From contig NZ_JAFKCS010000006.1 in the NCBI RefSeq assembly GCF_017255015.1, positions 1-64,000 of the forward strand: 64,000 bases of DNA, in the 5' to 3' direction. How positions within the stretch are numbered: position 1 is the stretch's first letter; every line of letters begins with the position of its first letter. A model generated the notes under the pieces. The model saw only the letters and a list, made by a program, of their open reading frames with translations. It was not told the DNA's origin and did no database searches. Both the position numbers and the translations under genes were made by a program. Of the stretch, positions 1 through 64,000 are shown in pieces. The stretch comes from Bowmanella yangjiangensis. Lineage in GTDB: Bacteria; Pseudomonadota; Gammaproteobacteria; Enterobacterales; Alteromonadaceae.

Positions 1-1451
1 ATAAACACCACAGTGAACACCAGGTAGCCGCGGCGCAACCAATGCAAGAATTGCGGCTTTTGCGTGAATTTGTCCTGCAGGAACAAGATCACCATCAGTA
101 CCAACAGGGCAATCAGCACCACGCCAATTTGGAAGCTCTTCTGATACCAGATGTTGACCCACATGGGACGGTTAGCCGCTTCCATGGCCGCCAGCTGTGC
201 TGCGGTAGGAGCCGGACGCTCAACATAGCGTTCGGGTAGCTGATAGCCCAGTTCAAAGCTGGTAAACACCCCATCCACCGGACCGGTCTGACGCCGTACT
301 AACAGCTCCAGACTCCAGGGCGAACCGGGGTCGAATTGATGATGGTCACGGATAGTAAAAATGGACATTTCACTTAATTCCGGCAAACCATCGATATAAA
401 GATCCGACAACCTTTGCTGGTCTAAATCGCGAAAACTGATGATGTCACCAAACTGACGCAACTGGATGCGGTCAAAAATACCGCCGCGCACATAGCCGGA
501 GCCTTTAAAGGAGTAATCGCCACTGGCCAGCACCGCTATGGCAAACTCGCCGTCTTTTAATTGCTCCTGCAGATAACCATATTGACGCTCACCCAACAGG
601 TTTCGACCGATACTAGGAGGGTCTAATTGCGCCACATACAAATCGATAAAGGTGCCTTGTTTGCCTTGCCCCCCTTGCCTGTGCTGATGCTGCCCTTCCC
701 CACGACCTTTTTTGTGCCCTTGTGCATTTTTATCTTCAATATCAGCAAAAGCCTCATCAACCTGCTCCCAGGTCAGGTGTAAGCGTCGCACCGATCCATC
801 GCCAGTTAGGCTTTGCCAGTCGGCCTCAGTAAAACCATCGGTTTTCACCACCGCAGGGGCGTGAGGACGATTACTGATATCCTCGATAAGCCCCAAAGAC
901 ACCGCCACTTCATGGGCAGAACGCATGATGACTTCGTTGACCACCATCACAGTCACGGTAGCGCCAGTTACCGCATCCACAGTAACGACATCAGGATCTG
1001 AGGTATTGCCCACTACCACTCGCTGGTCGGCCATAACGCCCTGATATTTGGCGCTAAAGTCATGCAGCTTTTGCTCGGGGATGCCCACCAGTAAAATCGG
1101 CTCGTGATGCTCCAGCACATAGGCATCGGCTATGCGGCCATCAGGATCCAGGAGTATTTGCAGATTAATTGGCTTACCTGAATAGGCGGGAATATCCACC
1201 ACTTGCAGGCTTTGGAACTGATATCCAACTAAGCTGTCACCGGCCAGCAATCGACGAACCTGAAATTCGCCTTCGGGCTCAGACCAACGGCTGGCGGTTG
1301 GGAAAATCTGGCCAACACGCTGCCAGCCAATATCGTCAAATGGAGCGGCATGCGCCGCAAAAGGTAGGCACAAGACTGCAAGGTGCAGCCAAACAGCAAG
1401 ACAGCACCAATAACAACCTTTAATTATTGGCCATTGCCTGATAGGCGTCAT
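1..1451 (-). CDS. nosR: NosR, nitrous oxide reductase maturation/electron-transfer flavoprotein (N-terminal part)
   Basis: I translated the minus strand from ATG at 1451 and it stays open to the left edge, giving 483 codons of a gene that continues outside the window (the family is usually 700 or more residues). A signal-like hydrophobic segment at residues 8-28 is followed by a periplasmic FMN-binding domain with the motif DAVTGATVT near residue 160; in this family the threonine of such a motif carries covalent FMN. A transmembrane helix follows near residues 435-455. The C-terminal membrane helices and ferredoxin-type iron-sulfur part would lie outside. NosR is known to be needed for nos expression and for electron supply to NosZ. 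A GGAG ribosome site lies about 8 bases before the ATG. Its presence predicts nosZDFYL to the left of the window. Confidence 0.9.
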   Translation of the reverse strand, partial: MTPIRQWPIIKGCYWCCLAVWLHLAVLCLPFAAHAAPFDDIGWQRVGQIFPTASRWSEPEGEFQVRRLLAGDSLVGYQFQSLQVVDIPAYSGKPINLQILLDPDGRIADAYVLEHHEPILLVGIPEQKLHDFSAKYQGVMADQRVVVGNTSDPDVVTVDAVTGATVTVMVVNEVIMRSAHEVAVSLGLIEDISNRPHAPAVVKTDGFTEADWQSLTGDGSVRRLHLTWEQVDEAFADIEDKNAQGHKKGRGEGQHQHRQGGQGKQGTFIDLYVAQLDPPSIGRNLLGERQYGYLQEQLKDGEFAIAVLASGDYSFKGSGYVRGGIFDRIQLRQFGDIISFRDLDQQRLSDLYIDGLPELSEMSIFTIRDHHQFDPGSPWSLELLVRRQTGPVDGVFTSFELGYQLPERYVERPAPTAAQLAAMEAANRPMWVNIWYQKSFQIGVVLIALLVLMVILFLQDKFTQKPQFLHWLRRGYLVFTVVF

Positions 1452-1531
1452 GTTTCTTCTCCGCTTTGAACAAATGTTCCAAGGCATTGATGGATAGGGT
1501 TATTTTGGCCCTGACCGGGGGGCGCTGAAAT

Positions 1532-1560
1532 ACCCCTTAGTGGTTAGCCAAGGGGGGTAA
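1532..1560 (-). promoter_or_regulatory. Inverted NarL-type heptamers upstream of nosR
   Basis: TACCCCT at 1532-1538 faces GGGGGTA at 1554-1560, which reads TACCCCC on the other strand. Both resemble the NarL/NarP heptamer TACYNMT, and the pair lies 80-110 bases before the nosR start. The gap is 15 bases rather than the 2 of the classical 7-2-7 site, so joint binding is uncertain. A lone ATCAA half-site of the FNR type is also present on the minus strand near 1475, without a partner. Confidence 0.3.
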
Positions 1561-1611
1561 AAGGGCTAGTTGGCAACAGAGGGGAAAAAGCCTTGCGGAC
1601 CTAAAAAGGCG

Positions 1612-1956
1612 TTAAATACAGCCTCCACAGCTACCACAGCGCCAGTCTGCCGCGTTCACGGCACGATAAAACCAGCGCAGATGCGGCTCATCCAGTGGGA
1701 TCTGATATTGCTCAAATACCTCCGCCAGCCAATCAACATTGGCCACTATCCAATCGTCTTCGGCTGTGCCTTCAACAAAGTCGTCTTCATCAGGGAAGAG
1801 GTAACTGAAATTGCCACGGGTATCCATATCGTTTTCGGCCTTGCTATCAGGCAGGCTCAGGGGTAGGCCCTGATAATGAATAATCCAGTGGCCCAGGCAC
1901 AAGGTATGACCTTGTGCAGACCACTTGGCGGTGAAGGGATTATTCTGCATATCCAA
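1612..1956 (-). CDS. Small acidic protein with CGSCGGC tail, unknown function
   Basis: This 114-residue protein is not one I can name. It is acidic in the middle, with clusters such as DEDD and EDD near residues 56-68, has no signal peptide or membrane helix, and ends in a glycine/cysteine tail, CGSCGGCI, that looks suited to binding a metal or an iron-sulfur cluster. It is the next gene after the nar-linked parvulin (about 20 bases apart) and is followed by nosR on the same strand, so it is probably expressed with the nitrate reductase genes. An alternative start is the Met two codons downstream. A role in reductase assembly is a guess from position and the cysteine tail. Confidence 0.6.
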   Translation of the reverse strand: MDMQNNPFTAKWSAQGHTLCLGHWIIHYQGLPLSLPDSKAENDMDTRGNFSYLFPDEDDFVEGTAEDDWIVANVDWLAEVFEQYQIPLDEPHLRWFYRAVNAADWRCGSCGGCI

Positions 1957-1977
1957 GAACTAGGTTATCCGGGGTGA

Positions 1978-2775
1978 TTATTGCATTAGCGGCGAACCAT
2001 CCAGGCCAAAATCAAAGCCCTGAATATCCGCTTCACTGAGCAGCCTGGTAATATACTGAGCACTGGCTTTGCGCCTGACTTTAGTATCCAGGTAGCTTTG
2101 AATGTCCGCCCGCACTTGCTCAAAGGGCAAAGGATTTCCCTCTACCCGTCTGACCACCTCAACCACATGAAAGCCATAGCGGCTTTCCACCGGCTTAGCC
2201 ATGACGCCTTGGGCTGCCCCGAACAGCTGGCGCTCAAACTCTGGTACGGTCTGACCTTTGCTGATTTGACCAAGATTGCCCCCCAGTCTGGCCGACGGAC
2301 AGTTGGAGTGCGTTGACGCCAGGCTGGCAAAATCCCCTTCGCCATTGCCCAGACTTTGCAATATGTGCTCGGCCAGTTGCCTGGCCCTGTCCCTTTCCTG
2401 CAGATCTCGAGGATCGCCAGCCAGCAGAATATGCCTGACTTCCAGCAATGGCGCGGTGGCAAATTTGCCACGATTGGCCTCAAAATACTGACGACACTCG
2501 GCTGTGCTGGCCTGAGCCGGCGGGCATTCGGCGGCCAGCAGCTTGTCCATCACCAGTTGTTCCTGCTGACCATCAAGGGGGGCCTCGCCTGAATAAAGTC
2601 CCAACGCAACAGCTCGTTGTCGCACCACTTCGTTAATAATCAGTGCCTGGGCAGATTTAACCGCCGCTTCTCGGCGACTGGCAGCCGGGTGATACTGCAT
2701 TTCAGCACTGATTTGCTCGGCGCTGATCACCTGCTGATTCACCGTCACTGCTGGAATATCACTTATAACCATCAT
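1978..2775 (-). CDS. PpiC/parvulin-type peptidyl-prolyl isomerase of the nar operon
   Basis: This 265-residue protein has a helical N-terminal chaperone-like half and a parvulin rotamase domain at about residues 105-225, seen in EVRHILLAGDP, the stretch ending GGNLGQISKGQ, VPEFERQLF and the closing RYGFHVVEV. It has no signal peptide, which distinguishes it from periplasmic SurA/PrsA and makes it like the cytoplasmic NifM-type isomerases. Parvulins of this kind commonly follow narGHJI in Pseudomonas-like operons and are thought to help fold the reductase. It begins about 45 bases after narI on the same strand, which supports co-transcription. Confidence 0.85.
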   Translation of the reverse strand: MMVISDIPAVTVNQQVISAEQISAEMQYHPAASRREAAVKSAQALIINEVVRQRAVALGLYSGEAPLDGQQEQLVMDKLLAAECPPAQASTAECRQYFEANRGKFATAPLLEVRHILLAGDPRDLQERDRARQLAEHILQSLGNGEGDFASLASTHSNCPSARLGGNLGQISKGQTVPEFERQLFGAAQGVMAKPVESRYGFHVVEVVRRVEGNPLPFEQVRADIQSYLDTKVRRKASAQYITRLLSEADIQGFDFGLDGSPLMQ

Positions 2776-2821
2776 TTCTCACCTGTGAAAAAGGACACAT
2801 CCTTGTGTCTGCTGAGTGAAA

Positions 2822-3502
2822 CTAACGCTGACGCACGACCTGGTAATTGCGGCGCATGTACTTCACCGGCACGCTCCAGATATGCACCAAACGGCTAAAC
2901 GGGAACAACAGAAACAAGGTCATACCCAGCAGCACATGCAGCTTGTAAATCAAGCCCACGTCAGCAATAGCCAGAGATGCTGCCTGCGCATTGAAAGTCA
3001 CAGTATTTTGCGCCCAGGCCATCAGCTTAAGCATTTCCGAGCCATCCAGGTGGCCCATGGAAAACGGAATACTCAGCAGGCCAAGAATCAACTGCGCATA
3101 GAGTAGAACCAGGATCACTATATCCATACGCGTACTGGTGGCGCGGATACGCGGATTATGTAACCGGCGCTTAAGCAGAATCGTCATGCCGTACAGACAT
3201 ATCAGCCCGAACAGGCCCCCTGCTCCCATGGCAACCATTTGTTTAGTTGCCGGGGAAATACCCAGCACATCCCACACCTGGTGAGGGGTCAGCAAACCAA
3301 CAAAATGGCCGGCCAGAATCGCCAGGATACCGATATGAAAGGCAAAACTGCCTTTGCGTAGCTGTTTACTTTCCAGCATCTGACTGGAGCCGGTCTTCCA
3401 GCTATAGGGCTCGCGGTCGTAACGGATAAGACTACCCAGTACAAACACCGCCAGCGCGATGTAAGGATAAATGCCAAACAGCAAATGATTGATAAACGAC
3501 AT
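2822..3502 (-). CDS. narI: Respiratory nitrate reductase gamma subunit (cytochrome b)
   Basis: NarI anchors NarGH in the inner membrane and takes electrons from quinol through two b hemes. The 226 residues match the usual family length and contain five hydrophobic helices. The four expected heme histidines are present: His56 and His66 (FHIGILAILAGH) and His188 and His206 (KLHVLLG and LVHIWSV). It follows narJ by 10 bases on the same strand, completing the standard G-H-J-I order. All key ligands are present, so the product should be functional. Confidence 0.96.
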   Translation of the reverse strand: MSFINHLLFGIYPYIALAVFVLGSLIRYDREPYSWKTGSSQMLESKQLRKGSFAFHIGILAILAGHFVGLLTPHQVWDVLGISPATKQMVAMGAGGLFGLICLYGMTILLKRRLHNPRIRATSTRMDIVILVLLYAQLILGLLSIPFSMGHLDGSEMLKLMAWAQNTVTFNAQAASLAIADVGLIYKLHVLLGMTLFLLFPFSRLVHIWSVPVKYMRRNYQVVRQR

Positions 3503-3512
3503 AGTCCGCTCC

Positions 3513-4238
3513 TCAGTTCAGCCGGGCGCTATCGCACCCGGCAGCATCCACAAATTCGATGGGCACATGCTGGTCACGGCGCTGACCGGACTCGGGACGG
3601 TTCAATTGACTGGGACAACCGCCATTAATGGCATCGCCGCCAAAAGTCACCGCCTCTTCCTCCCACACCTTATCCAGCGCCTTCGGCGTATGGTCTGCCT
3701 GCTCAGAGGCGATCTGCACTTGCAAGGCATCCAGGTCCAAAGACACTTGACCGACTTCCAGCAAGGCTTCACAGAGCACGGCATAATCCGAACGACGTTT
3801 TTGCAAACGCACCGCCAGCAACCCAAGCACCGGAGCAATATCGGCAATCCAGCCGGTGGCCTGATGCTGCTGGGTAGCCGCAAATTCCAGGTACAAAGGC
3901 AGATAATCAGGCAACTCATGTTCAGCAATTTCAAGCCCGGCCTGGCGATATTGCGCCACCAATTCCACCATGGCCTGCCCGCGGTCGCGGGATTCACCAT
4001 GAATATGCTCGAAAATCAGTAAGGACAGCGACCGTCCCCGTTCAAACAAACCGTCGTATTCCTCCTGCCAGTCCAATAGGTCGCCGTCCATATGCCGCAA
4101 CACAAACTGGCTTAACGCCTGCTGTGTGCTAGAGGTTAAGTCGGCGCTGGCAATCACCTGCAAGGCCTCGTCCCGGGCGGCAAACAAGCCGGCCTGTGGG
4201 TAATCCAGTAGTCTGGCCAGTAACGTCAGTATTTTCAT
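3513..4238 (-). CDS. narJ: Nitrate reductase molybdenum cofactor assembly chaperone
   Basis: NarJ is a cytoplasmic chaperone that holds the apo NarGH complex until the molybdenum cofactor is inserted. The 241-residue protein has the all-helical TorD/NarJ character, starting LTLLARLLDYPQ, with the family-typical acidic stretch FERGRSLSLLIFEHIHGESRDRG near residues 85-107 (quoted in parts: FERGRSLSLLIFEH, HGESRDRG). It begins three bases after the narH stop and is 10 bases before narI, indicating tight translational linkage. The C-terminal 40 residues are polar and variable, as usual for the family. Confidence 0.95.
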   Translation of the reverse strand: MKILTLLARLLDYPQAGLFAARDEALQVIASADLTSSTQQALSQFVLRHMDGDLLDWQEEYDGLFERGRSLSLLIFEHIHGESRDRGQAMVELVAQYRQAGLEIAEHELPDYLPLYLEFAATQQHQATGWIADIAPVLGLLAVRLQKRRSDYAVLCEALLEVGQVSLDLDALQVQIASEQADHTPKALDKVWEEEAVTFGGDAINGGCPSQLNRPESGQRRDQHVPIEFVDAAGCDSARLN

Positions 4239-4241
4239 GGC

Positions 4242-5771
4242 CTACTCCTGAATCTCAACGGGGATAACCTGGCGAACGGTCTGGCTCTTAGTACCAAACA
4301 GATTCACCTCGGAAGAACTGCCACAGCCGTTACCAAAGCTGAAACCACAACCGCTCTTCATGTCGTAAGCATCTTGGGCATAGGCGGTATGACTGGTGGG
4401 AATCACAAAGCGGTCTTCATAATTGGCCAGGGCCATCACCCGGTACATTTCCTCCACCTGCCAATCCTGTAATCCGGCTGCAGCTATGACCTCATCGTCT
4501 TTCACCCCTTCCACCTGCTGGGCTCGTTTATAAGCACGCATCGCCAGCATCCGTTCCAGGGCACGAACCACGGGCTTCTCGTCACCCGCGGTGAGCAGGT
4601 TAGCCAGGTATTTAAGCGGAATGCGCAGGGATTTAAGATCAGGGATAACGCCATTCATGCCCACATGCCCTGACTCTATCGCCGTTTGAATAGGTGACAG
4701 AGGCGGTACATACCAAACCATAGGTAAGGTGCGGTATTCAGGGTGCAAAGGCAGGGCAACCTTCCACTCCATGGCCATTTTGTAGACCGGTGATTGCTGC
4801 GCGGCTTCCAGCCAGGCATCCGGGATCCCCTCACGTTTTGCCGCGGCTTGTACGTCTTTGTTGAATGGATCCAGGAAGATATCGCACTGCGCCTGGTACA
4901 AGTCCTGATCATTCGGCACCGATGCAGCATCGGCTATCTTATCGGCGTCGTACAGCAGTACACCCAAATACCGGATACGGCCCACACAGGTTTCCGAGCA
5001 AACGGTGGGTTGGCCCACCTCAATACGCGGGTAGCAGAAAATACACTTCTCGGATTTGCCGGTTTTCCAGTTGTAGTAGATTTTCTTGTATGGACAACCC
5101 GATACACACATACGCCAACCGCGACATTTGTCCTGGTCAATCAGCACAATGCCGTCTTCTTCGCGTTTGTAGATGGCGCCGCTGGGACAAGATGCCACAC
5201 AGGCTGGATTCAGGCAGTGCTCGCATAAACGCGGCAAGTACATCATAAAGGTGTTTTCAAACTGGCCATAAATGTCGGCCTGCACCTTATCGAAGTTTTT
5301 GTCCTTACGGCGTTTGCTAAATTCGGTACCGAGGATCTCCTCCCAATTCGGCCCCCACTCGATTTTCTCCATACGCTGCCCGCTGATTAACGAGCGGGGT
5401 CTGGCCACCGGCTGGTGTTTACTTTCCCCGGCGCGGTGCAGATGCTGGTAATCAAAATCAAAAGGTTCGTAATAATCGTCGATATCCGGCAGATCCGGGT
5501 TGGCAAAAATGTTGGCCAGAATGCGGCGCTTGCCGCCCTGCTTGGGCTCCAGCTTGCCGTTTTTGCTGCGGATCCAGCCGCCGTTCCATTTTTCCTGGTT
5601 TTCCCATTCCTTGGGATAACCTATGCCAGGTTTGGTTTCAACGTTATTAAACCAGGCATATTCCATCCCCTCACGGGAGGTCCAGACGTTTTTACAGGTA
5701 ACCGAACAAGTGTGACAGCCAATGCATTTGTCCAGGTTCAGTACCATGCCTATTTGCGCTCTGACTTTCAT
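4242..5771 (-). CDS. narH: Respiratory nitrate reductase beta subunit (iron-sulfur)
   Basis: NarH carries electrons from the NarI hemes to NarG through one [3Fe-4S] and three [4Fe-4S] clusters. I start it at ATG 5771 (509 residues, beginning MKVRAQIGMVLNLDKC), because an AGGAG ribosome site lies just upstream and the homologous N-terminus begins here; the frame is open 27 codons further upstream. Cluster motifs are CIGCHTCSVTC near the N-terminus, then CEHCLNPACVASCP, CRGWRMCVSGCP and CIFC with later cysteines. The Trp in CRGW replaces a cysteine and marks the [3Fe-4S] site, as in known NarH. Unusually, it is separated from narG by about 270 bases. Confidence 0.96.
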   Translation of the reverse strand: MKVRAQIGMVLNLDKCIGCHTCSVTCKNVWTSREGMEYAWFNNVETKPGIGYPKEWENQEKWNGGWIRSKNGKLEPKQGGKRRILANIFANPDLPDIDDYYEPFDFDYQHLHRAGESKHQPVARPRSLISGQRMEKIEWGPNWEEILGTEFSKRRKDKNFDKVQADIYGQFENTFMMYLPRLCEHCLNPACVASCPSGAIYKREEDGIVLIDQDKCRGWRMCVSGCPYKKIYYNWKTGKSEKCIFCYPRIEVGQPTVCSETCVGRIRYLGVLLYDADKIADAASVPNDQDLYQAQCDIFLDPFNKDVQAAAKREGIPDAWLEAAQQSPVYKMAMEWKVALPLHPEYRTLPMVWYVPPLSPIQTAIESGHVGMNGVIPDLKSLRIPLKYLANLLTAGDEKPVVRALERMLAMRAYKRAQQVEGVKDDEVIAAAGLQDWQVEEMYRVMALANYEDRFVIPTSHTAYAQDAYDMKSGCGFSFGNGCGSSSEVNLFGTKSQTVRQVIPVEIQE

Positions 5772-5772
5772 G

Positions 5773-6042
5773 TTACTTCTCCTGTTCCTGAGAGCTCCGG
5801 GGGAATGAATAATCCCCACCAGCGTAGGCTGAAATTTTTGCAGACAAATCAAATTTTCTTATGTTGCCAGTGAAATGACGTCCTTCGAGGTGTAAGACAG
5901 ACAGAGGACATTTCAGCCCCGCCCTGCGGGAGCCACCTGAAATCCACTCATCCTGCGTTATGTCTGCTTGAAAGATTGACGATATTCCTGCACAGCCATG
6001 CCTGGACTGAGCGGGTTTCAAGAAGGCTCTGAAGGTCATCAT
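5773..6042 (-). other. Insert between narG and narH with an open 89-codon frame
   Basis: narG and narH normally abut, but here 267 bases lie between them. The insert contains an open frame of 89 codons whose ATG overlaps the narG stop as ATGA and whose TAA ends one base before the narH ATG, with the narH ribosome site inside it. The predicted peptide resembles nothing I recognise and has the mixed composition of translated non-coding DNA. A nested hairpin lies in its middle. I think an extragenic repeat-like element was inserted at the narG/narH junction, the open frame keeping ribosomes moving between the genes. A genuine small protein cannot be excluded. Confidence 0.4.
5910..5943. repeat. 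Nested inverted repeat inside the narG-narH insert
   Basis: Outer arms ATTTCAG (5910-5916) and CTGAAAT (5937-5943) enclose inner arms CCCGC (5918-5922) and GCGGG (5926-5930). The structure resembles the core of short extragenic repeat elements. No run of T follows on either side, so it is not a standard terminator. I saw no second copy in the window. Confidence 0.5.
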
Positions 6043-9000
6043 TCAACCCCCCGGAACTCTGTGGCATCCTGGTCGTCGACACTGTCGTCATCCAACCAGT
6101 CCACTTTGCTCATCTTGCGCACAATCACAAACTCGTCGCGGTTACAGCCCACGGTGCCGTAATAGTTAAAGCCGTAAGCCTGCTGGGCGTAGCCACCAAT
6201 CATATGCGTGGGTTTTAACACTGCGCGGGTCACGGAGTTATGAATACCGCCACGGGTGCCTGTGGTTTCAGCGCCAGGTACGTTCACTATCCGCTCCTGA
6301 GCGTGATACATCATGCTCATCCCTTCCGGCACCCGCTGTGACACCACGGCCCGGGCAGCGATGGCGCCATTGACGTTAAACACCTCAATCCAGTCGTTAT
6401 CTTCAATCCCGGCTTTGGCAGCGTCTGGCTCGGCCAGCCACACAATAGGGCCACCACGGGACAAGGTCAGCATCAGCAGATTGTCCGAGTACGTACTGTG
6501 AATGCCCCACTTCTGGTGTGGCGTGATCCAGTTCAGTACCAGCTCTTTGTTACCGTTACTTTTCTTGTTCAGCACCGGCCGCACCGTTTTCAGGTTAACC
6601 GGTGGTTTGTACAGACAGTGCATTTCACCAAAGTCACGCATCCATTCGTGATCCTGATAAAACTGCTGACGACCGGTGATGGTGCGCCAGGGGATCAACT
6701 CATGCACATTGGTATAACCGGCGTTATAGGACACATGCTCGTCTTCCAAGCCCGACCAGGTAGGCGAGCTGATGATTTTGCGCGGCTGCGCGACTATGTC
6801 GCGAAAACGGATCTTCTCCTCTTCTTTAGGCAGCGCCAGATGGCGGTGGTCTAAGCCGGTAATTTGCGACAGCGCATCCCAGGCCTTGACGGCTACCTGG
6901 CCGTTGGTCTCTGGCGCCAGGGATAAGATCACCTCGGCTGCATCAATGGCTGTGTCAATTTTTGGCCGGCCCTGATTGGCACCAGCTTTGATATGACGCT
7001 GATTCAGCTCACCAAGAAAATCCACTTCCTTCTGGGTATTCCAGCTAATGCCCTTTCCGCCATTGCCCAGCTTGTCCAGCAGTGGACCAAGGGAGGTAAA
7101 TCGCGCATAGGTATTGGGATAGTCACGCTCTACCGTAATCATATTCGGCGCGGTTTTGCCCGGAATCAGATCGCACTCGCCTTTCCACCAAGCCTGGCTG
7201 CCAAAGGGCTGTGCCAGCTCTCCAGGGCTGTCATGCTGCATTGGTTGAGTCACCAGATCTTCTTCCTGACCAAGGTGTCCTTCACAGAGCTCTGAGAACG
7301 ACTTGGCAATACCCTTGAAGATGTCCCAGTCACTACGCGATTCCCAAACCGGGTCCACGGCTCTGGACAAGGGGTGAATAAAGGGGTGCATATCCGAGGT
7401 ATTCAGGTCATCTTTTTCATACCAGGTCGCAGTAGGCAACACGATGTCGGAATACAAACAGGTGGTGGACATACGAAAATCCAAGGTGACAAATAAATCC
7501 ACCTTGCCTTCCGGCGCGTCATCACGCCAATGCACATCTTCGGGCTTGTCACCGCCCTCTTCACCTAAATCCTTACCCATCAAGCCGTGCTTGGTACCCA
7601 GTAAGTGGCGCAGCATATATTCATGGCCCTTACCGGAAGAACCCAGCAAGTTGGAGCGCCAGATAAACATATTACGCGGGAAGTTTTTCGGGTTGTCCGG
7701 ATCAAGACAAGCAAATTCCAGCTCGCCACTTTTTAATTGCTGCACCGCATAATCTTTGGCTGACATACCGGCCTCTCGGGCCTCACGGCAAAGCTGCAGC
7801 GGGTTCATACCAAGTTGCGGTGCCGACGGCAGCCAACCCATGCGTTCAGCACGGGTGTTGTAGTCGATAATAGCTCCGGTCCACTTGCTCTTATCCGCCA
7901 GCGGCGAAATCACTTCCTGCATATGCAGTTTTTCATAGCGCCACTGGCTGGAGTGATTATAGAAAAAAGACGTACCGTTCATATGACGGGGTGGGCGCAC
8001 CCAGTCCAGGCCAAACGCCAATGGGGTCCAACCGGTTTGCGGACGCAGTTTTTCCTGGCCCACATAATGGGCCCAGCCGCCGCCGCTTTGCCCTACGCAA
8101 CCACACAAGATCAACATATTGATCAGGCCGCGGTAGTTCATATCCATGTTGTACCAATGGTTCATACCCGCGCCGACAATGATCATCGAGCGACCTTTGG
8201 TTTTGGCCGCATTGTCAGCAAACTCACGGGCCACTTTCACCACATCGGCGGCCTTCACGCCAGTGATGGCTTCCTGCCAGGCCGGGGTATAAGGCAGGTT
8301 CTGTTCGAAGGTTTTGGCACAGTTGGGATCCTGATAGCCGTTATCCACGCCATAGTTAGCCAGGGTCAAATCAAACACCGTCGCTACTTTGGCCTGACGC
8401 CCATCCGCCAGGGTCACCAGCCTGACCGGTACCTTACGCGGGATCACCGCGTCATGTTCGGTATGCTGGAAATACCCGTATTCGTGTTCGCGGCTACCAA
8501 AGTAAGGAAAATTCACCGCTGCCAGCTCGTCATGACCGGCTTTCAGGCTAAGCTGCAGATGCAGGTTCTCGCCAGTTTTGCCGTCGCGCTGGGTCAGGTT
8601 CCATTTACCTTTGCCAATACCACTTTGTGCCTCGCCCCAGCGATAACCTATGGCACCGGTGGGAGACACTAATTCACCGCTTTCTTCATTCAGCGCGATG
8701 GTCTTCCATTCAGGATTGTTTTCCTGCCCCAGGTTGTCCAGCAAGTCGGACGCGCGCAGAAAACGCCCTTGTACCAAACTACCGTCTTCCTGCTCGTCGA
8801 GTAACACCAACATGGGCATATCACTGTAACGACGAACATAGTCAGTGAAATACTCTACCTGACGGTCAACATAGAACTCTTTGAGGATCACATGGCCAAA
8901 GGCCATCGCCAGCGCGGCATCTGTACCCTGCTTGGGTGCCAGCCACTGATCCGTCAGCTTGGCGACCTCGGAATAATCCGGCGTCACACTGATAACTTTT

Positions 9001-9827
9001 GTGCCTTTATAACGGACCTCGGTCAGGAAGTGCGCATCCGGGGTGCGGGTCTGGGGTACATTCGAGCCCCAGCAAATAATGTAATTGGAGTTGTACCAAT
9101 CCGCCGACTCGGGTACGTCGGTCTGTTCCCCCCACACCTGCGGTGACGCCGGTGGCAGATCGCAGTACCAGTCGTAAAAACTCAGGCAGTTACCACCTAT
9201 CAATGACAAATAACGGGCTCCGGCGGCATAGGACACCATGGACATGGCTGGAATAGGCGAAAATCCGGTTACCCTATCCGGTCCATAGGTTTTGGTGGTG
9301 TAAATATTGGCTGCGGCGATGATTTCATTCACCTCATCCCAGCGCGCCCTCACAAAGCCACCTAAGCCCCGTTGCTGCTTGTAGTCCTTGGCTTTGACCG
9401 GGTCTTCGACGATGGACGCCCAGGCATCAACCGGATCTTTATGCTGCATTTTGGCCTGACGCCACAGCTTCACCAGGCGCTTACGAATCTTCGGGTACTT
9501 GAGGCGATTGGCGCTGTAGATATACCAGGAATAACTGGCACCACGGGGACAGCCACGGGGTTCATGGTTGGGTAAGTCAGGCCGGGTACGAGGATAATCG
9601 GTTTGTTGGGTTTCCCAGGTCACCAGGCCGTCTTTAACATAAATTTTCCAACTGCAGGAGCCGGTACAATTCACCCCATGGGTGGAGCGCACTATTTTGT
9701 CGTGTTGCCAGCGACGACGATACCCATTTTCCCAACTCCGATCTTCGTCTGTGGTCACACCGTGGCCATTGGCGAACTGTCCTTTTATACGTTTGAAATA
9801 CTGCAATCTGTCCAGAAATTGACTCAT
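6039..9827 (-). CDS. narG: Respiratory nitrate reductase alpha subunit (Mo-bisMGD)
   Basis: NarG reduces nitrate to nitrite at a molybdenum bis-MGD centre on the cytoplasmic face. The 1262 residues match the usual 1220-1280. The N-terminal FS0 cluster motif HGVNCTGSCSW (about residues 49-59) with a later Cys in the RGCPRGASYSW stretch is intact, as are GSNVPQTRTPDAHF in the cofactor-binding core and the QEKLRPQTGW segment. The start is supported by an AGGAG site in front of ATG 9827. It is the first gene of the nar operon, divergent from narX, with 236 bases between their longest frames containing a NarL-type site. The stop codon overlaps an ATG (ATGA), a relic or remake of translational coupling to what follows. 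Confidence 0.97.
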   Translation of the reverse strand: MSQFLDRLQYFKRIKGQFANGHGVTTDEDRSWENGYRRRWQHDKIVRSTHGVNCTGSCSWKIYVKDGLVTWETQQTDYPRTRPDLPNHEPRGCPRGASYSWYIYSANRLKYPKIRKRLVKLWRQAKMQHKDPVDAWASIVEDPVKAKDYKQQRGLGGFVRARWDEVNEIIAAANIYTTKTYGPDRVTGFSPIPAMSMVSYAAGARYLSLIGGNCLSFYDWYCDLPPASPQVWGEQTDVPESADWYNSNYIICWGSNVPQTRTPDAHFLTEVRYKGTKVISVTPDYSEVAKLTDQWLAPKQGTDAALAMAFGHVILKEFYVDRQVEYFTDYVRRYSDMPMLVLLDEQEDGSLVQGRFLRASDLLDNLGQENNPEWKTIALNEESGELVSPTGAIGYRWGEAQSGIGKGKWNLTQRDGKTGENLHLQLSLKAGHDELAAVNFPYFGSREHEYGYFQHTEHDAVIPRKVPVRLVTLADGRQAKVATVFDLTLANYGVDNGYQDPNCAKTFEQNLPYTPAWQEAITGVKAADVVKVAREFADNAAKTKGRSMIIVGAGMNHWYNMDMNYRGLINMLILCGCVGQSGGGWAHYVGQEKLRPQTGWTPLAFGLDWVRPPRHMNGTSFFYNHSSQWRYEKLHMQEVISPLADKSKWTGAIIDYNTRAERMGWLPSAPQLGMNPLQLCREAREAGMSAKDYAVQQLKSGELEFACLDPDNPKNFPRNMFIWRSNLLGSSGKGHEYMLRHLLGTKHGLMGKDLGEEGGDKPEDVHWRDDAPEGKVDLFVTLDFRMSTTCLYSDIVLPTATWYEKDDLNTSDMHPFIHPLSRAVDPVWESRSDWDIFKGIAKSFSELCEGHLGQEEDLVTQPMQHDSPGELAQPFGSQAWWKGECDLIPGKTAPNMITVERDYPNTYARFTSLGPLLDKLGNGGKGISWNTQKEVDFLGELNQRHIKAGANQGRPKIDTAIDAAEVILSLAPETNGQVAVKAWDALSQITGLDHRHLALPKEEEKIRFRDIVAQPRKIISSPTWSGLEDEHVSYNAGYTNVHELIPWRTITGRQQFYQDHEWMRDFGEMHCLYKPPVNLKTVRPVLNKKSNGNKELVLNWITPHQKWGIHSTYSDNLLMLTLSRGGPIVWLAEPDAAKAGIEDNDWIEVFNVNGAIAARAVVSQRVPEGMSMMYHAQERIVNVPGAETTGTRGGIHNSVTRAVLKPTHMIGGYAQQAYGFNYYGTVGCNRDEFVIVRKMSKVDWLDDDSVDDQDATEFRGVE

Positions 9828-9944
9828 GCCGGACTCCTGTTGATAAATTAGCTACTGGTCTTGGCGAAATACTCGCTCTAAAACTAGTTAAATAGATCGC
9901 TAACAGCCCCGCAATCCCTTGTCAGGTAAGGGCTTAAAGGCAAG

Positions 9945-9960
9945 TACCCAATAATGGGTA
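9945..9960. promoter_or_regulatory. NarL/NarP 7-2-7 site between narG and narX
   Basis: TACCCAA, then TA, then ATGGGTA forms a near-perfect inverted pair of TACYNMT heptamers with the 2-base spacing preferred by NarL and NarP. It lies about 120 bases before narG and about 125 bases before the likely narX start, so it can act on either promoter. I found no convincing FNR 14-mer in the same gap, although anaerobic control would be expected. Confidence 0.65.
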
Positions 9961-10084
9961 GCTGTTAAGTTGGGCAAAAATCAGTAATATCGCGGGATGA
10001 AAGGCAGGTGAATTCAAAAAGCCGGGAGCGAACACTACTCCCTGTTTATTGTGAGTACCACCTGTGCCCCTGGCAGGTAAGGTG

Positions 10085-11938
10085 ATGTTAAAGCAACTTA
10101 ATCGTTCAATTGTGTTCAGAGTTGGTCTGATGATGTTTGCCATCAGCCTGCTAGCGGTGGTCAGCATGGCCAGTTCGGTATTTATTAGCGACAGCGCCGA
10201 GAATGATGCCTACGCCATCAATCTGTCCGGCACCTTGCGGATGCAAAGCTATCAGATAGCTATCAGCCTAATGCGTGATGACCTCGAGGCTGAAGCGCGT
10301 CAGCAACGCCTCACTAAGCAGATTCATCAGTTTGACCAAACCCTGCAATTACCCACCCTGCAACGCCCGGCGATGGCCAAGCGAGCCAGCGAGCATTTTG
10401 AGCTTTACGAGTCTATTGTGGCGCGCTGGCAAGAACGCATCAAACCGGGTATTGAGGCCGCTATTCTAGAGCCTGAAGCTTTGCCAACGCTGCTGAATGA
10501 AACCGATGCATTGGTAAAAGACATCGACCATCTGGTAAAGCTCCATCAATATCATGCGGAGCAAAATGTGGCCACGATTCGCCTGATTCAGGGCCTTGCG
10601 TTATTGCTAACCGCGCTGTTAATGATAGTGGCCATGTTTATCATCAGCCGGCATATTAAGCAGCCATTGGCGCAGCTGACCCAGATCGCCCGGCAAATAG
10701 GCAGAGGGGATTTTACTGGTCGTGCCCCCGACCATGGCCATGATGAACTGGCGCTGCTGGGCCATACCCTTAATCACATGTCAGATGCCATCAGTCGTTC
10801 CCACAGTTTGATGGAAAAGAAGGTGCAGGAAAAAACCATCCGCCTGCAACAAAGTAATCAGTCGGTAGAACTGCTCTACAACATCAGTAACAGCCTACAG
10901 GAGTCACTCAGTCATCCGTCGGAGTTTGGCCCACTGCTAAATCGCCTGGCGAAGATCACCGGGCTTTCGGATCTGGACCTATGCATGATGACGGCTTCAG
11001 GCAATACACCTTACGAACACCTGATGACCAAGGATAAAATTTTACCCTCGCGCTGCATCAATAAAGATTGTAATGGGTGTATGAATACCAACCCACCAGC
11101 AGAGAATAAACTGACCTTTCCCCTGACCCGCGCTTCGACTAACTATGGCGTGCTGGTATGTCAGTTGCAGCCAGGACAAAAGCTGGAAACCTGGCAGATG
11201 CGCCTGCTCAAGTCCGTAGCAGATCAGTTTGCTGTAAGTTTGAGCCTGCGCGACCAGCAGGAACAAAGTCGCCGACTCGTGCTAATGCATGAACGTACTG
11301 TTATTGCCAGAGAACTACACGATTCATTGGCGCAGGCCCTGTCTTATTTGAAAATTCAGGTAGCCAGGTTGGAGAAGCTACTTAAACAGCCTAATGGTGC
11401 CGATAAAGCCGCCCCGGTTATTGACGAGCTGAAAACCGGATTGAGCTCAGCGTATCGGGAGTTACGTGAACTGCTTACCACCTTCAGACTGAAAATGGAC
11501 GGCCAAAGCCTGCGCGCAGCCATGGAACAAAGCTTGCTACAACTGCAGGAGCGTTCCGACAGTATTCGCTTCTCGCTGGAATTTGATGTGGATAACCTGC
11601 CCTTTAGCCCCAATGAAGAGATCCACCTACTGCAAATCACCCGCGAAGCGCTGCAAAACGCTCTGCATCACTCCGGAGGCAATCAAGTGGTGGTGAGTTT
11701 ACAGCGAACTGTCGATAGTCCGTCACATATCAAACTGAGTATTCGTGATAACGGCATTGGCATTGAAAACGACCCAAGCAAGCTAAATCACTATGGCCTG
11801 GCCATCATGCGCGAGCGCAGCCGCAACTTAGGTGGTGAGTTGAATGTACAGCGCCATCCTGCCGGTGGCACCCTGGTCAGCTTTGAATTTGAACCTGAAT
11901 ATTATGCCCAGCGCAAAGATGAGGTGGTTGGGCTTTAA
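10085..11938 (+). CDS. narX: Nitrate/nitrite sensor histidine kinase
   Basis: NarX senses periplasmic nitrate and phosphorylates NarL. Counting from ATG 10085 it has 617 residues; the frame is also open from GTG 10064, seven codons earlier. The order is: first membrane helix (about 10-30), the periplasmic sensor with the P-box AINLSGTLRMQSYQ, second membrane helix (about 175-195), HAMP, a GAF-like region with a cysteine cluster (CINKDCNGC, about 330), HisKA_3 with ERTVIARELHDSLAQAL holding the phospho-His, and the HATPase domain with NALHHS and DNGIGI. P-box and cysteine cluster are NarX hallmarks. It is divergent from narG. Unlike E. coli, narL does not follow directly but after 315 bases with its own control region. 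Confidence 0.95.
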   Translation: MLKQLNRSIVFRVGLMMFAISLLAVVSMASSVFISDSAENDAYAINLSGTLRMQSYQIAISLMRDDLEAEARQQRLTKQIHQFDQTLQLPTLQRPAMAKRASEHFELYESIVARWQERIKPGIEAAILEPEALPTLLNETDALVKDIDHLVKLHQYHAEQNVATIRLIQGLALLLTALLMIVAMFIISRHIKQPLAQLTQIARQIGRGDFTGRAPDHGHDELALLGHTLNHMSDAISRSHSLMEKKVQEKTIRLQQSNQSVELLYNISNSLQESLSHPSEFGPLLNRLAKITGLSDLDLCMMTASGNTPYEHLMTKDKILPSRCINKDCNGCMNTNPPAENKLTFPLTRASTNYGVLVCQLQPGQKLETWQMRLLKSVADQFAVSLSLRDQQEQSRRLVLMHERTVIARELHDSLAQALSYLKIQVARLEKLLKQPNGADKAAPVIDELKTGLSSAYRELRELLTTFRLKMDGQSLRAAMEQSLLQLQERSDSIRFSLEFDVDNLPFSPNEEIHLLQITREALQNALHHSGGNQVVVSLQRTVDSPSHIKLSIRDNGIGIENDPSKLNHYGLAIMRERSRNLGGELNVQRHPAGGTLVSFEFEPEYYAQRKDEVVGL

Positions 11939-12152
11939 GGGATATTGTAGTTATATCAACCTATGCATAATGATTAGGACAAACTTGAGCATTGCGCAGT
12001 CAGTTACACATCTAATCATAAAGGGCTGGTTTGCTGTACGCCCGAATAGAGGATTATTCACATGCAGCAAGGATGGCAATAAGAAAAGTCACTTATGTGG
12101 AGCAAGGTGACCAGCATAGTGCGGCAACAGGATACATGCCCCCAAAAACAAC

Positions 12153-12168
12153 TACCCACTTAGAGGTA
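12153..12168. promoter_or_regulatory. NarL/NarP 7-2-7 site upstream of narL
   Basis: TACCCAC, then TT, then AGAGGTA (TACCTCT on the other strand) has the 7-2-7 architecture of NarL/NarP sites, 86-101 bases before the narL start. A single further heptamer TACCCCT is at 12201-12207 and a half-matched FNR-like TTGATAACTATTCA at 12220-12233. The 315-base gap between narX and narL is otherwise free of genes. The layout suggests narL has its own nitrate-responsive, possibly autoregulated promoter. Confidence 0.5.
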
Positions 12169-12253
12169 CTCACCTATCTCCTGAGATTGGTTGGAATCCC
12201 TACCCCTAAACGTTACTCTTTGATAACTATTCAGATAAAAGCCGGAGACAGAA

Positions 12254-12919
12254 ATGTCTGAGTTAACCCCCGCTACCGTATTAATGGTCGATGATCACCC
12301 TTTGCTGCGTAAAGGGCTCACACAACTAATAGAACTGGAAGACGACCTGGAAGTGGTAGGTGAAGCCAGTAGCGGTCAGCAGGCTATTGAGCTGGCTGAA
12401 TCCCTAGACCCGGATCTGATTACCCTGGATCTGAATATGCAGGGCATGGATGGCCTGCAGACCTTAAAAGCCCTGCGCGAACGTGGCGTGGATGCGCGCA
12501 TCATCATGCTGACGGTGTCAGACAGCGATGAGGATGTGGTGGAAGCCATTCGCTTGGGAGCAGACGGTTATCTGCTGAAAGATATGGATCCCGACGCCCT
12601 GATCGATAAGCTCAAAGAAGCGGTACTGGGCAAAATGGTGATGAGTCCCAAGCTCACCGAAATTCTGGCAACAGCCTTGCGCCGACCGCAGCGACAGACC
12701 AACCGCGCACTGGCTAGCCTCACCAGCCGGGAACTGGACATCCTTAAGCTTATCGCCAAGGGGCTGAGCAATAAGCTGATTGCCAGGGAGCTGGATATTT
12801 CAGATGGCACAGTAAAGGTGCATGTAAAACACCTGTTGAAAAAGCTCGATTTGCGCTCGCGGGTCGAAGCCGCAGTGTGGATGGTTAACCAACAAAGCAA
12901 AGGCGACGCCAGGGACTGA
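12254..12919 (+). CDS. narL: Nitrate/nitrite response regulator
   Basis: NarL is the DNA-binding partner of NarX. The 221-residue protein has an N-terminal receiver domain ([12 protein letters not shown], phospho-acceptor Asp in [13 protein letters not shown] near residue 60, conserved Lys in GYLLKDM) and a C-terminal LuxR-type helix-turn-helix ([19 protein letters not shown] and [14 protein letters not shown], about residues 155-205). Both length and domain order are normal for NarL/NarP. It could also be called NarP, but its position after narX favours NarL. The downstream moa genes follow after a 470-base gap with a structured leader. Confidence 0.94.
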
Positions 12920-12977
12920 GTGACCCCGTTCAATATCCCCTGACATTCGCCTCTCCCCCTTTAGAGACGAGGCATGA

Positions 12978-13178
12978 ATGCTTATGGGTAGCGCATTGCT
13001 TGACTGGATGGACTTTGAACAAGCGCCGCAACTATCAAATAAAACCTTTGGCTTGCGTTATCAAGGCTGTCTTCCCGCAATGCATTTTACCTTGAGTCTG
13101 GCACGCCAGCAGGACTATGCCGAGCAGCCCATTGATGACAATGCCACCTACGGACTCACGCAATTAGATTGTGGTTAA
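12978..13178 (+). pseudogene. Possible C-terminal remnant of a beta-barrel outer-membrane protein
   Basis: A 66-codon frame between narL and the moaA leader encodes alternating hydrophobic/polar stretches (FGLRYQG, HFTLSLARQQDYAEQP) reminiscent of strands in alginate-export-type outer-membrane porins, which often accompany denitrification genes. There is no signal peptide, no clear ribosome site and no final aromatic residue as expected for an intact barrel. I read it as a decayed fragment, with low certainty. It could equally be a chance frame. Confidence 0.22.
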
Positions 13179-13237
13179 TGGTCGCCGCCAACTGGTAATT
13201 ATCCCAATGCACCGCCGGTCTATCCCTTTTGGGGAAT

Positions 13238-13380
13238 AGCCTGGCGTCTGGTTTGCCGTAGCATTAATACGTCGGGACAATGCCCGGCCTGCCGAGCCGT
13301 TATCGCTAAACCTTCAGGCATGGGGTAACGGCCTATAGGGTTGATGGAGAAATTTGTCAGCCTCCCCTGTTTGGAAAGGT
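13238..13380 (+). ncRNA. Structured moaA leader, candidate Moco RNA motif (riboswitch)
   Basis: The 210 bases before moaA contain several pairable segments: GCCGTTA (13296-13302) with TAACGGC (13326-13332), enclosing CCTTCAGG; CGGG with CCCG around 13273-13287; and AGGG with CCCCT around 13337-13368. A GCCTCCC stretch at the 3' end precedes the AAGG ribosome site. In E. coli and relatives the moaABCDE leader carries the Moco RNA motif, which senses molybdenum cofactor. Position and gene context fit; I could not align it to the consensus from memory, so the identity is probable rather than certain. Confidence 0.5.
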
Positions 13381-13388
13381 AAGGAATC

Positions 13389-14357
13389 ATGTTGGAAGAT
13401 AGATTTGGCCGGCGCTTTGAGTATTTGCGACTGTCCATCACTGATGTTTGCAATTTTCGCTGCACCTATTGTTTGCCGGATGGCTATCAGGGTAACGGCA
13501 AAACGCGCTTTCTCAGTCAACCACAGATCGCCACCTTGGCAGGCGCTTTTGCCGGACTGGGTACCCGAAAAATCCGTATAACCGGCGGGGAGCCTTCACT
13601 GCGCAAGGATCTGACGGAGATTATTGCCATCTGTGCCCAAACTCAGGGCATTGACAAGGTCGCGCTAACCACCAATGGCTTCAAATTACCCGGCCAGGTT
13701 AAGCAATGGAAGGACGCCGGACTGAGCGCCCTGAATGTCAGTATCGACAGTCTGGATCCCAGACAATTTCATGCCATTACCGGGCACAACAAGCTAGATA
13801 CCGTGCTACAGGGAGTTGAAAGTGCCCTCGCGCTGGGGCTTAAGGTCAAAGTGAACAGCGTGCTGTTGAAAGGCTACTCTCAGACCTTGCTTAAACACGC
13901 GCTAAACTGGCTGAAAAATACGCCGGTCACACTCCGACTGATTGAGCTGATGCAAACTGGCGACAATCAGGCCTTCTTTGCCGAAAACCACCTGAGCGGC
14001 CAGAGCATAAAAGCCGAATTGCTGGCCAGTGGCTGGCTACCCATAATGCGGGGTAAAACCGCCGGACCCGCACAGGAGTTTAGCCACCCGGACTATCAAG
14101 GGAATATTGGTTTAATCATGCCATATGACAAAGACTTCTGTACCAGTTGTAACCGGCTGCGGGTGTCTGCCACGGGCAATCTGCATCTGTGCTTATTTGC
14201 AGAGCAGGGGTTGTCTCTGGCGCCCTGGTTGCAGGACGGCGATATTGCCGGTTTGCAGCAACATATGTTGCAACTGCTTGGGCAAAAACACAGCCGTCAT
14301 TGGTTACAACAAGGTTTGACCGGTGCCACCCAACAACTAGCCATGCTGGGAGGCTAA
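13389..14357 (+). CDS. moaA: GTP 3',8-cyclase, first step of molybdenum cofactor synthesis
   Basis: MoaA is a radical SAM enzyme that starts conversion of GTP to cyclic pyranopterin monophosphate. The 322 residues contain the SAM-cluster motif CNFRCTYC near residue 20, the segment ITGGEPSLRKDL, and the C-terminal second cluster CTSCNRLRVSATGNLHLC. The protein ends in GG, needed in the family. It is the first gene of a six-gene cofactor operon, and mobA begins on the base after its stop. A clear AAGG site precedes the ATG. It supplies the cofactor for the NarG encoded in the same block. Confidence 0.95.
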   Translation: MLEDRFGRRFEYLRLSITDVCNFRCTYCLPDGYQGNGKTRFLSQPQIATLAGAFAGLGTRKIRITGGEPSLRKDLTEIIAICAQTQGIDKVALTTNGFKLPGQVKQWKDAGLSALNVSIDSLDPRQFHAITGHNKLDTVLQGVESALALGLKVKVNSVLLKGYSQTLLKHALNWLKNTPVTLRLIELMQTGDNQAFFAENHLSGQSIKAELLASGWLPIMRGKTAGPAQEFSHPDYQGNIGLIMPYDKDFCTSCNRLRVSATGNLHLCLFAEQGLSLAPWLQDGDIAGLQQHMLQLLGQKHSRHWLQQGLTGATQQLAMLGG

Positions 14358-14894
14358 ATGCTGATTGGATTGGTGCTGGCCGGCGGGCGTTCGAGCCGGA
14401 TGGGGCAAGACAAAGCATTGCTGGAATACCATGGCAATAGCCTGCTACAACAAGCGCAGCAGCTTTTACAAAAAAGTGGCTGCGAACGGGTATTAATTAG
14501 CCGCAATCAGCTCGGATTTGTGCAAGATCTGGTAAAAGATGCCGGACCACTTGGCGGCATCTATAGCGCCCTCACCCAAGCCAACAACCTGGATGAGTTG
14601 TTGATTGTACCTGTAGATATGCCATTTTTGCTGCCATCTCTGCTACATGACTTGTACCGCTATGGGCGCAAAAATGGCCGTCCGTATTATTTCCAGCACT
14701 GTTTTCTGCCTCTATATTTACCCATCACTGAGGTTTTGCGCGATTATCTTAAGCAACTGATGGATAACGAAGGACAAGGTTCGGTGCGCCATATGCTGGC
14801 GCATCTGCAGGCTTGTGCCCTGCCTTGCAAAGCCAGACACAGACTACGTAATTTGAATACCCCTGAGCAGTGGCAATCTGCCATTGCGGGTTAA
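14358..14894 (+). CDS. mobA: Molybdenum cofactor guanylyltransferase
   Basis: MobA adds GMP to molybdopterin to form the guanine dinucleotide cofactor used by NarG. The 178-residue protein starts with the nucleotidyltransferase signature LAGGRSSRMGQDKALL and has GPLGGIYSAL and VPVDMPFLLP in the expected places. The ATG directly follows the moaA stop without a gap. It is slightly shorter than the usual 190-200 residues, but the motifs are intact. Having mobA inside the moa operon directly serves the bis-MGD enzymes. Confidence 0.92.
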   Translation: MLIGLVLAGGRSSRMGQDKALLEYHGNSLLQQAQQLLQKSGCERVLISRNQLGFVQDLVKDAGPLGGIYSALTQANNLDELLIVPVDMPFLLPSLLHDLYRYGRKNGRPYYFQHCFLPLYLPITEVLRDYLKQLMDNEGQGSVRHMLAHLQACALPCKARHRLRNLNTPEQWQSAIAG

Positions 14895-14906
14895 CGGACA
14901 TTCCCT

Positions 14907-15446
14907 ATGAATACAGCACCTTTGCCACCCAAAGCCGCATTGAATATCGCCATACTGACCGTTTCAGACAGCCGCACTCAAGAGCAGGACAACGCCGGGC
15001 AGTATCTGCAAGAAAGGCTGCAAAGCGCCGGACATAAGCTAACCGAGCGACATCTACTGCCAAGAAATCGCTATCTTATTCGTGCCCAGGTATCCGCCTG
15101 GATTGCCAGCAGTGAGGTACAGGTCGTTCTTATCAACGGTGGCACAGGGTTTCATGCTAAGGACTGCACGCCTGAGGCGGTATCCGTGTTGTTTGACCAC
15201 GAAGTAACCGGGTTTGGCGAGCTGTTCAGGCAGCTCTCCTATCAGGATATTGGTCCATCGGCACTGCAATCCCGCGCCCTGGCTGGACTGGCTAACCATA
15301 CCTTAATTTGCTGTCTACCGGGTTCAGCCAATGCCTGCGCCACCGCCTGGCAGCATTTGATTGGCCCCCAGTTGGATGCACGTGAAGGTAAATGCAATTT
15401 TCTTGGCCACCTTTGTGTAACCACGTCATGTGAGCAACGGCTATGA
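14907..15446 (+). CDS. moaB: Molybdopterin adenylyltransferase
   Basis: MoaB/MogA-type protein that adenylylates molybdopterin before metal insertion. The 179 residues carry TVSDSRTQEQDNAGQ near residue 20, INGGTGFHAKDCTPEAV around residue 80 and LPGSANAC in the C-terminal half, the standard family motifs (the usual TGxxxRD motif reads TGFHAKD here). The stop overlaps the moaC start by four bases (ATGA). Without a separate mogA in view, the protein may do the MogA job, but the operon position favours the name moaB. Confidence 0.9.
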   Translation: MNTAPLPPKAALNIAILTVSDSRTQEQDNAGQYLQERLQSAGHKLTERHLLPRNRYLIRAQVSAWIASSEVQVVLINGGTGFHAKDCTPEAVSVLFDHEVTGFGELFRQLSYQDIGPSALQSRALAGLANHTLICCLPGSANACATAWQHLIGPQLDAREGKCNFLGHLCVTTSCEQRL

Positions 15447-15931
15447 CGGGTCTGACGCATTTGAACAGCAGGGGTGAAGCCAGCATGGTGGATGTAGGTA
15501 ACAAACAGATCACCGCCCGCCAGGCTATGGCCGTCGGCTATGTGGAAATGCAGCCTGACACCTTGGCGAATATTTGCGCAGGCATGCTACCTAAGGGAGA
15601 CGTGTTCGCCGTAGCCAGAGTCGCCGGGATCCAGGCTGCCAAGCAATGCGCCAATTTAATTCCTCTATGCCATCCACTGATGCTGAGCAATATTCAGGTG
15701 GAGTTTAAGGTGGATGCCGACAACGTCAGAGTAGGTATTCAGGCCATATGCAAAGTGGCAGGACAAACCGGGGTGGAGATGGAAGCGCTAACGGCAGTAT
15801 CCGTTGCCGCCCTCACCCTGTTTGATATGTGTAAGGCTATCGATCCCGCCATGCGGATCGACGGCATACGCGTTGTCAATAAGTCCGGTGGCAAAAGCGG
15901 CTACTGGCAAACGAGAGATGAGCATGATTGA
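15443..15931 (+). CDS. moaC: Cyclic pyranopterin monophosphate synthase
   Basis: MoaC completes cyclic pyranopterin monophosphate formation from the MoaA product. The 162 residues match the family length of about 160 and contain MVDVGNK near the start, CANLIPLCHPL around residue 70 and GVEMEALTAVSVAALTLFDM near residue 115 (quoted in part: GVEMEALTAV, ALTLFDMCK). It overlaps moaB by four bases and moaD by eight, showing tight coupling in the operon. Confidence 0.95.
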   Translation: MTGLTHLNSRGEASMVDVGNKQITARQAMAVGYVEMQPDTLANICAGMLPKGDVFAVARVAGIQAAKQCANLIPLCHPLMLSNIQVEFKVDADNVRVGIQAICKVAGQTGVEMEALTAVSVAALTLFDMCKAIDPAMRIDGIRVVNKSGGKSGYWQTRDEHD

Positions 15932-16169
15932 AGTATTGTTTTTTGCCCAATTGCGCGAACAGATGGGTCATGAAAAGCTGGCGCTGCAAAATGCCTTTGC
16001 CGACCTTGGTGCACTTCGCCAATACCTGATGGCACAGCATAGAGAGTGGCAGGACTATCTGTCCCCTGCCCATTCTCTGGCAGCAGTCAACCAGTGCTTA
16101 GTGGATGATAACCACCCCTTGCACGCTGGTGACGAGGTGGCCTTCTTTCCTCCTGTTACCGGAGGCTAA
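15924..16169 (+). CDS. moaD: Molybdopterin synthase small (sulfur carrier) subunit
   Basis: MoaD is a ubiquitin-like sulfur carrier whose C-terminal glycine is thiocarboxylated. I start it at ATG 15924 (MIEVLFFAQLREQ), giving 81 residues, the usual size; an ATG two codons earlier is possible. It ends in FFPPVTGG, the essential GG tail. It overlaps the moaC end by eight bases and its stop is next to the moaE start. Confidence 0.93.
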   Translation: MIEVLFFAQLREQMGHEKLALQNAFADLGALRQYLMAQHREWQDYLSPAHSLAAVNQCLVDDNHPLHAGDEVAFFPPVTGG

Positions 16170-16170
16170 C

Positions 16171-16671
16171 ATGCAAGCCAAGCAATTATCTGACTTTATC
16201 TCGGTACAAGAAGCCAACTTTAGTCAGGCCGAAGAATACCTGGCACTGTGTGCCGGTAATCGTCAGGACGGCGCAATCGTCAGTTTCGTTGGCCTGGTAA
16301 GAGATATTAATTCGCAGCACCGGGTACAAAAACTGACACTGGAACACTATCCGGCCATGACGGAAAAATCCCTTAAGAAAATAGTAACAGAGGCCAGGAG
16401 TCTGTGGCCTATTAGCCGCGTCAGGCTAATTCACCGCGTGGGCGCCTTACAAGCTTCAGAACAGATAGTGTTTGTCGGTGTGAGCAGTCGGCACCGTGGC
16501 CATGCATTTCAGGCCTGTGAATTCATTATGGATCAGCTTAAAACACGCGCACCATTTTGGAAAAAAGAACAGGATGACAAAGATGAGCACTGGGTACAGG
16601 CCAATCAGCAGGATCAGCAAAAAGCCAGACAATGGTTGTTGAAACCAGAAGACCTATCGATGTTCATGTAA
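16171..16671 (+). CDS. moaE: Molybdopterin synthase large (catalytic) subunit
   Basis: MoaE transfers sulfur from MoaD to cyclic pyranopterin monophosphate. I start at ATG 16171, six bases after a GGAGG site that lies inside the moaD end, giving 166 residues. Motifs include GAIVSFVGLVRD, LTLEHYPAMTE, VRLIHRVGAL and the catalytic region RAPFWKKE. It is the last gene of the moa operon; the sequence then changes to more A+T-rich accessory DNA. Confidence 0.95.
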   Translation: MQAKQLSDFISVQEANFSQAEEYLALCAGNRQDGAIVSFVGLVRDINSQHRVQKLTLEHYPAMTEKSLKKIVTEARSLWPISRVRLIHRVGALQASEQIVFVGVSSRHRGHAFQACEFIMDQLKTRAPFWKKEQDDKDEHWVQANQQDQQKARQWLLKPEDLSMFM

Positions 16672-16822
16672 GGAGTTGTTCTGTCCACGCCCCTGAAGAT
16701 GAGACAGATTTGATTAGAGTTTTCTGCAATGATGAAAGCAGGGGATGACAATTAGACCTGTTTCACCTTAGCGGAAGTGGACACATAGCTTAAAAGATAC
16801 AAACTAAGGGCGTAAACCAATT

Positions 16823-17845
16823 TTATAAACTCCTTAGCTTCCTCACAGATACATCTATCTGTGGCAAAATACCTTCAAGTTCGCCGAATCTGGATAGATG
16901 TTGGACAACATACTTGGCGTAATCACTATTCCCCAGACAAGGTATTCGAGTTTTGTCATTTGCATAATTTGCAGCGTTAAGTACATGAAAAAACTCGGCG
17001 TCTTTGACATGTCCTTTATCCCTTGTATCCAGTGAGAGCTCCGCTACGGCTTGAATACAAGTATCACGACTAAAACGCCGATATCCTTTATATGCAAACA
17101 GCTCTTCTACGTAGCGATCACTTCTTTGTATAAATTTGTTGATAAGCTCGTGAAATAAGACATTGATATCTGGCTTTTCTAACACCAGTAAAAAGGAAGT
17201 TTCCTTATTTTCAGGTAATTGGCTTACCTCGTGGAAAACTAAACGGCCCTCAATAAGTACCTGATTACCTGAACGTTTTTCAATATGTAAAAAACGAATA
17301 TAATGACCATCAAAATAGATCTTGTCTGACAGCATTCTGGCTGATTTAGAAAAGACTGAGATACTTTTTTGTCTATGCTTACTCTGCAGCCTATTTGCAT
17401 GCCTGGACATTAACGGTAAGTCCTGATGGCTACTAAAAGGTGTTGCTGTTTTTCCACCAACGTTCAGTTTAAATAACTCACGTACTTCATGTTCACGAGC
17501 CTTTTTTATGGCTAAAAATATTGTTTGAACTAATTCCGAGGTTGGAATGTTTTTTTCAATTCGCCACTTTCTTCCGTAAACAATTTTCCTTTTACTCTGT
17601 TTTGAAATCTTTCTGTAATTGTCATATCCGACTATCCCAACCTGCACATATAATGCACCATTTTCTTCACCGACAAATATTGGAAAACGAGGATCAAAGG
17701 TACAATCGGCTGCAACTTTTTGAACAGTTTCCAATTTATGTTCATAGTCAAGGTAATGTTGAGGAATGCAGCAGTCCCCTGTTTTGAGTTTTACAATCGG
17801 GGCTTGCTGCATTGGCTTTTCCCCATCATTAAGTACGTACAGCAT
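16823..17845 (-). CDS. Unrecognised 340-residue protein in operon with DoxX
   Basis: I do not recognise this protein. It is basic and hydrophilic, lacks a signal peptide or membrane helices, and has features such as FPIFVGEENGALYVQVGIVG (residues 54-73) and a basic central part (about 140-170, rich in Arg, Lys and Ser). The start may be the Met at 17812 (MQQAPIVKLKTG), which has a GGGGA-type ribosome site; the upstream ATG at 17845 lacks one. It begins five bases after the doxX stop on the same strand, so the two are probably co-transcribed. Codon use is A+T-rich like its neighbours and unlike the moa operon next to it. Confidence 0.75.
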   Translation of the reverse strand: MLYVLNDGEKPMQQAPIVKLKTGDCCIPQHYLDYEHKLETVQKVAADCTFDPRFPIFVGEENGALYVQVGIVGYDNYRKISKQSKRKIVYGRKWRIEKNIPTSELVQTIFLAIKKAREHEVRELFKLNVGGKTATPFSSHQDLPLMSRHANRLQSKHRQKSISVFSKSARMLSDKIYFDGHYIRFLHIEKRSGNQVLIEGRLVFHEVSQLPENKETSFLLVLEKPDINVLFHELINKFIQRSDRYVEELFAYKGYRRFSRDTCIQAVAELSLDTRDKGHVKDAEFFHVLNAANYANDKTRIPCLGNSDYAKYVVQHLSRFGELEGILPQIDVSVRKLRSL

Positions 17846-17850
17846 CGGAA

Positions 17851-18342
17851 TTAATGAGTCTCACAGGCAAGAACATTCAGTTGACTGCGGTTTTTGTTAA
17901 TCTGTACTTTCAATAGCCTGTCAACAGAGAGCTTACCTGCTCCCCATACAACAACTTGAAGTAACAGCAGCCCCCAGATGATATGACCATTCAATGCTGC
18001 CGGGGCAATTTCTTCCAAACTAATGACAGCAACGACATTAACTATGCTCAATCCTATTGCACTAAAACGAGTAGCTAAGCCCAAAAAGAGCAGTACAGGT
18101 AAAATGATTTCGCCCACGGTTGCCAGATACGCGGCAATAACAAAGTTTAAAACTGGAACCTGATATTCGTATTCGAACAGAAAAAGCGTCGATTCCCAGT
18201 CATCCAACTTGGTTAAACCAGAAGAAAAAAAGATCCATCCAACATAAAACCTAGAAAATGCTAAAAACACACTTTGCAGCACATTAAAATGTTTTACGAA
18301 AGAGTCGTAGCCAATTAAAAACTTGCTTAAATAACTATTCAT
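17851..18342 (-). CDS. DoxX family inner-membrane protein
   Basis: The 163-residue protein has four hydrophobic helices and the DoxX signature FSRFYVGWIFFSSGLTKL near residues 30-47, followed by VGEIILPVLLFLGLATR. DoxX proteins are small integral membrane proteins with poorly defined redox or oxidoreductase roles. In many proteobacteria a doxX gene closes the bufferin operon (DUF2282-DUF692-DUF2063-DoxX). Here it lies on the opposite strand about 3 kb from bufABC, paired with an unknown gene, so the link to bufferin is inferred. Confidence 0.85.
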   Translation of the reverse strand: MNSYLSKFLIGYDSFVKHFNVLQSVFLAFSRFYVGWIFFSSGLTKLDDWESTLFLFEYEYQVPVLNFVIAAYLATVGEIILPVLLFLGLATRFSAIGLSIVNVVAVISLEEIAPAALNGHIIWGLLLLQVVVWGAGKLSVDRLLKVQINKNRSQLNVLACETH

Positions 18343-18989
18343 ATATACCCCCTATGGTTTACCAAAAATCACCTGTATTCAGTGAAAACATCACCGGACA
18401 TACGTTACCAATAACGGGTACCCCCTAGTCTGCCAATCGTACATATATTGCAACAAAGCGTCTCAGTGACATAAATTTAAGGGAAACACCAAAATAAACA
18501 TCGGCTCATGGAGAGTTTGAACAACGGCATCCTTAAATTTCCGAACCCTAAAGGCATCTTTTCAATCTTTCTTAACCCGTTGCAGACGCAAAACTGTTTG
18601 TTGTGCTTTTCAACTCTTTCTTTCCCCTAGGGGCCGCGAGTGCCGACGATACCTGGACAATTAATGCTTCACCTTGTCACCCAAGGCCATTGTTATATTT
18701 ACTGTGGTAACGAAAAGTATGTGGAATTAGCAACCGACTTTCTGGCAGTGGCAATGAAACGGAAGTGATTTGTGGCGTTGATTCGTTCAATTCGCTTAGT
18801 GAGCAACACCTCATCAATTGATTGCCAAATTTTATCCACATTGGCCGACCTGAAAATGTAAACAAGATGAGGCTCAACATCTTCAAGCCGGAAGTGACTC
18901 ATAAGCCGCCTTTCCCGGGCATTTAAGCGGGTAATCAGCGGTTACTTTATGCATTAGGTTAACCTGGAGTTTTCTCAAACTGCTTATGC
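18343..18989. other. 647-bp intergenic region without a supported gene
   Basis: The stretch between doxX and the NTF2-like gene is A+T-rich. A 67-codon minus-strand frame (18699-18902, starting MSHFRLEDVEP) has no family I recognise and is probably non-coding or a remnant. The segment 18405-18420 (TTACCAATAACGGGTA) resembles the NarL-type site before narG but with poor spacing. It presumably holds the doxX promoter. Confidence 0.4.
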
Positions 18990-19580
18990 TTATTGGAGGG
19001 GCATGAATTCATGCCCTCCCTTATCACTATCCCAGGTTACTGATATCACACACCAACGGTAACCATCATTGACTAGTTGAAAAGAGTTTATGCCTTTCGA
19101 ATAAGGTGCCGAGGCTGGCGACGTTCTGGATTCATATGCGCTGATAATAGTCGCTGAATGCCCTACTCTATAAACCTTCGACTCGGTTTCAGTTTCAAAA
19201 AAACCAATATCAGAGAACAGTTTTTTGTTTAGTTCAATGAAACGCTCTACCGTCATATCAACAATTCGATGACCGTCTTGGCCATGAAAAACAGGCTTAA
19301 TCATTGCGCTAGGTGCGAAAAGTTCGCGCATCAGTTTCCAATTCCTGCTGTCACCAGGATAACCAGAAACGATTTGATAGAGCACCTGGGCAAACTGTTC
19401 AGGTTCATAATGGACATCGGAAGAACCACAATAGGGGGCCGGAGCTACGGCTATTGGCTCTGCCATTATTTTACCAGGCAGTATAAGAATAATCAGACAA
19501 CTCATATGGCCAAAAACACTGCTAACTCGACACTTCTTCTCATTCCCAAAAAGACCAAACAACACATGCTTAGCTTTCAT
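18990..19580 (-). CDS. Secreted NTF2/SnoaL-like protein
   Basis: The 196-residue product has a hydrophobic segment (MSCLIILILPGKIMAEP, about residues 26-42) resembling a signal peptide, perhaps with the true start nearer to it. The remainder fits the SnoaL/NTF2-like cone fold: EQFAQVLYQIVSGYPGD, then RNWKLMRELFAPSA, VERFIELNKKLFSDIGFFE and the final strand YRWCVISVTWD. Such proteins bind small ligands or are enzymes of diverse kinds, so no specific function can be assigned. It lies alone on the minus strand, with a gap of about 260 A+T-rich bases before the plus-strand tlpA remnant. Confidence 0.7.
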   Translation of the reverse strand: MKAKHVLFGLFGNEKKCRVSSVFGHMSCLIILILPGKIMAEPIAVAPAPYCGSSDVHYEPEQFAQVLYQIVSGYPGDSRNWKLMRELFAPSAMIKPVFHGQDGHRIVDMTVERFIELNKKLFSDIGFFETETESKVYRVGHSATIISAYESRTSPASAPYSKGINSFQLVNDGYRWCVISVTWDSDKGGHEFMPLQ

Positions 19581-19782
19581 TTACCAGCCCCTTTAAAACA
19601 AAAAAACAACAAAGAAAATTATTCAAAAATTTTATTAAACTTTAAAAACCAAACGTCCAAAATTTAAAACCCCCCGTCCATAAAACACACCAAAACCCAC
19701 CCTTAAAGCAATTTTAAAATGCCTTGTTGACAAAACAAATTCAGAGCAATTAGAGTGAATCTAGAAGAATATTCTAGCCCAT

Positions 19783-19795
19783 TAGACAGGTATAC
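19783..19795. promoter_or_regulatory. TAGACAGGTATAC motif upstream of the TlpA-like gene
   Basis: TAGACAGGT followed by ATAC lies about 45 bases before the TlpA-like start. Its reverse complement, ACCTGTCTA, recurs at 26281-26288 (ACCTGTCTA with a final T variant) and 27293-27301, both near the TetR/AraC genes. It may be an operator for the TetR protein encoded at 25555-26139; this rests only on repeated occurrence. Confidence 0.3.
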
Positions 19796-19839
19796 CCCCC
19801 AACAAATTAACCCAACCATATTATTTTTAAGTAGAGATT

Positions 19840-20317
19840 ATGATGAAAAAACTTCTTTTACTGCTTTACGCAATGATGGGATTTCAGGTTCTGGCACAGG
19901 AGTCTGTATTGCCGGATAGGATGCCAAAGTGGGAACTCTACACGCAGGATGGCAAACTAGTGTCGTCAGAACAGTTTGCATTTCTGGGCAACATGGTGTC
20001 CATACTGCAAGCGGCTTCAGCCTGGACTGGATCGGTTAGCAGAGTTATATGCAGATAAAGGGCTGCAGGTTATTGCCGTTAGTTTATCGGAAAAAAATGG
20101 AGCTATGCCCCAATCTGTTCTGATAGAAAGAGGCTTGAAACTTAAAACCCTTATTGATGGTGACGATCTTGGATTACATAAATTTTCCATATCTGGAACA
20201 CCAACTACGGTATTTGTTTCTCCTGATGGAAAAATACTAGGCGCAACAATGCAATCTGACCCTGAAGATCCTCAATGGAATACAGTTGCAGAATACTTAA
20301 CTAATCTCCCTCGGTAA
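19840..20317 (+). pseudogene. TlpA-like thioredoxin, frameshifted
   Basis: The reading frame begins with a signal peptide (MMKKLLLLLYAMMGFQVLA) and the usual TlpA opening (KWELYTQDGKLVSSEQF). The thioredoxin core HFWATWCPYCKRLQPGLDRL with its CPYC motif, and the rest through GTPTTVFVSPDGKI, continue in the next frame. The segment normally between EQF and LHFW (about GKVVL) is missing, so a deletion of 3n+2 bases near 19973-19978 is more likely than a single-base sequencing error. It would have been a periplasmic thiol-disulfide protein, fitting the copper/cysteine theme of the following operon. Confidence 0.75.
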
Positions 20318-20326
20318 TATATGTCC

Positions 20327-20362
20327 AATGGTGAGTTAATCATTCTATTAAAACTCACCATT
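20327..20362 (+). terminator. Terminator after the TlpA-like gene
   Basis: AATGGTGAGTT (20327-20337) pairs perfectly with AACTCACCATT (20352-20362), followed by a short T-rich stretch. It separates the TlpA-like remnant from the YHS/bufferin operon. Confidence 0.6.
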
Positions 20363-20564
20363 TTCTAATCACTAGCATACCAATCTACTTTTCTCTATTT
20401 CTATTACTAAAACATACATAAACCCATCATTTGAAATGGACGATAGGTTTTAATAAAAAGACTATTGAGTCATTTCATTCATAAAAAGCAAAGTAAATTA
20501 ACACTCAATGCTGCAACACTCGTTGGTCAGCAGAATAAATGGTTAAAATACTGAGGAACAAAAA

Positions 20565-21044
20565 ATGAAACTGACGAATATCACAAAAGCTCTTTTCCTG
20601 GCCGCTGGCATGGCTACATCAACATTATCCTTCGCTGCGGACATTGGCATGAATGCTGACGCTAATGACATTGCCATCAAGGGATATGACACCGTTGCAT
20701 ATTTCACAAAGGGTAAGGCAGTACAAGGCTCCAACAAGTTCACCGCAACACATAAAGGCGCTATCTATCACTTTTCATCGGCAGAAAACCGTGATCTATT
20801 CCGCAGTGCGCCAGAACGTTACGCTCCGCAGTTTGGTGGCTACTGTGCAATGGGTGTAGCCCTGGAGAAAAAACTGGATACCGATCCGACCGCATTCAAG
20901 GTTGTTGATGGAAAACTGTACTTGAATCTCAACAAAACAGTTCAGCAAAAGTGGATGACTGACATTCCTGGATACATTAATTCAGCAGAAAACATTTGGG
21001 TCGACATAAAGCGCAAAGATGCTGAAGTGTTAAACGCAGATTAA
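20565..21044 (+). CDS. Secreted YHS-domain protein
   Basis: The 159 residues begin with a clear signal peptide (to about SFAAD, residue 26). The YHS domain spans about residues 38-90: IKGYDTVAYFTKGKAVQGS, then FTATHKGAIYHFSSAENRDLF and YAPQFGGYCAMGVA. YHS proteins are associated with heavy metals, copper in particular, in many bacteria. It is the first gene of a run (YHS, thioredoxin, bufA, bufB, bufC) with gaps of 12-31 bases, so it likely shares their promoter. A periplasmic copper-handling role is inferred from domain and neighbours. Confidence 0.85.
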   Translation: MKLTNITKALFLAAGMATSTLSFAADIGMNADANDIAIKGYDTVAYFTKGKAVQGSNKFTATHKGAIYHFSSAENRDLFRSAPERYAPQFGGYCAMGVALEKKLDTDPTAFKVVDGKLYLNLNKTVQQKWMTDIPGYINSAENIWVDIKRKDAEVLNAD

Positions 21045-21075
21045 TCTAGTCAACCAACGACTAAGGAGCAAAAGA

Positions 21076-21399
21076 ATGCGAGAGATCACAAGTTACGAAG
21101 AGTTTAAGACTCTATCTGCTGAGCGCAATCAGCTATTGGTTTATTTAACTGCAAGCTGGTGCGGCCCATGTAAGAGCTTTTCCCCCGTGATGGAAAAAGT
21201 ATCGGATGCATTTACCAGTATTTTAACAACGGTCAAAGTAGACGTAGATAAGATACCGGAAGTATCCGCAAACTTTAAAGTGCGTTCTGTTCCAACCTTA
21301 CTTATGGTGGAAAATGGTAACGCCGTCGAAGGTATGGTTGGAACTCAATCCTATGAAACAGTAAGTCGTTGGTTGATGAGCAACGTTCTTGTTTACTAA
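21076..21399 (+). CDS. Thioredoxin, CGPC type
   Basis: A 107-residue thioredoxin-fold protein with the active site ASWCGPCK (Cys29 and Cys32) and the cis-proline region VRSVPTLL near residue 75. It lacks a signal peptide and so should act in the cytoplasm, where the bufferin precursor is modified. It is preceded by an AAGGAG site and lies 31 bases after the YHS gene and 24 before bufA. A role in keeping the precursor cysteines reduced for the MNIO enzyme is plausible but inferred. Confidence 0.9.
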   Translation: MREITSYEEFKTLSAERNQLLVYLTASWCGPCKSFSPVMEKVSDAFTSILTTVKVDVDKIPEVSANFKVRSVPTLLMVENGNAVEGMVGTQSYETVSRWLMSNVLVY

Positions 21400-21423
21400 C
21401 CATAGTTATTTGGAGTTAATCGT

Positions 21424-21708
21424 ATGAATAACAAACTATTAGTTGGAGCGGCGTTAACAGCAGTTTTAGCTGCTGGATTTACTGCCCCAGCTCAGGCATC
21501 TGGTAAAGAAAAATGCTACGGCATTTCCAAAGCCGGTCAAAATGACTGTGGCAACTTGGCAGGCACGCACTCTTGTGCCGGTCAGTCAACCATCGACAAT
21601 GATCCGGGGGAATGGAAATTGGTCGCCAAAGGCACCTGTAAAGATCTGGGTGGCATGTTAAAGGATGAAGCGAAGCAAAAGTATAAGGCCTCGCAAAAAA
21701 ACTCGTAG
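21424..21708 (+). CDS. bufA: Bufferin precursor, DUF2282 family
   Basis: The 94-residue protein has a signal peptide of about 25 residues (ending APAQA) and a short mature part with exactly four cysteines, Cys31, Cys42, Cys51 and Cys72, in KEKCYGISKAGQNDC, HSCAG and KGTCKDL. This is the pattern of DUF2282 bufferins, exported ribosomal peptides in which cysteines are converted to copper-binding thiooxazole heterocycles by an MNIO enzyme. The next two genes encode that enzyme (DUF692) and its partner (DUF2063). The family identification is firm; the modification is known from studied relatives. Confidence 0.9.
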   Translation: MNNKLLVGAALTAVLAAGFTAPAQASGKEKCYGISKAGQNDCGNLAGTHSCAGQSTIDNDPGEWKLVAKGTCKDLGGMLKDEAKQKYKASQKNS

Positions 21709-21734
21709 CTCTTGGGGTATAAAGGAGTGTCCAA

Positions 21735-22610
21735 ATGAATTCGCGTAAATTACCTGCACAGCAACCGCTGATTGGTGTTGGTTTGCGACATCCTCACTTA
21801 AAGGAGGCACTGGACACTCCTTCTCAATTGGATTTTGTCGAGGTTCACTCTGAAAATTACTTTGCTCAGGGTGGCCCTCTACACGCTCAACTTGAACACA
21901 TTGCTCATCATTATCCACTGAGTTTGCACAGCACAGCAATGGGTGTTGGTTCAGCAACACCGATGCACGACGATTACCTGAATAAACTCAGTCATTTAAT
22001 TGAGTTAACAAATCCTATCTTAGTATCTGATCATGCCGCTTTCTGTTGGGGAAGTATTAATGGTGCCCCTGTACATAGTGGTGACTTATTACCCTTGGTG
22101 TACAACCAGGAAAATTTGCAAATAATGGTTCGCAATCTGGATCGTATACAGCAACAGCTAGGACGGGCCGTACACATCGAAAACCTGTCTACATACCTGA
22201 CCTTGCCAGGTTCAACGATGACAGAACTTGAGTTTCTATTGTGTTTACATGAGCGTACTCAATGTGGTTTGCTCGTGGATCTTAATAACATATTGGTTAA
22301 CGCATTCAATGCAAAAGACGAGTCCCCTCTCGAAACAGGCATACATTGGATAAAGTCCATTCCCCATAATGTCATCAAAGAAATTCATCTCGCGGGATTC
22401 AGCTCGCCTATCTTGGGAAACATGGCCGTTGATGACCATGCCTGCGCCGTATCTGAAACCTGTTGGTCGCTGTATGCTGCCACCATTGCTCATCATGGTG
22501 CCATTCCCACACTTATAGAATGGGACAACGCACTGCCTGAATGGCAGGTTCTGGTAAACCAAGCAATGCATGCAAGAACCATTGCTTATGAGGTTTTAAA
22601 CCATGGATAA
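21735..22610 (+). CDS. bufB: Multinuclear iron-dependent oxidase (MNIO, DUF692)
   Basis: BufB enzymes are TIM-barrel proteins with two or three iron ions that oxidise cysteines of the BufA precursor. The 291 residues contain the expected ligand-bearing segments: GVGLRHPHL, FVEVHSENYF near residue 40, LSLHSTAMGVGS near residue 62, SDHAAFCW, HIENLSTYL, LLVDLNNILVNAFN, EIHLAGFS and the closing TLIEWDN. All look intact. It has an AAAGGAG site and starts 26 bases after bufA; bufC overlaps its end by eight bases. Symbol given by family and context. Confidence 0.93.
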   Translation: MNSRKLPAQQPLIGVGLRHPHLKEALDTPSQLDFVEVHSENYFAQGGPLHAQLEHIAHHYPLSLHSTAMGVGSATPMHDDYLNKLSHLIELTNPILVSDHAAFCWGSINGAPVHSGDLLPLVYNQENLQIMVRNLDRIQQQLGRAVHIENLSTYLTLPGSTMTELEFLLCLHERTQCGLLVDLNNILVNAFNAKDESPLETGIHWIKSIPHNVIKEIHLAGFSSPILGNMAVDDHACAVSETCWSLYAATIAHHGAIPTLIEWDNALPEWQVLVNQAMHARTIAYEVLNHG

Positions 22611-23370
22611 CCTGAATCAAATGCAACATCAATTACTTACTGATATCTTCAAGCCTCAACCAAACAGCATCTTTGATGCGAACGGATTGGCCATATACCA
22701 GGCAAACTTACGTGCCACAGCAAAACGCGCTCTTAGTATTACTTTTCCCACGGTCAATCAGCTAATTGGCTCAGAGCTACTGGGGTATTTTGCTGATAGG
22801 CTGCTGGCTTCAGAGTTACCTTATCATGGTGACTGGGCACTTTGGGGGAAAACACTACCTACAATAATGAAAGGCCATCCCGCTCTTGCAAATTACCCAT
22901 TCGTTGTGGATTGCGCCGAACTTGATTACCAATGTCATCAATTGTTAAGACAGCAAGACGTTAGCTTTATTCATAGCACGCTATCGCTACTGCACGAATA
23001 CTCACCTGAGACATTGTTCTTACGCCTTAACCCAACTCTCTATTTAATGACGTCAGAGTACCCCATTGTCGACATTCGCAGCGCACATATGCTGTCTTCC
23101 ACTAAACAGCGACAAACTGCACTCCGTCAGATTGTCGAAAATACACAACCTTCTATGCAGTTCCACGTCATGGCTTATAAGAATGGCAGAAATTTACAAG
23201 TTTCTTCTATCTCAAAGCTCCATTTTGACTGGCTCACACTGATCGGAGAACATTCAATCGATACGGCTTTGAATAAAATATCCAATACGGAATTCTCTTT
23301 TCAAAATTGGTTACTGACCGCCTTGCAAGAAAACATAATACTTGAAGTTAATCATTCTGCATCAAAATAA
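22603..23370 (+). CDS. bufC: Bufferin partner protein, DUF2063 family
   Basis: The 255-residue protein begins with the DUF2063 (HvfC/BufC N-terminal) domain: IYQANLRATAKRALSITFPTV near residues 28-48 (key residues Tyr-x-x-Asn-x-Arg), then LIGSELLGYFADRL and HPALANYPFVVDCAELDY. BufC is thought to recruit the precursor to the MNIO enzyme. It overlaps bufB by eight bases, a coupling usual in these operons. The C-terminal half is variable. It is the last gene of the operon; the next genes are on the other strand. Confidence 0.9.
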   Translation: MDNLNQMQHQLLTDIFKPQPNSIFDANGLAIYQANLRATAKRALSITFPTVNQLIGSELLGYFADRLLASELPYHGDWALWGKTLPTIMKGHPALANYPFVVDCAELDYQCHQLLRQQDVSFIHSTLSLLHEYSPETLFLRLNPTLYLMTSEYPIVDIRSAHMLSSTKQRQTALRQIVENTQPSMQFHVMAYKNGRNLQVSSISKLHFDWLTLIGEHSIDTALNKISNTEFSFQNWLLTALQENIILEVNHSASK

Positions 23371-23446
23371 CAATAAAAAGGAGAAATTAAAAAAAGCGCC
23401 TCACCTTGAAACGCCAAAATAAATAGTAAACATTTAAAAAATCAAA

Positions 23447-23929
23447 CTAGGGTGTAAACTTAAATTCAATTCGATTACCACTTGGTTCTCTCACCATCAT
23501 ATGCTTAGCTGGGCCACCATATGCAATTTCAGGTGAAAATTCAATCACAACACCTGGCACCAACTTTAACTTCTCATAAAGATTATCCAAAGCCTCATAA
23601 CTTGTAACTGATATAGCCAAATGGTGTAAACCGACATTGTTTTTTCTATCAAAGCGTTGTGCAGTTAAAGGGTTATTCACTTGCCATAGTGAGATCATAA
23701 TATGACCATCACTAACGAAAGTTGATGGATACTTGGTATTTTCCCCTAAAAATGACCAACCTAAGGCCTCAGTAAAAAAACGTGTTGAAGCGCCTAGATC
23801 TGTCACTGACAAACCTAGATGGTCTAACCCTTGAGTTTGCACAATAGAATCACTATCTTCCGCAATTAAATCAACTGAAGTTAACATAGTTGCAGAGATT
23901 AAAAACACAACAAAAAGTTTATTTTTCAT
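23447..23929 (-). CDS. Secreted VOC (glyoxalase-like) protein
   Basis: I start at ATG 23929 (MKNKLFVVFLISATML), preceded by an AAAGGTAA site, giving 160 residues; the frame is open eight codons further. A signal peptide covers about 22 residues. The VOC fold follows: GLDHLGLSVTDL, FFTEALGWSFLGE, GLHHLAISV and the end MVREPSGNRIEFKF, with candidate metal ligands His and Glu in these strands. A secreted VOC protein is unusual because most are cytoplasmic. It is followed downstream, across two dozen bases, by the PagL-like gene upstream of it on the same strand. Confidence 0.8.
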   Translation of the reverse strand: MKNKLFVVFLISATMLTSVDLIAEDSDSIVQTQGLDHLGLSVTDLGASTRFFTEALGWSFLGENTKYPSTFVSDGHIMISLWQVNNPLTAQRFDRKNNVGLHHLAISVTSYEALDNLYEKLKLVPGVVIEFSPEIAYGGPAKHMMVREPSGNRIEFKFTP

Positions 23930-23956
23930 AGCATTACCTTTATAAATTTTCAATTA

Positions 23957-24490
23957 CTAAAATTTCTTAGCGATAGATACTGCAATAAAATCCAAACCAG
24001 GGTTTGGTTTTTTAAATCCAGCATTGGAATAGTGGAAATACCTTATAGAAAAGGTATATTCATGTTGAGAGCCATACTTGTATACAATACCTATCCTATC
24101 CTCAAACTGATAATGCGTGCTCACGTTTTTACCGGCGAATTGCGTATCATTGAGTAAAGAAACCCCGACTCCAACTTCAAATAGAACAGGGCTATTATTG
24201 AGCAATCCCATTTCGTAACGAAAAACAGGAGATAAAGATAGGACAAAATTTTTGTCATGTTTATTTTGTTCACCATACTCCCAAAAGTTAACACTGGACT
24301 CAAAATACACATCGAATAAAGATGTATACTCATCAAGGAAATCCCCGTGAATTTGATAGGCAAACTTTATTCCTTCAACATTTCCCTCACCGCGAATATA
24401 GTCAATGGAAAAATATTTACCAGAAAGCTGATTTGCGGGCAAATAAGAAGGAATAAAAAGCAGAGAAATTAAAAAAGTATTTTTGAACAT
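23957..24490 (-). CDS. PagL-like lipid A 3-O-deacylase
   Basis: A 177-residue outer-membrane protein (starting MFKNTFLISLLFIPSYLPAN, a signal peptide) with alternating beta strands. The C-terminal active-site motif RYFHYSNAG gives His153 and Ser155, followed by KPNPGLDF, exactly the PagL pattern (His-Ser catalytic pair). PagL removes a 3-O acyl chain from lipid A and alters the outer surface. The start is moved from an upstream TTG to ATG 24490. It probably forms a unit with the secreted VOC gene 27 bases downstream. Confidence 0.8.
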   Translation of the reverse strand: MFKNTFLISLLFIPSYLPANQLSGKYFSIDYIRGEGNVEGIKFAYQIHGDFLDEYTSLFDVYFESSVNFWEYGEQNKHDKNFVLSLSPVFRYEMGLLNNSPVLFEVGVGVSLLNDTQFAGKNVSTHYQFEDRIGIVYKYGSQHEYTFSIRYFHYSNAGFKKPNPGLDFIAVSIAKKF

Positions 24491-24658
24491 CAAACTCAAC
24501 CACAAGATTTAATAAGTTGAGTTTACCATCTAGAGAAAAAGCAAATTATCCAGCCGTATTACTTTTCTAACCATTAATCCAAAACGGATGATATGAATGA
24601 AAATTTATTCAAAAGGAAATTTAAACTATTAATCAAAAGAATTGAGGGGAAAATGAAG

Positions 24659-25489
24659 CTAGGAGTCTCGGATATTTTTAAGCCACTCTTTGGGGGATAA
24701 ACCTAATTTCTTTCTAAATATTCTTGCCAGAGCTGAGCCATGTTCATAGCCGACTTCATTGGCCACAATACTAATTGGTTTGTCATTCTTCAGAAGATTT
24801 TGCGCCAAAGCCAGACGAACATCAGTGATATAGTCCAATGGTGTCTGACCAACTGTTAACTTAAAGCTCTCAGCAAACTTAGATCGCGACATTGCAGCAA
24901 TATCGGCCAATGACTCTAGCGTCCAGTTTTCACTCGGATGCGCATGAATGGCATCTATTACCTTAGACAGTTTTGGATGAACATGCGCAGATAAAATGCC
25001 CTGGTACAATACGCCACTTTCCATGACGCTTCTTAATACCTGCAGTAGAAACACATCACTTAACTTGTCCAGCACAGCCTGTCGTCCAATTTTATTATTA
25101 AATGCCTCCTCAAAGAGCCATTCAGCAGTGCCACCAATTTTTTCAAACTTCTTCAACGGGAAATAAATGAATTGTGGAAGTGAACTAACAATGGATTGAT
25201 AATTCGCCGAATCGAATCTTACCGTTGCGCACACCAATTGAGCACTATGGGATTCATCTGATATGACTCTATGCACTGTTGGGCCTGGCAGAAAAATAAC
25301 AGAGGGCTTGTCCATCACTACCTTATGTCCTTCATTAGTCATGATGGTCAGGGTACCAGCCTGCAACAAATGGAGATGACCACTGTCTTTGCCACCTAAG
25401 GTTTGAATACCACACATGTTACCACTGAAAAAAACTTCAGTTTTGAAAGATACCCTACTTAAAATCTCACTTAGATTATCCACTGACAA
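24659..25489 (-). CDS. AraC family regulator with cupin sensor domain (first copy)
   Basis: The 276 residues have an N-terminal cupin sensor (GKDSGHLHLLQAGTLTIMT near residues 34-52) and a C-terminal AraC domain with two helix-turn-helices (WTLESLADIAAMSRSKFAES and ISIVANEVGYEHGSALARIF, about residues 190-270). It closely resembles the protein at 26324-27133 in the same order of motifs, so the two are paralogs flanking a TetR gene. Regulators with this cupin type often control detoxification or oxidoreductase genes; the target here is unknown. Confidence 0.85.
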   Translation of the reverse strand: MSVDNLSEILSRVSFKTEVFFSGNMCGIQTLGGKDSGHLHLLQAGTLTIMTNEGHKVVMDKPSVIFLPGPTVHRVISDESHSAQLVCATVRFDSANYQSIVSSLPQFIYFPLKKFEKIGGTAEWLFEEAFNNKIGRQAVLDKLSDVFLLQVLRSVMESGVLYQGILSAHVHPKLSKVIDAIHAHPSENWTLESLADIAAMSRSKFAESFKLTVGQTPLDYITDVRLALAQNLLKNDKPISIVANEVGYEHGSALARIFRKKLGLSPKEWLKNIRDS

Positions 25490-25554
25490 TTCAAACCTTT
25501 AAACACATCTAACAATAATGAGTAAGCTCTAGACAAACCCTCATTGGTTCACCT

Positions 25555-26139
25555 TCAAGTTCGATAAGCATTTAAAACTAGCATGGCGGTTGTTTTTGCA
25601 ATTTCTGCAGCATTAAGCATATTGGTGGTATGCGCACAGACAATAGCACCATCAGATAACAAGCTAAGCTGTAGTGCCACTTCATCAGGTTCACGAAGTT
25701 TAATTTCAGAAATCAACTCTGATATATACTGAAGAACCAAGCGTTTATGATTTTCACAAACAACATGAATTGGATCTGTTTTTCTCGGATATTCGGCTGA
25801 GGCATTAATGAACATACAACCGTTAAACTTGTCCGAATTGAACCACTCAGACAGCGCATCAAAATACGCTAATATTCTTGCGTACTTCGGATCACCCTCT
25901 TGCTGTTTTTCAAATTTAGCGACATATTTCTTAATCATCGCCATAAACTCAAGGTCTCGTTTATTCAACGCAGCGACAACCAATTCGTCTTTTGACTTAA
26001 AATGATTATACAAGGTTCGCTTCGCGACACCGGAATGCTCCAAGATAGTGTCTATACCAGTAATTCTGAAGCCATGCTGATAAAATAACTTTTGCGCAAC
26101 TTCAACCAACTCATCCCGTTTACTTTTCTTTACTGCCAT
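25555..26139 (-). CDS. TetR family transcriptional regulator
   Basis: I start at ATG 26139 (MAVKKSKRDELVEVAQKLF), which has an AAGGGG site, giving 194 residues; the frame is open 27 codons upstream. The N-terminal helix-turn-helix is clear: QKLFYQHGFRITGIDTIL, GVAKRTLYNHFKSKDELV (residues 13-53). The C-terminal ligand domain includes a conserved FNGCMFINASAEYP segment typical of TetR proteins that react to electrophiles. ACCTGTCTA-like motifs near its promoter may be its operators. Confidence 0.85.
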   Translation of the reverse strand: MAVKKSKRDELVEVAQKLFYQHGFRITGIDTILEHSGVAKRTLYNHFKSKDELVVAALNKRDLEFMAMIKKYVAKFEKQQEGDPKYARILAYFDALSEWFNSDKFNGCMFINASAEYPRKTDPIHVVCENHKRLVLQYISELISEIKLREPDEVALQLSLLSDGAIVCAHTTNMLNAAEIAKTTAMLVLNAYRT

Positions 26140-26280
26140 CCCCTTTTCCTTATCATTAAAAGTACACCGAACAGTATACACAACAATAACCTTGATGAAT
26201 GAGTTTAAGCAAATATCCAAGCTTTTCTTTGCTGACTAGAGTTGCAAATCCAGTTATTTTCACAGGAACATTAAGCACAA

Positions 26281-26289
26281 ACCTGTCTA
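26281..26289. promoter_or_regulatory. ACCTGTCTA-type motif near the TetR gene
   Basis: ACCTGTCTAT lies about 140 bases upstream of the TetR start, inside the short gap to the second AraC gene. Similar sequence is at 19783-19791 (reverse orientation) and 27293-27301. See the related entries; function is inferred from recurrence only. Confidence 0.25.
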
Positions 26290-26323
26290 TTATTGTCTGA
26301 GCGGCGTAAGGGTCTTCCTATCC

Positions 26324-27133
26324 TCAACGTAACGTTTGAAGCCACTCTCTGGGGGACATCCCCAGTTTCTTGCGAAAAACCCTCGCCAACGCAGAACCAT
26401 GTTCATAACCTACTTCGCCAGCTACAAATCCAATTGATTTGTTCTTCTTCAACAACTTTTGCGCCAACCCCAGTCGAATATCGGTTATATAGTCATTCGG
26501 TGTTTGGCCAATTACACGCCGAAAACTTGCTGCGAATTTAGACCGGGACATGGCTGCAATACTTGCTAGGGACTCCACTGTCCAGTTTTCGGCTGGCTTG
26601 CCATGTATGACTTCTATTACTTTTGACAACTGCGGATGGGTCGCCGCTGATAGCACACCTTGCAAAATAACACCGTTTTGTGTGGCCTCGCGCAACACCT
26701 GCAGAATGAAAATATCGCTAAGTCTCTCGATCATCGTTTGACGACCAAATCGCTCTTCGAACACCTCATTGAATAGCCATTGAATTGTATTGGTGACTGT
26801 GCTGTTTTGACATAACTCGAAATAAATGAAACTCGGCATAGCATTAACTAATGCCGCACCCATTGAATCAAGCTTAATTGCAGCACTGACCAATTTAGGC
26901 GGATCTGAGTCCTGACTAACTAATGTGTGAATACAGTTAGAAGGAAAGAACAGCACACACGGCTTACACACATCTAATTTCCGGTGCCCACGGCATGTCA
27001 GGCTGAGCGAACCAGACTCAATTAAATGGATAAATCCACTCCCATCAAAGTGTTTAGTCCCATACAACTCTCCAGCAAAAACCACATCAGCTTGCAGAGA
27101 AATCTGGCTCAGGATTTCATTTAATGTATCCAT
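26324..27133 (-). CDS. AraC family regulator with cupin sensor domain (second copy)
   Basis: A 269-residue paralog of the regulator at 24659-25489. The N-terminal cupin part (GSGFIHLIESGSLSLTCRG near residues 31-49) is diverged, but the AraC DNA-binding half is nearly the same: WTVESLASIAAMSRSKFAAS, IGQTPNDYITDIRLGLAQKL and VGYEHGSALARVFRKKLGMS. Two copies around a TetR gene suggest a local duplication. It is transcribed away from the long gene-free stretch to its right, where its promoter should lie. Confidence 0.85.
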   Translation of the reverse strand: MDTLNEILSQISLQADVVFAGELYGTKHFDGSGFIHLIESGSLSLTCRGHRKLDVCKPCVLFFPSNCIHTLVSQDSDPPKLVSAAIKLDSMGAALVNAMPSFIYFELCQNSTVTNTIQWLFNEVFEERFGRQTMIERLSDIFILQVLREATQNGVILQGVLSAATHPQLSKVIEVIHGKPAENWTVESLASIAAMSRSKFAASFRRVIGQTPNDYITDIRLGLAQKLLKKNKSIGFVAGEVGYEHGSALARVFRKKLGMSPREWLQTLR

Positions 27134-28025
27134 ATCCGCAACCTCAATTAATTCTAACGATAAGAAACTTTACGCCCCTTACCATGTTCCCTTTCCGGGG
27201 TTATTAAAAAAGTATGCCTGGCAACATCAAATGTTTGATATGGCAATAAACACTTATGTCAAGCTCATAAATCCACACACAAAGTATACACACCTGTCTA
27301 CATAAATAAAGGCGAAAGACGAAAATTTAAATCCCAATATATCAATGTGTTATAAAATCAAGGCAGAAAAAGCCAAGAAAAATGGCTAGCCAAGTAAACA
27401 ATTTTGTCTACATTTATTTTCAGAAGGAAATTGATAAGATGAACGATTAATGGCGAACTAATCAACCTATTAGCTAGCAGCACAGTAGCAACGCGGACCA
27501 CAACAACATCCCCACTACCTATTCATTGTGTTGGTGATTGACCCAAGGAGAAATGACCTTAAGAAATTGCAAGAACACCCGTACCCATCTGTTTTGAGCG
27601 GAGTATTTGACTGCCTTTACGGCTCGACCTGCAATAAAGCCCAGCATTTCAGGCCGGCATTATTTAATTGCTCATACCTTGGCCATTTTATGCGATTCAT
27701 AACCTTGCCCACTGCGGCAGTCCGCGCCGTATGGATTGGCATAAACCTGTTTCGACATGCCACCACTGCTCATTTTACAGGCAAAAAAGGTAAAAAAAGC
27801 TGGCCAAGACAACCCTCCTCAACTAGCCAACAGGAGTTAACAAAATGCATACAGATCTGTACACATAAAAAATACAAACCCAAGAAAAATAAGCATTATC
27901 TCATTGTTTTAAATGAACATTAACTTAACTTCAACATCTCAAAGAAACAAACAAGGATTAAATACATTATTGTGCAAAATACGCCAAACAAAGTGAAATC
28001 CCCCGCCAAAGACGGGGGTAAGTAT
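27134..28025. other. 890-bp gene-poor region upstream of the second AraC gene
   Basis: No gene is supported here. A 131-codon plus-strand frame (27528-27923) has no recognisable domain, an atypical composition and no good ribosome site. The region is A+T-rich and contains two similar segments, TGTCTACATAAATAAA (27295-27310) and TGTCTACATTTATTTT (27405-27420), which look like repeated regulator sites for the AraC or TetR proteins. Confidence 0.4.
28000..28018 (-). terminator. Hairpin after the AhpD-like gene
   Basis: CCCCCG (28000-28005) pairs with CGGGGG (28013-28018). On the minus strand it lies just after the stop of the AhpD-like gene and is followed by a modest T-rich stretch, so it probably ends that transcript. 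Confidence 0.5.
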
Positions 28026-28568
28026 TTAGTTTGGATTGACAACAGGAAAGTCTATATCCGTTTTCATTACTTCATTGATGTAATTTGTCCAGGTATTGAG
28101 AGCAACATGTTGAACAATTTCAATGAGTTGATCTTCGCTATAACCAGCGGAGCGCACAGCTTCAAGATCATCCGCACTCACTTGTCCTCGGTTTCGAGCG
28201 ACTTTAGCAGCGAAATTAACTGCAGCATCGGCAATGGTGTCTTGTGAACCTCCTTTGCGGTTCAACAATATTTCGGCATCAGACAACTTGGCCAAATTTT
28301 TGGCTAAATATGTATGTGCAGACAGGCAATAGGAACAACCGTTAATTTCCGCAACAACAAGGGCAATCCTCTCACGGGTTGCAGCCGATAGATTGCCTTT
28401 AGACAATGCGCCGGACATTGCAAGATACCCCTCCAACGCCACTGGGCTTTTAGATACCAGGCGGAACAAATTAGGTACGACGCCTAACTGTTGGTTGACA
28501 GCTTCAAGCATGGCTTGGGATTGTTCGGGTGCTTCGGCAATAGATTTAGGAATAGTAATACGTGACAT
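28026..28568 (-). CDS. AhpD-like carboxymuconolactone decarboxylase family protein
   Basis: The 180-residue protein has the CMD/AhpD core with INGCSYCLSAH: Cys78, Cys81 and His85, the redox-active pair and proton-relay residue. Such proteins act as peroxidase-related thiol proteins. The rest is helical, ending with VALNTWTNYINEV. It is divergent from a LysR gene 111 bases away, the usual arrangement of a LysR regulator and its target. Confidence 0.88.
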   Translation of the reverse strand: MSRITIPKSIAEAPEQSQAMLEAVNQQLGVVPNLFRLVSKSPVALEGYLAMSGALSKGNLSAATRERIALVVAEINGCSYCLSAHTYLAKNLAKLSDAEILLNRKGGSQDTIADAAVNFAAKVARNRGQVSADDLEAVRSAGYSEDQLIEIVQHVALNTWTNYINEVMKTDIDFPVVNPN

Positions 28569-28679
28569 GATTGGCTCCTCTTTGGTTAAACATTCGTGTC
28601 GACCTTATAGTAGTTGTGCTTATAATGATTAAATAGAGGGCTTTTATAGCTAGCACTTAGCCAATTTATGGGGAAATAG

Positions 28680-29603
28680 ATGGACCGTATCAATGCAATG
28701 ATGGTGTTCAACGCTGTGGTAGAAGCCGGGAGCTTTTCTGCAGCCGGCCGCAAACTGGGTAAACCTCAAACCACAGTCAGTCGGCAAGTTAAAGAGTTGG
28801 AGGATTATCTAGGGGCGCCACTTATTATTCGTTCTACTCGTAGCCTCAGCCTTACGGAAACAGGCCAGGACTATCTTGAGTCAAGCCGACAGGTCCTCGC
28901 ACTGGTGGGCGAAATGGAGCGAGCGGCCTCTGGTGAATACGTTCAACCTAAAGGGAATTTAACTATTACCGCCCCAGTTGTATTTGGCCAACGCCACGTT
29001 TTGCCTTTGGTTACCGAGTTTTTGAAGCACTATCCTGAGGTTAACTTGAGATTGGTGCTGGCTGATCAGCATATGCACCTGTATGAAGATTTCGTAGACA
29101 TTGCAATACGCATAGGAAAGCTGCCGGATAGTAATCTTATCGCCAAACGAGTTGGAGAAGTGACTAAGGTGGTTTGTGCCAGCCCTGGCTATATCCAAAG
29201 CCACGGGACACCTCATAAACCTGAGGATCTGAGCACACATCAATGCATCTCTTTTGAAGGACTTGACTCACCAAATGAGTGGATTTTTAGCAAAAATGAC
29301 AAGCCCTTCAGTGTCAGAGTGAATCCAAGAGTTCGCCTTAATTCAATAGAAGCAGCGATTACCATGGCTAAGGAAGGACTTGGGATCACGCGCTTACTTT
29401 CCTACCAGGTATCTCCCAGCATTAATGATGGCAGTCTGCTGGAACTACTCACATCTTATCGCCCACTTTCCTGGCCAGTGAGTGTGGTGTTTATTCGTCA
29501 AGGTGCGACACCTATGAAAGTCCGACGTTTTGTTGATTTCATTGTTCCCCGACTCAGACAAGTATTGGTGGACATGCAATCATCTTCCATTGGTAGCCGT
29601 TGA
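28680..29603 (+). CDS. LysR family transcriptional regulator
   Basis: The 307 residues start with the LysR helix-turn-helix (MMVFNAVVEAGSFSAAGRKL, then QTTVSRQVKELEDYLGAPL, residues 7-47) and continue with a substrate-binding effector domain (GNLTITAPVVFGQRHVLPLV at about 96). It is divergent from the AhpD-like gene, its most likely target. Its 3' end faces the PNPOx-like gene with only four bases between, a convergent pair. Confidence 0.9.
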   Translation: MDRINAMMVFNAVVEAGSFSAAGRKLGKPQTTVSRQVKELEDYLGAPLIIRSTRSLSLTETGQDYLESSRQVLALVGEMERAASGEYVQPKGNLTITAPVVFGQRHVLPLVTEFLKHYPEVNLRLVLADQHMHLYEDFVDIAIRIGKLPDSNLIAKRVGEVTKVVCASPGYIQSHGTPHKPEDLSTHQCISFEGLDSPNEWIFSKNDKPFSVRVNPRVRLNSIEAAITMAKEGLGITRLLSYQVSPSINDGSLLELLTSYRPLSWPVSVVFIRQGATPMKVRRFVDFIVPRLRQVLVDMQSSSIGSR

Positions 29604-29607
29604 CTGG

Positions 29608-30594
29608 CTACCATGTACCCATTTTCGTTGAATAGGGTGAAATATCAGCGAAACGAAAGCGGCTGGACATCGCATATCGCCGATGTATGACTCTTGCTAT
29701 GTCAAACTTCCAAACTAACTGCGCCCCTGACGGCCAATTGCCAGGGTCCTCTTCCCACAGGATTCGTGCGCTTCCTGTTATATGTACCAATTCTCCCGTT
29801 GAAAAATTGGCAAACAAAAGTCCTACCTTGGGATTTACCTGGATGTTACCTAACGTGTTGAAATAGTTATTCCCCGGCCAGTCGGGGATGAATAAGCTGT
29901 GTTCAGAAGCCTTAATGAATCCAGGTAATCCGCCCCGATGTGATACATCCACGGCTTTTGCCAATGCAGGACGAACGGAATCGTCTGCATAACTGACCAC
30001 AAAGAAAGTGTGTGCCTGTCTCACTAATACCAGGGTCTGTGCGTCCAGGCTGTCTGTTTCCCTGAACTCCGTCATTGCTTGCTTAGGAGGCAAAACCGGC
30101 AGTTGCTGCTGAATATATTTAGGGCAGTTTCCAAAAGCTTGAACCACCTTAATTCGATGACAACTATTGTTACTTGCCAGGAGTTCGCCATTCAGTCGAT
30201 TACGACGACGAGTCTGAAAATCAATACCTAGTATCCCAACGCCAGCTCCTTGATTGAATCCCCGCAGTACGGGATCATCGACGGCAATACTCGCATTAAT
30301 ATCCAGATAGTTAGGATTGGGACTTGATAAGAAGCCCTGGCGACCCTCGATTATGCTACCCCAGGGATTGCCCTGCTGATCAATGGTTCCCACCACAAGC
30401 AAGGGTAACGCTGCATAGAATTCCTGGTGTTGAGATGTTAAGTGATCCTGAATTACACGTCTTCCGTGCCGTTCCATATGGTCTAAGACACCTGCCCTTC
30501 TGTGCATATAGCGCTCTCCTGCGTGCCACACCGACTCAGCGATATAACCACCGATTGCCTCGAACGGAGGTCGATTATCAAGATCTTTGCTCAT
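29608..30594 (-). CDS. Pyridoxamine 5'-phosphate oxidase family flavoprotein
   Basis: A 328-residue protein of the PNPOx-like FMN-binding split-barrel type, with SQHQEFYAALPLLVVGTID and GNPWGSIIEGRQGFLSSPN near residues 50-95, and a second barrel-like half with DWPGNNYFNTLGNIQVNP. The length indicates two split-barrel units in one chain, a group of unknown substrate. It runs convergent with the LysR gene. Confidence 0.8.
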   Translation of the reverse strand: MSKDLDNRPPFEAIGGYIAESVWHAGERYMHRRAGVLDHMERHGRRVIQDHLTSQHQEFYAALPLLVVGTIDQQGNPWGSIIEGRQGFLSSPNPNYLDINASIAVDDPVLRGFNQGAGVGILGIDFQTRRRNRLNGELLASNNSCHRIKVVQAFGNCPKYIQQQLPVLPPKQAMTEFRETDSLDAQTLVLVRQAHTFFVVSYADDSVRPALAKAVDVSHRGGLPGFIKASEHSLFIPDWPGNNYFNTLGNIQVNPKVGLLFANFSTGELVHITGSARILWEEDPGNWPSGAQLVWKFDIARVIHRRYAMSSRFRFADISPYSTKMGTW

Positions 30595-30835
30595 TTCACT
30601 TACCCTTGGCTATTGCTACCGGCTTTTCTGCTGCGCAGAGTAGCCACATGAGCTACCGAAAACCGGCAAAACAGAAATCTGAGTCGGGCATATTAAATCG
30701 CCACACTCGGGGGGATAAGTCTGCAACTATTGTTAGCAGCTATTCATCTGCCGGTTAGCGGTCATCTAAGTAGAGGGGCCAACTCAACGCTGGCGTAGTG
30801 CGAGGTTTTCAGAGTGAGGCCGCTAAAGGAATGCC

Positions 30836-31045
30836 TCACTCATGATTCACATACTCAAAGATATCTCCCGGCTGACAATCAAGCTCCTGGCAGATTCGCT
30901 CCAAAGTGGAAAATCGCACACCTTTGACCTTGCCCGTTCGTAGCAGAGATAAATTCTGCTCAGTGATCCCCACAGCTTCAGCCAAATCTTTGCCTCGCAT
31001 TTTTCGTTTCGCCAGCATGACATCCAGATTTACCACAATCGGCAT
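30836..31045 (-). CDS. XRE-type small transcriptional regulator
   Basis: A 69-residue Cro/C1-like protein: MLAKRKMRGKDLAEAVGITE, then QNLSLLRTGKVKGVRFSTLE and CQELDCQPGDIFEY. This small YozG-like type is usually encoded next to DUF2975 membrane proteins, as here, 9 bases downstream of one. Together they form a two-gene unit whose role is unknown. Confidence 0.88.
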   Translation of the reverse strand: MPIVVNLDVMLAKRKMRGKDLAEAVGITEQNLSLLRTGKVKGVRFSTLERICQELDCQPGDIFEYVNHE

Positions 31046-31054
31046 GTGGACTCC

Positions 31055-31588
31055 TTACACAAACTGCTTATTTTCATTGTCCAACTGACAACCTTTTACC
31101 AATAAATCACTCATCACCCAAAGGATCATGGCCAGTACCAGCACTTTCACCTCTGCGCTTCCGAGCATGAAGGACAGTACTTTTTGTCCGGGTGGATGAT
31201 TCCAAGACAGCAAAAGGCTTGAAAGCGCAAAATGCAGCGGCTTAACTACAGCTTGAATCAACAAAAGAACGGCGAACACGCGTAAATAGCGGCTATTGTC
31301 GAGAGTAAACAGTTCTCCTCTGGCAAAGTTACTGAATGCGCGGCGCAAATAGTGTAATCCGACCAGCCCAACCCCAAGGTACAGCACGGTAATGCCCCAC
31401 ACCCCGTACCATTGCCAGGATACGACACTCTGCCACTGAATGGGCAAATTCAGACTTTGTCTGGCCAAATGAGCAAAAGAACCCAGGTCAAACAGATAGT
31501 AAATCGACGCGGCCGGTGCAATAACCAGCAATAACATACAGCCCCAGGCAATCAGCATTGAACAATGACGACTCATTAACTTCCCCAA
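31055..31588 (-). CDS. DUF2975 membrane protein
   Basis: The 177-residue protein has four hydrophobic helices (about residues 12-30, 58-78, 98-120 and 145-165), with FARGELFTLDNSRYLRVFAV in the cytoplasmic loop typical of DUF2975. It is paired with the XRE regulator, the standard partnership for this family, suggesting the membrane protein signals to or is controlled by the regulator. Confidence 0.82.
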   Translation of the reverse strand: MGKLMSRHCSMLIAWGCMLLLVIAPAASIYYLFDLGSFAHLARQSLNLPIQWQSVVSWQWYGVWGITVLYLGVGLVGLHYLRRAFSNFARGELFTLDNSRYLRVFAVLLLIQAVVKPLHFALSSLLLSWNHPPGQKVLSFMLGSAEVKVLVLAMILWVMSDLLVKGCQLDNENKQFV

Positions 31589-31657
31589 ATAAATTTGATT
31601 GTTTTGGAATGATAAATTATCGTTTTACTTTAATTTTTGTCAAGAAAGTAAAAATCC

Positions 31658-32014
31658 ATGTTCAAACCATTATTGACGACCAGTGTATTAACCATGCTGA
31701 TGTTTACCGCTTCTCCAAGTCAGGCACTCAGCATGGCGCAGTTTGTTAGTATCTGTGAATCCGCATCGGGTAAGTGCCGCGAGCATCCGACTGTGCAAGC
31801 CTACGTAGGAGGCGCACTGGATCTGCTGGCGACCTTAAATGAGCACACCCATTATCTAAGCGCGTTGTATTGCAAAGACCCCAAAACCCTCTTCAACGTG
31901 CCGGTGATTATTGATTTTATGCAGACGAATGCTGATAGAAGCTCCAATCAGAATGCGATGTTGCTGGTAGTTAGGTACTTTGAAGCTCATGGAGGTTGTA
32001 GTGAAAATTCGTGA
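31658..32014 (+). CDS. Rap1a/Tai-like secreted protein
   Basis: The 118-residue protein has a signal peptide (ending SPSQA, residue 22) and a compact mature part with four cysteines: FVSICES, GKCREHP, LYCKDP and HGGCSE. The pattern, with a central AYVGGALDLLATL helix and C-terminal helix LLVVRYFEAHGGC, fits the Rap1a/Tai family, which includes type VI secretion immunity proteins. No toxin gene is nearby, so a true immunity role is uncertain. The next small lipoprotein overlaps its end by 14 bases. Confidence 0.65.
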   Translation: MFKPLLTTSVLTMLMFTASPSQALSMAQFVSICESASGKCREHPTVQAYVGGALDLLATLNEHTHYLSALYCKDPKTLFNVPVIIDFMQTNADRSSNQNAMLLVVRYFEAHGGCSENS

Positions 32015-32231
32015 CCTGATAAGTGCAAGTCTGTTGCTGACACTAGGTGCCTGCAGCAATAAAGGGCTGTATGACAATCTGCGTCTACAACAACGTCATG
32101 AGTGCATGAAGCAACCGCCAACCACTAACGACAAATGTCTTGAAGACGCCAATAAGTCTTATGCAGAATATCAGCGTGAACGTGAGGAGGCCTTAAAAGC
32201 GCCTCCACAGAAGAATAAGCCTGGCTTGTAA
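32001..32231 (+). CDS. Small lipoprotein
   Basis: I choose the GTG at 32001, five bases after a GGAGG site, giving 76 residues. The lipobox LLTLGAC near residue 17 predicts a lipid anchor at Cys. The mature part is highly charged and helical (LRLQQRHECMKQP, YAEYQREREEALKAPP) with two further cysteines. It overlaps the Rap1a-like gene by 14 bases, so the two are translated together. No function can be assigned. Confidence 0.65.
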   Translation: MKIRDLISASLLLTLGACSNKGLYDNLRLQQRHECMKQPPTTNDKCLEDANKSYAEYQREREEALKAPPQKNKPGL

Positions 32232-32448
32232 CCAGATTCACAGCAGTTTTATACAGATAAGACTCAGGGCGCTTAATACAATCGAGTTGCTCTGATTGCA
32301 GAATGCGCACGTAGGTATCTTGTACCACGTCTTCTATCTCTCTGGCAGGAACAAAGCGTCCTACTACCCTTTCAAGACTTGATCTCATGGCGACAAAGGC
32401 AGTGCTAATGGCATGCTTCTTTTGCAAAAATTCACTCATCCAGAACAA
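32125..32448 (-). pseudogene. Truncated ECF sigma factor gene
   Basis: From ATG 32448 (or the Met four codons in) the frame encodes sigma-70 region 2: VAMRSSLERVVGRFVP, REIEDVVQDTYVRIL and KRPESYLYKTAVNLVT. The similarity stops near 32236, where the frame runs antisense into the lipoprotein gene. Region 4 for promoter -35 recognition is therefore missing. It looks like the 5' end of an ECF sigma gene cut by a rearrangement that brought in the lipoprotein segment. It should not be functional. Confidence 0.7.
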
Positions 32449-32525
32449 GACGACTGGCAGAGCAATTTCCGCCAGTCATTTTATGTCTGATCTGTGACAG
32501 ATTTATGTATCACAGCAGGTGAAAA

Positions 32526-32544
32526 CCACCAGCAAAGCTGGTGG
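32526..32544 (-). terminator. Orphan hairpin terminator
   Basis: CCACCAGC and GCTGGTGG with a three-base loop are followed on the minus strand by TTTT. No minus-strand gene precedes it now (the VOC gene to the right is on the plus strand), so it may be left over from an earlier arrangement. Confidence 0.45.
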
Positions 32545-32670
32545 GAAATGGAATGATTAAATGCTTGAAGTGTACTTCACAAAAAATCAGCGCTGTTGTC
32601 GATTGTGCAACATGGTTTACGACTATAAGACGCAAACCCTATCTAATCTCAATGTAACAAGGAGCATACT

Positions 32671-33081
32671 ATGTCGAAGATGATTTTTGTGAACCTGCCG
32701 GTCAGCGATCTCAGTGCCTCAATGGCGTTTTACACTGCGCTGGGCTTTACCAACAATCCCCAGTTTACCGACGAGACCGCCGCTTGCATGGTGTGGAGTG
32801 AGAGTATTTACGTCATGCTGCTGACCCATGCCAAGTGGGCCAGTTTTACCAGTCGGCCTTTGCCGGCAAAAGGGGCGAGCGAAGTGATGCTGGCCATCAC
32901 CTGTGACAGTCATGCCAGTGTTGATGCCATGAACCAGGCGGCCGGCAAACATGGCGGCACGGCCGATGTGAATCCGATGCAAGATATGGGGTTTATGTAC
33001 AGCAGAGCGCTAGCCGATCTAGATGGGCATATTTGGGAAGCATTCTGGATGGATCCTGCTGCGGTAGCAGGGGCAGCCTAA
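32671..33081 (+). CDS. VOC (glyoxalase-like) family protein
   Basis: The 136-residue cytoplasmic protein has the typical VOC start MIFVNLPVSDLSASMAFYTALGF and ends with DLDGHIWEAFWMDP. It is of the PhnB-related group often annotated as lactoylglutathione lyase-like, with no specific substrate known (quoted parts: FVNLPVSDL, AFYTALGF). It is preceded by an AAGGAG site and followed by a good terminator, so it is a single-gene unit. Confidence 0.88.
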   Translation: MSKMIFVNLPVSDLSASMAFYTALGFTNNPQFTDETAACMVWSESIYVMLLTHAKWASFTSRPLPAKGASEVMLAITCDSHASVDAMNQAAGKHGGTADVNPMQDMGFMYSRALADLDGHIWEAFWMDPAAVAGAA

Positions 33082-33091
33082 ATAAGTTAAA

Positions 33092-33119
33092 GGCCGGCAT
33101 TCCTATAAGGAATCCGGCC
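33092..33119 (+). terminator. Terminator after the VOC gene
   Basis: GGCCGGCATTCC and GGAATCCGGCC pair with one mismatch around a short loop, followed by ATTTCTTT. It also can serve the minus-strand DUF6746 gene that ends at 33141. Confidence 0.65.
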
Positions 33120-33140
33120 ATTTCTTTGTCAAAACAGTAC

Positions 33141-33527
33141 TTAACGCCCTGATTGCAGTAACGTTTCTGCGTGTTTCAGGTACTTCTCTCCTTGAGTTTT
33201 TACCTGTTCACCATGGGCCTTTTCCGAACTGAGGTGCACCTCTTCCAGCGTTGCCGCCAGGCTGTCCAGTTCCACATCCACCCGCTGCAACGCATTTTCC
33301 AGACTGTATGTCAGTTCATGGATATGCGCCATATCCTGCAAAGACAGCTCTGATTTTTCCAGCACGGTTTTTAGCTTGGCATTGTAGGTGGTCAGGTTGG
33401 CAAGTGCCTGTTCCAGGCTTTCGGCTGTCTGCCCCTGATAGTGGTCAGGACGCTCACTGGCAAAAACAGTGGCGCTGCAGGCCAGCATCACCACCATAGC
33501 CAGTGGCTTAACGCATTTCTTACCCAT
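33141..33527 (-). CDS. Secreted helical protein, DUF6746-like
   Basis: A 128-residue protein with a signal peptide (ending TVFAS, about residue 24) and a mature part that is almost wholly helical: ERPDHYQGQTAESLEQALAN then long heptad-like stretches ending KYLKHAETLLQSG. It fits the DUF6746 group found downstream of TonB receptors and iron genes in Alteromonadales-like bacteria. It follows the TonB receptor on the same strand after 119 bases. Function unknown. Confidence 0.7.
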   Translation of the reverse strand: MGKKCVKPLAMVVMLACSATVFASERPDHYQGQTAESLEQALANLTTYNAKLKTVLEKSELSLQDMAHIHELTYSLENALQRVDVELDSLAATLEEVHLSSEKAHGEQVKTQGEKYLKHAETLLQSGR

Positions 33528-33582
33528 AACTCTTCCTTATTTGGTTTAAAAAGTACTTCGCAGTACCAACAGTGAAGGCGAA

Positions 33583-33610
33583 GAGGTTTACAGCATCAGG
33601 CGTAAACCTC
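33583..33610. repeat. Perfect 9-bp inverted repeat between TonB receptor and DUF6746 genes
   Basis: GAGGTTTAC (33583-33591) and GTAAACCTC (33602-33610) are perfect arms around a 10-base loop. No T run follows in either direction, so it is more likely an RNA stabilising hairpin or an operator than a simple terminator. Confidence 0.45.
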
Positions 33611-33646
33611 AGGCGGCGGATGGTTGCCCTTCCACGCCGCGCCATT

Positions 33647-35773
33647 CTAGAAACGATAGCTGGCCCCGACATTCAATGTCGTGCCAAGGCCTTTAACCGC
33701 ATAGCCGCTGCCATAACGGAAAGCTTGTGAACGTGCCGGGAAATAGTCTTCATTCAGCAGGTTTTCGACTCCGCCAAACACCTGCCAGTTACCGAGTTGA
33801 TAACTCGCCGACAGATTTAACACGTCATAAGCATCAATTGGCCCTTGGTCGCCCGTGTACAAGCCATCCGCATTAGGGGAGAAACGATCACGAGAGAAGA
33901 CATGCAACCAATACAGGCTAACCGACAACGCTTGCTGAGGCTGATAACGCACGGCCGTACTTAACTTGGGTGCGCTGATCTGCCTGCCCCCCAGATACAC
34001 ATCATTCTGGGTGTCCTTACCTTCGGTATAGCCATAGGCGGCATTGATGCGCCAAGCATCATCGATACGGTACTCGGCACTCATCTCGTAGCCCCAGATC
34101 TTTTGTGGCGCGCGCACTGGCCGATAGATACCTGTTGCAGCGTCTAACTGGCTGCCAGTGCCAAGCTCTGAGGTACTGCGATATACCGCCATATTCAGAT
34201 AAAGTTTGTCCAATTGGCTGGAGAAGCCCACCTCATAGTTTTTCACTACCGAGGCTTCACTTTGAATACGGTTAATATCATCAACAGTGGCAGTGCGAAG
34301 TAACAAGCCCAAATCCGGCACTTCATAACCTTCTGAGTAGCTGACAAAAGGTGAGAAGGCGGCATCAGCATTGTATCTGACCCCCAGATTATAGGTGGTT
34401 GCGTTGTAGCTCAGTTCACCGCCTGCCACCTCTTTAGGTACTGAACAGGTGGTCGCATTGCGACATAGCCTTAAGGTCTGATAATCATCCACTTCTACGT
34501 CTATAGACTCGCGACGAGCCCCGGCTTTAACCACCCAATCGTCACCCAATTCCCACTTACTTTGCAGAAACAGGCCGCGAGAGCCCATATCCATTTCCGG
34601 CACCCAAATACGACCATCCAAAAACGGCTGTGATGTAACATCTTCCAATACGTCCGCCCCGTAGATTAAGGTGACATCCACGCCATCAAAGCCTAAACGG
34701 CTGGTCAGTACCGAGCGCAGTCCGCGTTTTTCCGACAAAATGGCTGACTGACCTCCGTCAAATCCCTGCTCTGGATTGGCTAATGTCGCAGACCAGAAAA
34801 ACACGTTATCAATTTTCTGTTGATAGGCATCCACAACTAACGCGGTATTGGCGAACACTTCATCATGTTCGTACTTAAACATCAGGTTGTGATTACCATT
34901 GGGACCTTGCGCTTCACCACGCGGCCTCACACCATCTGCAAGCGCTACTGCATAGGTTTTTGTTCCAAGGTCAATATTACCCGGCATATCCACATAGTTT
35001 GCATCCTGATCGGAATCGTAATAGTTATAGGTCAGTTGCACCCGGCTTAGTGCATCTAATTGATAGTTCAGCTTGATAAACAGATCACGCTGCTCGCTAT
35101 CAGACAATCCGTATTGCAGGCCCAAAATGTCGCCATCGGCATCACGTTGCACACCGTAGCGTTCCTGTGAGGCTTTTACCACATAGCCCAACCCTTCAAG
35201 CTGGCCATCGGCAGATAGCACAGTACGGTAACCCAAGCTGTCTTCCAACTTGACCAAGCTGGTACGTGCAGATTGACTCAAGGTAACATTGGCCTTGTCG
35301 TCGCCGGGCTTTTTGGTGATGTAGTTAATCACCCCGCCAGCCGCACCGTTACCCCAAATTGAGGTCGCGCCATTAACCACTTCAATACGTTCAATGCTGG
35401 CCGCATCCAGGGTACGGATACCCAAACCGCCATTACGCAACGGCGTGTCCTGAGGTACGCCATCAATCATGACCAGCACATTACGGCCACGTAGAGTTTG
35501 GCCAAAGTTGCTGGTACTGCCGGTACTGGCAGCCATACCGGGCACAGCCAGTGCCAACAGGTTTTGTAGCTCAGCGCTGACATTCAGGTTTTCAACCAGC
35601 GTTTGCTGATCGATAAGTGTTACGCTGGCTGGCACTTCATCCAGACTTTCAACAATACGGCTGCCTGTTACCGTTACCCTTTCAAGCTGGTTATCCTGTG
35701 CCACCGTCTGATGAGCAGAGAGAGCGGCCAGTACAGCTAAACTTACGGGCGTAACGCGCTTTATTAAGGTCAT
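33647..35773 (-). CDS. TonB-dependent receptor, iron-regulated type
   Basis: The 708-residue outer-membrane receptor has a signal peptide (ending QTVAQ), a TonB-box-like ERVTVTG near residue 30, a plug domain (VPASVTLID, QTLRGRNVLVMIDGVPQDTP, RIEVVNGATSIWGNGAAGGV) and a 22-strand-type barrel ending with the terminal Phe (NVGASYRF). The Fur box just upstream predicts iron control, so a ferric siderophore is the likely substrate. It does not carry the extra N-terminal signalling domain seen in the receptor at 55202. Confidence 0.9.
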   Translation of the reverse strand: MTLIKRVTPVSLAVLAALSAHQTVAQDNQLERVTVTGSRIVESLDEVPASVTLIDQQTLVENLNVSAELQNLLALAVPGMAASTGSTSNFGQTLRGRNVLVMIDGVPQDTPLRNGGLGIRTLDAASIERIEVVNGATSIWGNGAAGGVINYITKKPGDDKANVTLSQSARTSLVKLEDSLGYRTVLSADGQLEGLGYVVKASQERYGVQRDADGDILGLQYGLSDSEQRDLFIKLNYQLDALSRVQLTYNYYDSDQDANYVDMPGNIDLGTKTYAVALADGVRPRGEAQGPNGNHNLMFKYEHDEVFANTALVVDAYQQKIDNVFFWSATLANPEQGFDGGQSAILSEKRGLRSVLTSRLGFDGVDVTLIYGADVLEDVTSQPFLDGRIWVPEMDMGSRGLFLQSKWELGDDWVVKAGARRESIDVEVDDYQTLRLCRNATTCSVPKEVAGGELSYNATTYNLGVRYNADAAFSPFVSYSEGYEVPDLGLLLRTATVDDINRIQSEASVVKNYEVGFSSQLDKLYLNMAVYRSTSELGTGSQLDAATGIYRPVRAPQKIWGYEMSAEYRIDDAWRINAAYGYTEGKDTQNDVYLGGRQISAPKLSTAVRYQPQQALSVSLYWLHVFSRDRFSPNADGLYTGDQGPIDAYDVLNLSASYQLGNWQVFGGVENLLNEDYFPARSQAFRYGSGYAVKGLGTTLNVGASYRF

Positions 35774-35837
35774 AGGTATTCCTGAGTGTTGAGTGCAAGT
35801 TGTTATTTGCCGCGGATTTTAAGCAACCACAAATCAA

Positions 35838-35858
35838 ATAACAATCACTATCATTTGC
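35838..35858 (-). promoter_or_regulatory. Fur box upstream of the TonB receptor
   Basis: On the minus strand the sequence reads GCAAATGATAGTGATTGTTA, close to the Fur consensus of repeated GATAAT hexamers. It is 65-85 bases before the receptor start. The Fur protein is encoded in the same window at 60090. Confidence 0.6.
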
Positions 35859-35980
35859 AAATGTATTTATTTGCTGAGCCTGATATTGGGTTAAGTTAAG
35901 AATCTCTGAGGTAAATCAAAGTCTTGTGGCTCAAAGTTGGTTATTGTGGTTAGATTAGGGCTCTCAGGGAGAAGGATTTC

Positions 35981-36700
35981 ATGCGTTTAATTTTGTTCAG
36001 CGTGCTGTTGTTAGCCACAAAATTGAGCTTTGCGAAAGAGCCGTTCATTCTGGCTGCCGAGAGCAGCTGGCCACCTTATGCCAAAGAGGATGGACAAGGT
36101 ATTTCACGCGAGATCATCGAGAAAGCCTATGCGCTGGTTGGCATGAAAGTCACTTTTGTTATCGTCCCCTACGCACGAGCCTTGCATTTAACCAAGCAAG
36201 GCGATGTAGACGGTGCCTTTAACGTGACCCGCCAGCAGTCCACCGAACGTGACTTTCTGTTTGGTGAAGAGCCATTATTGCAAGCCGCGGCATCTTTCTA
36301 TTTTCCCCCTGACTCGAATCTCAATTTTGATTCTATATTGGATGCGCCCAATAGAATGAGTGTGGCGATCATCATCGGCTATGAGTACGGCGACCTTTAC
36401 GACAAACAGCGCTACCGATTTAGTGAAGTGGCGGTGACCAGCCAGAAACAGATTATTCAGCTACTCAGACGTAACAGGGTACAGTCCGCCATTATGTTCG
36501 ATAGGGTGGCGGAGTATCACCTTGAACAGTTGAAACTGCCTAAAGATAGTATTCGCAAAGGCCCTCTCAACCACATCAGCAATATCCATGTGGCTTTCAG
36601 CCGCAACCGACCTTCGGCGCGAGACGCCATGATAAAACTCGATGAAGGCTTACGCTTGTTGCGTCTGTCACATCCACAAGTCAATGAGTCAGCGCTTTAA
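35981..36700 (+). CDS. Periplasmic solute-binding protein, SBP_bac_3-like
   Basis: The 239-residue protein has a signal peptide (ending KLSFA, about residue 18) and the opening AAESSWPPYAKEDGQGISRE of the amino-acid-binding type 3 family, followed by VIVPYARALHLTKQGDVDGAF. It lacks neighbouring permease and ATPase genes and is on its own, as is common for such proteins in Alteromonadales, so it may serve sensing rather than transport. A GAAGG site precedes the ATG. Confidence 0.85.
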   Translation: MRLILFSVLLLATKLSFAKEPFILAAESSWPPYAKEDGQGISREIIEKAYALVGMKVTFVIVPYARALHLTKQGDVDGAFNVTRQQSTERDFLFGEEPLLQAAASFYFPPDSNLNFDSILDAPNRMSVAIIIGYEYGDLYDKQRYRFSEVAVTSQKQIIQLLRRNRVQSAIMFDRVAEYHLEQLKLPKDSIRKGPLNHISNIHVAFSRNRPSARDAMIKLDEGLRLLRLSHPQVNESAL

Positions 36701-36892
36701 GCAGCAAGCAACCTGGCGGCGTTTTATTTGTAAACAAGCTGCGCGCTAACCTCTGATAGTACGGAAATTTCCATGAAAAGTGGCAAGTTAGGCTGGGAAA
36801 TGAATCCTTCCCGTGTTAAACAGAAACTGGTCTGGGCTTTTACAAGGCAAACCTAGACGACAACTTCTGAACTTGCGGGCAGGGAAGACATT

Positions 36893-37504
36893 TTGAAATA
36901 CCAAGGAAAGCTGACAAACTGGAATGATGAGAAAGGCTTTGGTTTTGTTGAACCCAACGGTGGAGGAAACCGTGCTTTTGTGCATATCAAAGCCTTTGTT
37001 CGGACTTCCAGAAGACCAATGGAAGGCGACGTGATCGTTTATGAGCCGGTGCTGGAATCACCGGGTAAATACAAAGCCACTAATATCAGTCTGGCCATCG
37101 ATCGCAAGGCAAAAAAGCATTCTGCACCAGGAACGCGGAAGCTGGGAACTATTGTAGTGCTAGCTTTCTGTGCACTTTTAACCGCCTTTACCCTGCTGAA
37201 AATACTGCCTGTCCAAGTATTACTGCTTTATCTCGGGGCCAGCCTGATAGCCTTTGTGATGTATGCCCTGGATAAATCCGCCGCCCAACATAACCGTTGG
37301 CGTACGCCTGAAAGTTCCCTGCATATGTGTGCGCTGCTTGGTGGCTGGCCAGGCGCTTTTTATGCACAAAACAAACTCAGGCATAAGTCTAGCAAAGCGT
37401 CCTTTAAGCGTATGTACTGGGCCACAGTAGTGGTCAATCTGGCTGCATTTTTTTGGCTATTGAGCGAATCAGGAAAGCAGTTTTTAGCATTGCTCCCCAT
37501 CTGA
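36893..37504 (+). CDS. Cold-shock domain / DUF1294 membrane fusion protein
   Basis: Starting at TTG 36893, the 203-residue protein has an N-terminal cold-shock (RNA-binding) domain, KLTNWNDEKGFGFVEP and NRAFVHIKAF at residues 5-40, then a DUF1294 membrane part with helices at about 85-105, 110-130 and 170-190 and the motif ALDKSAAQHNRWRTPE, ALLGGWPGAFYAQ. The fusion is a recognised architecture, but its function is unknown; an RNA-binding domain tethered to the membrane is suggestive. Confidence 0.85.
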   Translation: MKYQGKLTNWNDEKGFGFVEPNGGGNRAFVHIKAFVRTSRRPMEGDVIVYEPVLESPGKYKATNISLAIDRKAKKHSAPGTRKLGTIVVLAFCALLTAFTLLKILPVQVLLLYLGASLIAFVMYALDKSAAQHNRWRTPESSLHMCALLGGWPGAFYAQNKLRHKSSKASFKRMYWATVVVNLAAFFWLLSESGKQFLALLPI

Positions 37505-37532
37505 ACACCCCCTCACTGCTCTATTCACAAAT

Positions 37533-37715
37533 ATGAAGATTGAACATTATTGCCACCCCATCAACGATGCGATGATAAACCTGTTGTTGGAAGCAGATCC
37601 CAACATAAAGGCGATACATGCCTATCTGCCTACAGCAAAGGGGCTTGTAGCGTCCTGTCAGTGCCAAGGCTCACTTAACCAGATTGGCTTCCTTTACGCC
37701 AACCTTGTGATCTAA
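37533..37715 (+). pseudogene. Truncated GNAT acetyltransferase remnant
   Basis: The 60-codon frame starts like a GNAT N-acetyltransferase of the short cytoplasmic type: AMINLLLEADPN, IHAYLPTAKGLVASCQ. After about residue 44 the acetyl-CoA-binding motif that should follow is absent. It appears to be the 5' end of a gene cut by deletion or frameshift. Identity rests on the N-terminal pattern only. Confidence 0.4.
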
Positions 37716-37765
37716 GTCACTCATAAATCCTCCTGGTCTATATAGGTCAGGTCCACTCTATACCA

Positions 37766-38839
37766 CTAGCGGGTAAAGCCAATTGGGCGGATCTGGCTGG
37801 CGATATCCCGCTTGCCCAGCAACTGCGAAAAGGCCTCACCCAAACGGTCGGATTCACTTAACACTTTCTGCCAGTAGGGAATGCGCTGCTCAGCAGGCAT
37901 TTGTTCAAAATCTTTGCGATCCGGGATTTTGCCAAAGGGGAGCGACGCAATAAACTCGGCGGAAGGCACAACCATTAACACCTTGTCATAGCTCGAGTGG
38001 GCAGGACGGCGATAAGAAAGGGACTTATCAAACCAGCCTGGGACTGCACGACGATTAAAGTGTGGATAAAGCACCAAGCCCGGCATCGGACCAAAAGACA
38101 GGTCAAAATGATAGTCTATGATACCGCCATCCCTATACATACCAGGGGGAGCGCCGGGGATATCCTGAACCCCTTCCAGTATCAGCGGAATAGATCCCGA
38201 TGCCATCAGCGCAGCTTTGAGGTTGGCATGACTGAGCGGCACCTGATAACTGGCCATTCCCATTGGGTCCTGAATATGTAATTCGCTGCCTGGCGCGCCA
38301 AAACTATAACGCTGATAAAAACCTGACAGCCAGCGACGCCTTATCAGATTGGCACCGGCACTGGCCAGCAACCCGCTCATTTGCAAAGGTTTGCTCTCAC
38401 GCGCTAACCAGCCACGACACCGAGCCACGATAAAGTGCGCTTTAACGATCGGATTAGTCAGTATCTCGCTGATTCCCGATTCGCCAAGTACATAATCAAG
38501 CAATTCCCTACCTTTAAGACTGATCTCTCTTGCATCAGGTTTAGTCGAATAGACAGTGTGGGAATAACGCTCAGCCAGTCTGTTTATTGCCGCCAGCGAG
38601 TCGTTTTGAGCAAAACAGGCAAAGCGAAATGCACCAGCCGACGAGCCAATAGCCTGGATGGGTCTGTCACGCCCCGCAAATAACTGTGGAAAAATCACCC
38701 TGTCCAGTCCGGCCAACACAAACCACTTTGGTCCGCCCGACGCGCCGAGCATGTAATCAAACAGATCCGCATGCAGTCCTTCATCTTGTATTTGCCGATA
38801 GGCCGCAGGCCCGGCATAGAGTTCCAATACCGACATCAA
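37766..38839 (-). CDS. Patatin-like phospholipase family protein
   Basis: The 357-residue protein has the nucleophile elbow GSSAG (in AIGSSAGAFRFACF, about residue 66) and the catalytic Asp in RDGGIIDYHFD near residue 236, the Ser-Asp dyad of patatin-like lipases, plus an early GASGGPKW oxyanion-type segment. No signal peptide is present. Patatin-like proteins hydrolyse acyl esters of phospholipids. It stands alone, convergent with the GNAT remnant. Confidence 0.85.
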   Translation of the reverse strand: MMSVLELYAGPAAYRQIQDEGLHADLFDYMLGASGGPKWFVLAGLDRVIFPQLFAGRDRPIQAIGSSAGAFRFACFAQNDSLAAINRLAERYSHTVYSTKPDAREISLKGRELLDYVLGESGISEILTNPIVKAHFIVARCRGWLARESKPLQMSGLLASAGANLIRRRWLSGFYQRYSFGAPGSELHIQDPMGMASYQVPLSHANLKAALMASGSIPLILEGVQDIPGAPPGMYRDGGIIDYHFDLSFGPMPGLVLYPHFNRRAVPGWFDKSLSYRRPAHSSYDKVLMVVPSAEFIASLPFGKIPDRKDFEQMPAEQRIPYWQKVLSESDRLGEAFSQLLGKRDIASQIRPIGFTR

Positions 38840-39159
38840 GGTACCTGTTGGGTGTTATTCACAGACCGCCTCTTTTACGTATGCCAGGCGTCCTCGTCAA
38901 GGCTTTAAAATCACTAATTTAAGGTTGACTTTAGTAAAAAACAGCCATAATCGTTGATTTTATCGCCACTGTAGAAAAACCGAGCAGGATAACTTTTCTT
39001 TTTAATATCAATAAGATAATTAGATTATAACGAGAACTCAACAAGGTTATCCACAGATATCGTGGATAACCTTGTCGGAATAGCCAGATCTACTAACTTG
39101 CACCCACTCAAGCCGTTGCGCACAATAACGATCCGGTCTCTGGCCACAAAGGAAGCGCC
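38840..39159. other. 320-bp A+T-rich intergenic region
   Basis: No gene is supported. The left part should hold the patatin gene promoter. The middle is strongly A+T-rich (38925-39035) and is followed by the DnaA-box palindrome at 39042-39074, giving an unwinding-region-next-to-DnaA-box look. Confidence 0.4.
39042..39074. repeat. Long palindrome containing DnaA-box sequences
   Basis: CAAGGTTATCCAC (39042-39054) and GTGGATAACCTTG (39062-39074) are perfect 13-base arms; with the central GATATC and one bulged A the palindrome extends to 16 bases per arm. The left arm contains the exact DnaA box TTATCCACA (39048-39056) and the right arm a one-mismatch copy in reverse. A+T-rich sequence precedes it. 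It lies 86 bases before the ACT-domain gene and has no T run, so it is not a standard terminator. Confidence 0.7.
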
Positions 39160-39438
39160 ATGTCTAAACAAACCCTCACCGAGTTATCCATTGTGGTGCC
39201 GGATACCTTGTCACTGGCATCTGACAGCTGTGATGCAGGTTGGCGAATACTGGAGGTTTTAGGCCCGCTGCAGCTTTCTATGGTGGGCATCATGGCCAGT
39301 ATAAGTTCAGTTCTGGCTAAAGCTCGGGTCAGCATCTTTGTCGTTTCAACCTTCGAAACTGATTACTTTTTGGTAAAACAGCCTGATCTCGAGCGGGGGA
39401 TTCAGGCGTTACAACAAGATGGCTATAAGGTCGACTAA
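39160..39438 (+). CDS. Small ACT-domain protein
   Basis: The 92-residue protein is almost entirely an ACT-type ligand-binding domain: DAGWRILEVLGPLQLSMVGI, MASISSVLAKARVSIFVVST, FETDYFLV. ACT domains bind amino acids or other small ligands. Such short stand-alone ACT proteins are common but not assigned a function. The next gene, EIIA-Glc-like, begins one base after its stop, so the two are probably translated together. Confidence 0.85.
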   Translation: MSKQTLTELSIVVPDTLSLASDSCDAGWRILEVLGPLQLSMVGIMASISSVLAKARVSIFVVSTFETDYFLVKQPDLERGIQALQQDGYKVD

Positions 39439-39439
39439 G

Positions 39440-39949
39440 ATGTGGAATCCCTGCAACTTAGTCAGCTCCAGCGCCCCCGAGGGTTCGCGCTTGCAATTGC
39501 CTGTATTGGCTCCCGTTAGCGGCAAAGTCGGCTTGCTAGGCGATGTGCCAAGCCCAGCCTATGCCAATGGGCTTTTTGGTGTTGGGGTCGCCATAGATAT
39601 GGCCGGCCATCGCCTGCAAGCCCCTTTCGACGGTATTTTGCAAGACCAAACCGCCAGCGGTGAACAATTGCGCCTGCGTAGCCGCCAGGGACTAGAGCTG
39701 CTGATCCAGTTAGGGATAGACAGCCACAAGCTTATGGGCGAAGGATTCAGGGCTAAGCTGCGCAGTGGTCAGGCTTTTACGCAGGGTCAGGCACTGATGG
39801 ACTTTGATCTGAATTTACTCAAGCGACGCTTTGGTGTCGCTCATTGTCTGGTGCTGATTTCACAAACCAGCAAACTCAGCGGCATCCAGGCTCACTGCCA
39901 CAGTATGTTGGCGGGGCAAGAGCCTTGCATGACGCTGCATTTTCGCTAG
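39440..39949 (+). CDS. EIIA-Glc-like protein lacking phosphorylatable histidines
   Basis: I start at ATG 39440 (MWNPCNL), giving 169 residues, one base after the ACT stop; the frame is open seven codons upstream. The EIIA-Glc fold is clear: LPVLAPVSGKVGLLGDVPSP, FGVGVAIDMAGHRLQAPFDG, GIDSHKLMGEGFRAKLRSGQ and DFDLNLLKRR. Aligned by position with E. coli EIIA-Glc, the phosphorylated His90 (VHFGIDT) is Gln90 (IQLGIDS) and the partner His75 is Glu75. It therefore cannot take a phosphate in the usual manner and is more likely a regulatory or binding derivative. Confidence 0.85.
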   Translation: MWNPCNLVSSSAPEGSRLQLPVLAPVSGKVGLLGDVPSPAYANGLFGVGVAIDMAGHRLQAPFDGILQDQTASGEQLRLRSRQGLELLIQLGIDSHKLMGEGFRAKLRSGQAFTQGQALMDFDLNLLKRRFGVAHCLVLISQTSKLSGIQAHCHSMLAGQEPCMTLHFR

Positions 39950-40087
39950 CGCTGGCGGGCGTCAAGGCTAATTCCAAATCGCATGGATTTGGCAGTATTT
40001 GGTATAGCCAGACAGGGGCAGATGGTTCAATCGCGCATCACTTTAAGCTAAGCTTGCAGCCCCTTAGTTTCGAACAAGACTCATCCC

Positions 40088-42232
<2,145 letters not shown>

Positions 42233-42234
42233 CC

Positions 42235-42405
42235 ATGAGTTGGACAGTCGCTCTGATTATCCTGTTGGTACTTGGTGTTATCGTCAGCAACTTACTGCTG
42301 CTCAAGCAAAGTGCCAATCACAAACTTCCCAGCCTCAAGGATAAACAACCACAAGACAAAACGGAAAACCATAAGGGATCGGCCTGGGATGAGGATGACG
42401 ACTAA
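42235..42405 (+). CDS. Small DUF2897 membrane protein
   Basis: A 56-residue protein: one N-terminal membrane helix (WTVALIILLVLGVIVSNLLL) and a short charged tail ending in WDEDDD. This matches the DUF2897 family found in Alteromonadales and Vibrionales. It starts two bases after the M15 gene stop. Function unknown. Confidence 0.75.
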   Translation: MSWTVALIILLVLGVIVSNLLLLKQSANHKLPSLKDKQPQDKTENHKGSAWDEDDD

Positions 42406-42419
42406 GTCATCCTATTGAG

Positions 42420-42743
42420 CTAACCTCGATAACGAACAGCAGTGCCGCTGATACTGACCATCAGCATACTGCCTTTACTGCCCACCACCTGATAGTCTAA
42501 ATCTACCGCCAGGACGGCATTTGCACCTAGTGATCGGGCTTCCGCTTCCAACTCAGCAAAAGCAATTTTGCGGGCCTTGGTCAGCTCATCTTCATATGAG
42601 CCGCTGCGCCCCCCCACAATATCGCGAATTGAGGCAAATAGATCAGAGAACAAGTTGGCCCCCATCACGGCTTCGCCGACAACAATACCCAGATAGGCCT
42701 CAACTTCCTTTCCTTCTAAATGGTGCGTGGTCGTAATGATCAT
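42420..42743 (-). CDS. YbjQ family (UPF0145) protein
   Basis: A 107-residue protein of the YbjQ heavy-metal-binding-like family: [37 protein letters not shown] and [16 protein letters not shown]. The family forms pentameric rings, and its function is not established. It overlaps the HIT gene by four bases (ATGA). Confidence 0.92.
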
Positions 42744-43153
42744 GCTTTAAGCTCCTCTAACAATTGACTAATCGCTTGGCATTCCTCGGCTGCCTGTTCT
42801 GGCTTATAAGGTATAGCAGGATGCCTCCCCCACACGGGAGCAGGCCAGGCAATATCATGACGAAATCGGGCAATATGATGCACATGCAGTTGCTCGACCA
42901 CATTTCCCAGTGCAGCCAGATTCATTTTATCGGGCTGATAACGTTTCTGCATGGCCCGGGTCAGGCAAGCTGACTCAACCCAAAATTGTTGTTGCTGAGC
43001 AATGGACAGATCCAGAATTTCCCTTGCCCCGTGGATTTTGGGAACCAGTATCGCCCAGGGATATTGGCTATCGTTCATCAACAAAACCAGACTTAAGGGG
43101 AGCTCGGTAACCAGCAGGCAATCCTGCTGCAGGCGGTGATCAAGTTGAAACAT
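42740..43153 (-). CDS. HIT family protein
   Basis: I start at ATG 43153 ([12 protein letters not shown]), giving 137 residues; the frame is open 24 codons further. The histidine triad appears as [10 protein letters not shown] near residue 87, with NLAALGNVV before it. HIT proteins hydrolyse nucleotide-linked phosphoramidates. It is convergent with nothing and divergent from the solute-binding protein 50 bases away. Confidence 0.88.
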
Positions 43154-43203
43154 GCTAATTAAATGAGTAGCCTTAAACAGAATGCATTCAAAGATACCCA
43201 ATT

Positions 43204-43953
43204 GTGCTGCACCTGACCAACTCAATTTACACCGCTTGCCAACGACCAGGATTTTTTCTGTTGCTTGCCTTGTTACTCTCCTTTCATGCGCAAGCCAGCA
43301 GTTTAAGAGTGGTTACCGAGATATCGCCGCCAGCGCAAACCTGGGAAGAAGATCAGGTAGGCGGCATAGTGACCGAACGAGTGCGTAAGGTGGTCAGTGG
43401 TGCCGGATTCCAAGCCGAGATTCAGGCCTACCCTTGGGCCAGAGCCTATGAACAGGCATTGGCAGGACCATCCATATTAATTTATGCGATGGCGAAAACG
43501 CCCGAGCGGGAAGCTCATTTTAAGTGGATAGGCCCAGTCGGCCGTTATCGTCTTGGCTTTCTTAAGCTCAAACGCAACCAAGATATCACCATCACGCAGT
43601 TAGAACAGGGGCGGCGCTACATCACCGCGGTACAGCGTCAGGATGTGGCGGTAGATGTACTGATGCAAAGCGGCTTCGAACAAGGCAAGCAACTATTTCT
43701 CACCGCCGACATCCAGCAATCCTGGGAATTGCTGCGTAAAGGCAAAGTCGATCTGATTATTGAAGACCCGGATGTCATTGACGAGATGCTACACAACCTG
43801 AAACTAACCCAGCAAGACGTGGAGTTCGTTTACATGATCCCAGAGTTGGATCAGCTTACCTATCTGGCTGCCAGTTTGGATACGAGCGACAGTCTGGTAG
43901 AGAAGCTCAGACTGTCACTTTATCAACAGGATTTTTCCCTCGACGATTTGTAA
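43204..43953 (+). CDS. Second stand-alone periplasmic solute-binding protein
   Basis: From GTG 43204 the product has 249 residues with a hydrophobic signal (FFLLLALLLSFHAQA). The mature part has the SBP_bac_3-like pattern LRVVTEISPPAQTWEEDQ, AYPWARAYEQALAG and VDLIIEDPDVIDE. The start is uncertain because no strong ribosome site is visible. No transport permease is nearby. It resembles in type the protein at 35981, but they are not near-identical. Confidence 0.8.
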   Translation: MLHLTNSIYTACQRPGFFLLLALLLSFHAQASSLRVVTEISPPAQTWEEDQVGGIVTERVRKVVSGAGFQAEIQAYPWARAYEQALAGPSILIYAMAKTPEREAHFKWIGPVGRYRLGFLKLKRNQDITITQLEQGRRYITAVQRQDVAVDVLMQSGFEQGKQLFLTADIQQSWELLRKGKVDLIIEDPDVIDEMLHNLKLTQQDVEFVYMIPELDQLTYLAASLDTSDSLVEKLRLSLYQQDFSLDDL

Positions 43954-43954
43954 G

Positions 43955-44986
43955 TCAGATGCTGGTTGGCACCACAGTTAACAGCGCACGTTGCCCCAAG
44001 GCCACCTTAGCATTAGGAAACACTATGGCCTCCCCTTCCTGCTCGGCAAAATACTGAGCACCGGTTTCTTCCGCTAACAAATAACCTTTGGGAAAATCAG
44101 TAAAGTTGGGCGCATCATCGGCAAAATTCAAGCGGAAGTCTTCCTGTGTACGATTAATAATCTGATTGATTTTATATACCAGCACAGCATCAGGATTGTA
44201 CTCGGGCAGTGACAACGCCTCCTGGCTTATCAATGCCAGCAAGGTATCTCTGGCCTGTTGAAAGCGCTGCATGTCATTTTGCCCAAATGGCGCCACTTTA
44301 CCCAATTCTACGGTAAAGGCATCAGCACCAAACTCATTGGAGGAAAAATAACTGAAGGTGGTGGTCGGGCTATTGGATAACAAGAACGTATTTACCCCGC
44401 AGGCAAACAAGAACTGTAATTGCGATTGCTTCCAAGGCTGACCATGACGAAAGGGATAAACGGCAAATTTTTCATTCTTCGAACCGCGGATAGCGGTATG
44501 TAAATCGTAGTGGCAGCGGTAGGTCTGGCCCAATTTCTCACCTTGTCGATAGAAATGCCCAACAGCCAATTCCAGCTCTTTAGCTCGCACACGTTCCTGA
44601 TTAACAAGGCCAGGCCCTGACGAGTGAGCGCCGCTGAACAAGCGGTTCATGTTCTCTTCGACAAAACGCTCACCTAAGTCCATTGCAGGTAGGTTACCGA
44701 ACAAAAACAACACCCGGTGAGAAGCGGTCAGTGTTTCCGTTAGCAAAGCTTGAACCAGCTCGTCACATATCTCAATGGGCGCCGTTTCATTGCCGTGCAC
44801 GCCGCTGGACAACACGATGTCTTTGCCTTTGGGAGATACGGGCGTAAAGCTGATAATACCTGGCGCACTGATTTCCACTTCGGTGCCATTGTCTAAAGTG
44901 AATGCAAAAGGCGCAGTAAAAAGCGCGGGAGATTGGCGGCTAAGAGAGAGAAATTGACCGTGCGAACGCAACAACTCGATAGACAT
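43955..44986 (-). CDS. astE: Succinylglutamate desuccinylase
   Basis: AstE performs the last step of the arginine succinyltransferase pathway, releasing glutamate and succinate. The 343-residue length is normal. The zinc motifs of the M14-related AstE/AspA family are present: LSSGVHGNETAPIEI near residue 62 (His, Glu), LFGNLPAMDLGERFVEENMN and YDLHTAIRGSKN. The other ast genes are not in the window, so it is encoded separately from them here. Confidence 0.93.
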   Translation of the reverse strand: MSIELLRSHGQFLSLSRQSPALFTAPFAFTLDNGTEVEISAPGIISFTPVSPKGKDIVLSSGVHGNETAPIEICDELVQALLTETLTASHRVLFLFGNLPAMDLGERFVEENMNRLFSGAHSSGPGLVNQERVRAKELELAVGHFYRQGEKLGQTYRCHYDLHTAIRGSKNEKFAVYPFRHGQPWKQSQLQFLFACGVNTFLLSNSPTTTFSYFSSNEFGADAFTVELGKVAPFGQNDMQRFQQARDTLLALISQEALSLPEYNPDAVLVYKINQIINRTQEDFRLNFADDAPNFTDFPKGYLLAEETGAQYFAEQEGEAIVFPNAKVALGQRALLTVVPTSI

Positions 44987-45050
44987 AGGGTTCCTGGCTA
45001 ATGAATTTGGTCGCTTATACTACCAGAATCACTTAGTCGGGTGCAGAGGA

Positions 45051-46364
45051 TCAGCTAACCCTGTCACGATAAGCCAGCGAGTCTCCGACTATCAGATCAC
45101 TGTGAATAAATTCCACCAAGCGCTCAAAAGGTACCGCCTTGGAAAACAAAAAGCCCTGTCCTTTGCTAATCCCAATTTCACGCAATGCGTGTAGTTGTTC
45201 CACCGATTCGATCCCTTCGGCGATAACCTGGCAGCCTAGGGCCCCTGCAATAAGCTGAGAAGCCTGAATAATGGCTTTATTCACCGGATTTCGGTCCAGT
45301 CCCATCACAAAGGTCTTATCAATTTTAATGGTATCCAGCTCGATATCACGTATATAGGCCAGATTTGAGTAGCCTTTGCCAAAATCATCCACCGCGATAG
45401 ACAATCCCAGAGCTTTTATCTGTGACAACTGTCGCTTCACCAATAACGAATTGGATAGTGCCACGTCTTCGGTTAATTCCAGCTCAAGACGAGACAGATC
45501 GACTGCGTACTTATCGGCCAGACGTTTTACCTTACTGACAAACTGAGAGTCATATAACTGTGTGGGAGATATATTTACTGAGACTTGGATATTAAGACCA
45601 AGGCTCTCTAAACAAAGCGCTGTTTCAAAGGCCTTCTCCAGCACCCAGTAGCCGACTTCATTCATCATGTTGTAGGACTCAGCGGCTTCAATAAAACTGC
45701 CAGGCACTATGATGCCATCTAATGGGTGATTCCAACGCAGCAAACATTCCGCTCCCACTATCTTGAAGGTACCCAAGTCCACCTTGGGCTGGAAATACAG
45801 CTCCAGCTCTTCATTAGCAAAGGCCCGTTTAAGATCGGCTTTCAGTGCCAGGGAACGCCCCGTTTCAGGTTTTTCCTGCAAACGGGTGATCTGGAAGTTA
45901 TCGTACTTGTTTTGCTTAGCTTGCTTTAGCGCCATTTCAGCGCCGGAAAACAGCCGGGAAGCATCCTCATTACCAGGCAAATTCGCCACGGCACCGACAT
46001 TAAAATCAGCCACAAAGGCATTATCGTCAAATACGATAGGCGCTTTGAAGTGCTCAATTAAATGGCTGTAAAAGCCCCTTAACTGCGCATCACTGTGGGT
46101 ACCTGGGATCATCAGGCCGAAAATATCACCGCTAACCCTGCCCAGTAAGCAACGAGGACCAAACAAGGCATTAATACGCCGCGCCAGTTCCTCAAGAATT
46201 AAATCGCCGACTTTATAGCCAAAACTACTGCTGACATCGGAGAAACGCACCACATCAATAAATAACAGAGACAGCTGAGCATCGGCCTCAACAGCCTGTT
46301 CAATGCGATGAAAAAACGCATAGCGATTGGGAATAGTTGCCAGGGATTGGTATGAAACACTCAT
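45051..46364 (-). CDS. GGDEF/EAL domain protein with degenerate GGDEF
   Basis: I start at ATG 46364 (MSVSYQSLATIPN), giving 437 residues. The N-terminal GGDEF-like domain has SGDIF (in GRVSGDIFGLM) instead of GGDEF, so it should not make cyclic-di-GMP. The EAL domain has ECLLRW in place of EALLRW but keeps NISPTQLY, ELELTED, DDFGKGYSNL, IKIDKTFV, AEGIES and the QGFLFSKA end, so phosphodiesterase activity is possible. There is no membrane helix or sensor domain. Confidence 0.9.
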   Translation of the reverse strand: MSVSYQSLATIPNRYAFFHRIEQAVEADAQLSLLFIDVVRFSDVSSSFGYKVGDLILEELARRINALFGPRCLLGRVSGDIFGLMIPGTHSDAQLRGFYSHLIEHFKAPIVFDDNAFVADFNVGAVANLPGNEDASRLFSGAEMALKQAKQNKYDNFQITRLQEKPETGRSLALKADLKRAFANEELELYFQPKVDLGTFKIVGAECLLRWNHPLDGIIVPGSFIEAAESYNMMNEVGYWVLEKAFETALCLESLGLNIQVSVNISPTQLYDSQFVSKVKRLADKYAVDLSRLELELTEDVALSNSLLVKRQLSQIKALGLSIAVDDFGKGYSNLAYIRDIELDTIKIDKTFVMGLDRNPVNKAIIQASQLIAGALGCQVIAEGIESVEQLHALREIGISKGQGFLFSKAVPFERLVEFIHSDLIVGDSLAYRDRVS

Positions 46365-46565
46365 TGAGTACTGCTTCACCTCTGAATTACCAACAGCCGT
46401 TATCCACAAGACACCGGCTTGGTGCAGTACGCACCACCATTTTCATGCCGCCTCATACAGCCAAAAACGTCAGGAAGCGAGGCAATCTGCCAGACGCTTC
46501 CTTAGTCAACCTTGCGCAGCACAAGAACTGATCCAGTGTAGTGCTTACCCTACTGGTTGTTCGGG

Positions 46566-49058
46566 CTAGTCTACCTTGCAGGAAGACAAGCGCCAAATTT
46601 TTTCCACATAGTCTCTAATAGAGCGATCTGAGGTAAATTTACCCATTCTGGCAGTATTTAATATTGCCATGCGTGCCCAGCGAATTTTGTCCCTATAGAC
46701 CCTATCCGCTTTCTTTTGTGCATCGGAATAAGCTTCAAAATCGGCTAGCACCATATAAGGGTCACCACCGTCCAACAAGCTCTGTTTAACACTGACCAGC
46801 TCGCCAGGTTTACCGGGTGTGAAATAATCGGTTTCCAGCCAATCCAATACGGCTTTAATTTCCCGGTTGGTATCGTAGTAGTCATAGGGGCTGTACCCCG
46901 CCTTTTGCATCTTGTGTACCTGCTCAACTGTCAGGCCAAAAATAAAAATATTGTCTTCGCCAACTTCCTCGGCAATCTCAATATTGGCACCATCAAGCGT
47001 TCCGACCGTCACTGCACCGTTTAACGCCAATTTCATATTGCCGGTACCGGAAGCCTCTTTGCCTGCGGTTGAAATCTGCTCGGAAATATCCGCAGCCGGA
47101 ATCATCTTCTCCGCTAAGCTGACTCGGTAATTAGGCAAAAATACCACCTTCAGTTTGTGGTTTACCCGCTTATCGTTATTGATTCTGTCTGCCACTTTGT
47201 TGATGGCATAAATGATGTCTTTGGCCAACTTATAGCCCGGAGCGGCCTTAGCCCCAAATAAAAATGCGCGTGGATGCATATCATAGTCGGGGTTTTCAAG
47301 CAGACGCCGGTACAAGGCCAAAATATGCAGCAGGTTAAGATGCTGGCGCTTGTATTCATGCAGACGTTTAATTTGCACATCAAAGATCATATTGGCATCC
47401 AACTCAACCCCCGTCAGACGCTTTACCTCCTCGGCAAGCAGCAGTTTGTTTGCATGCTTAATCTGCATAAACTGCTGCTGAAAGGCTTTATCATCAGCAA
47501 AACTTGCCAAACCTTGCAATTGATCAAGCTTAAGTGGCCATTCGTCACCCAGTTTACTGCTGATCAACTCAGACAATTTGGGGTTACAGGCTTTGAGCCA
47601 TCGTCTCGGCGTAATTCCGTTGGTTACGTTGGTTAGCTTACCTGGCCAAAGCTGGTCAAACTCGGGGAATAATTGCTCCTTGACCAACTTAGAATGAATG
47701 GCCGCGACACCGTTTACCGCGAATGAACCTATCACCGACAAGTTGCCCATGCGGATCATCTTTTCGCTGCCTTCTTCGATGATGGACAGCTTACGCTTGA
47801 TCACATCGTTACCCGGCCAGGTCTTATCCACCAGCGCCATAAATCTATGGTTGATCTCGTAGATAATCTCCAGATGGCGCGGCAGAATTTTTTCCAGCAT
47901 ACGGGCTGGCCAGCGCTCTAACGCTTCAGGTAACAAGGTATGGTTAGTGTATGCAAAGGAATGGGTACAAATTTCCCAGGCTTTATCCCAGTTCATCTGC
48001 GCCCTATCCACCAGGATTCGCATCAGCTCGGCAATGGCGATTGCCGGATGGGTGTCGTTTAACTGAATAACCACCTGCTCGGCGAAACGACTCCAGTCAT
48101 CGCCATGGGCCCGCTTGTAACGGCGGATGATGTCTTTCAGTGAACAGGCACAGAAAAAGTACTGCTGAATTAAACGCAGCTCTTTGCCAGCTTCGGTTTC
48201 ATCATTGGGGTACAAAACCTTGGAGATAGTTTCGGCCTGCACGTTTTCGCGCTGTGCATCCAGATAACCACCGGCATTAAACACATCCCAGTTAAAGTAG
48301 CCGGATGCCCGGCTTTCCCATAACCTCAAAACGTTAACGGTTTTACCGCCATAGCCAACCACGGGAATATCCCAGGGAACACCACGAACAATAGAGCCTG
48401 GGTGCCATTCTTTGTGGATCTGGCCATTGTCACCGTATTTGGTTTCCACATAACCATATAAGGAAACCTCCTGAATTGACTCAGGACGGCATATTTCCCA
48501 GGGGTTACCGTAATCACGCCAGCTATCTGGCCGTTCAATTTGCGCGCCGGACTGAATCTCCTGACGAAACAAGCCATGCTCATAGTGCAGACCATAGCCA
48601 ATTGCCGGTAGTTGTAAGGTGGCCAGCGAATCAATAAAACACGCAGCCAATCGTCCCAGGCCGCCATTGCCCAGGGCCATGTCCGGCTCTTCTTCCATCA
48701 CATCGTTAATATCTACACCTAACTCAAGTAAGGCCTGACGGGTTGCATCAAACAATCCGAGATTTTGCAGATTGTTAGACATTAGGCGGCCCATTAAAAA
48801 CTCGGCTGAGAAATAGTGCACCGCACGAGTGTCGTTCATATAGTGGGTTTTTTGCGTGATGCGCAAACGCTCCAACACCTGTTCCTGAACAGCAGCACAG
48901 GTGGCCTTCCACCAAGCGTGATTATTAGCCTTGTTCTCATCGGTTCCCAGGGAACAATGCAAATGACGGATAATGGCTTGCTTAATGTCGTTCTTATCCA
49001 ATTCCGTTATTGCTTTTGCCTGCTGCGGATGTAATGCGGAGTTGCCCGTCGTATTCAT
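46566..49058 (-). CDS. glgP: Glycogen/starch/alpha-glucan phosphorylase
   Basis: GlgP releases glucose 1-phosphate from glycogen. The 830 residues match the family length, with the N-terminal [30 protein letters not shown], and the PLP-binding Lys in [14 protein letters not shown] near residue 680. It lies downstream of pgm, which turns its product into glucose 6-phosphate, with a terminator and a HexR-type operator between them. This arrangement gives separate control of the two steps. Confidence 0.96.
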
Positions 49059-49219
49059 TGTTATCCCCTTTGGAATACACCACCTGCCAAGGCGAAAAGG
49101 CAGGTCTGTTTAACTATTCTATTCTTATTGGTCAAATACCGAGTGCTCATTCCCGACTACCAGGCTGCACATGGATATCAAGCAGAAACATTAGTTTAGC
49201 CAATGCAGCCTGATTGTTT

Positions 49220-49234
49220 TGTAATTAAATTACA
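49220..49234. promoter_or_regulatory. HexR-type operator upstream of glgP
   Basis: TGTAATTAAATTACA is a perfect 15-base palindrome that matches the HexR consensus TGTAAT-N3-ATTACA known for central carbohydrate metabolism in Shewanella and relatives. It lies about 160 bases before the glgP start, downstream of the pgm terminator, so it is placed to control glgP. Confidence 0.6.
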
Positions 49235-49313
49235 AAATTCACTTTGAGTGTAATGTTTTTGAACGGAATTAAAATGGCAATTTTGTTGCTGACAAGTTAA
49301 TCAAAAAAACGAT

Positions 49314-49330
49314 GCCCGGATAAACCGGGC
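49314..49330 (-). terminator. Terminator after pgm
   Basis: GCCCGG (49314-49319) pairs with CCGGGC (49325-49330); on the minus strand it is followed by a run of seven T. It ends the seqA-pgm transcript ahead of glgP. Confidence 0.8.
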
Positions 49331-49378
49331 ACCACATACATTTAATCAACATTCAACCGGGAATACTGGATCAATTTT

Positions 49379-51028
49379 TTAACTTTCCGCGTCAAACACC
49401 TGATTTACCAGAGTTTGGGCTTCTTCAATCAGCAACTGCAAATGTGAATCGCCTTTAAAACTCTCCGCATAAATCTTATAAACCGATTCAGTGCCGGACG
49501 GACGGGCTGCAAACCAGCCGTTTTGGGTCGCCACTTTCAGTCCACCAATGGCCGCATCATTGCCTGGCGCTCGGGTCAGGATCTGCTCTATGGTTTCACC
49601 GGCGAGTTGCTTTGACATCACAACCTCAGGTGTCATGCTGGACAGACGTTTTTTCTGCGTGGCATTGGCCGCTACGTCAATACGCTTATAGCTGGGCGCA
49701 CCAAACTTATCAGTCAGCCCTTGATAGGCCTGGCCTGGATCTTTTCCGGTCACAGCCAGAATTTCTGCCGCCAGTAAGCACAAGATGATACCGTCTTTAT
49801 CGGTAGCCCAACTTGTACCGTCCCGACGCAGGAAAATCCCGCCTGCGCTTTCTTCACCAGCGAAGCCCATGCTGCCATCCAGCATATAAGGCACAAACCA
49901 CTTAAAGCCCACCGGCATCTCAGCCAAAGGACGATTCAAGGCCCCGGCCACCCTGTCAATCATGCTGGATGACACTAAGGTCTTGCCTATTTTGAGCTTA
50001 TCACTCCACTGCGGACGATGGCGATACAGGTAATCAATCGCTACCGCCAGGTAGTGATTAGGATTCATCAGGCCGGAGGATTTACACACGATACCGTGAC
50101 GGTCGAAGTCGGCATCGTTACCAAAGGCCAAATCGAACTGGTCTTTCATACTGATAAGACCGGCCATGGCATAAGGAGAGGAACAATCCATACGGATCTT
50201 GCCATCCTTATCCAAATGCATAAACGAAAAGGCGGGGTCGACTCGGCGGTTAACCACCTGAATATCCAGCTTATAACGCTCGGCAATGCGATCCCAATAC
50301 GCCAAACCTGCTCCACCAAGGGGATCCGTGCCTAACTTTAGGCCCGCCGAAGCTATCGCTTGCATATCCACAACCTGATCAAGCTGCAGAACGTAATCCT
50401 CGGCAAAATCACGTTCATGCACATAGCCACTGCGTAGCGCTTGATTGAAATCCAGGCGTTTTACCCCCTGCAAATCTTTAGCGATGAGATCGTTAGCTCG
50501 AGTTTGAATCTGATCAGTAACCTGGTTATCTGCCGGACCACCATGGGGCGGGTTGTATTTGAAGCCTCCATCCTGAGGCGGGTTATGTGACGGCGTGATA
50601 ACAATACCGTCAGCAAAACCGCTGGTTCGGCCACGGTTGTAATTCAAAATCGCCAGAGAAACCGCTGGTGTTGGGGTATAGCCACGGCCAGCTTCTACCA
50701 CTAACTGTACCTGGTTAGCGCTGAGCACTTCTACCGCAGTAATAAAAGCAGGCTCCGATAGCGCGTGGGTATCCATGCCCACAAACAGTGGCCCATCAAT
50801 GTTATTCGCCAAACGGTATTCAGCCAGTGCCTGACAGATAGCCGCTATATGCGCATCGTTAAAGGTGCAATTCAACGAACTGCCACGATGCCCGGAGGTG
50901 CCGAACATGACAGCATGTTCCGGAGCAGATTTGTCGGGCCTGTTAGTGTAATAAGCCGCAACCAACCGGGGAATGTTATCCAGTTGTTCTTCAGTGGCGG
51001 GGTGTCCTGCCAGAGGGTGGAGTGCCAT
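49379..51028 (-). CDS. pgm: Phosphoglucomutase
   Basis: Pgm interconverts glucose 1-phosphate and glucose 6-phosphate. The 549-residue protein has the active-site Ser motif TSGHRGSS near residue 46, metal-binding DADFDRHG near residue 303 and the sugar-binding GEESAGG, and ends in the phosphate-binding RPSGTES. It follows seqA on the same strand after 35 bases, an order also seen in E. coli. It works with glgP downstream. Confidence 0.96.
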
Positions 51029-51063
51029 CGGTTTTCCTTACTTCAGCGCTTTAAAATTACAGT

Positions 51064-51645
51064 TTACTCTGCGTCACCTTGAAACTCAGGGTCAAGGAAA
51101 CGCGCAAGTCGATTTGCGTCCTGCGTGCTATATCCCAGTAGCTTGGCCACTTCCAAAATCATTGTCAGCTTTTTACGGGTATTGTTGTTAGTCACCACCC
51201 AATAGCAGCTACCTGGCAACATTTTGGGGTTGGTACTGCTGCCTGCGGCCAACAGTTCTTCTTTGCTAATGGCAAAATAGGTGCGGTTGCGGCCTTTAAG
51301 TTCAAGCACCTTGGCAAATTCTTTGCCCTGAAAACGTGCCAGCGCCGCCAATACTTCAATAAAGCGCTCAACTACACTGCCCATCTCAGCGACACCAGCC
51401 TGTTCAAGAAAATCAAACAGTGCCCCTTCCTGAACCGGCAACGCCGACTTTGCAACAGGTGCCACCTTAACAGGTGCAACAGCCGCAGGTTCCTCTTTAA
51501 CGGCAGCTACCTGGGTCGTGGCAGGCTTTACAGCGCCGTCACTAAACAACAAGCGGCGCAGGATTTGCGAGGCACTTTCACCAATATGCTGGGTTTGTGC
51601 GGCAATATAACGATACAGCTCTTCATCAATTTCTATATTTTTCAT
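51064..51645 (-). CDS. seqA: Negative modulator of replication initiation SeqA
   Basis: SeqA binds hemimethylated GATC sites and sequesters the origin. The 193-residue protein has the N-terminal oligomerisation domain (MKNIEIDEELYRYIAAQTQH) and the C-terminal DNA-binding domain (FAKVLELKGRNRTYFAISK and YWVVTNNNTRKK), joined by an Ala/Val/Pro-rich linker. Its presence predicts Dam methylation in this organism. It is divergent from ybfF, with 126 bases between them. Confidence 0.95.
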   Translation of the reverse strand: MKNIEIDEELYRYIAAQTQHIGESASQILRRLLFSDGAVKPATTQVAAVKEEPAAVAPVKVAPVAKSALPVQEGALFDFLEQAGVAEMGSVVERFIEVLAALARFQGKEFAKVLELKGRNRTYFAISKEELLAAGSSTNPKMLPGSCYWVVTNNNTRKKLTMILEVAKLLGYSTQDANRLARFLDPEFQGDAE

Positions 51646-51771
51646 TTTTTCTACTGCTGATTATTCACCTGGCGCTCATTATACTTGGCCTGGCTTTCGG
51701 GTACAGTCTCGCGCTACATAGTCTGTTTATGTTATAACGGCGCGCTTTATATTTTCGTGCAATCCAATCCC

Positions 51772-52545
51772 ATGACCTTGAACTATCAAATCAGTGGCCA
51801 GGGCAGCCCGGTAGTATTGCTACACGGTTTGTTTGGCAGCCTGGAAAATCTGGGCGGAATCAAACGTGAACTGGAAAACCAGTTTCAAATCATTGCCATC
51901 GACTTACCTGATCATGGGCGCTCTCCACATAGCCAAGCATTCAGCTATGTGCATTACAGCGAGCAAGTATTGCAGCTGTTAAATAGTCTGGATTTAACCA
52001 ATGTCACCCTGCTTGGACATTCCATGGGCGGCAAGGTCGCAATGAGCCTGGCAATGCATGCACCTAATCAGGTTGCCCAACTGATAGTCGCAGATATTGC
52101 CCCGGTTGCCTATCATGACAGACACAGCGGTATTTTTGCCGGGCTGAATCAGGTAGATTTGCCCACCTTGCAAGACAGACGGCAGGCAGATGCACAAATG
52201 GCGGTGCATATAAAAGAGCCCGGGGTCAGACAGTTTTTGCTGAAAAGTCTGGCTCAGGAGCAAGGAAAATGGCATTGGCGCTTTAATCTAGACTTACTAC
52301 AGCGGGATTACAGCAAGATTACCGACTGGCCATTTAGTGCGCTTCGCTATGACGGACCAACGCTTTTTATTAAAGGTGGTCAATCAGACTATCTCCAGGC
52401 TGCGTATAAGGATACAATCGCCGCGCAGTTTCCGCGTAGTCAGGGGCGCATTATTGCCGATGCTGGTCATTGGCTACATGCAGAAAAGCCCGCCGCTTTT
52501 TGCAAGATTGTTCGCGATTTCATTCGCGCAAATGAGACTAATTAG
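51772..52545 (+). CDS. ybfF: Alpha/beta hydrolase YbfF
   Basis: I start at ATG 51772 (MTLNYQISGQGSPVVLLHGLFGS in part), giving 257 residues. The oxyanion HGLFGS, nucleophile elbow GHSMGG (near residue 84) and late catalytic His in AGHWLHAE are intact. YbfF is an esterase acting on short acyl chains in E. coli. The neighbourhood seqA-ybfF-DUF2788-fldA is the conserved gammaproteobacterial arrangement. Confidence 0.92.
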   Translation: MTLNYQISGQGSPVVLLHGLFGSLENLGGIKRELENQFQIIAIDLPDHGRSPHSQAFSYVHYSEQVLQLLNSLDLTNVTLLGHSMGGKVAMSLAMHAPNQVAQLIVADIAPVAYHDRHSGIFAGLNQVDLPTLQDRRQADAQMAVHIKEPGVRQFLLKSLAQEQGKWHWRFNLDLLQRDYSKITDWPFSALRYDGPTLFIKGGQSDYLQAAYKDTIAAQFPRSQGRIIADAGHWLHAEKPAAFCKIVRDFIRANETN

Positions 52546-52600
52546 CATATAGAACGGTGTTGTGCTATAGTCCGCGCCGTTTTCATGAGGTATCAAAGCC

Positions 52601-52825
52601 ATGTTGAGCCAGTATTATGAGCAGATTGAAACCATTGTCCTCAACCTGACCTTGGTTGCCCTGTTCCTGCTGATGGGCTTTGCAGTGCACGATGTGCTGA
52701 AAAAAAACGACGTACCTATGGTAGGTCGGGCCGTGGTTTATCTGGTGCTGTTTCTTGGCGCCGCAGGTTTCCTGGCAAAGGGGCTGATTCAAGTATTTTG
52801 GCAATCATCCGGCGTGGGCGGCTAA
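52601..52825 (+). CDS. DUF2788 small membrane protein
   Basis: A 74-residue protein with two helices (IVLNLTLVALFLLMGFAVHD, about 13-32, and VVYLVLFLGAAGFLAKGLI, about 45-63) separated by a short charged loop, typical of DUF2788. It sits between ybfF and fldA as in many Gammaproteobacteria. Function unknown. Confidence 0.85.
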   Translation: MLSQYYEQIETIVLNLTLVALFLLMGFAVHDVLKKNDVPMVGRAVVYLVLFLGAAGFLAKGLIQVFWQSSGVGG

Positions 52826-52852
52826 CCACGTCAAACAGAGGTATCAAGACAT

Positions 52853-53377
52853 ATGGCAAGTGTTGGACTATTTTTCGGTAGCGACACAGGCAACACCGAA
52901 CATGTTGCCAAGATGATTCAAAAAGAGCTGGGCAAGAACTTAATCGAAGTCCACGATATCGCCAAAAGCAGCAAAGAGGATATTGCTAACTTTGATCTGC
53001 TAATGTTCGGTATCCCGACTTGGTACTACGGTGAGGCCCAATGTGATTGGGATGACTTCTTCCCTGAATTGGAAGAAATTGATTTCACCGACAAGCTGGT
53101 GGCCATTTTTGGCTGTGGCGATCAGGAAGACTATGCCGAGTATTTCCTGGATGCCATGGGCATGATCCGCGATATCGTTGAAGCTCGCGGTGCCATCATC
53201 ATCGGAAATTGGTCTACCGAAGGCTATCATTTTGAGGCCAGCAAAGGCATGGCCGATGACAGCCATTTTGTGGGTCTGGGTATTGACGAAGATCGTCAAC
53301 CAGAACTGACCGAACAGCGGGTGAAAGCCTGGTGTAAACAAATCCATGAAGAAATGTGCCTGGCTGAACTTGAGTAA
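52853..53377 (+). CDS. fldA: Flavodoxin
   Basis: A 174-residue long-chain flavodoxin. The FMN phosphate loop is FGSDTGNTEHVA near residue 8, the 50s loop GIPTWYYGEAQCDWDD contains Trp57-Tyr58, and the isoalloxazine-flanking loop is FGCGDQEDYAEYF. It donates electrons to several anaerobic and biosynthetic enzymes. In related genomes it is directly followed by fur; here about 6.7 kb of other genes intervene. A strong terminator follows. Confidence 0.96.
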   Translation: MASVGLFFGSDTGNTEHVAKMIQKELGKNLIEVHDIAKSSKEDIANFDLLMFGIPTWYYGEAQCDWDDFFPELEEIDFTDKLVAIFGCGDQEDYAEYFLDAMGMIRDIVEARGAIIIGNWSTEGYHFEASKGMADDSHFVGLGIDEDRQPELTEQRVKAWCKQIHEEMCLAELE

Positions 53378-53390
53378 GCCAAACAAGAAA

Positions 53391-53412
53391 GGAGCCTGAG
53401 GCTCCTTTTTTT
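53391..53412 (+). terminator. Terminator after fldA
   Basis: GGAGCC and GGCTCC with a three-base loop are followed by seven or eight T, a textbook intrinsic terminator. Confidence 0.92.
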
Positions 53413-53491
53413 GTCGCCATAAATCTGTAACAAAGCACCGCTAAGCTGCGCATCCCAAGGCATTCCCCGCACCACCTCCGGTGCCAGTTTC

Positions 53492-54088
53492 ATGGCTTGC
53501 AGGATGAACAAGGCAGAATCATTCCCCACATTTCCCTCAGTGAAGGTCACGACCTTCAGTGCCGATAATCCCAAACTTCGTCAGAGGCGTTTGGTAGAAA
53601 AACTTTATCATCAGTACTGGCCAGAACTATGCGCAAGATTGCGCCATCTGTATGGTGAAGGCCCCCCGGATCCACAGGATATTGCCCAAGAGGCGTTCAC
53701 CCGATTATCGCAATTGGACAGTCTCAACCATGTACTTAATCCCAAGGCATTTTTATACAAAGTGGCGTTTAATATTGGCCATAAGTCTGTTGGTCATATC
53801 ATCAAAACCCGCGAATTCCTTGCCGAACAACTGGAAGATGACAACGTATTGCTAAACGACTTATGTCCGGAACAATTGCTTGCACAGGCGCAACAAATGG
53901 AAGCATTGCAACGGGCCGTAGCAGAGCTAAGTGACAAACAACGAGAAATTTTGCTGCGCTGTCGAATCAAGGGCCAAACCTACGCACAGATTGCCGAACA
54001 AACCGGCTGGAGCCTGGCGGATATCAGCCGTCAACTGACCAGCGCACTCGCCCAGTTAGCCGCCAGTCAACCACAGGATAGAGATTGA
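53492..54088 (+). CDS. ECF sigma factor of FecI type
   Basis: The 198-residue protein (the exact start among upstream Met codons is uncertain) has sigma region 2 (YHQYWPELCARLRHLYG, PQDIAQEAFTRLSQL) and region 4 (LSDKQREILLRCRIKGQTYA, GWSLADISRQLTSALAQL). It is followed by a FecR-like anti-sigma regulator and a receptor with a signalling domain, the full cell-surface signalling set. It shares one base with the FecR start (TGATG). Confidence 0.9.
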   Translation: MACRMNKAESFPTFPSVKVTTFSADNPKLRQRRLVEKLYHQYWPELCARLRHLYGEGPPDPQDIAQEAFTRLSQLDSLNHVLNPKAFLYKVAFNIGHKSVGHIIKTREFLAEQLEDDNVLLNDLCPEQLLAQAQQMEALQRAVAELSDKQREILLRCRIKGQTYAQIAEQTGWSLADISRQLTSALAQLAASQPQDRD

Positions 54089-55080
54089 TGACAGCACATG
54101 ACAATCAGGTGGCCATTGAGGCTGAGGCGCGGGCCTGGCTGATAAAACTCTTTAATGACAGCCCTGACGAGCAATTAAAAGCCGAGTTCAGTCACTGGCT
54201 GAATCGTTCTGACAAACACCGACAGGCATTTATCAGAAGCGAAAAGCTATGGCGTCAGTTGGGCCTGCTGGACAACCTGGCCGAACTTAGCGACATGCTG
54301 CCGCCGCAGCCGATACAGCGCAGCAAACCTAGTATAAATGTATCGGCTTGGTTGGGTATGGCTGCTGCCGCCATCTTGCTGGTCACAGGAATAAACTGGC
54401 AGCATAAAACGCTGCCGGTCAGTCAGCAGGTCGTTCAGCAGTTCCAGACTCCTGAACATACCAATACCGCAATCACCCTGTCAGACGGTAGCCGCCTGGT
54501 GTCTGCGGGTCAGGCTCGCTTTAGCTTTGAACGTAAAGACAATGAACGATACTTGGCTATGCAATCGGGCACGCTGTACTTCGATATTGCTCATGACGTG
54601 GCGCATCCTTTTGTCATCAGTAGCGCAGGCTCCCGCATACAAGTTGTGGGTACCGAATTTGAAATCAGCCTACAGGACGACCAAATGCGACTGTCTGTGC
54701 ATGAAGGGCTAGTTCAGTTAAGCGCCCTCGACACCAGCCGTGCTGAGCAAGTGGTCATGCTGGCAGCGGGGCAGCAGCAACTGGCCAATAGCGAAGGGCG
54801 CTTGCTGGGTGAAGTGCGCCAATTTGACAGTAAGAGTACATTGGCCTGGTTACAAGGTCGGCTGAGTTATGACGGTACACCGCTTGCGCAGGTAATGGCG
54901 GAGATAAATCGCTACCGTACTACTCCTATTGAGATTGAAGACCCTGAACTGGCTGTCTTGCAAATCACCACCTCCTGCCGCCTGGACCAAATTGAGCAGA
55001 TGCTATCTGGTTTACTCTTGGCTCACGACCTGCGGCTGGTTCAACAATCAGGCCGCACACTAATCCAGCAGTCTGAATAA
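54088..55080 (+). CDS. FecR-like sigma factor regulator
   Basis: From ATG 54088 it has 330 residues: an N-terminal cytoplasmic domain with conserved Trp and His motifs (AEARAWLIKLFND, HWLNRSDKHRQAF), a membrane helix near residues 88-105 (LGMAAAAILLVTGI) and a periplasmic FecR domain (NTAITLSDGSRLVSAGQARF, QVVGTEFEI). The FecR family carries the receptor signal from the periplasm to the sigma factor. A C-terminal STN-like part (IEIEDPELAVLQITTSC) is also visible. Confidence 0.9.
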   Translation: MTAHDNQVAIEAEARAWLIKLFNDSPDEQLKAEFSHWLNRSDKHRQAFIRSEKLWRQLGLLDNLAELSDMLPPQPIQRSKPSINVSAWLGMAAAAILLVTGINWQHKTLPVSQQVVQQFQTPEHTNTAITLSDGSRLVSAGQARFSFERKDNERYLAMQSGTLYFDIAHDVAHPFVISSAGSRIQVVGTEFEISLQDDQMRLSVHEGLVQLSALDTSRAEQVVMLAAGQQQLANSEGRLLGEVRQFDSKSTLAWLQGRLSYDGTPLAQVMAEINRYRTTPIEIEDPELAVLQITTSCRLDQIEQMLSGLLLAHDLRLVQQSGRTLIQQSE

Positions 55081-55201
55081 ATCCTGTCCAGTTATATGAA
55101 GATTCCATGACATTTAGCCTTTTCCTGGAAAATATCCGCCGCGCCGGACTCCTTTGAGTGACATCAGACGTCACACAAACTAACCACTGGAGTATTTGCA
55201 C

Positions 55202-57703
55202 ATGAAAGCCATACCGGCGCCTGTTAAACATTCTCTTTGCCACCTGGCCGTTGTTTCCGCCCTGACTTTGGGTGTTGTTAGTGTCAGTTTTGCACAAAGC
55301 GAAGCGACAACGCTCACCGGCCTGCCTTTAGGGCAAGCGCTCAACTCGCTGTCACAGCAATTGGGCTTAGTGATCATTGCACCAACTCGGCTGGTACGGG
55401 ACAAAACCGCCGCAACGGCCGACAGCACCCTGCCACCATTGGAGCAAGTGCGCCAAATGCTTAAAGGCAGTGGCCTACAGGTACAACAAAACCATAACGG
55501 CACCTTAGTGATCAAAGCAGGTCAAACCAATGCTCAGGTGACTAATGAGCAACAGGTATCTTCCACTAAGAGCATGGATGAAATCGTGGTTACCGCCATG
55601 AAACGGGAAAGCACTCTGCAAGACGTGCCGGTAGCACTGTCGGTATTGGGTCAGCAGGCGATTCGTGACAAGGGCATCAGTGATTTCACCGATCTGGTGG
55701 ACAGCCTGGCAGGCGTATCTATTAACTCGGCCTTTGGCGGCCCGGAAAACAGCTTTATCACCATTCGCGGTATTGGTGGCGCCGATGATTACAAACCCAA
55801 CGGTAACCCTTCAGTGGCCTTGCATGTGGATGGCATTTACCAAACCTCCAATGCCTACCTGAGCATGCCATTATTTGATTTAGAGCGTATTGAGGTGGTT
55901 AAAGGCCCACAAGGCACCTTGTATGGCCGTAACACCACAGCAGGTGCCATCAACGCCATTACCCGCGGTGCCACAGATAGCCTCGAAGGATATGCTGAAC
56001 TGGAGTACGGCTCATATGATCATATTTCAGGCACCTTTGCAGTAGGCGGTCCACTTTCCGATAAGCTGGGTGCCCGTGTAGCGGTAACCATGCGTCAGGG
56101 CGGCGGTTTTATGGACGGTGAAGGGGCTGGAAGCTTTGCCGGATATGTACCTGAAGGCTTTGAAGGCATCATCCCGCCAGTCAGCGATCCGGGCAAACGT
56201 GAAGGCTTTGGAGATGCCGACCTGTTTGCCATGCGCGGTACCCTGCAATATGCATTCAGCCCGCTTACTGAACTAACTCTGCGTTATTTTATGAGCGCCA
56301 ATAACGGTGATACCCGCCAGTATGACCGTATCGCCTTCAGTGACGACAAACCGGCCCTGAACGCTGGTGAAGACAGCGATCCTTATCGTTTCTACGCGTC
56401 CGAGTATTACTCGCATCAAATCGATGTCAGCGGCTTTAACGGCGAGTTTTCTCACCAACTCCCCAATCAAATGAGCCTGGATGTGCTGGCTGGCTATCAA
56501 AAAAGCGAACGTAACGTGTCCGGTAATGGTGACGGTACGCCTTTCCCTAAGTTCCGCTACGATTTTGATGAAGAGCTGGAACAAAGTTCACTGGAAGTAC
56601 GACTGTCCGATGTTAGCGGCGGTGAAGTGGATTGGTTGGTCGGCGCCTTTATTGTTAGCGACAGCGTCGATTTTATCAGCGACTGGACCAGCTATGCGGT
56701 GATGTCACAGTACAGCTCGCCTTATAACCAGCGCCGCAACAGCTCTGCTCTGTTTGGAAATCTGGACTGGTATCTGACCGATGACTTGAGCATTAATGCC
56801 GGTCTTCGCTACACCAGTGACCAAGTGAAGTTTCGAGGTAGTAACATCGACCACAATCCTTGGGGCGTGTCGGTGTATGAAGACTACTTCAAATCTCCGT
56901 CAAACTTCTCCTGGGACAAAGAGTTCACCGACAACAACCTGTCAGGCAAGCTCTCGGCCACTTACTATGTATCTGACCGTCTGAACGTTTTTGCCTCCGT
57001 GGGTACAGCCTATCGTGGCGGCGGTTTTGACGGTACGTCTATCTTTACTCTGGAAGAGACAGAACCTTTTGACTCAGAGGAAGTTCTGGCCTATGAAGCG
57101 GGTCTGCGCTACGTTCATGAAGAAGGCCTGAACCTGAGCCTGGACCTGTTCTCCTATGAGTTTGAAGAGCTGCAAGCCACGGCGCGCCTGGCTAACGACA
57201 CCAACGGCCGTACCAACGTCGGTAAAGCTGAAGTCAAAGGAGGCGAAGCCGCCCTGTCGTTGCCGGTTTGGCACGGAGACAATCAGTCATTCAGCCTGGA
57301 TGCAGCGGTAACCTACCTGGACTCAGAGATCACCGAGTTCCACTCCAACCGGGTCAATGATGTGCAAAATACCCTGGGCGATCCCCTGCCCGGCTCTCCA
57401 CGCTGGAGTGGCAATGCCGCTTTTGAGTATCTGCACCTCTTGTCAGACTCACAACTGCGTGCCCGCCTGGAGTACAGCTTCCATGATGAAGAGTCAAACC
57501 GCCTAAACGCTGGTGAAGGAAACCTGACCCCCGCGTATTCCCTACTGGGCTTGCGTCTGGAACTGGCCATGAATAACGGCATGACCTTATATGCCTATGG
57601 CCGTAATATTCTGGATAAAGAGTATTTTCTGGAGCTGAATGCAGGAGCCAGATTAGTCGGAGAACCCGCGACTTATGGCGCCGGGATAAACTACAGCTTC
57701 TAA
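55202..57703 (+). CDS. TonB-dependent receptor with N-terminal signalling domain
   Basis: From ATG 55202, nine bases after a GGAG site, the receptor has 833 residues. After the signal peptide (ending VSFAQ) comes an STN (secretin/TonB short N-terminal) domain, LPLGQALNSLSQQLGLVIIA near residues 41-60, which contacts FecR. The plug follows (MDEIVVTAMKRE, LQDVPVALSV, IEVVKGPQGTLYGRNTTAGA) and the barrel ends in aromatic Phe (GAGINYSF). This identifies it as a signal-transducing transporter. The ligand is unknown; no Fur box was seen in front of the unit. Confidence 0.9.
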   Translation: MKAIPAPVKHSLCHLAVVSALTLGVVSVSFAQSEATTLTGLPLGQALNSLSQQLGLVIIAPTRLVRDKTAATADSTLPPLEQVRQMLKGSGLQVQQNHNGTLVIKAGQTNAQVTNEQQVSSTKSMDEIVVTAMKRESTLQDVPVALSVLGQQAIRDKGISDFTDLVDSLAGVSINSAFGGPENSFITIRGIGGADDYKPNGNPSVALHVDGIYQTSNAYLSMPLFDLERIEVVKGPQGTLYGRNTTAGAINAITRGATDSLEGYAELEYGSYDHISGTFAVGGPLSDKLGARVAVTMRQGGGFMDGEGAGSFAGYVPEGFEGIIPPVSDPGKREGFGDADLFAMRGTLQYAFSPLTELTLRYFMSANNGDTRQYDRIAFSDDKPALNAGEDSDPYRFYASEYYSHQIDVSGFNGEFSHQLPNQMSLDVLAGYQKSERNVSGNGDGTPFPKFRYDFDEELEQSSLEVRLSDVSGGEVDWLVGAFIVSDSVDFISDWTSYAVMSQYSSPYNQRRNSSALFGNLDWYLTDDLSINAGLRYTSDQVKFRGSNIDHNPWGVSVYEDYFKSPSNFSWDKEFTDNNLSGKLSATYYVSDRLNVFASVGTAYRGGGFDGTSIFTLEETEPFDSEEVLAYEAGLRYVHEEGLNLSLDLFSYEFEELQATARLANDTNGRTNVGKAEVKGGEAALSLPVWHGDNQSFSLDAAVTYLDSEITEFHSNRVNDVQNTLGDPLPGSPRWSGNAAFEYLHLLSDSQLRARLEYSFHDEESNRLNAGEGNLTPAYSLLGLRLELAMNNGMTLYAYGRNILDKEYFLELNAGARLVGEPATYGAGINYSF

Positions 57704-57721
57704 CTTGGCCAGTTGAACTTA

Positions 57722-57770
57722 AGCCCTACTTGGGCTGAGAGAGGCGACAAAGGGGCTCAATGGCCCCTTT
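57722..57770. terminator. Double-hairpin terminator between convergent genes
   Basis: AGCCC/GGGCT (57722-57735) and AAAGGGGC/GCCCCTTT (57749-57770) form two hairpins between the TonB receptor and the chemoreceptor. A-rich and T-rich edges suit both directions. Confidence 0.65.
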
Positions 57771-57771
57771 A

Positions 57772-59790
57772 TTACAACTTGAAGCGCGCGACGGCCTGGT
57801 TTAGCTGATGCATCAACTCGCCCACTTCGGCAATAGCATCGCTGGACTGGCGGGTAGATTGTCCACTTTGCTCGGTCAGCTCCACAATCTGTTGCAAGCT
57901 ACTTGTCACCGCATCTAACAGTTCATCCTGATTTTCCGTGTCACTGACTATCTCGACATTCACCTTCGCCAGCGCTTCAATAATCTCTCGAATAACGCCT
58001 ATTTCATCATTAACCTTTTCAATCAAACCGACACTTGCCTGAGCCTGGCTCTGCCCTGTTTCGATGGCTGCCACCGCTTGCCCCGCGTCAGATTGTAAGC
58101 TTAGGATCATCTGTTCAATTTCTTCGGTGGACTGATGGGTCCGATTGGCTAAGGTTCTAACCTCATCGGCCACCACCGCAAAGCCTCTTCCCTGCTCTCC
58201 AGCCCGGGCTGCTTCAATAGCTGCATTTAACGCCAGTAAATTGGTCTGGGCCGCGATGGTTTTAATCACATCCAAAATGCCGCCTATATTACGACTGTTG
58301 TTATCCAGCCGCTCAATGATCTGTCCCGAATGCACGGCTTGTTCGGCCTGAGCCTGAATTTGCTGATGCGAGGCGCCAACCAATTCACTGGCTCTGGCCG
58401 TTTGCTCCAGCACCCGGTTCAGGCGCTCTTGGCTTTCCTGAATCTGGCCAAGATTGCTCTTACTGGTTGCCCTAACCTGCTCAGTGTGGGTAGCAGTTTG
58501 TCTGATCTGGCGGGTTTGCTGCTCAACTTGCTGCAGGGTCTTTTGCGATAAGGTCTGGCTGCTGCGCGTCGCTTCATTCAACAGCCCCTCTTGACGGGTA
58601 ATACGCTCTACCACCTGGTGCAGACTGGCGCTGAGCTGATTGACATCCTGCGCTAGGGCCGCAAACTCATCGTTGCCCGTAGTATCGGCTTTGTGGGTTA
58701 AATCGCCCTGACTGATAATGCTCAGGCTAGCACGGATTTTTTCCAGCGGACGAGAGATACTGCGCGCCGCCATGGTACCTATAATTACCACCAGCACCAG
58801 TGCTAACCCCAGAATCACCAGAGTTTTGACGATATTGCTCTGCACCACATCCAGTATGGCATTTTGCCCGTCCAGCGTATCGCCATTAACCTTAGCGAAT
58901 AACGTCGCCAGGTGCTGTCTGGCAAGTTGTACGCTCTCATCGGCCTGGGTCATTTGCTGCTCCGCCTGCACTATCAGTTGGATGCGATGACGCTGCTGCG
59001 AGATTAATCCCTCTTCACCGTTAAACTGATTGACGAAGATCTGATACTGTTCATTAAACGCAGCCATCAGGCCGTCCGTATCCACGCCCTCGGCCAATCT
59101 GTTTATGTAATCAACGTTGTTATTCAGATCCCCAAGGGTCAGCACCAGATTTTCTTCAATATTGGTACTCAGTTCTGCGTCGGTGGCGACCAGATACTCT
59201 TTCGAGGCATTCAGCAAGGTAATGATGATATTGTCTATGCGTCCGCCAGCCCCGACCACGGAAGCCAAACGTCCCTCTTCGGCACCATCCAGCTCTGCCA
59301 TATCCAGCAAGTTTGCACCAGCATCGCCACCGCTGAACTGTAACGCTTTATAGTATTCACTGATTTGTTGTTTAGCCTGCAGTGCCTGACGGCGTAATTC
59401 ATACATAGCCGTGGATGCCGTTAGGTATTGCGATGACGCCTGCACGGCCTGTTGCAGACTTTGCTTTTCCTCATCAGCCAAAGGCAAGGTGTCAAGTTGC
59501 GTCAACAAGTCCCGAAACTGTGAGGACAGACGGCTGAATTCATCAAAGTTGGTGTTCAGCCTGTCAGGCTGATTAAGAAAGTAACCTTGCAGGGAGACTT
59601 TATCCAGATTCAGGATCTGAGTTTGCGCAGCCAACATTTTCGCCTGAACCGGCATTTTTTCTTTAGCCACCAATTGGGCCGAATCACGGATACTGGATAA
59701 CCCCCAGTAAGACAGGATACTGGTGCACAATAACAGCAGGCCAAACAGCACAAAGCCGGTAATGATTTTGCCAACAACGGTTATTCGCAT
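57772..59790 (-). CDS. Methyl-accepting chemotaxis protein
   Basis: The 672-residue chemoreceptor has a first membrane helix at about 10-32, a large helical periplasmic sensor of about 280 residues (size suggests a helical bimodular or related four-helix type), a second membrane helix near 318-340 ([17 protein letters not shown]), HAMP, and a signalling hairpin with [20 protein letters not shown] and [18 protein letters not shown] near residues 520-555. Many Gln residues flank the hairpin as adaptation sites. It lies in the block between fldA and fur. Confidence 0.93.
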
Positions 59791-60050
59791 GGATAACTAC
59801 CTGATTATTTGAGAGTTCACACCCTCTTTGATTATTTTATATAGTCCATGGATAGCTAAATGACGACCTCAAACACCGAGAACGTCAGGCATTTCCCTGC
59901 GCCACCTGGTCTGACCAGGATGTTAACAGTAGCTTAACAACTTGCCAATGGTTGATTCCTCTACGCCAACAGATGGGTAAAACACATGCGCTCGTCGTTG
60001 AGCGGTTAGACAATTGCCATGGAATGGCTTTTCATCTTGCCCGACTTCCC

Positions 60051-60056
60051 TATAAT
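60051..60056 (+). promoter_or_regulatory. Likely fur promoter -10 element
   Basis: TATAAT lies 34 bases before the fur ATG. A clear -35 element is not present at the standard spacing, so only the -10 is proposed. The 299 bases between the chemoreceptor and fur hold no gene. Confidence 0.45.
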
Positions 60057-60089
60057 GAGACCACCTAGAACAATGTTGGCACCTGTTGC

Positions 60090-60512
60090 ATGGATCAGAA
60101 CCAAGAGTTGAAAAAAGCTGGCCTGAAGGTCACCTTACCCCGTATCAAAATCCTCGAGATACTGCAGGATCCTAAAAACCAGCACATCAGTGCTGAAGAC
60201 GTATACAAGATCCTATTGGAACAAGGTGAAGAGATTGGCCTGGCCACGGTTTACCGGGTGCTAAACCAGTTTGACGATGCTGGTTTATTGGATCGCCACC
60301 ATTTCGAAGGCGGCAAATCCGTATTTGAGATCGGTCATAAGAAACATCATGACCATTTGGTTTGTCTCAGATGTGGCAAAGTGGTGGAGTTTGAAGACGA
60401 AATCATCGAGCAACGTCAGGCTGAGGTTGCCAAAGCAAATAACATCAGACTCACCCATCACAGCTTGTACCTATACGGATACTGTGATCCCGTGTGCAAC
60501 GACGGCGAGTGA
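60090..60512 (+). CDS. fur: Ferric uptake regulator
   Basis: Fur represses iron-uptake genes when bound to ferrous iron. The 140-residue protein has the winged helix domain (LPRIKILEILQDPKNQHIS, EIGLATVYRVLNQF), metal ligands in HKKHHDHLVCLRCGKVVEF and a final CDPVC zinc pair near residue 133-137. It likely acts at the Fur box before the TonB receptor at 33647. In relatives fldA directly precedes it. Confidence 0.96.
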   Translation: MDQNQELKKAGLKVTLPRIKILEILQDPKNQHISAEDVYKILLEQGEEIGLATVYRVLNQFDDAGLLDRHHFEGGKSVFEIGHKKHHDHLVCLRCGKVVEFEDEIIEQRQAEVAKANNIRLTHHSLYLYGYCDPVCNDGE

Positions 60513-60530
60513 TATTCGCTATCCGTAAAA

Positions 60531-60550
60531 AAAGCTGCCTAGGCAGCTTT
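60531..60550. terminator. Bidirectional terminator between fur and the aminotransferase gene
   Basis: AAAGCTGCCTAGGCAGCTTT is a perfect palindrome flanked by A and T runs, serving both the plus-strand fur and the minus-strand gene ending at 60572. Confidence 0.93.
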
Positions 60551-60571
60551 TTTTATATCACTAGCTATTAA

Positions 60572-61429
60572 TCAGTAGTCGTATTTATGTGCGGAAAATA
60601 GTGTTTGGGCCTGCTCCCACACTGGGCCGGGCTGACCGCTGCCGACAGGTCCACCATTTAGGCTGACGATTGGTGCGACTTCTTTGCTGGAACTGGTTAA
60701 CCATAGTTCATCAGCGCTTAACACTTCATCCAAACTGATGGGACGCTCTTCCACCTTAAAACGGCCATCTTTACGCAAAATGGCCAGCAACAGGTGGCGG
60801 GTGATACCTGGCAGTATCTGATGATCCAGCTCAGGGGTAGCAATCACACCGTCCTTAACCATAAATACGTTACAAGACGCCGCTTCGGTTAACTGTTGGT
60901 CTTCATTAAACAGCAGCACTTCATCTGCGCCGCGCTGCTGCCCTTGATGGTAGTGCATAATATTGCCGAGCAGCGCAGTAGATTTTATATGGCAACGTCG
61001 CCAGCGTCTGTCTTGTTCAGTCACTGCCCGAAAGGTCTTCACTTGTGCCGGATTTGACGATGGCGAATCACCTATCTCAAAGGCAAAGCCAAAAACCGTA
61101 GGCGTAATCTCTGACGGATAAGCATGACTGCGTTTTGGCTGCATTCCCCGGCTCACATGCAAATAAACGCCCAGGTTGCCTTTGCCATTGGCTTCCAGTA
61201 GCTGCTCGACAATCTCTCGCCATTCAGCCAGCGTGGTAGACAGCTTGATACCCAGTTCTGCCAAACCGTCCTGCATGCGTTGCATATGCAAGGCAAAACC
61301 TACAGGTTTGGCATTAAAACAAGGGATCACTTCATAAATTCCGTCGCCAAACAGAAAACCCCTGTCCAGCGGAGAAATGCTGGCCTGTTCCATGGGCATA
61401 TACTGCCCGTTCAAATATACAATGCTCAT
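60572..61429 (-). CDS. dat: D-amino acid aminotransferase
   Basis: A class IV PLP aminotransferase of 285 residues. The PLP Lys is in CHIKSTALLGN near residue 144, with TEAASCNVFMVKDG and ILPGITRHLLL in the cofactor-binding region. These match D-alanine transaminase (dat/daaA), which makes D-Glu and D-Ala from keto acids; branched-chain aminotransferase is the nearest alternative. It stands alone, convergent with fur. Confidence 0.88.
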   Translation of the reverse strand: MSIVYLNGQYMPMEQASISPLDRGFLFGDGIYEVIPCFNAKPVGFALHMQRMQDGLAELGIKLSTTLAEWREIVEQLLEANGKGNLGVYLHVSRGMQPKRSHAYPSEITPTVFGFAFEIGDSPSSNPAQVKTFRAVTEQDRRWRRCHIKSTALLGNIMHYHQGQQRGADEVLLFNEDQQLTEAASCNVFMVKDGVIATPELDHQILPGITRHLLLAILRKDGRFKVEERPISLDEVLSADELWLTSSSKEVAPIVSLNGGPVGSGQPGPVWEQAQTLFSAHKYDY

Positions 61430-61692
61430 TAAGGCTCCATCTGCATATCAAGCTGGCGCATCATAGCTGAAATTCCAATTGGCACCTATTAGCCGACATT
61501 CCAATTTATCTGAGCGGACCAATATAAAGGCATGGTTGTTTTAGCGCGTCTTTTACACAAGCAAAGCGCCATGCCGAATCAACATAATGCAATATATAGT
61601 GCAGAAAGTACTCTGCCGTCATGCCTCATGTCGTTAGTTAGCTTGGTAGGTTCGCCTCGAGCGCGAATTATGCGTGGATTAGCGAGCCAATC

Positions 61693-62337
61693 TTAAGGCC
61701 GGGAAAGCAAGTCAGACAAACTGCGCCCATGCTTGCCGAAATTCTGATAGCCATGGCAGAGAAACAGCTCGGCGGTAGCCAGCGCATCTTCCAGTGCATT
61801 GTGCGCGGGATGCGCGTCCAGACCATAACGCTGGCGGCATTTATCCAGCGTGAGCCCCTCAAACTGGGGCTCTTTGCCTCGGCGCATTAACAAGCGCTGC
61901 TCCAGCCTGAAGGTATCCACTATACGTGGTGTCTCAAAAGGTAAACCACAATTCTCAAAGGCTTTACGTAAGAACGCAACATCAAGTCCAGCATGATGTA
62001 ACAACCACAGGTTGTCACTGTCCTGGGATGTCGCTTGCAAAAGTTGCCCCAATGCGTCTGTCAGTGAGATACCACTGTTCAGTTGTTTACGGGTAAGCCC
62101 ATGGATAACCGGACTTTGGCCCAAATCCCCTGGATCTTTAATCAACAACTCCACCCCTTGTTGCTGATAAATGGTCGGTGGTTTAACCGCCACCCAGCCG
62201 ATGGACAATATCTCGCCCTGGTTCGGATCCAAGCTGGAGAGCTCTAAATCCAGTGCCAAATAACGATATTCCCGCCAATCAGCCAATTTTGGTTTGGCCG
62301 CAAACCACTGCTTGATATGTCTGGCCAGATTACTCAA
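61693..62337 (-). CDS. DEDDh 3'-5' exonuclease, DNA polymerase III epsilon-like
   Basis: The 214-residue protein has the exonuclease motifs ALDLELSSLDP (Asp and Glu, near residue 30), HHAGLDVAFLRKAF (Asp, near 123) and HNALEDALATAELFL (His and Asp, near 188), so all DEDDh residues are present. It overlaps the DUF294 gene by four bases and is translated with it. This pairing of a nucleotidyltransferase-like protein with an exonuclease is conserved in Alteromonadales and Pseudomonas. Confidence 0.9.
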   Translation of the reverse strand: MSNLARHIKQWFAAKPKLADWREYRYLALDLELSSLDPNQGEILSIGWVAVKPPTIYQQQGVELLIKDPGDLGQSPVIHGLTRKQLNSGISLTDALGQLLQATSQDSDNLWLLHHAGLDVAFLRKAFENCGLPFETPRIVDTFRLEQRLLMRRGKEPQFEGLTLDKCRQRYGLDAHPAHNALEDALATAELFLCHGYQNFGKHGRSLSDLLSRP

Positions 62338-64000
62338 AAAGCCCCCCGGGAATACTTCAATGCCAATCCTTCCTGTGCATCCTTAATCAGTCTGAACGCA
62401 CTTTTCAGCTGACGACGAGCTAGGGAGTCGAGCCCATCCGGGGCAATAAAATTATCCGGCTCAGCCTGCCCCAACTGATGCTGCAAGCGCAGTTGCACCA
62501 AAAATCGCCAGGCTGCCAACAGATCCTGACAATCCTTGCGGTTCATACTTTTGTTTTCACCCAGCACCAGTAAACGTTCCGGGGTACTGCACTGGCGAAT
62601 TCCTGCATTTAAGGCATGGATACGGACAATATCGTTGATAATGGCAATGGCGCTTTTCTTGATATCCAGTACTTCGCGATGTTTACCAATCTGCCGGGTT
62701 CGGAAGCGATTAAACAAGCCGATGGGCACCGCCAAATCCGCAGCATTGGCAGCCAAATTGGCCAAAAAGATCTGATTTTGCGCAAAACCGGCGATTTGCT
62801 TATCAAATTGCTCAAACAGCCATTTGTCACCATACAGCATACGCCGGTCAAAAAAGATGTTGCTGTGCAGCAGTGCCTTTTGGTCCGGCTCCTGGGTCCA
62901 GCCCCTGAACTTTTCCAGCCAGGCCGCCAAGGGCTGACGCAAGTCAGGGTTGCTGGCCATGATGTTGCCTTTGCATAAGGTCAGCCCGCAGCGTGCCAGG
63001 CCTTGGCAGACAAATTCAGCCAGCTCGGCAAACCAGGCCCTGGCTTGCTCATCGGCAGCATCATCAAGCAGCAGACCGTTATCCTGATCTGAACTCATGG
63101 ACTGATCGCGACGGGCCTGAGAGCCGAAGGTCAGCCACACAAAGGCGCAAGGGGCCGGCCCATGCTCACGCAAATACAAACGAATCAATTGCACATTAAA
63201 AGCATCGGTAAAGGTAGCCAGCATATCACCTACCAAACGCACATCCACGACCCGGTTGGCAAACTGATTCAGATGCTCAGGCACCTGTTCGGCAATGGCC
63301 TCAAGCTGGTCAACATTCTCTGCTTTACGAATACGGTTAATTAAAAATAATGGTTCGCTGCGCTGCTGGCGCATCAGGTCGGTGGCGGTGATCACCCCAA
63401 CCGGCTGATTATCATTTACCACCGCCACATGATGGACATTGTGACTGGTCATCAGTTGCATGGCATCAAACAGAGGCGCTTCGCTTTCAATGCTGATGAC
63501 AGGTGAGGTCATAAATTGCCTGACGGGTAAATCAAAGGATTGTCTGGCAGCAACTACACGGCTGCGGATATCCCGGTCAGTAACAATACCCACCAGCTCT
63601 TCTTGTTCACAAATCAACAAACAGGACACTTTTTGCTCGGTCATCAGCGCGGCAGCCTCCGCCATGCTTTGATGACCGTCTAAACGAATAACCGGCCTTT
63701 CAATGATGTCGGCAATAGGTAATTGAGTCCAGTCGGTGCTGATATCCCGGCGCGTTTCGGTGAGCAAACGGTCGCCCAGTGCGCGGGCAAAGTAATCGGC
63801 AAACTCTTTGTTGTGTTGGCACAGGTAATCAAAATGCGCCTGACCTAAGGCAAACAGAAAACCTTCTTCTAACACCTTAACGGTGTTGGTAATAGCGCGT
63901 TTGGTCATCAATGACGGATAACCAAACAGATCCCCCGGCTCTAGTCGCTCGATGAGTTGACGATTGCTGCCAATCAAGTCAAAAGTCCCCTGTTTGATCA
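62334..64000 (-). CDS. cNMP-binding/CBS/DUF294 nucleotidyltransferase-like protein (partial)
   Basis: The frame continues past the right edge: the last visible codons read IKQGTFDLIGSNRQ. The visible 555 residues contain the end of a cyclic-nucleotide-binding domain (ERLEPGDLFGYPSL), a pair of CBS domains (MAEAAALMTEQKVSCLLI, LVGIVTDRDIRSRVV, MTSHNVHHVAVVND) and DUF294 with nucleotidyltransferase motif FGSQARRDQSMSSDQDNGLL, followed by its C-terminal domain. It is cytoplasmic and regulatory in character. The following exonuclease overlaps by four bases. Confidence 0.9.
   Translation of the reverse strand, partial: IKQGTFDLIGSNRQLIERLEPGDLFGYPSLMTKRAITNTVKVLEEGFLFALGQAHFDYLCQHNKEFADYFARALGDRLLTETRRDISTDWTQLPIADIIERPVIRLDGHQSMAEAAALMTEQKVSCLLICEQEELVGIVTDRDIRSRVVAARQSFDLPVRQFMTSPVISIESEAPLFDAMQLMTSHNVHHVAVVNDNQPVGVITATDLMRQQRSEPLFLINRIRKAENVDQLEAIAEQVPEHLNQFANRVVDVRLVGDMLATFTDAFNVQLIRLYLREHGPAPCAFVWLTFGSQARRDQSMSSDQDNGLLLDDAADEQARAWFAELAEFVCQGLARCGLTLCKGNIMASNPDLRQPLAAWLEKFRGWTQEPDQKALLHSNIFFDRRMLYGDKWLFEQFDKQIAGFAQNQIFLANLAANAADLAVPIGLFNRFRTRQIGKHREVLDIKKSAIAIINDIVRIHALNAGIRQCSTPERLLVLGENKSMNRKDCQDLLAAWRFLVQLRLQHQLGQAEPDNFIAPDGLDSLARRQLKSAFRLIKDAQEGLALKYSRGAF

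Follow-up and report, generated by a model that had tools for sequence, protein, structure and literature searches.

Five co-oriented genes of Bowmanella yangjiangensis, spanning positions 20565–23370 of the window (the whole stretch of 64,000 nucleotides analyzed), encode a YHS protein, a CGPC thioredoxin (Trx), a Buf1/DUF2282 precursor (BufA), an MNIO maturase (BufB), and a DUF2063 protein (BufC). They probably constitute a bufferin operon of the Buf1 type, belonging to a variety mainly found in marine gammaproteobacteria, in which the bufferin system is equipped with a dedicated thiol reductase and wired to an RclR-like thiol switch; this estimate applies jointly to the classification and to the whole explanation built on it. 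The ORFs lie exactly where the original prediction had placed a run with small gaps or overlaps, and their families are matched by profiles (Table 1). Intergenic distances are 31 bp (YHS–Trx), 24 bp (Trx–BufA), and 26 bp (BufA–BufB), and BufB and BufC overlap by 8 bp. A consensus scan gave no sigma-70–like promoter on the plus strand of 20317–20565 and no promoter excess across 19500–25700 (13 found versus 15.3 expected). Hence, the probable cotranscription is deduced from spacing alone. The same gene order is present in many other genomes, and the grouping therefore exceeds chance.

Table 1. Features of the window in and around the bufferin operon
Feature	Coordinates	Strand	Evidence
Unnamed protein F15, paired with DoxX	16823..17845	-	Adjoins DoxX in the window, L062, L067, L068, L126, and L130
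DoxX protein, here apart and inverted	17851..18342	-	PF07681, 62 bits; NF050144, 57 bits (cut-off 80)
Exported TlpA-like thioredoxin, its gene divided between two frames	19840..20317	+	Redoxin match (piece 19976–20314 scanned)
Putative operator half-site 1, TGGACGATAGG	20437..20447	+	De novo motif common to YHS upstream regions; starts 128 bp before YHS start
Putative half-site 2, AAGACTATTGA, degenerate in the window	20458..20468	+	21 bp after half-site 1; score 0.3 at +21
YHS protein, exported; its only Cys within GGYCA	20565..21044	+	PF04945, 33.8 bits (cut-off 30.3)
Cytoplasmic thioredoxin, CGPC	21076..21399	+	PF00085, 78.9 bits (cut-off 23.5); WCGPC motif
BufA, Buf1 (DUF2282) precursor, four Cys	21424..21708	+	PF10048, 86.8 bits (cut-off 22.4)
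BufB, MNIO (DUF692) maturase	21735..22610	+	PF05114, 270 bits (cut-off 25)
BufC, DUF2063 partner protein	22603..23370	+	PF09836, 38.9 bits (cut-off 27.2)
RclR-like AraC/Cupin_6 regulator, conserved Cys pair (GNMCG, LVCAT)	24659..25489	-	PF12852, PF12833
TetR regulator, possibly chromosomal backbone	25555..26220	-	PF00440
Second AraC/Cupin_6 paralog without Cys pair	26324..27133	-	51% identity with the RclR-like paralog; the Cys pair is replaced by Tyr and Ser

The assignment as a bufferin system is supported, as families, gene set, and four Cys residues agree. These four Cys are kept in all 103 aligned BufA sequences, which come from those of 113 loci where BufA was found directly upstream, and the BufA N terminus, judged by eye, contains a hydrophobic segment with the end AQA. 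BufB scores 290.2 bits against the curated NCBI model NF050167, still its best model, and thus narrowly misses the cut-off of 310, for which reason the cluster is described as a divergent variant. The BufB alignment has 57 invariant columns across 18 sequences.

In marine gammaproteobacteria, the recurring order is [AraC regulator]–YHS–(Trx)–BufA–BufB–BufC–DoxX, and since the same combination is found in loci of other genomes, the idea that it is peculiar to the window was rejected. A census was taken of 99 nonredundant loci with enough flanking sequence, mostly from marine gammaproteobacteria and chosen by their likeness to the BufB of the window. YHS occurs in 61 of them and Trx in 31, each of the latter bearing YHS as well; DoxX follows BufC in 83. 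The AraC regulator is present at 50 loci, namely 47 of the 61 with YHS versus 3 of the 38 without. The original statement that this combination is less usual than a plain bufABC set thus calls for a restriction, since the YHS form is the commoner one among the closest BufB relatives, a set picked by BufB likeness. Regulator, operator, and DoxX are absent from the original prediction.

RclR is a sensor of hypochlorous acid (bleach). Among the NCBIfam matches listed (25 of 27), it is also the best named model for the regulator located 1.3 kb downstream of the operon. Since the score against this model (NF040475, 108.1 bits) lies far under the cut-off of 400, the protein is named RclR-like only; with 29% identity to Escherichia coli RclR, it appears from its sequence to be a distant relative. 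Both Cys of the pair are present in 49/56 linked regulators, and the first Cys, found in 49/56 of these, occurs in 0/5 distant Cupin_6 regulators not associated with bufferins. RclR itself becomes active when Cys21 and Cys89 are oxidized, as described in the available part of PMC7464077. In the alignment with RclR, the Cys89 column is common to both proteins, and three columns separate the other Cys from Cys21. A Cys89-type residue alone was rejected as a mark of redox sensing, as all five distant regulators carry it. The RclR-like switch beside the operons of relatives suggests that copper peptides may answer to oxidants besides copper.

The upstream regions of the YHS genes share a motif, which was found de novo with a log-likelihood of 190.9, compared with 38.6 to 46.3 in four sets shuffled by two-base blocks (width 12; 60 restarts on the data, 25 on the shuffled sets). 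In the region of half-site 1, a 20-base site scores 18.9 bits by a matrix built from 32 sites, the window's own included, a value that no Markov null of the window attained (60 generated). The same matrix, derived from 32 of the sites it scores, underlies the offset analysis and the search before E. coli rclA. The window's half-site 2 scores 0.3 at offset +21, compared with a mean of −21.6 at other offsets over 35 loci, and 15 of these loci contain a second half-site there above a 2-bit mark, compared with 0.0 per other offset (z 6.9); half-site 2 of the window falls under this mark. The motif is present in 31 of 35 regulator-bearing loci (missing in L123, L127, L146, and L149) versus 1 of 14 without the regulator, counted among related loci with a 9-unit score mark set after the scores were seen. 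A test restricted to independent pairs found three independent starred pairs only and was not significant. Binding of the regulator to this motif would be consistent with their association. With one mismatch allowed, the 12-mer is commoner than its reversed control only in G202 (24/16) of six genomes and not in G000 (23/40), G033 (17/18), G198 (13/33), G035 (18/31), and G118 (10/32); hence, a wider regulon cannot be claimed. Exact copies are located upstream of YHS in G118, G198, and G035, and away from such operons on contig C112 of G000, as a second copy in G035, and in G202, where the copy falls within a gene some 1 kb ahead of a second AraC gene. The window's own site differs from the 12-mer at two positions.

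The YHS protein matches the curated model NF041384, YHS (seleno)protein, with 161.2 bits (cut-off 70), and its Cys94 is invariant in 29/29 aligned sequences. A sequence search against the PDB gave nothing better than E 0.15, and the structure model (pLDDT 65.8) yielded no PDB fold match at E ≤ 0.001. For the proposed handling of periplasmic copper by this protein, no evidence was found. YHS also adjoins a two-Cys regulator at two loci without bufferin genes (L279 and L288), which ties it to the regulator and not to copper. At L214, YHS adjoins a regulator that lacks the first Cys, and L227 contains a two-Cys regulator with no YHS or bufferin gene in its stretch.

On a tentative reading, the bufferins of marine gammaproteobacteria could be part of a thiol-oxidant regulon (hypohalous acid/HOSCN type) that combines an RclR-like two-Cys activator, a 21-bp direct-repeat operator through which it reads oxidation, and, launched together, a peptide copper buffer and a private Trx lineage by which the oxidative maturase and its Cys substrate stay functional during oxidation of the cytosol; the core of this module would be regulator plus YHS, a pair also existing alone, to which bufferin genes were recruited. 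Somewhat unlikely is a plain copper-induced bufferin operon whose regulator senses copper or a copper–thiol product, with YHS and Trx as general helpers against copper damage and no link to chlorine oxidants. Published bufferin operons do respond to copper or gold, according to the available parts of PMC8224329 and PMC5413113, an observation that, together with the regulator's distance from the RclR cut-off, counts against the thiol-switch explanation, and the two Cys of the regulator could bind Cu(I). However, the closest named model is that of RclR, no copper regulator is found among the 25 of 27 NCBIfam matches listed, and a related MNIO cluster of Microbulbifer is not copper-induced as far as the available part of PMC12538549 describes it. 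Also counting against the thiol-switch explanation are the three-column offset of the first Cys, the absence of the motif before rclA, the four motif-free regulator loci, the exceptions L214 and L227, the downstream position of the window's regulator together with a weak half-site 2, and the lack of a promoter-like site ahead of YHS.

By eye, no signal peptide is visible in the operon Trx, which scores 87.6 bits against the equivalog model TIGR01068, below its cut-off of 96.8. It contains a Tyr at the buried Asp position, and the buried acid is missing in 25 of 33 operon thioredoxins. In the tree, a single supported branch (96/91; 94% of bootstrap trees) parts these 33, as a lineage of their own, from 19 other thioredoxins drawn from nine genomes. 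The earlier suggestion that it keeps the precursor Cys reduced is plausible given this separate lineage and the related HvfBC, for which substrate thiols and iron cofactor both require reductant in vitro (available part of PMC13419390); against it stands the absence of Trx from 30 of the 61 YHS-bearing loci. Because of this absence and of 12 changes on the BufB tree, Trx is not considered essential. As an operon-encoded protein of its own lineage, it would be a concrete candidate both for keeping the Cys of a Sec-exported RiPP precursor reduced until modification and for the in-cell electron donor of oxygen-using MNIO enzymes. It is unlikely that Trx instead serves YHS or resets a disulfide of the regulator: Trx directly follows YHS and is accompanied by it in 31/31 cases, which counts against service to BufB, and the conserved Cys pair would need rereduction, but YHS is exported whereas Trx shows no signal peptide by eye, and the two-Cys regulator–YHS pairs at L279 and L288 have no Trx within about 1.4 kb.

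In the proposed mechanism, the RclR-like activator would sense thiol oxidation, caused by hypohalous acids or driven by copper, through its two reactive Cys and bind the two direct half-sites 21 bp apart before YHS. The resulting transcript would supply the exported single-Cys YHS, the cytoplasmic Trx, the BufA precursor, and the maturase pair BufB/BufC. During oxidation of the cytosol, Trx could hold the core Cys of BufA as thiols and/or restore the iron site of BufB to its active mixed-valent state. BufBC would convert the two central Cys of BufA to copper-binding thiooxazoles, and mature BufA, having reached the periplasm via Sec, would buffer copper, with YHS working alongside, through its Cys, in redox or metal handling. 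Because the thiol-switch–like regulator comes with a defined candidate operator, the inducing signal can be put to the test, and this reading would link copper peptides with oxidant defense. That Trx and YHS are merely loosely attached stress genes, ordered by horizontal transfer of a stress island without joint mechanism, would agree with the 9 to 12 state changes of the attached genes on the BufB tree, the low G+C of the segment (0.411 versus 0.486), and the lack of BufB relatives at E ≤ 1e-50 in 4/4 same-genus genomes, but is quite improbable in view of the recurring order and direction, the short gaps, and the separate Trx lineage.

Among the neighboring genes, F15 has no match in Pfam and NCBIfam searches, and its structure model (pLDDT 85.9) has no PDB fold match at E ≤ 0.001. 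A homolog of the TetR regulator, 79% identical, directly follows MoaE in the same-genus genome G002, and TetR relatives are also found near the cluster in L062, L067, and L068. Relatives of the TlpA-like gene occur in the same neighborhoods.

Compared with the HvfABC thiooxazole system (available part of PMC13419390), the common principle is an MNIO and a partner acting on a Cys-rich precursor, with reductant required in vitro; the main text has no occurrence of "thioredoxin". The HvfABC precursor belongs to another family (EGKCG type, PMC12452194), unlike BufA. With E. coli RclR–rclABC, the window shares a two-Cys regulator of Cupin_6 plus AraC-HTH. A further point of likeness is the small operon divergent from the regulator, which in the case of rclABC encodes one exported and one small membrane protein; RclA is a Cu(II) reductase (available parts of PMC7464077 and PMC7527725). 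Besides its low score and identity, the window regulator differs by its other target genes, and the motif was not found before E. coli rclA. In Pseudomonas aeruginosa RclR–rclX, an RclR-type regulator likewise adjoins a thiol-redox gene; its target, in the available part of PMC7950407, is an AhpD-like protein and not a bufferin operon. In Caulobacter, a sulfoxide reductase pair belongs to the same SigF regulon as bufferin genes (available parts of PMC3511200 and PMC8224329), an observation in favor of the thiol-switch explanation. The Buf1 clusters (bufABC–doxX, including the gig operons and that of Caulobacter vibrioides, PMC12452194) have in common with the window the four-Cys DUF2282 precursor with signal peptide (putative in the window), MNIO, DUF2063, and DoxX, as well as the gene order A–B–C–(DoxX). 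Unlike in C. vibrioides, the Pfam matches of the scanned neighboring genes contain no sigma factor or NrsF. To the Buf1 set, the window cluster adds YHS, thioredoxin, and the AraC/Cupin_6 regulator; "thioredoxin," "YHS," and "AraC" each have zero occurrences in the main text of PMC12452194.

The bufferin operon is a real, recurrent variant. The five-gene run of the original prediction is borne out as five ORFs on the + strand with the small gaps or overlaps described (spacings of 31, 24, and 26 bp, then an 8-bp overlap), each scoring over the curated Pfam cut-off for its family: YHS, thioredoxin, DUF2282, MNIO, and DUF2063. The best named NCBIfam match of the MNIO is the BufB model, at 290 bits under its cut-off of 310. 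A promoter scan finds no sigma-70-like site immediately 5′ of YHS on the + strand.

Features of the bufferin segment and its surroundings in the window
Feature	Position	Strand	Remarks
MoaE–TetR interval	16672–25554		~8.9 kb
F15, unnamed protein	16823–17845	-	340 aa, adjoins DoxX
Unnamed exported protein	18990–19580	-	
Weaker motif match	19640–19659	-	11.8 bits; ~60 bp before exported protein gene
TlpA-like exported thioredoxin	19840–20317	+	split across two reading frames
YHS protein	20565–21044	+	
Operon thioredoxin	21076–21399	+	
BufA (DUF2282 precursor)	21424–21708	+	
BufB (MNIO maturase)	21735–22610	+	
BufC (DUF2063 partner)	22603–23370	+	
First AraC/Cupin_6 regulator	24659–25489		Cys in GNMCG and LVCAT
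CMD family gene	28026–28568	-	near second AraC/Cupin_6 gene

BufB relatives were searched in 394 order, 369 class, and 395 family genomes; a further scan covered contigs of named genomes, from which the best 80 of 557 confirmed places were kept. The order sample contains 27 places of at least 219 bits in 26 of its 394 genomes; in the class sample, which is sparse, this score is reached only in the genome of the window and one same-family genome, the next three relatives lying at 206–209 bits. Since relatives of 47–55% identity also occur in Oceanospirillales and Pseudomonadales among the best 80 of 557 contig places, the BufB group extends beyond the order. The proposed search for the same gene order in other genomes shows that it recurs. 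Among the window and loci L062–L087, 25 of 27 carry YHS, 22 the AraC regulator, and 13 the thioredoxin; no YHS, AraC regulator, or thioredoxin was found in outside loci L088–L101 (14, three of them with HvfB-type MNIOs).

A wider count started from 121 loci (the window, 40 further loci, and 80 named-contig loci), of which 113 are left after removal of eight duplicates and 99 have enough flank (≥3 kb ahead of the BufB start and ≥2.5 kb beyond it). Herein, YHS is present in 61, a thioredoxin in 31, AraC in 50, and a downstream DoxX in 83, which are not population frequencies because the loci were picked for likeness to the BufB of the window. All 31 thioredoxins (co-oriented, at most 2.5 kb upstream, >60 bits) lie in YHS-containing loci, and AraC accompanies 47 of 61 loci with YHS versus 3 of 38 without; a thioredoxin-like ORF of L157 (39 bits) was left out because it falls under the 60-bit mark. 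Among named genomes, the YHS form is carried by members of Colwellia, Cognaticolwellia, Alteromonas, Psychromonas, Moritella, Marinobacterium, Endozoicomonas, and Thalassolituus, among others. The Burkholderiales loci are mostly plain A-B-C-DoxX, with YHS downstream in a single one (L173). On the BufB tree (107 rows), the fewest state changes are 9 for YHS, 12 for the thioredoxin, and 11 for AraC; hence, these genes come and go. One place in genome G033 (L267/L229) reads AraC-YHS-Trx-BufA-DoxX without BufB or BufC in the stretch seen, and a complete bufferin cluster lies elsewhere in that genome. The second MNIO of genome G000 (L097, contig C35) has no DUF2282, YHS, thioredoxin, or DoxX relative found within ~6 kb; similar loci are present in the same-genus genomes G001 and G002.

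The operon thioredoxin is a good candidate for a dedicated role. In a tree of 33 operon thioredoxins and 19 of 21 non-operon matches from nine genomes, one supported branch (96/91; 94% of bootstrap trees) splits the two groups, with several long branches, including that of the window, flagged by the tool. CGPC is found in 28 of 33 operon members. Six positions ahead of the first Cys, at the place of E. coli Asp26, all 19 other thioredoxins have Asp or Glu, 8 of 33 operon members have Asp, and that of the window has Tyr. In a study on the related HvfBC, substrate thiols and iron cofactor both need reductant, and oxidized HvfA gives no reaction (PMC13419390). A dedicated reductant in a bufferin operon would thus be sensible, without proving that it is the operon thioredoxin.

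Putative RclR-like control of the operon has anatomical support. RclR is the best named model for the regulator, the score being far under the cut-off; RclR is activated by oxidation of Cys21 and Cys89 (PMC7464077). Of 56 linked regulators, 49 have both Cys of the first regulator in the window (GNMCG and LVCAT). The seven without the pair comprise second copies (window, L067, L068, L122, and truncated L130), L066, which has unreadable letters, and L148, which retains the second Cys only. The second copy of the window has neither Cys and is 51% identical to the first. Seven further regulators were first taken as unlinked: five distant ones lack the first Cys, and those of L227 and L229 have both, the latter turning out to adjoin YHS-Trx-BufA. 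As a side observation, a carboxymuconolactone decarboxylase (CMD) gene lies near the second AraC gene and another close to YHS in L285; in P. aeruginosa, an AhpD-like gene is under the control of RclR (PMC7950407).

De novo discovery across 51 non-redundant sequences from upstream of YHS gave the motif TGGACGATTGGgTTCAA, whose log-likelihood at width 12 is 190.9 versus 38.6–46.3 for four shuffled sets. Its copy in the window has a score of 18.9 bits, a value reached by 0 of 60 Markov-simulated windows (best 18.7), and 35 of 52 sequences upstream of YHS hold a site of at least 11 bits. AraC-family dimers bind direct half-sites two helical turns apart. In these 35 loci, a second half-site appears 21 bp further on (mean 3.3 at +21 versus -21.6 elsewhere), reaching at least 2 bits in 15 of 35 versus 0.0 per other offset; the window scores 0.3 there. 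Of 35 loci that have the regulator, 31 hold the motif, versus 1 of 14 that lack it (Fisher p ~1e-7, with kinship left in and only three independent starred pairs). The weaker match in the table belongs to a class of which simulated windows hold 0 to 5 at 11 bits or more.

For the YHS protein, a possible copper handler, a redox function rather than simple metal binding is hinted at by its NCBI name, YHS domain-containing (seleno)protein, and by a review table whose selenoproteins include a YHS domain protein (PMC9312934). Across 29 aligned members, one Cys (GGYCA) never varies. The family is represented in 17 of 59 relatives at E ≤ 0.001 and in 16 of 59 above the cut-off, frequently at a distance from bufferin genes. 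In L279 and L288, YHS and a two-Cys regulator are arranged divergently, and no bufferin gene lies within ~1.4 kb. However, strict pairing is countered by L214, where the regulator next to YHS lacks the first Cys, and by L227, where a two-Cys regulator occurs with no YHS or bufferin gene in its stretch. In the Glaciecola-type loci L152, L160, L163, and L168, the YHS proteins may be lipoproteins because of a lipobox-like Cys near the N terminus, noted by eye.

The segment was likely gained by transfer, or lost in relatives, as indicated by its setting, its low G+C (0.411 at 16–27 kb versus 0.486), and the lack of any BufB relative at E ≤ 1e-50 in the same-genus genomes G001–G004. In G002, the gene directly after MoaE is a TetR gene that shares 79% identity with its counterpart in the window. 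In the window, MoaE and TetR are separated by F15 and DoxX, the split TlpA gene, the five-gene operon, the first regulator, and two more genes; in G001, G003, and G004, MoaE is followed by other genes or no such TetR in the stretch seen. The BufB of the same-family genome G210 is identical to that of Neptunicella marina (L109), a member of Alteromonadaceae, which is thus probably the family of the window. The split gene is either a pseudogene or a sequencing error, and its relatives lie downstream of BufC in L067, L068, L122, L123, and L130. F15 has no Pfam or NCBIfam match, and its model is confident (pLDDT 85.9), yet without a PDB fold match; relatives of F15 also neighbor the bufferin clusters of L126, L153, L164, and L173.

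The MNIO landscape paper (PMC12452194) reports other conserved genes of bufferin clusters at extremely low proportions, and thioredoxin, YHS, and AraC go unmentioned in its main text; frequent co-occurrence of unnamed transcriptional regulators is noted in PMC13097082. No publication joining these parts was among those listed by the literature searches, which covered open papers without their supplements. YedY is the enzyme also called MsrP. In Caulobacter, bufferin genes and a YedY-type sulfoxide reductase are both under SigF control (PMC3511200, PMC8224329), and E. coli MsrPQ is governed by an HOCl-sensing system (PMC7527725). These known systems hint, independently of the operon, at an association of bufferins with oxidant repair.
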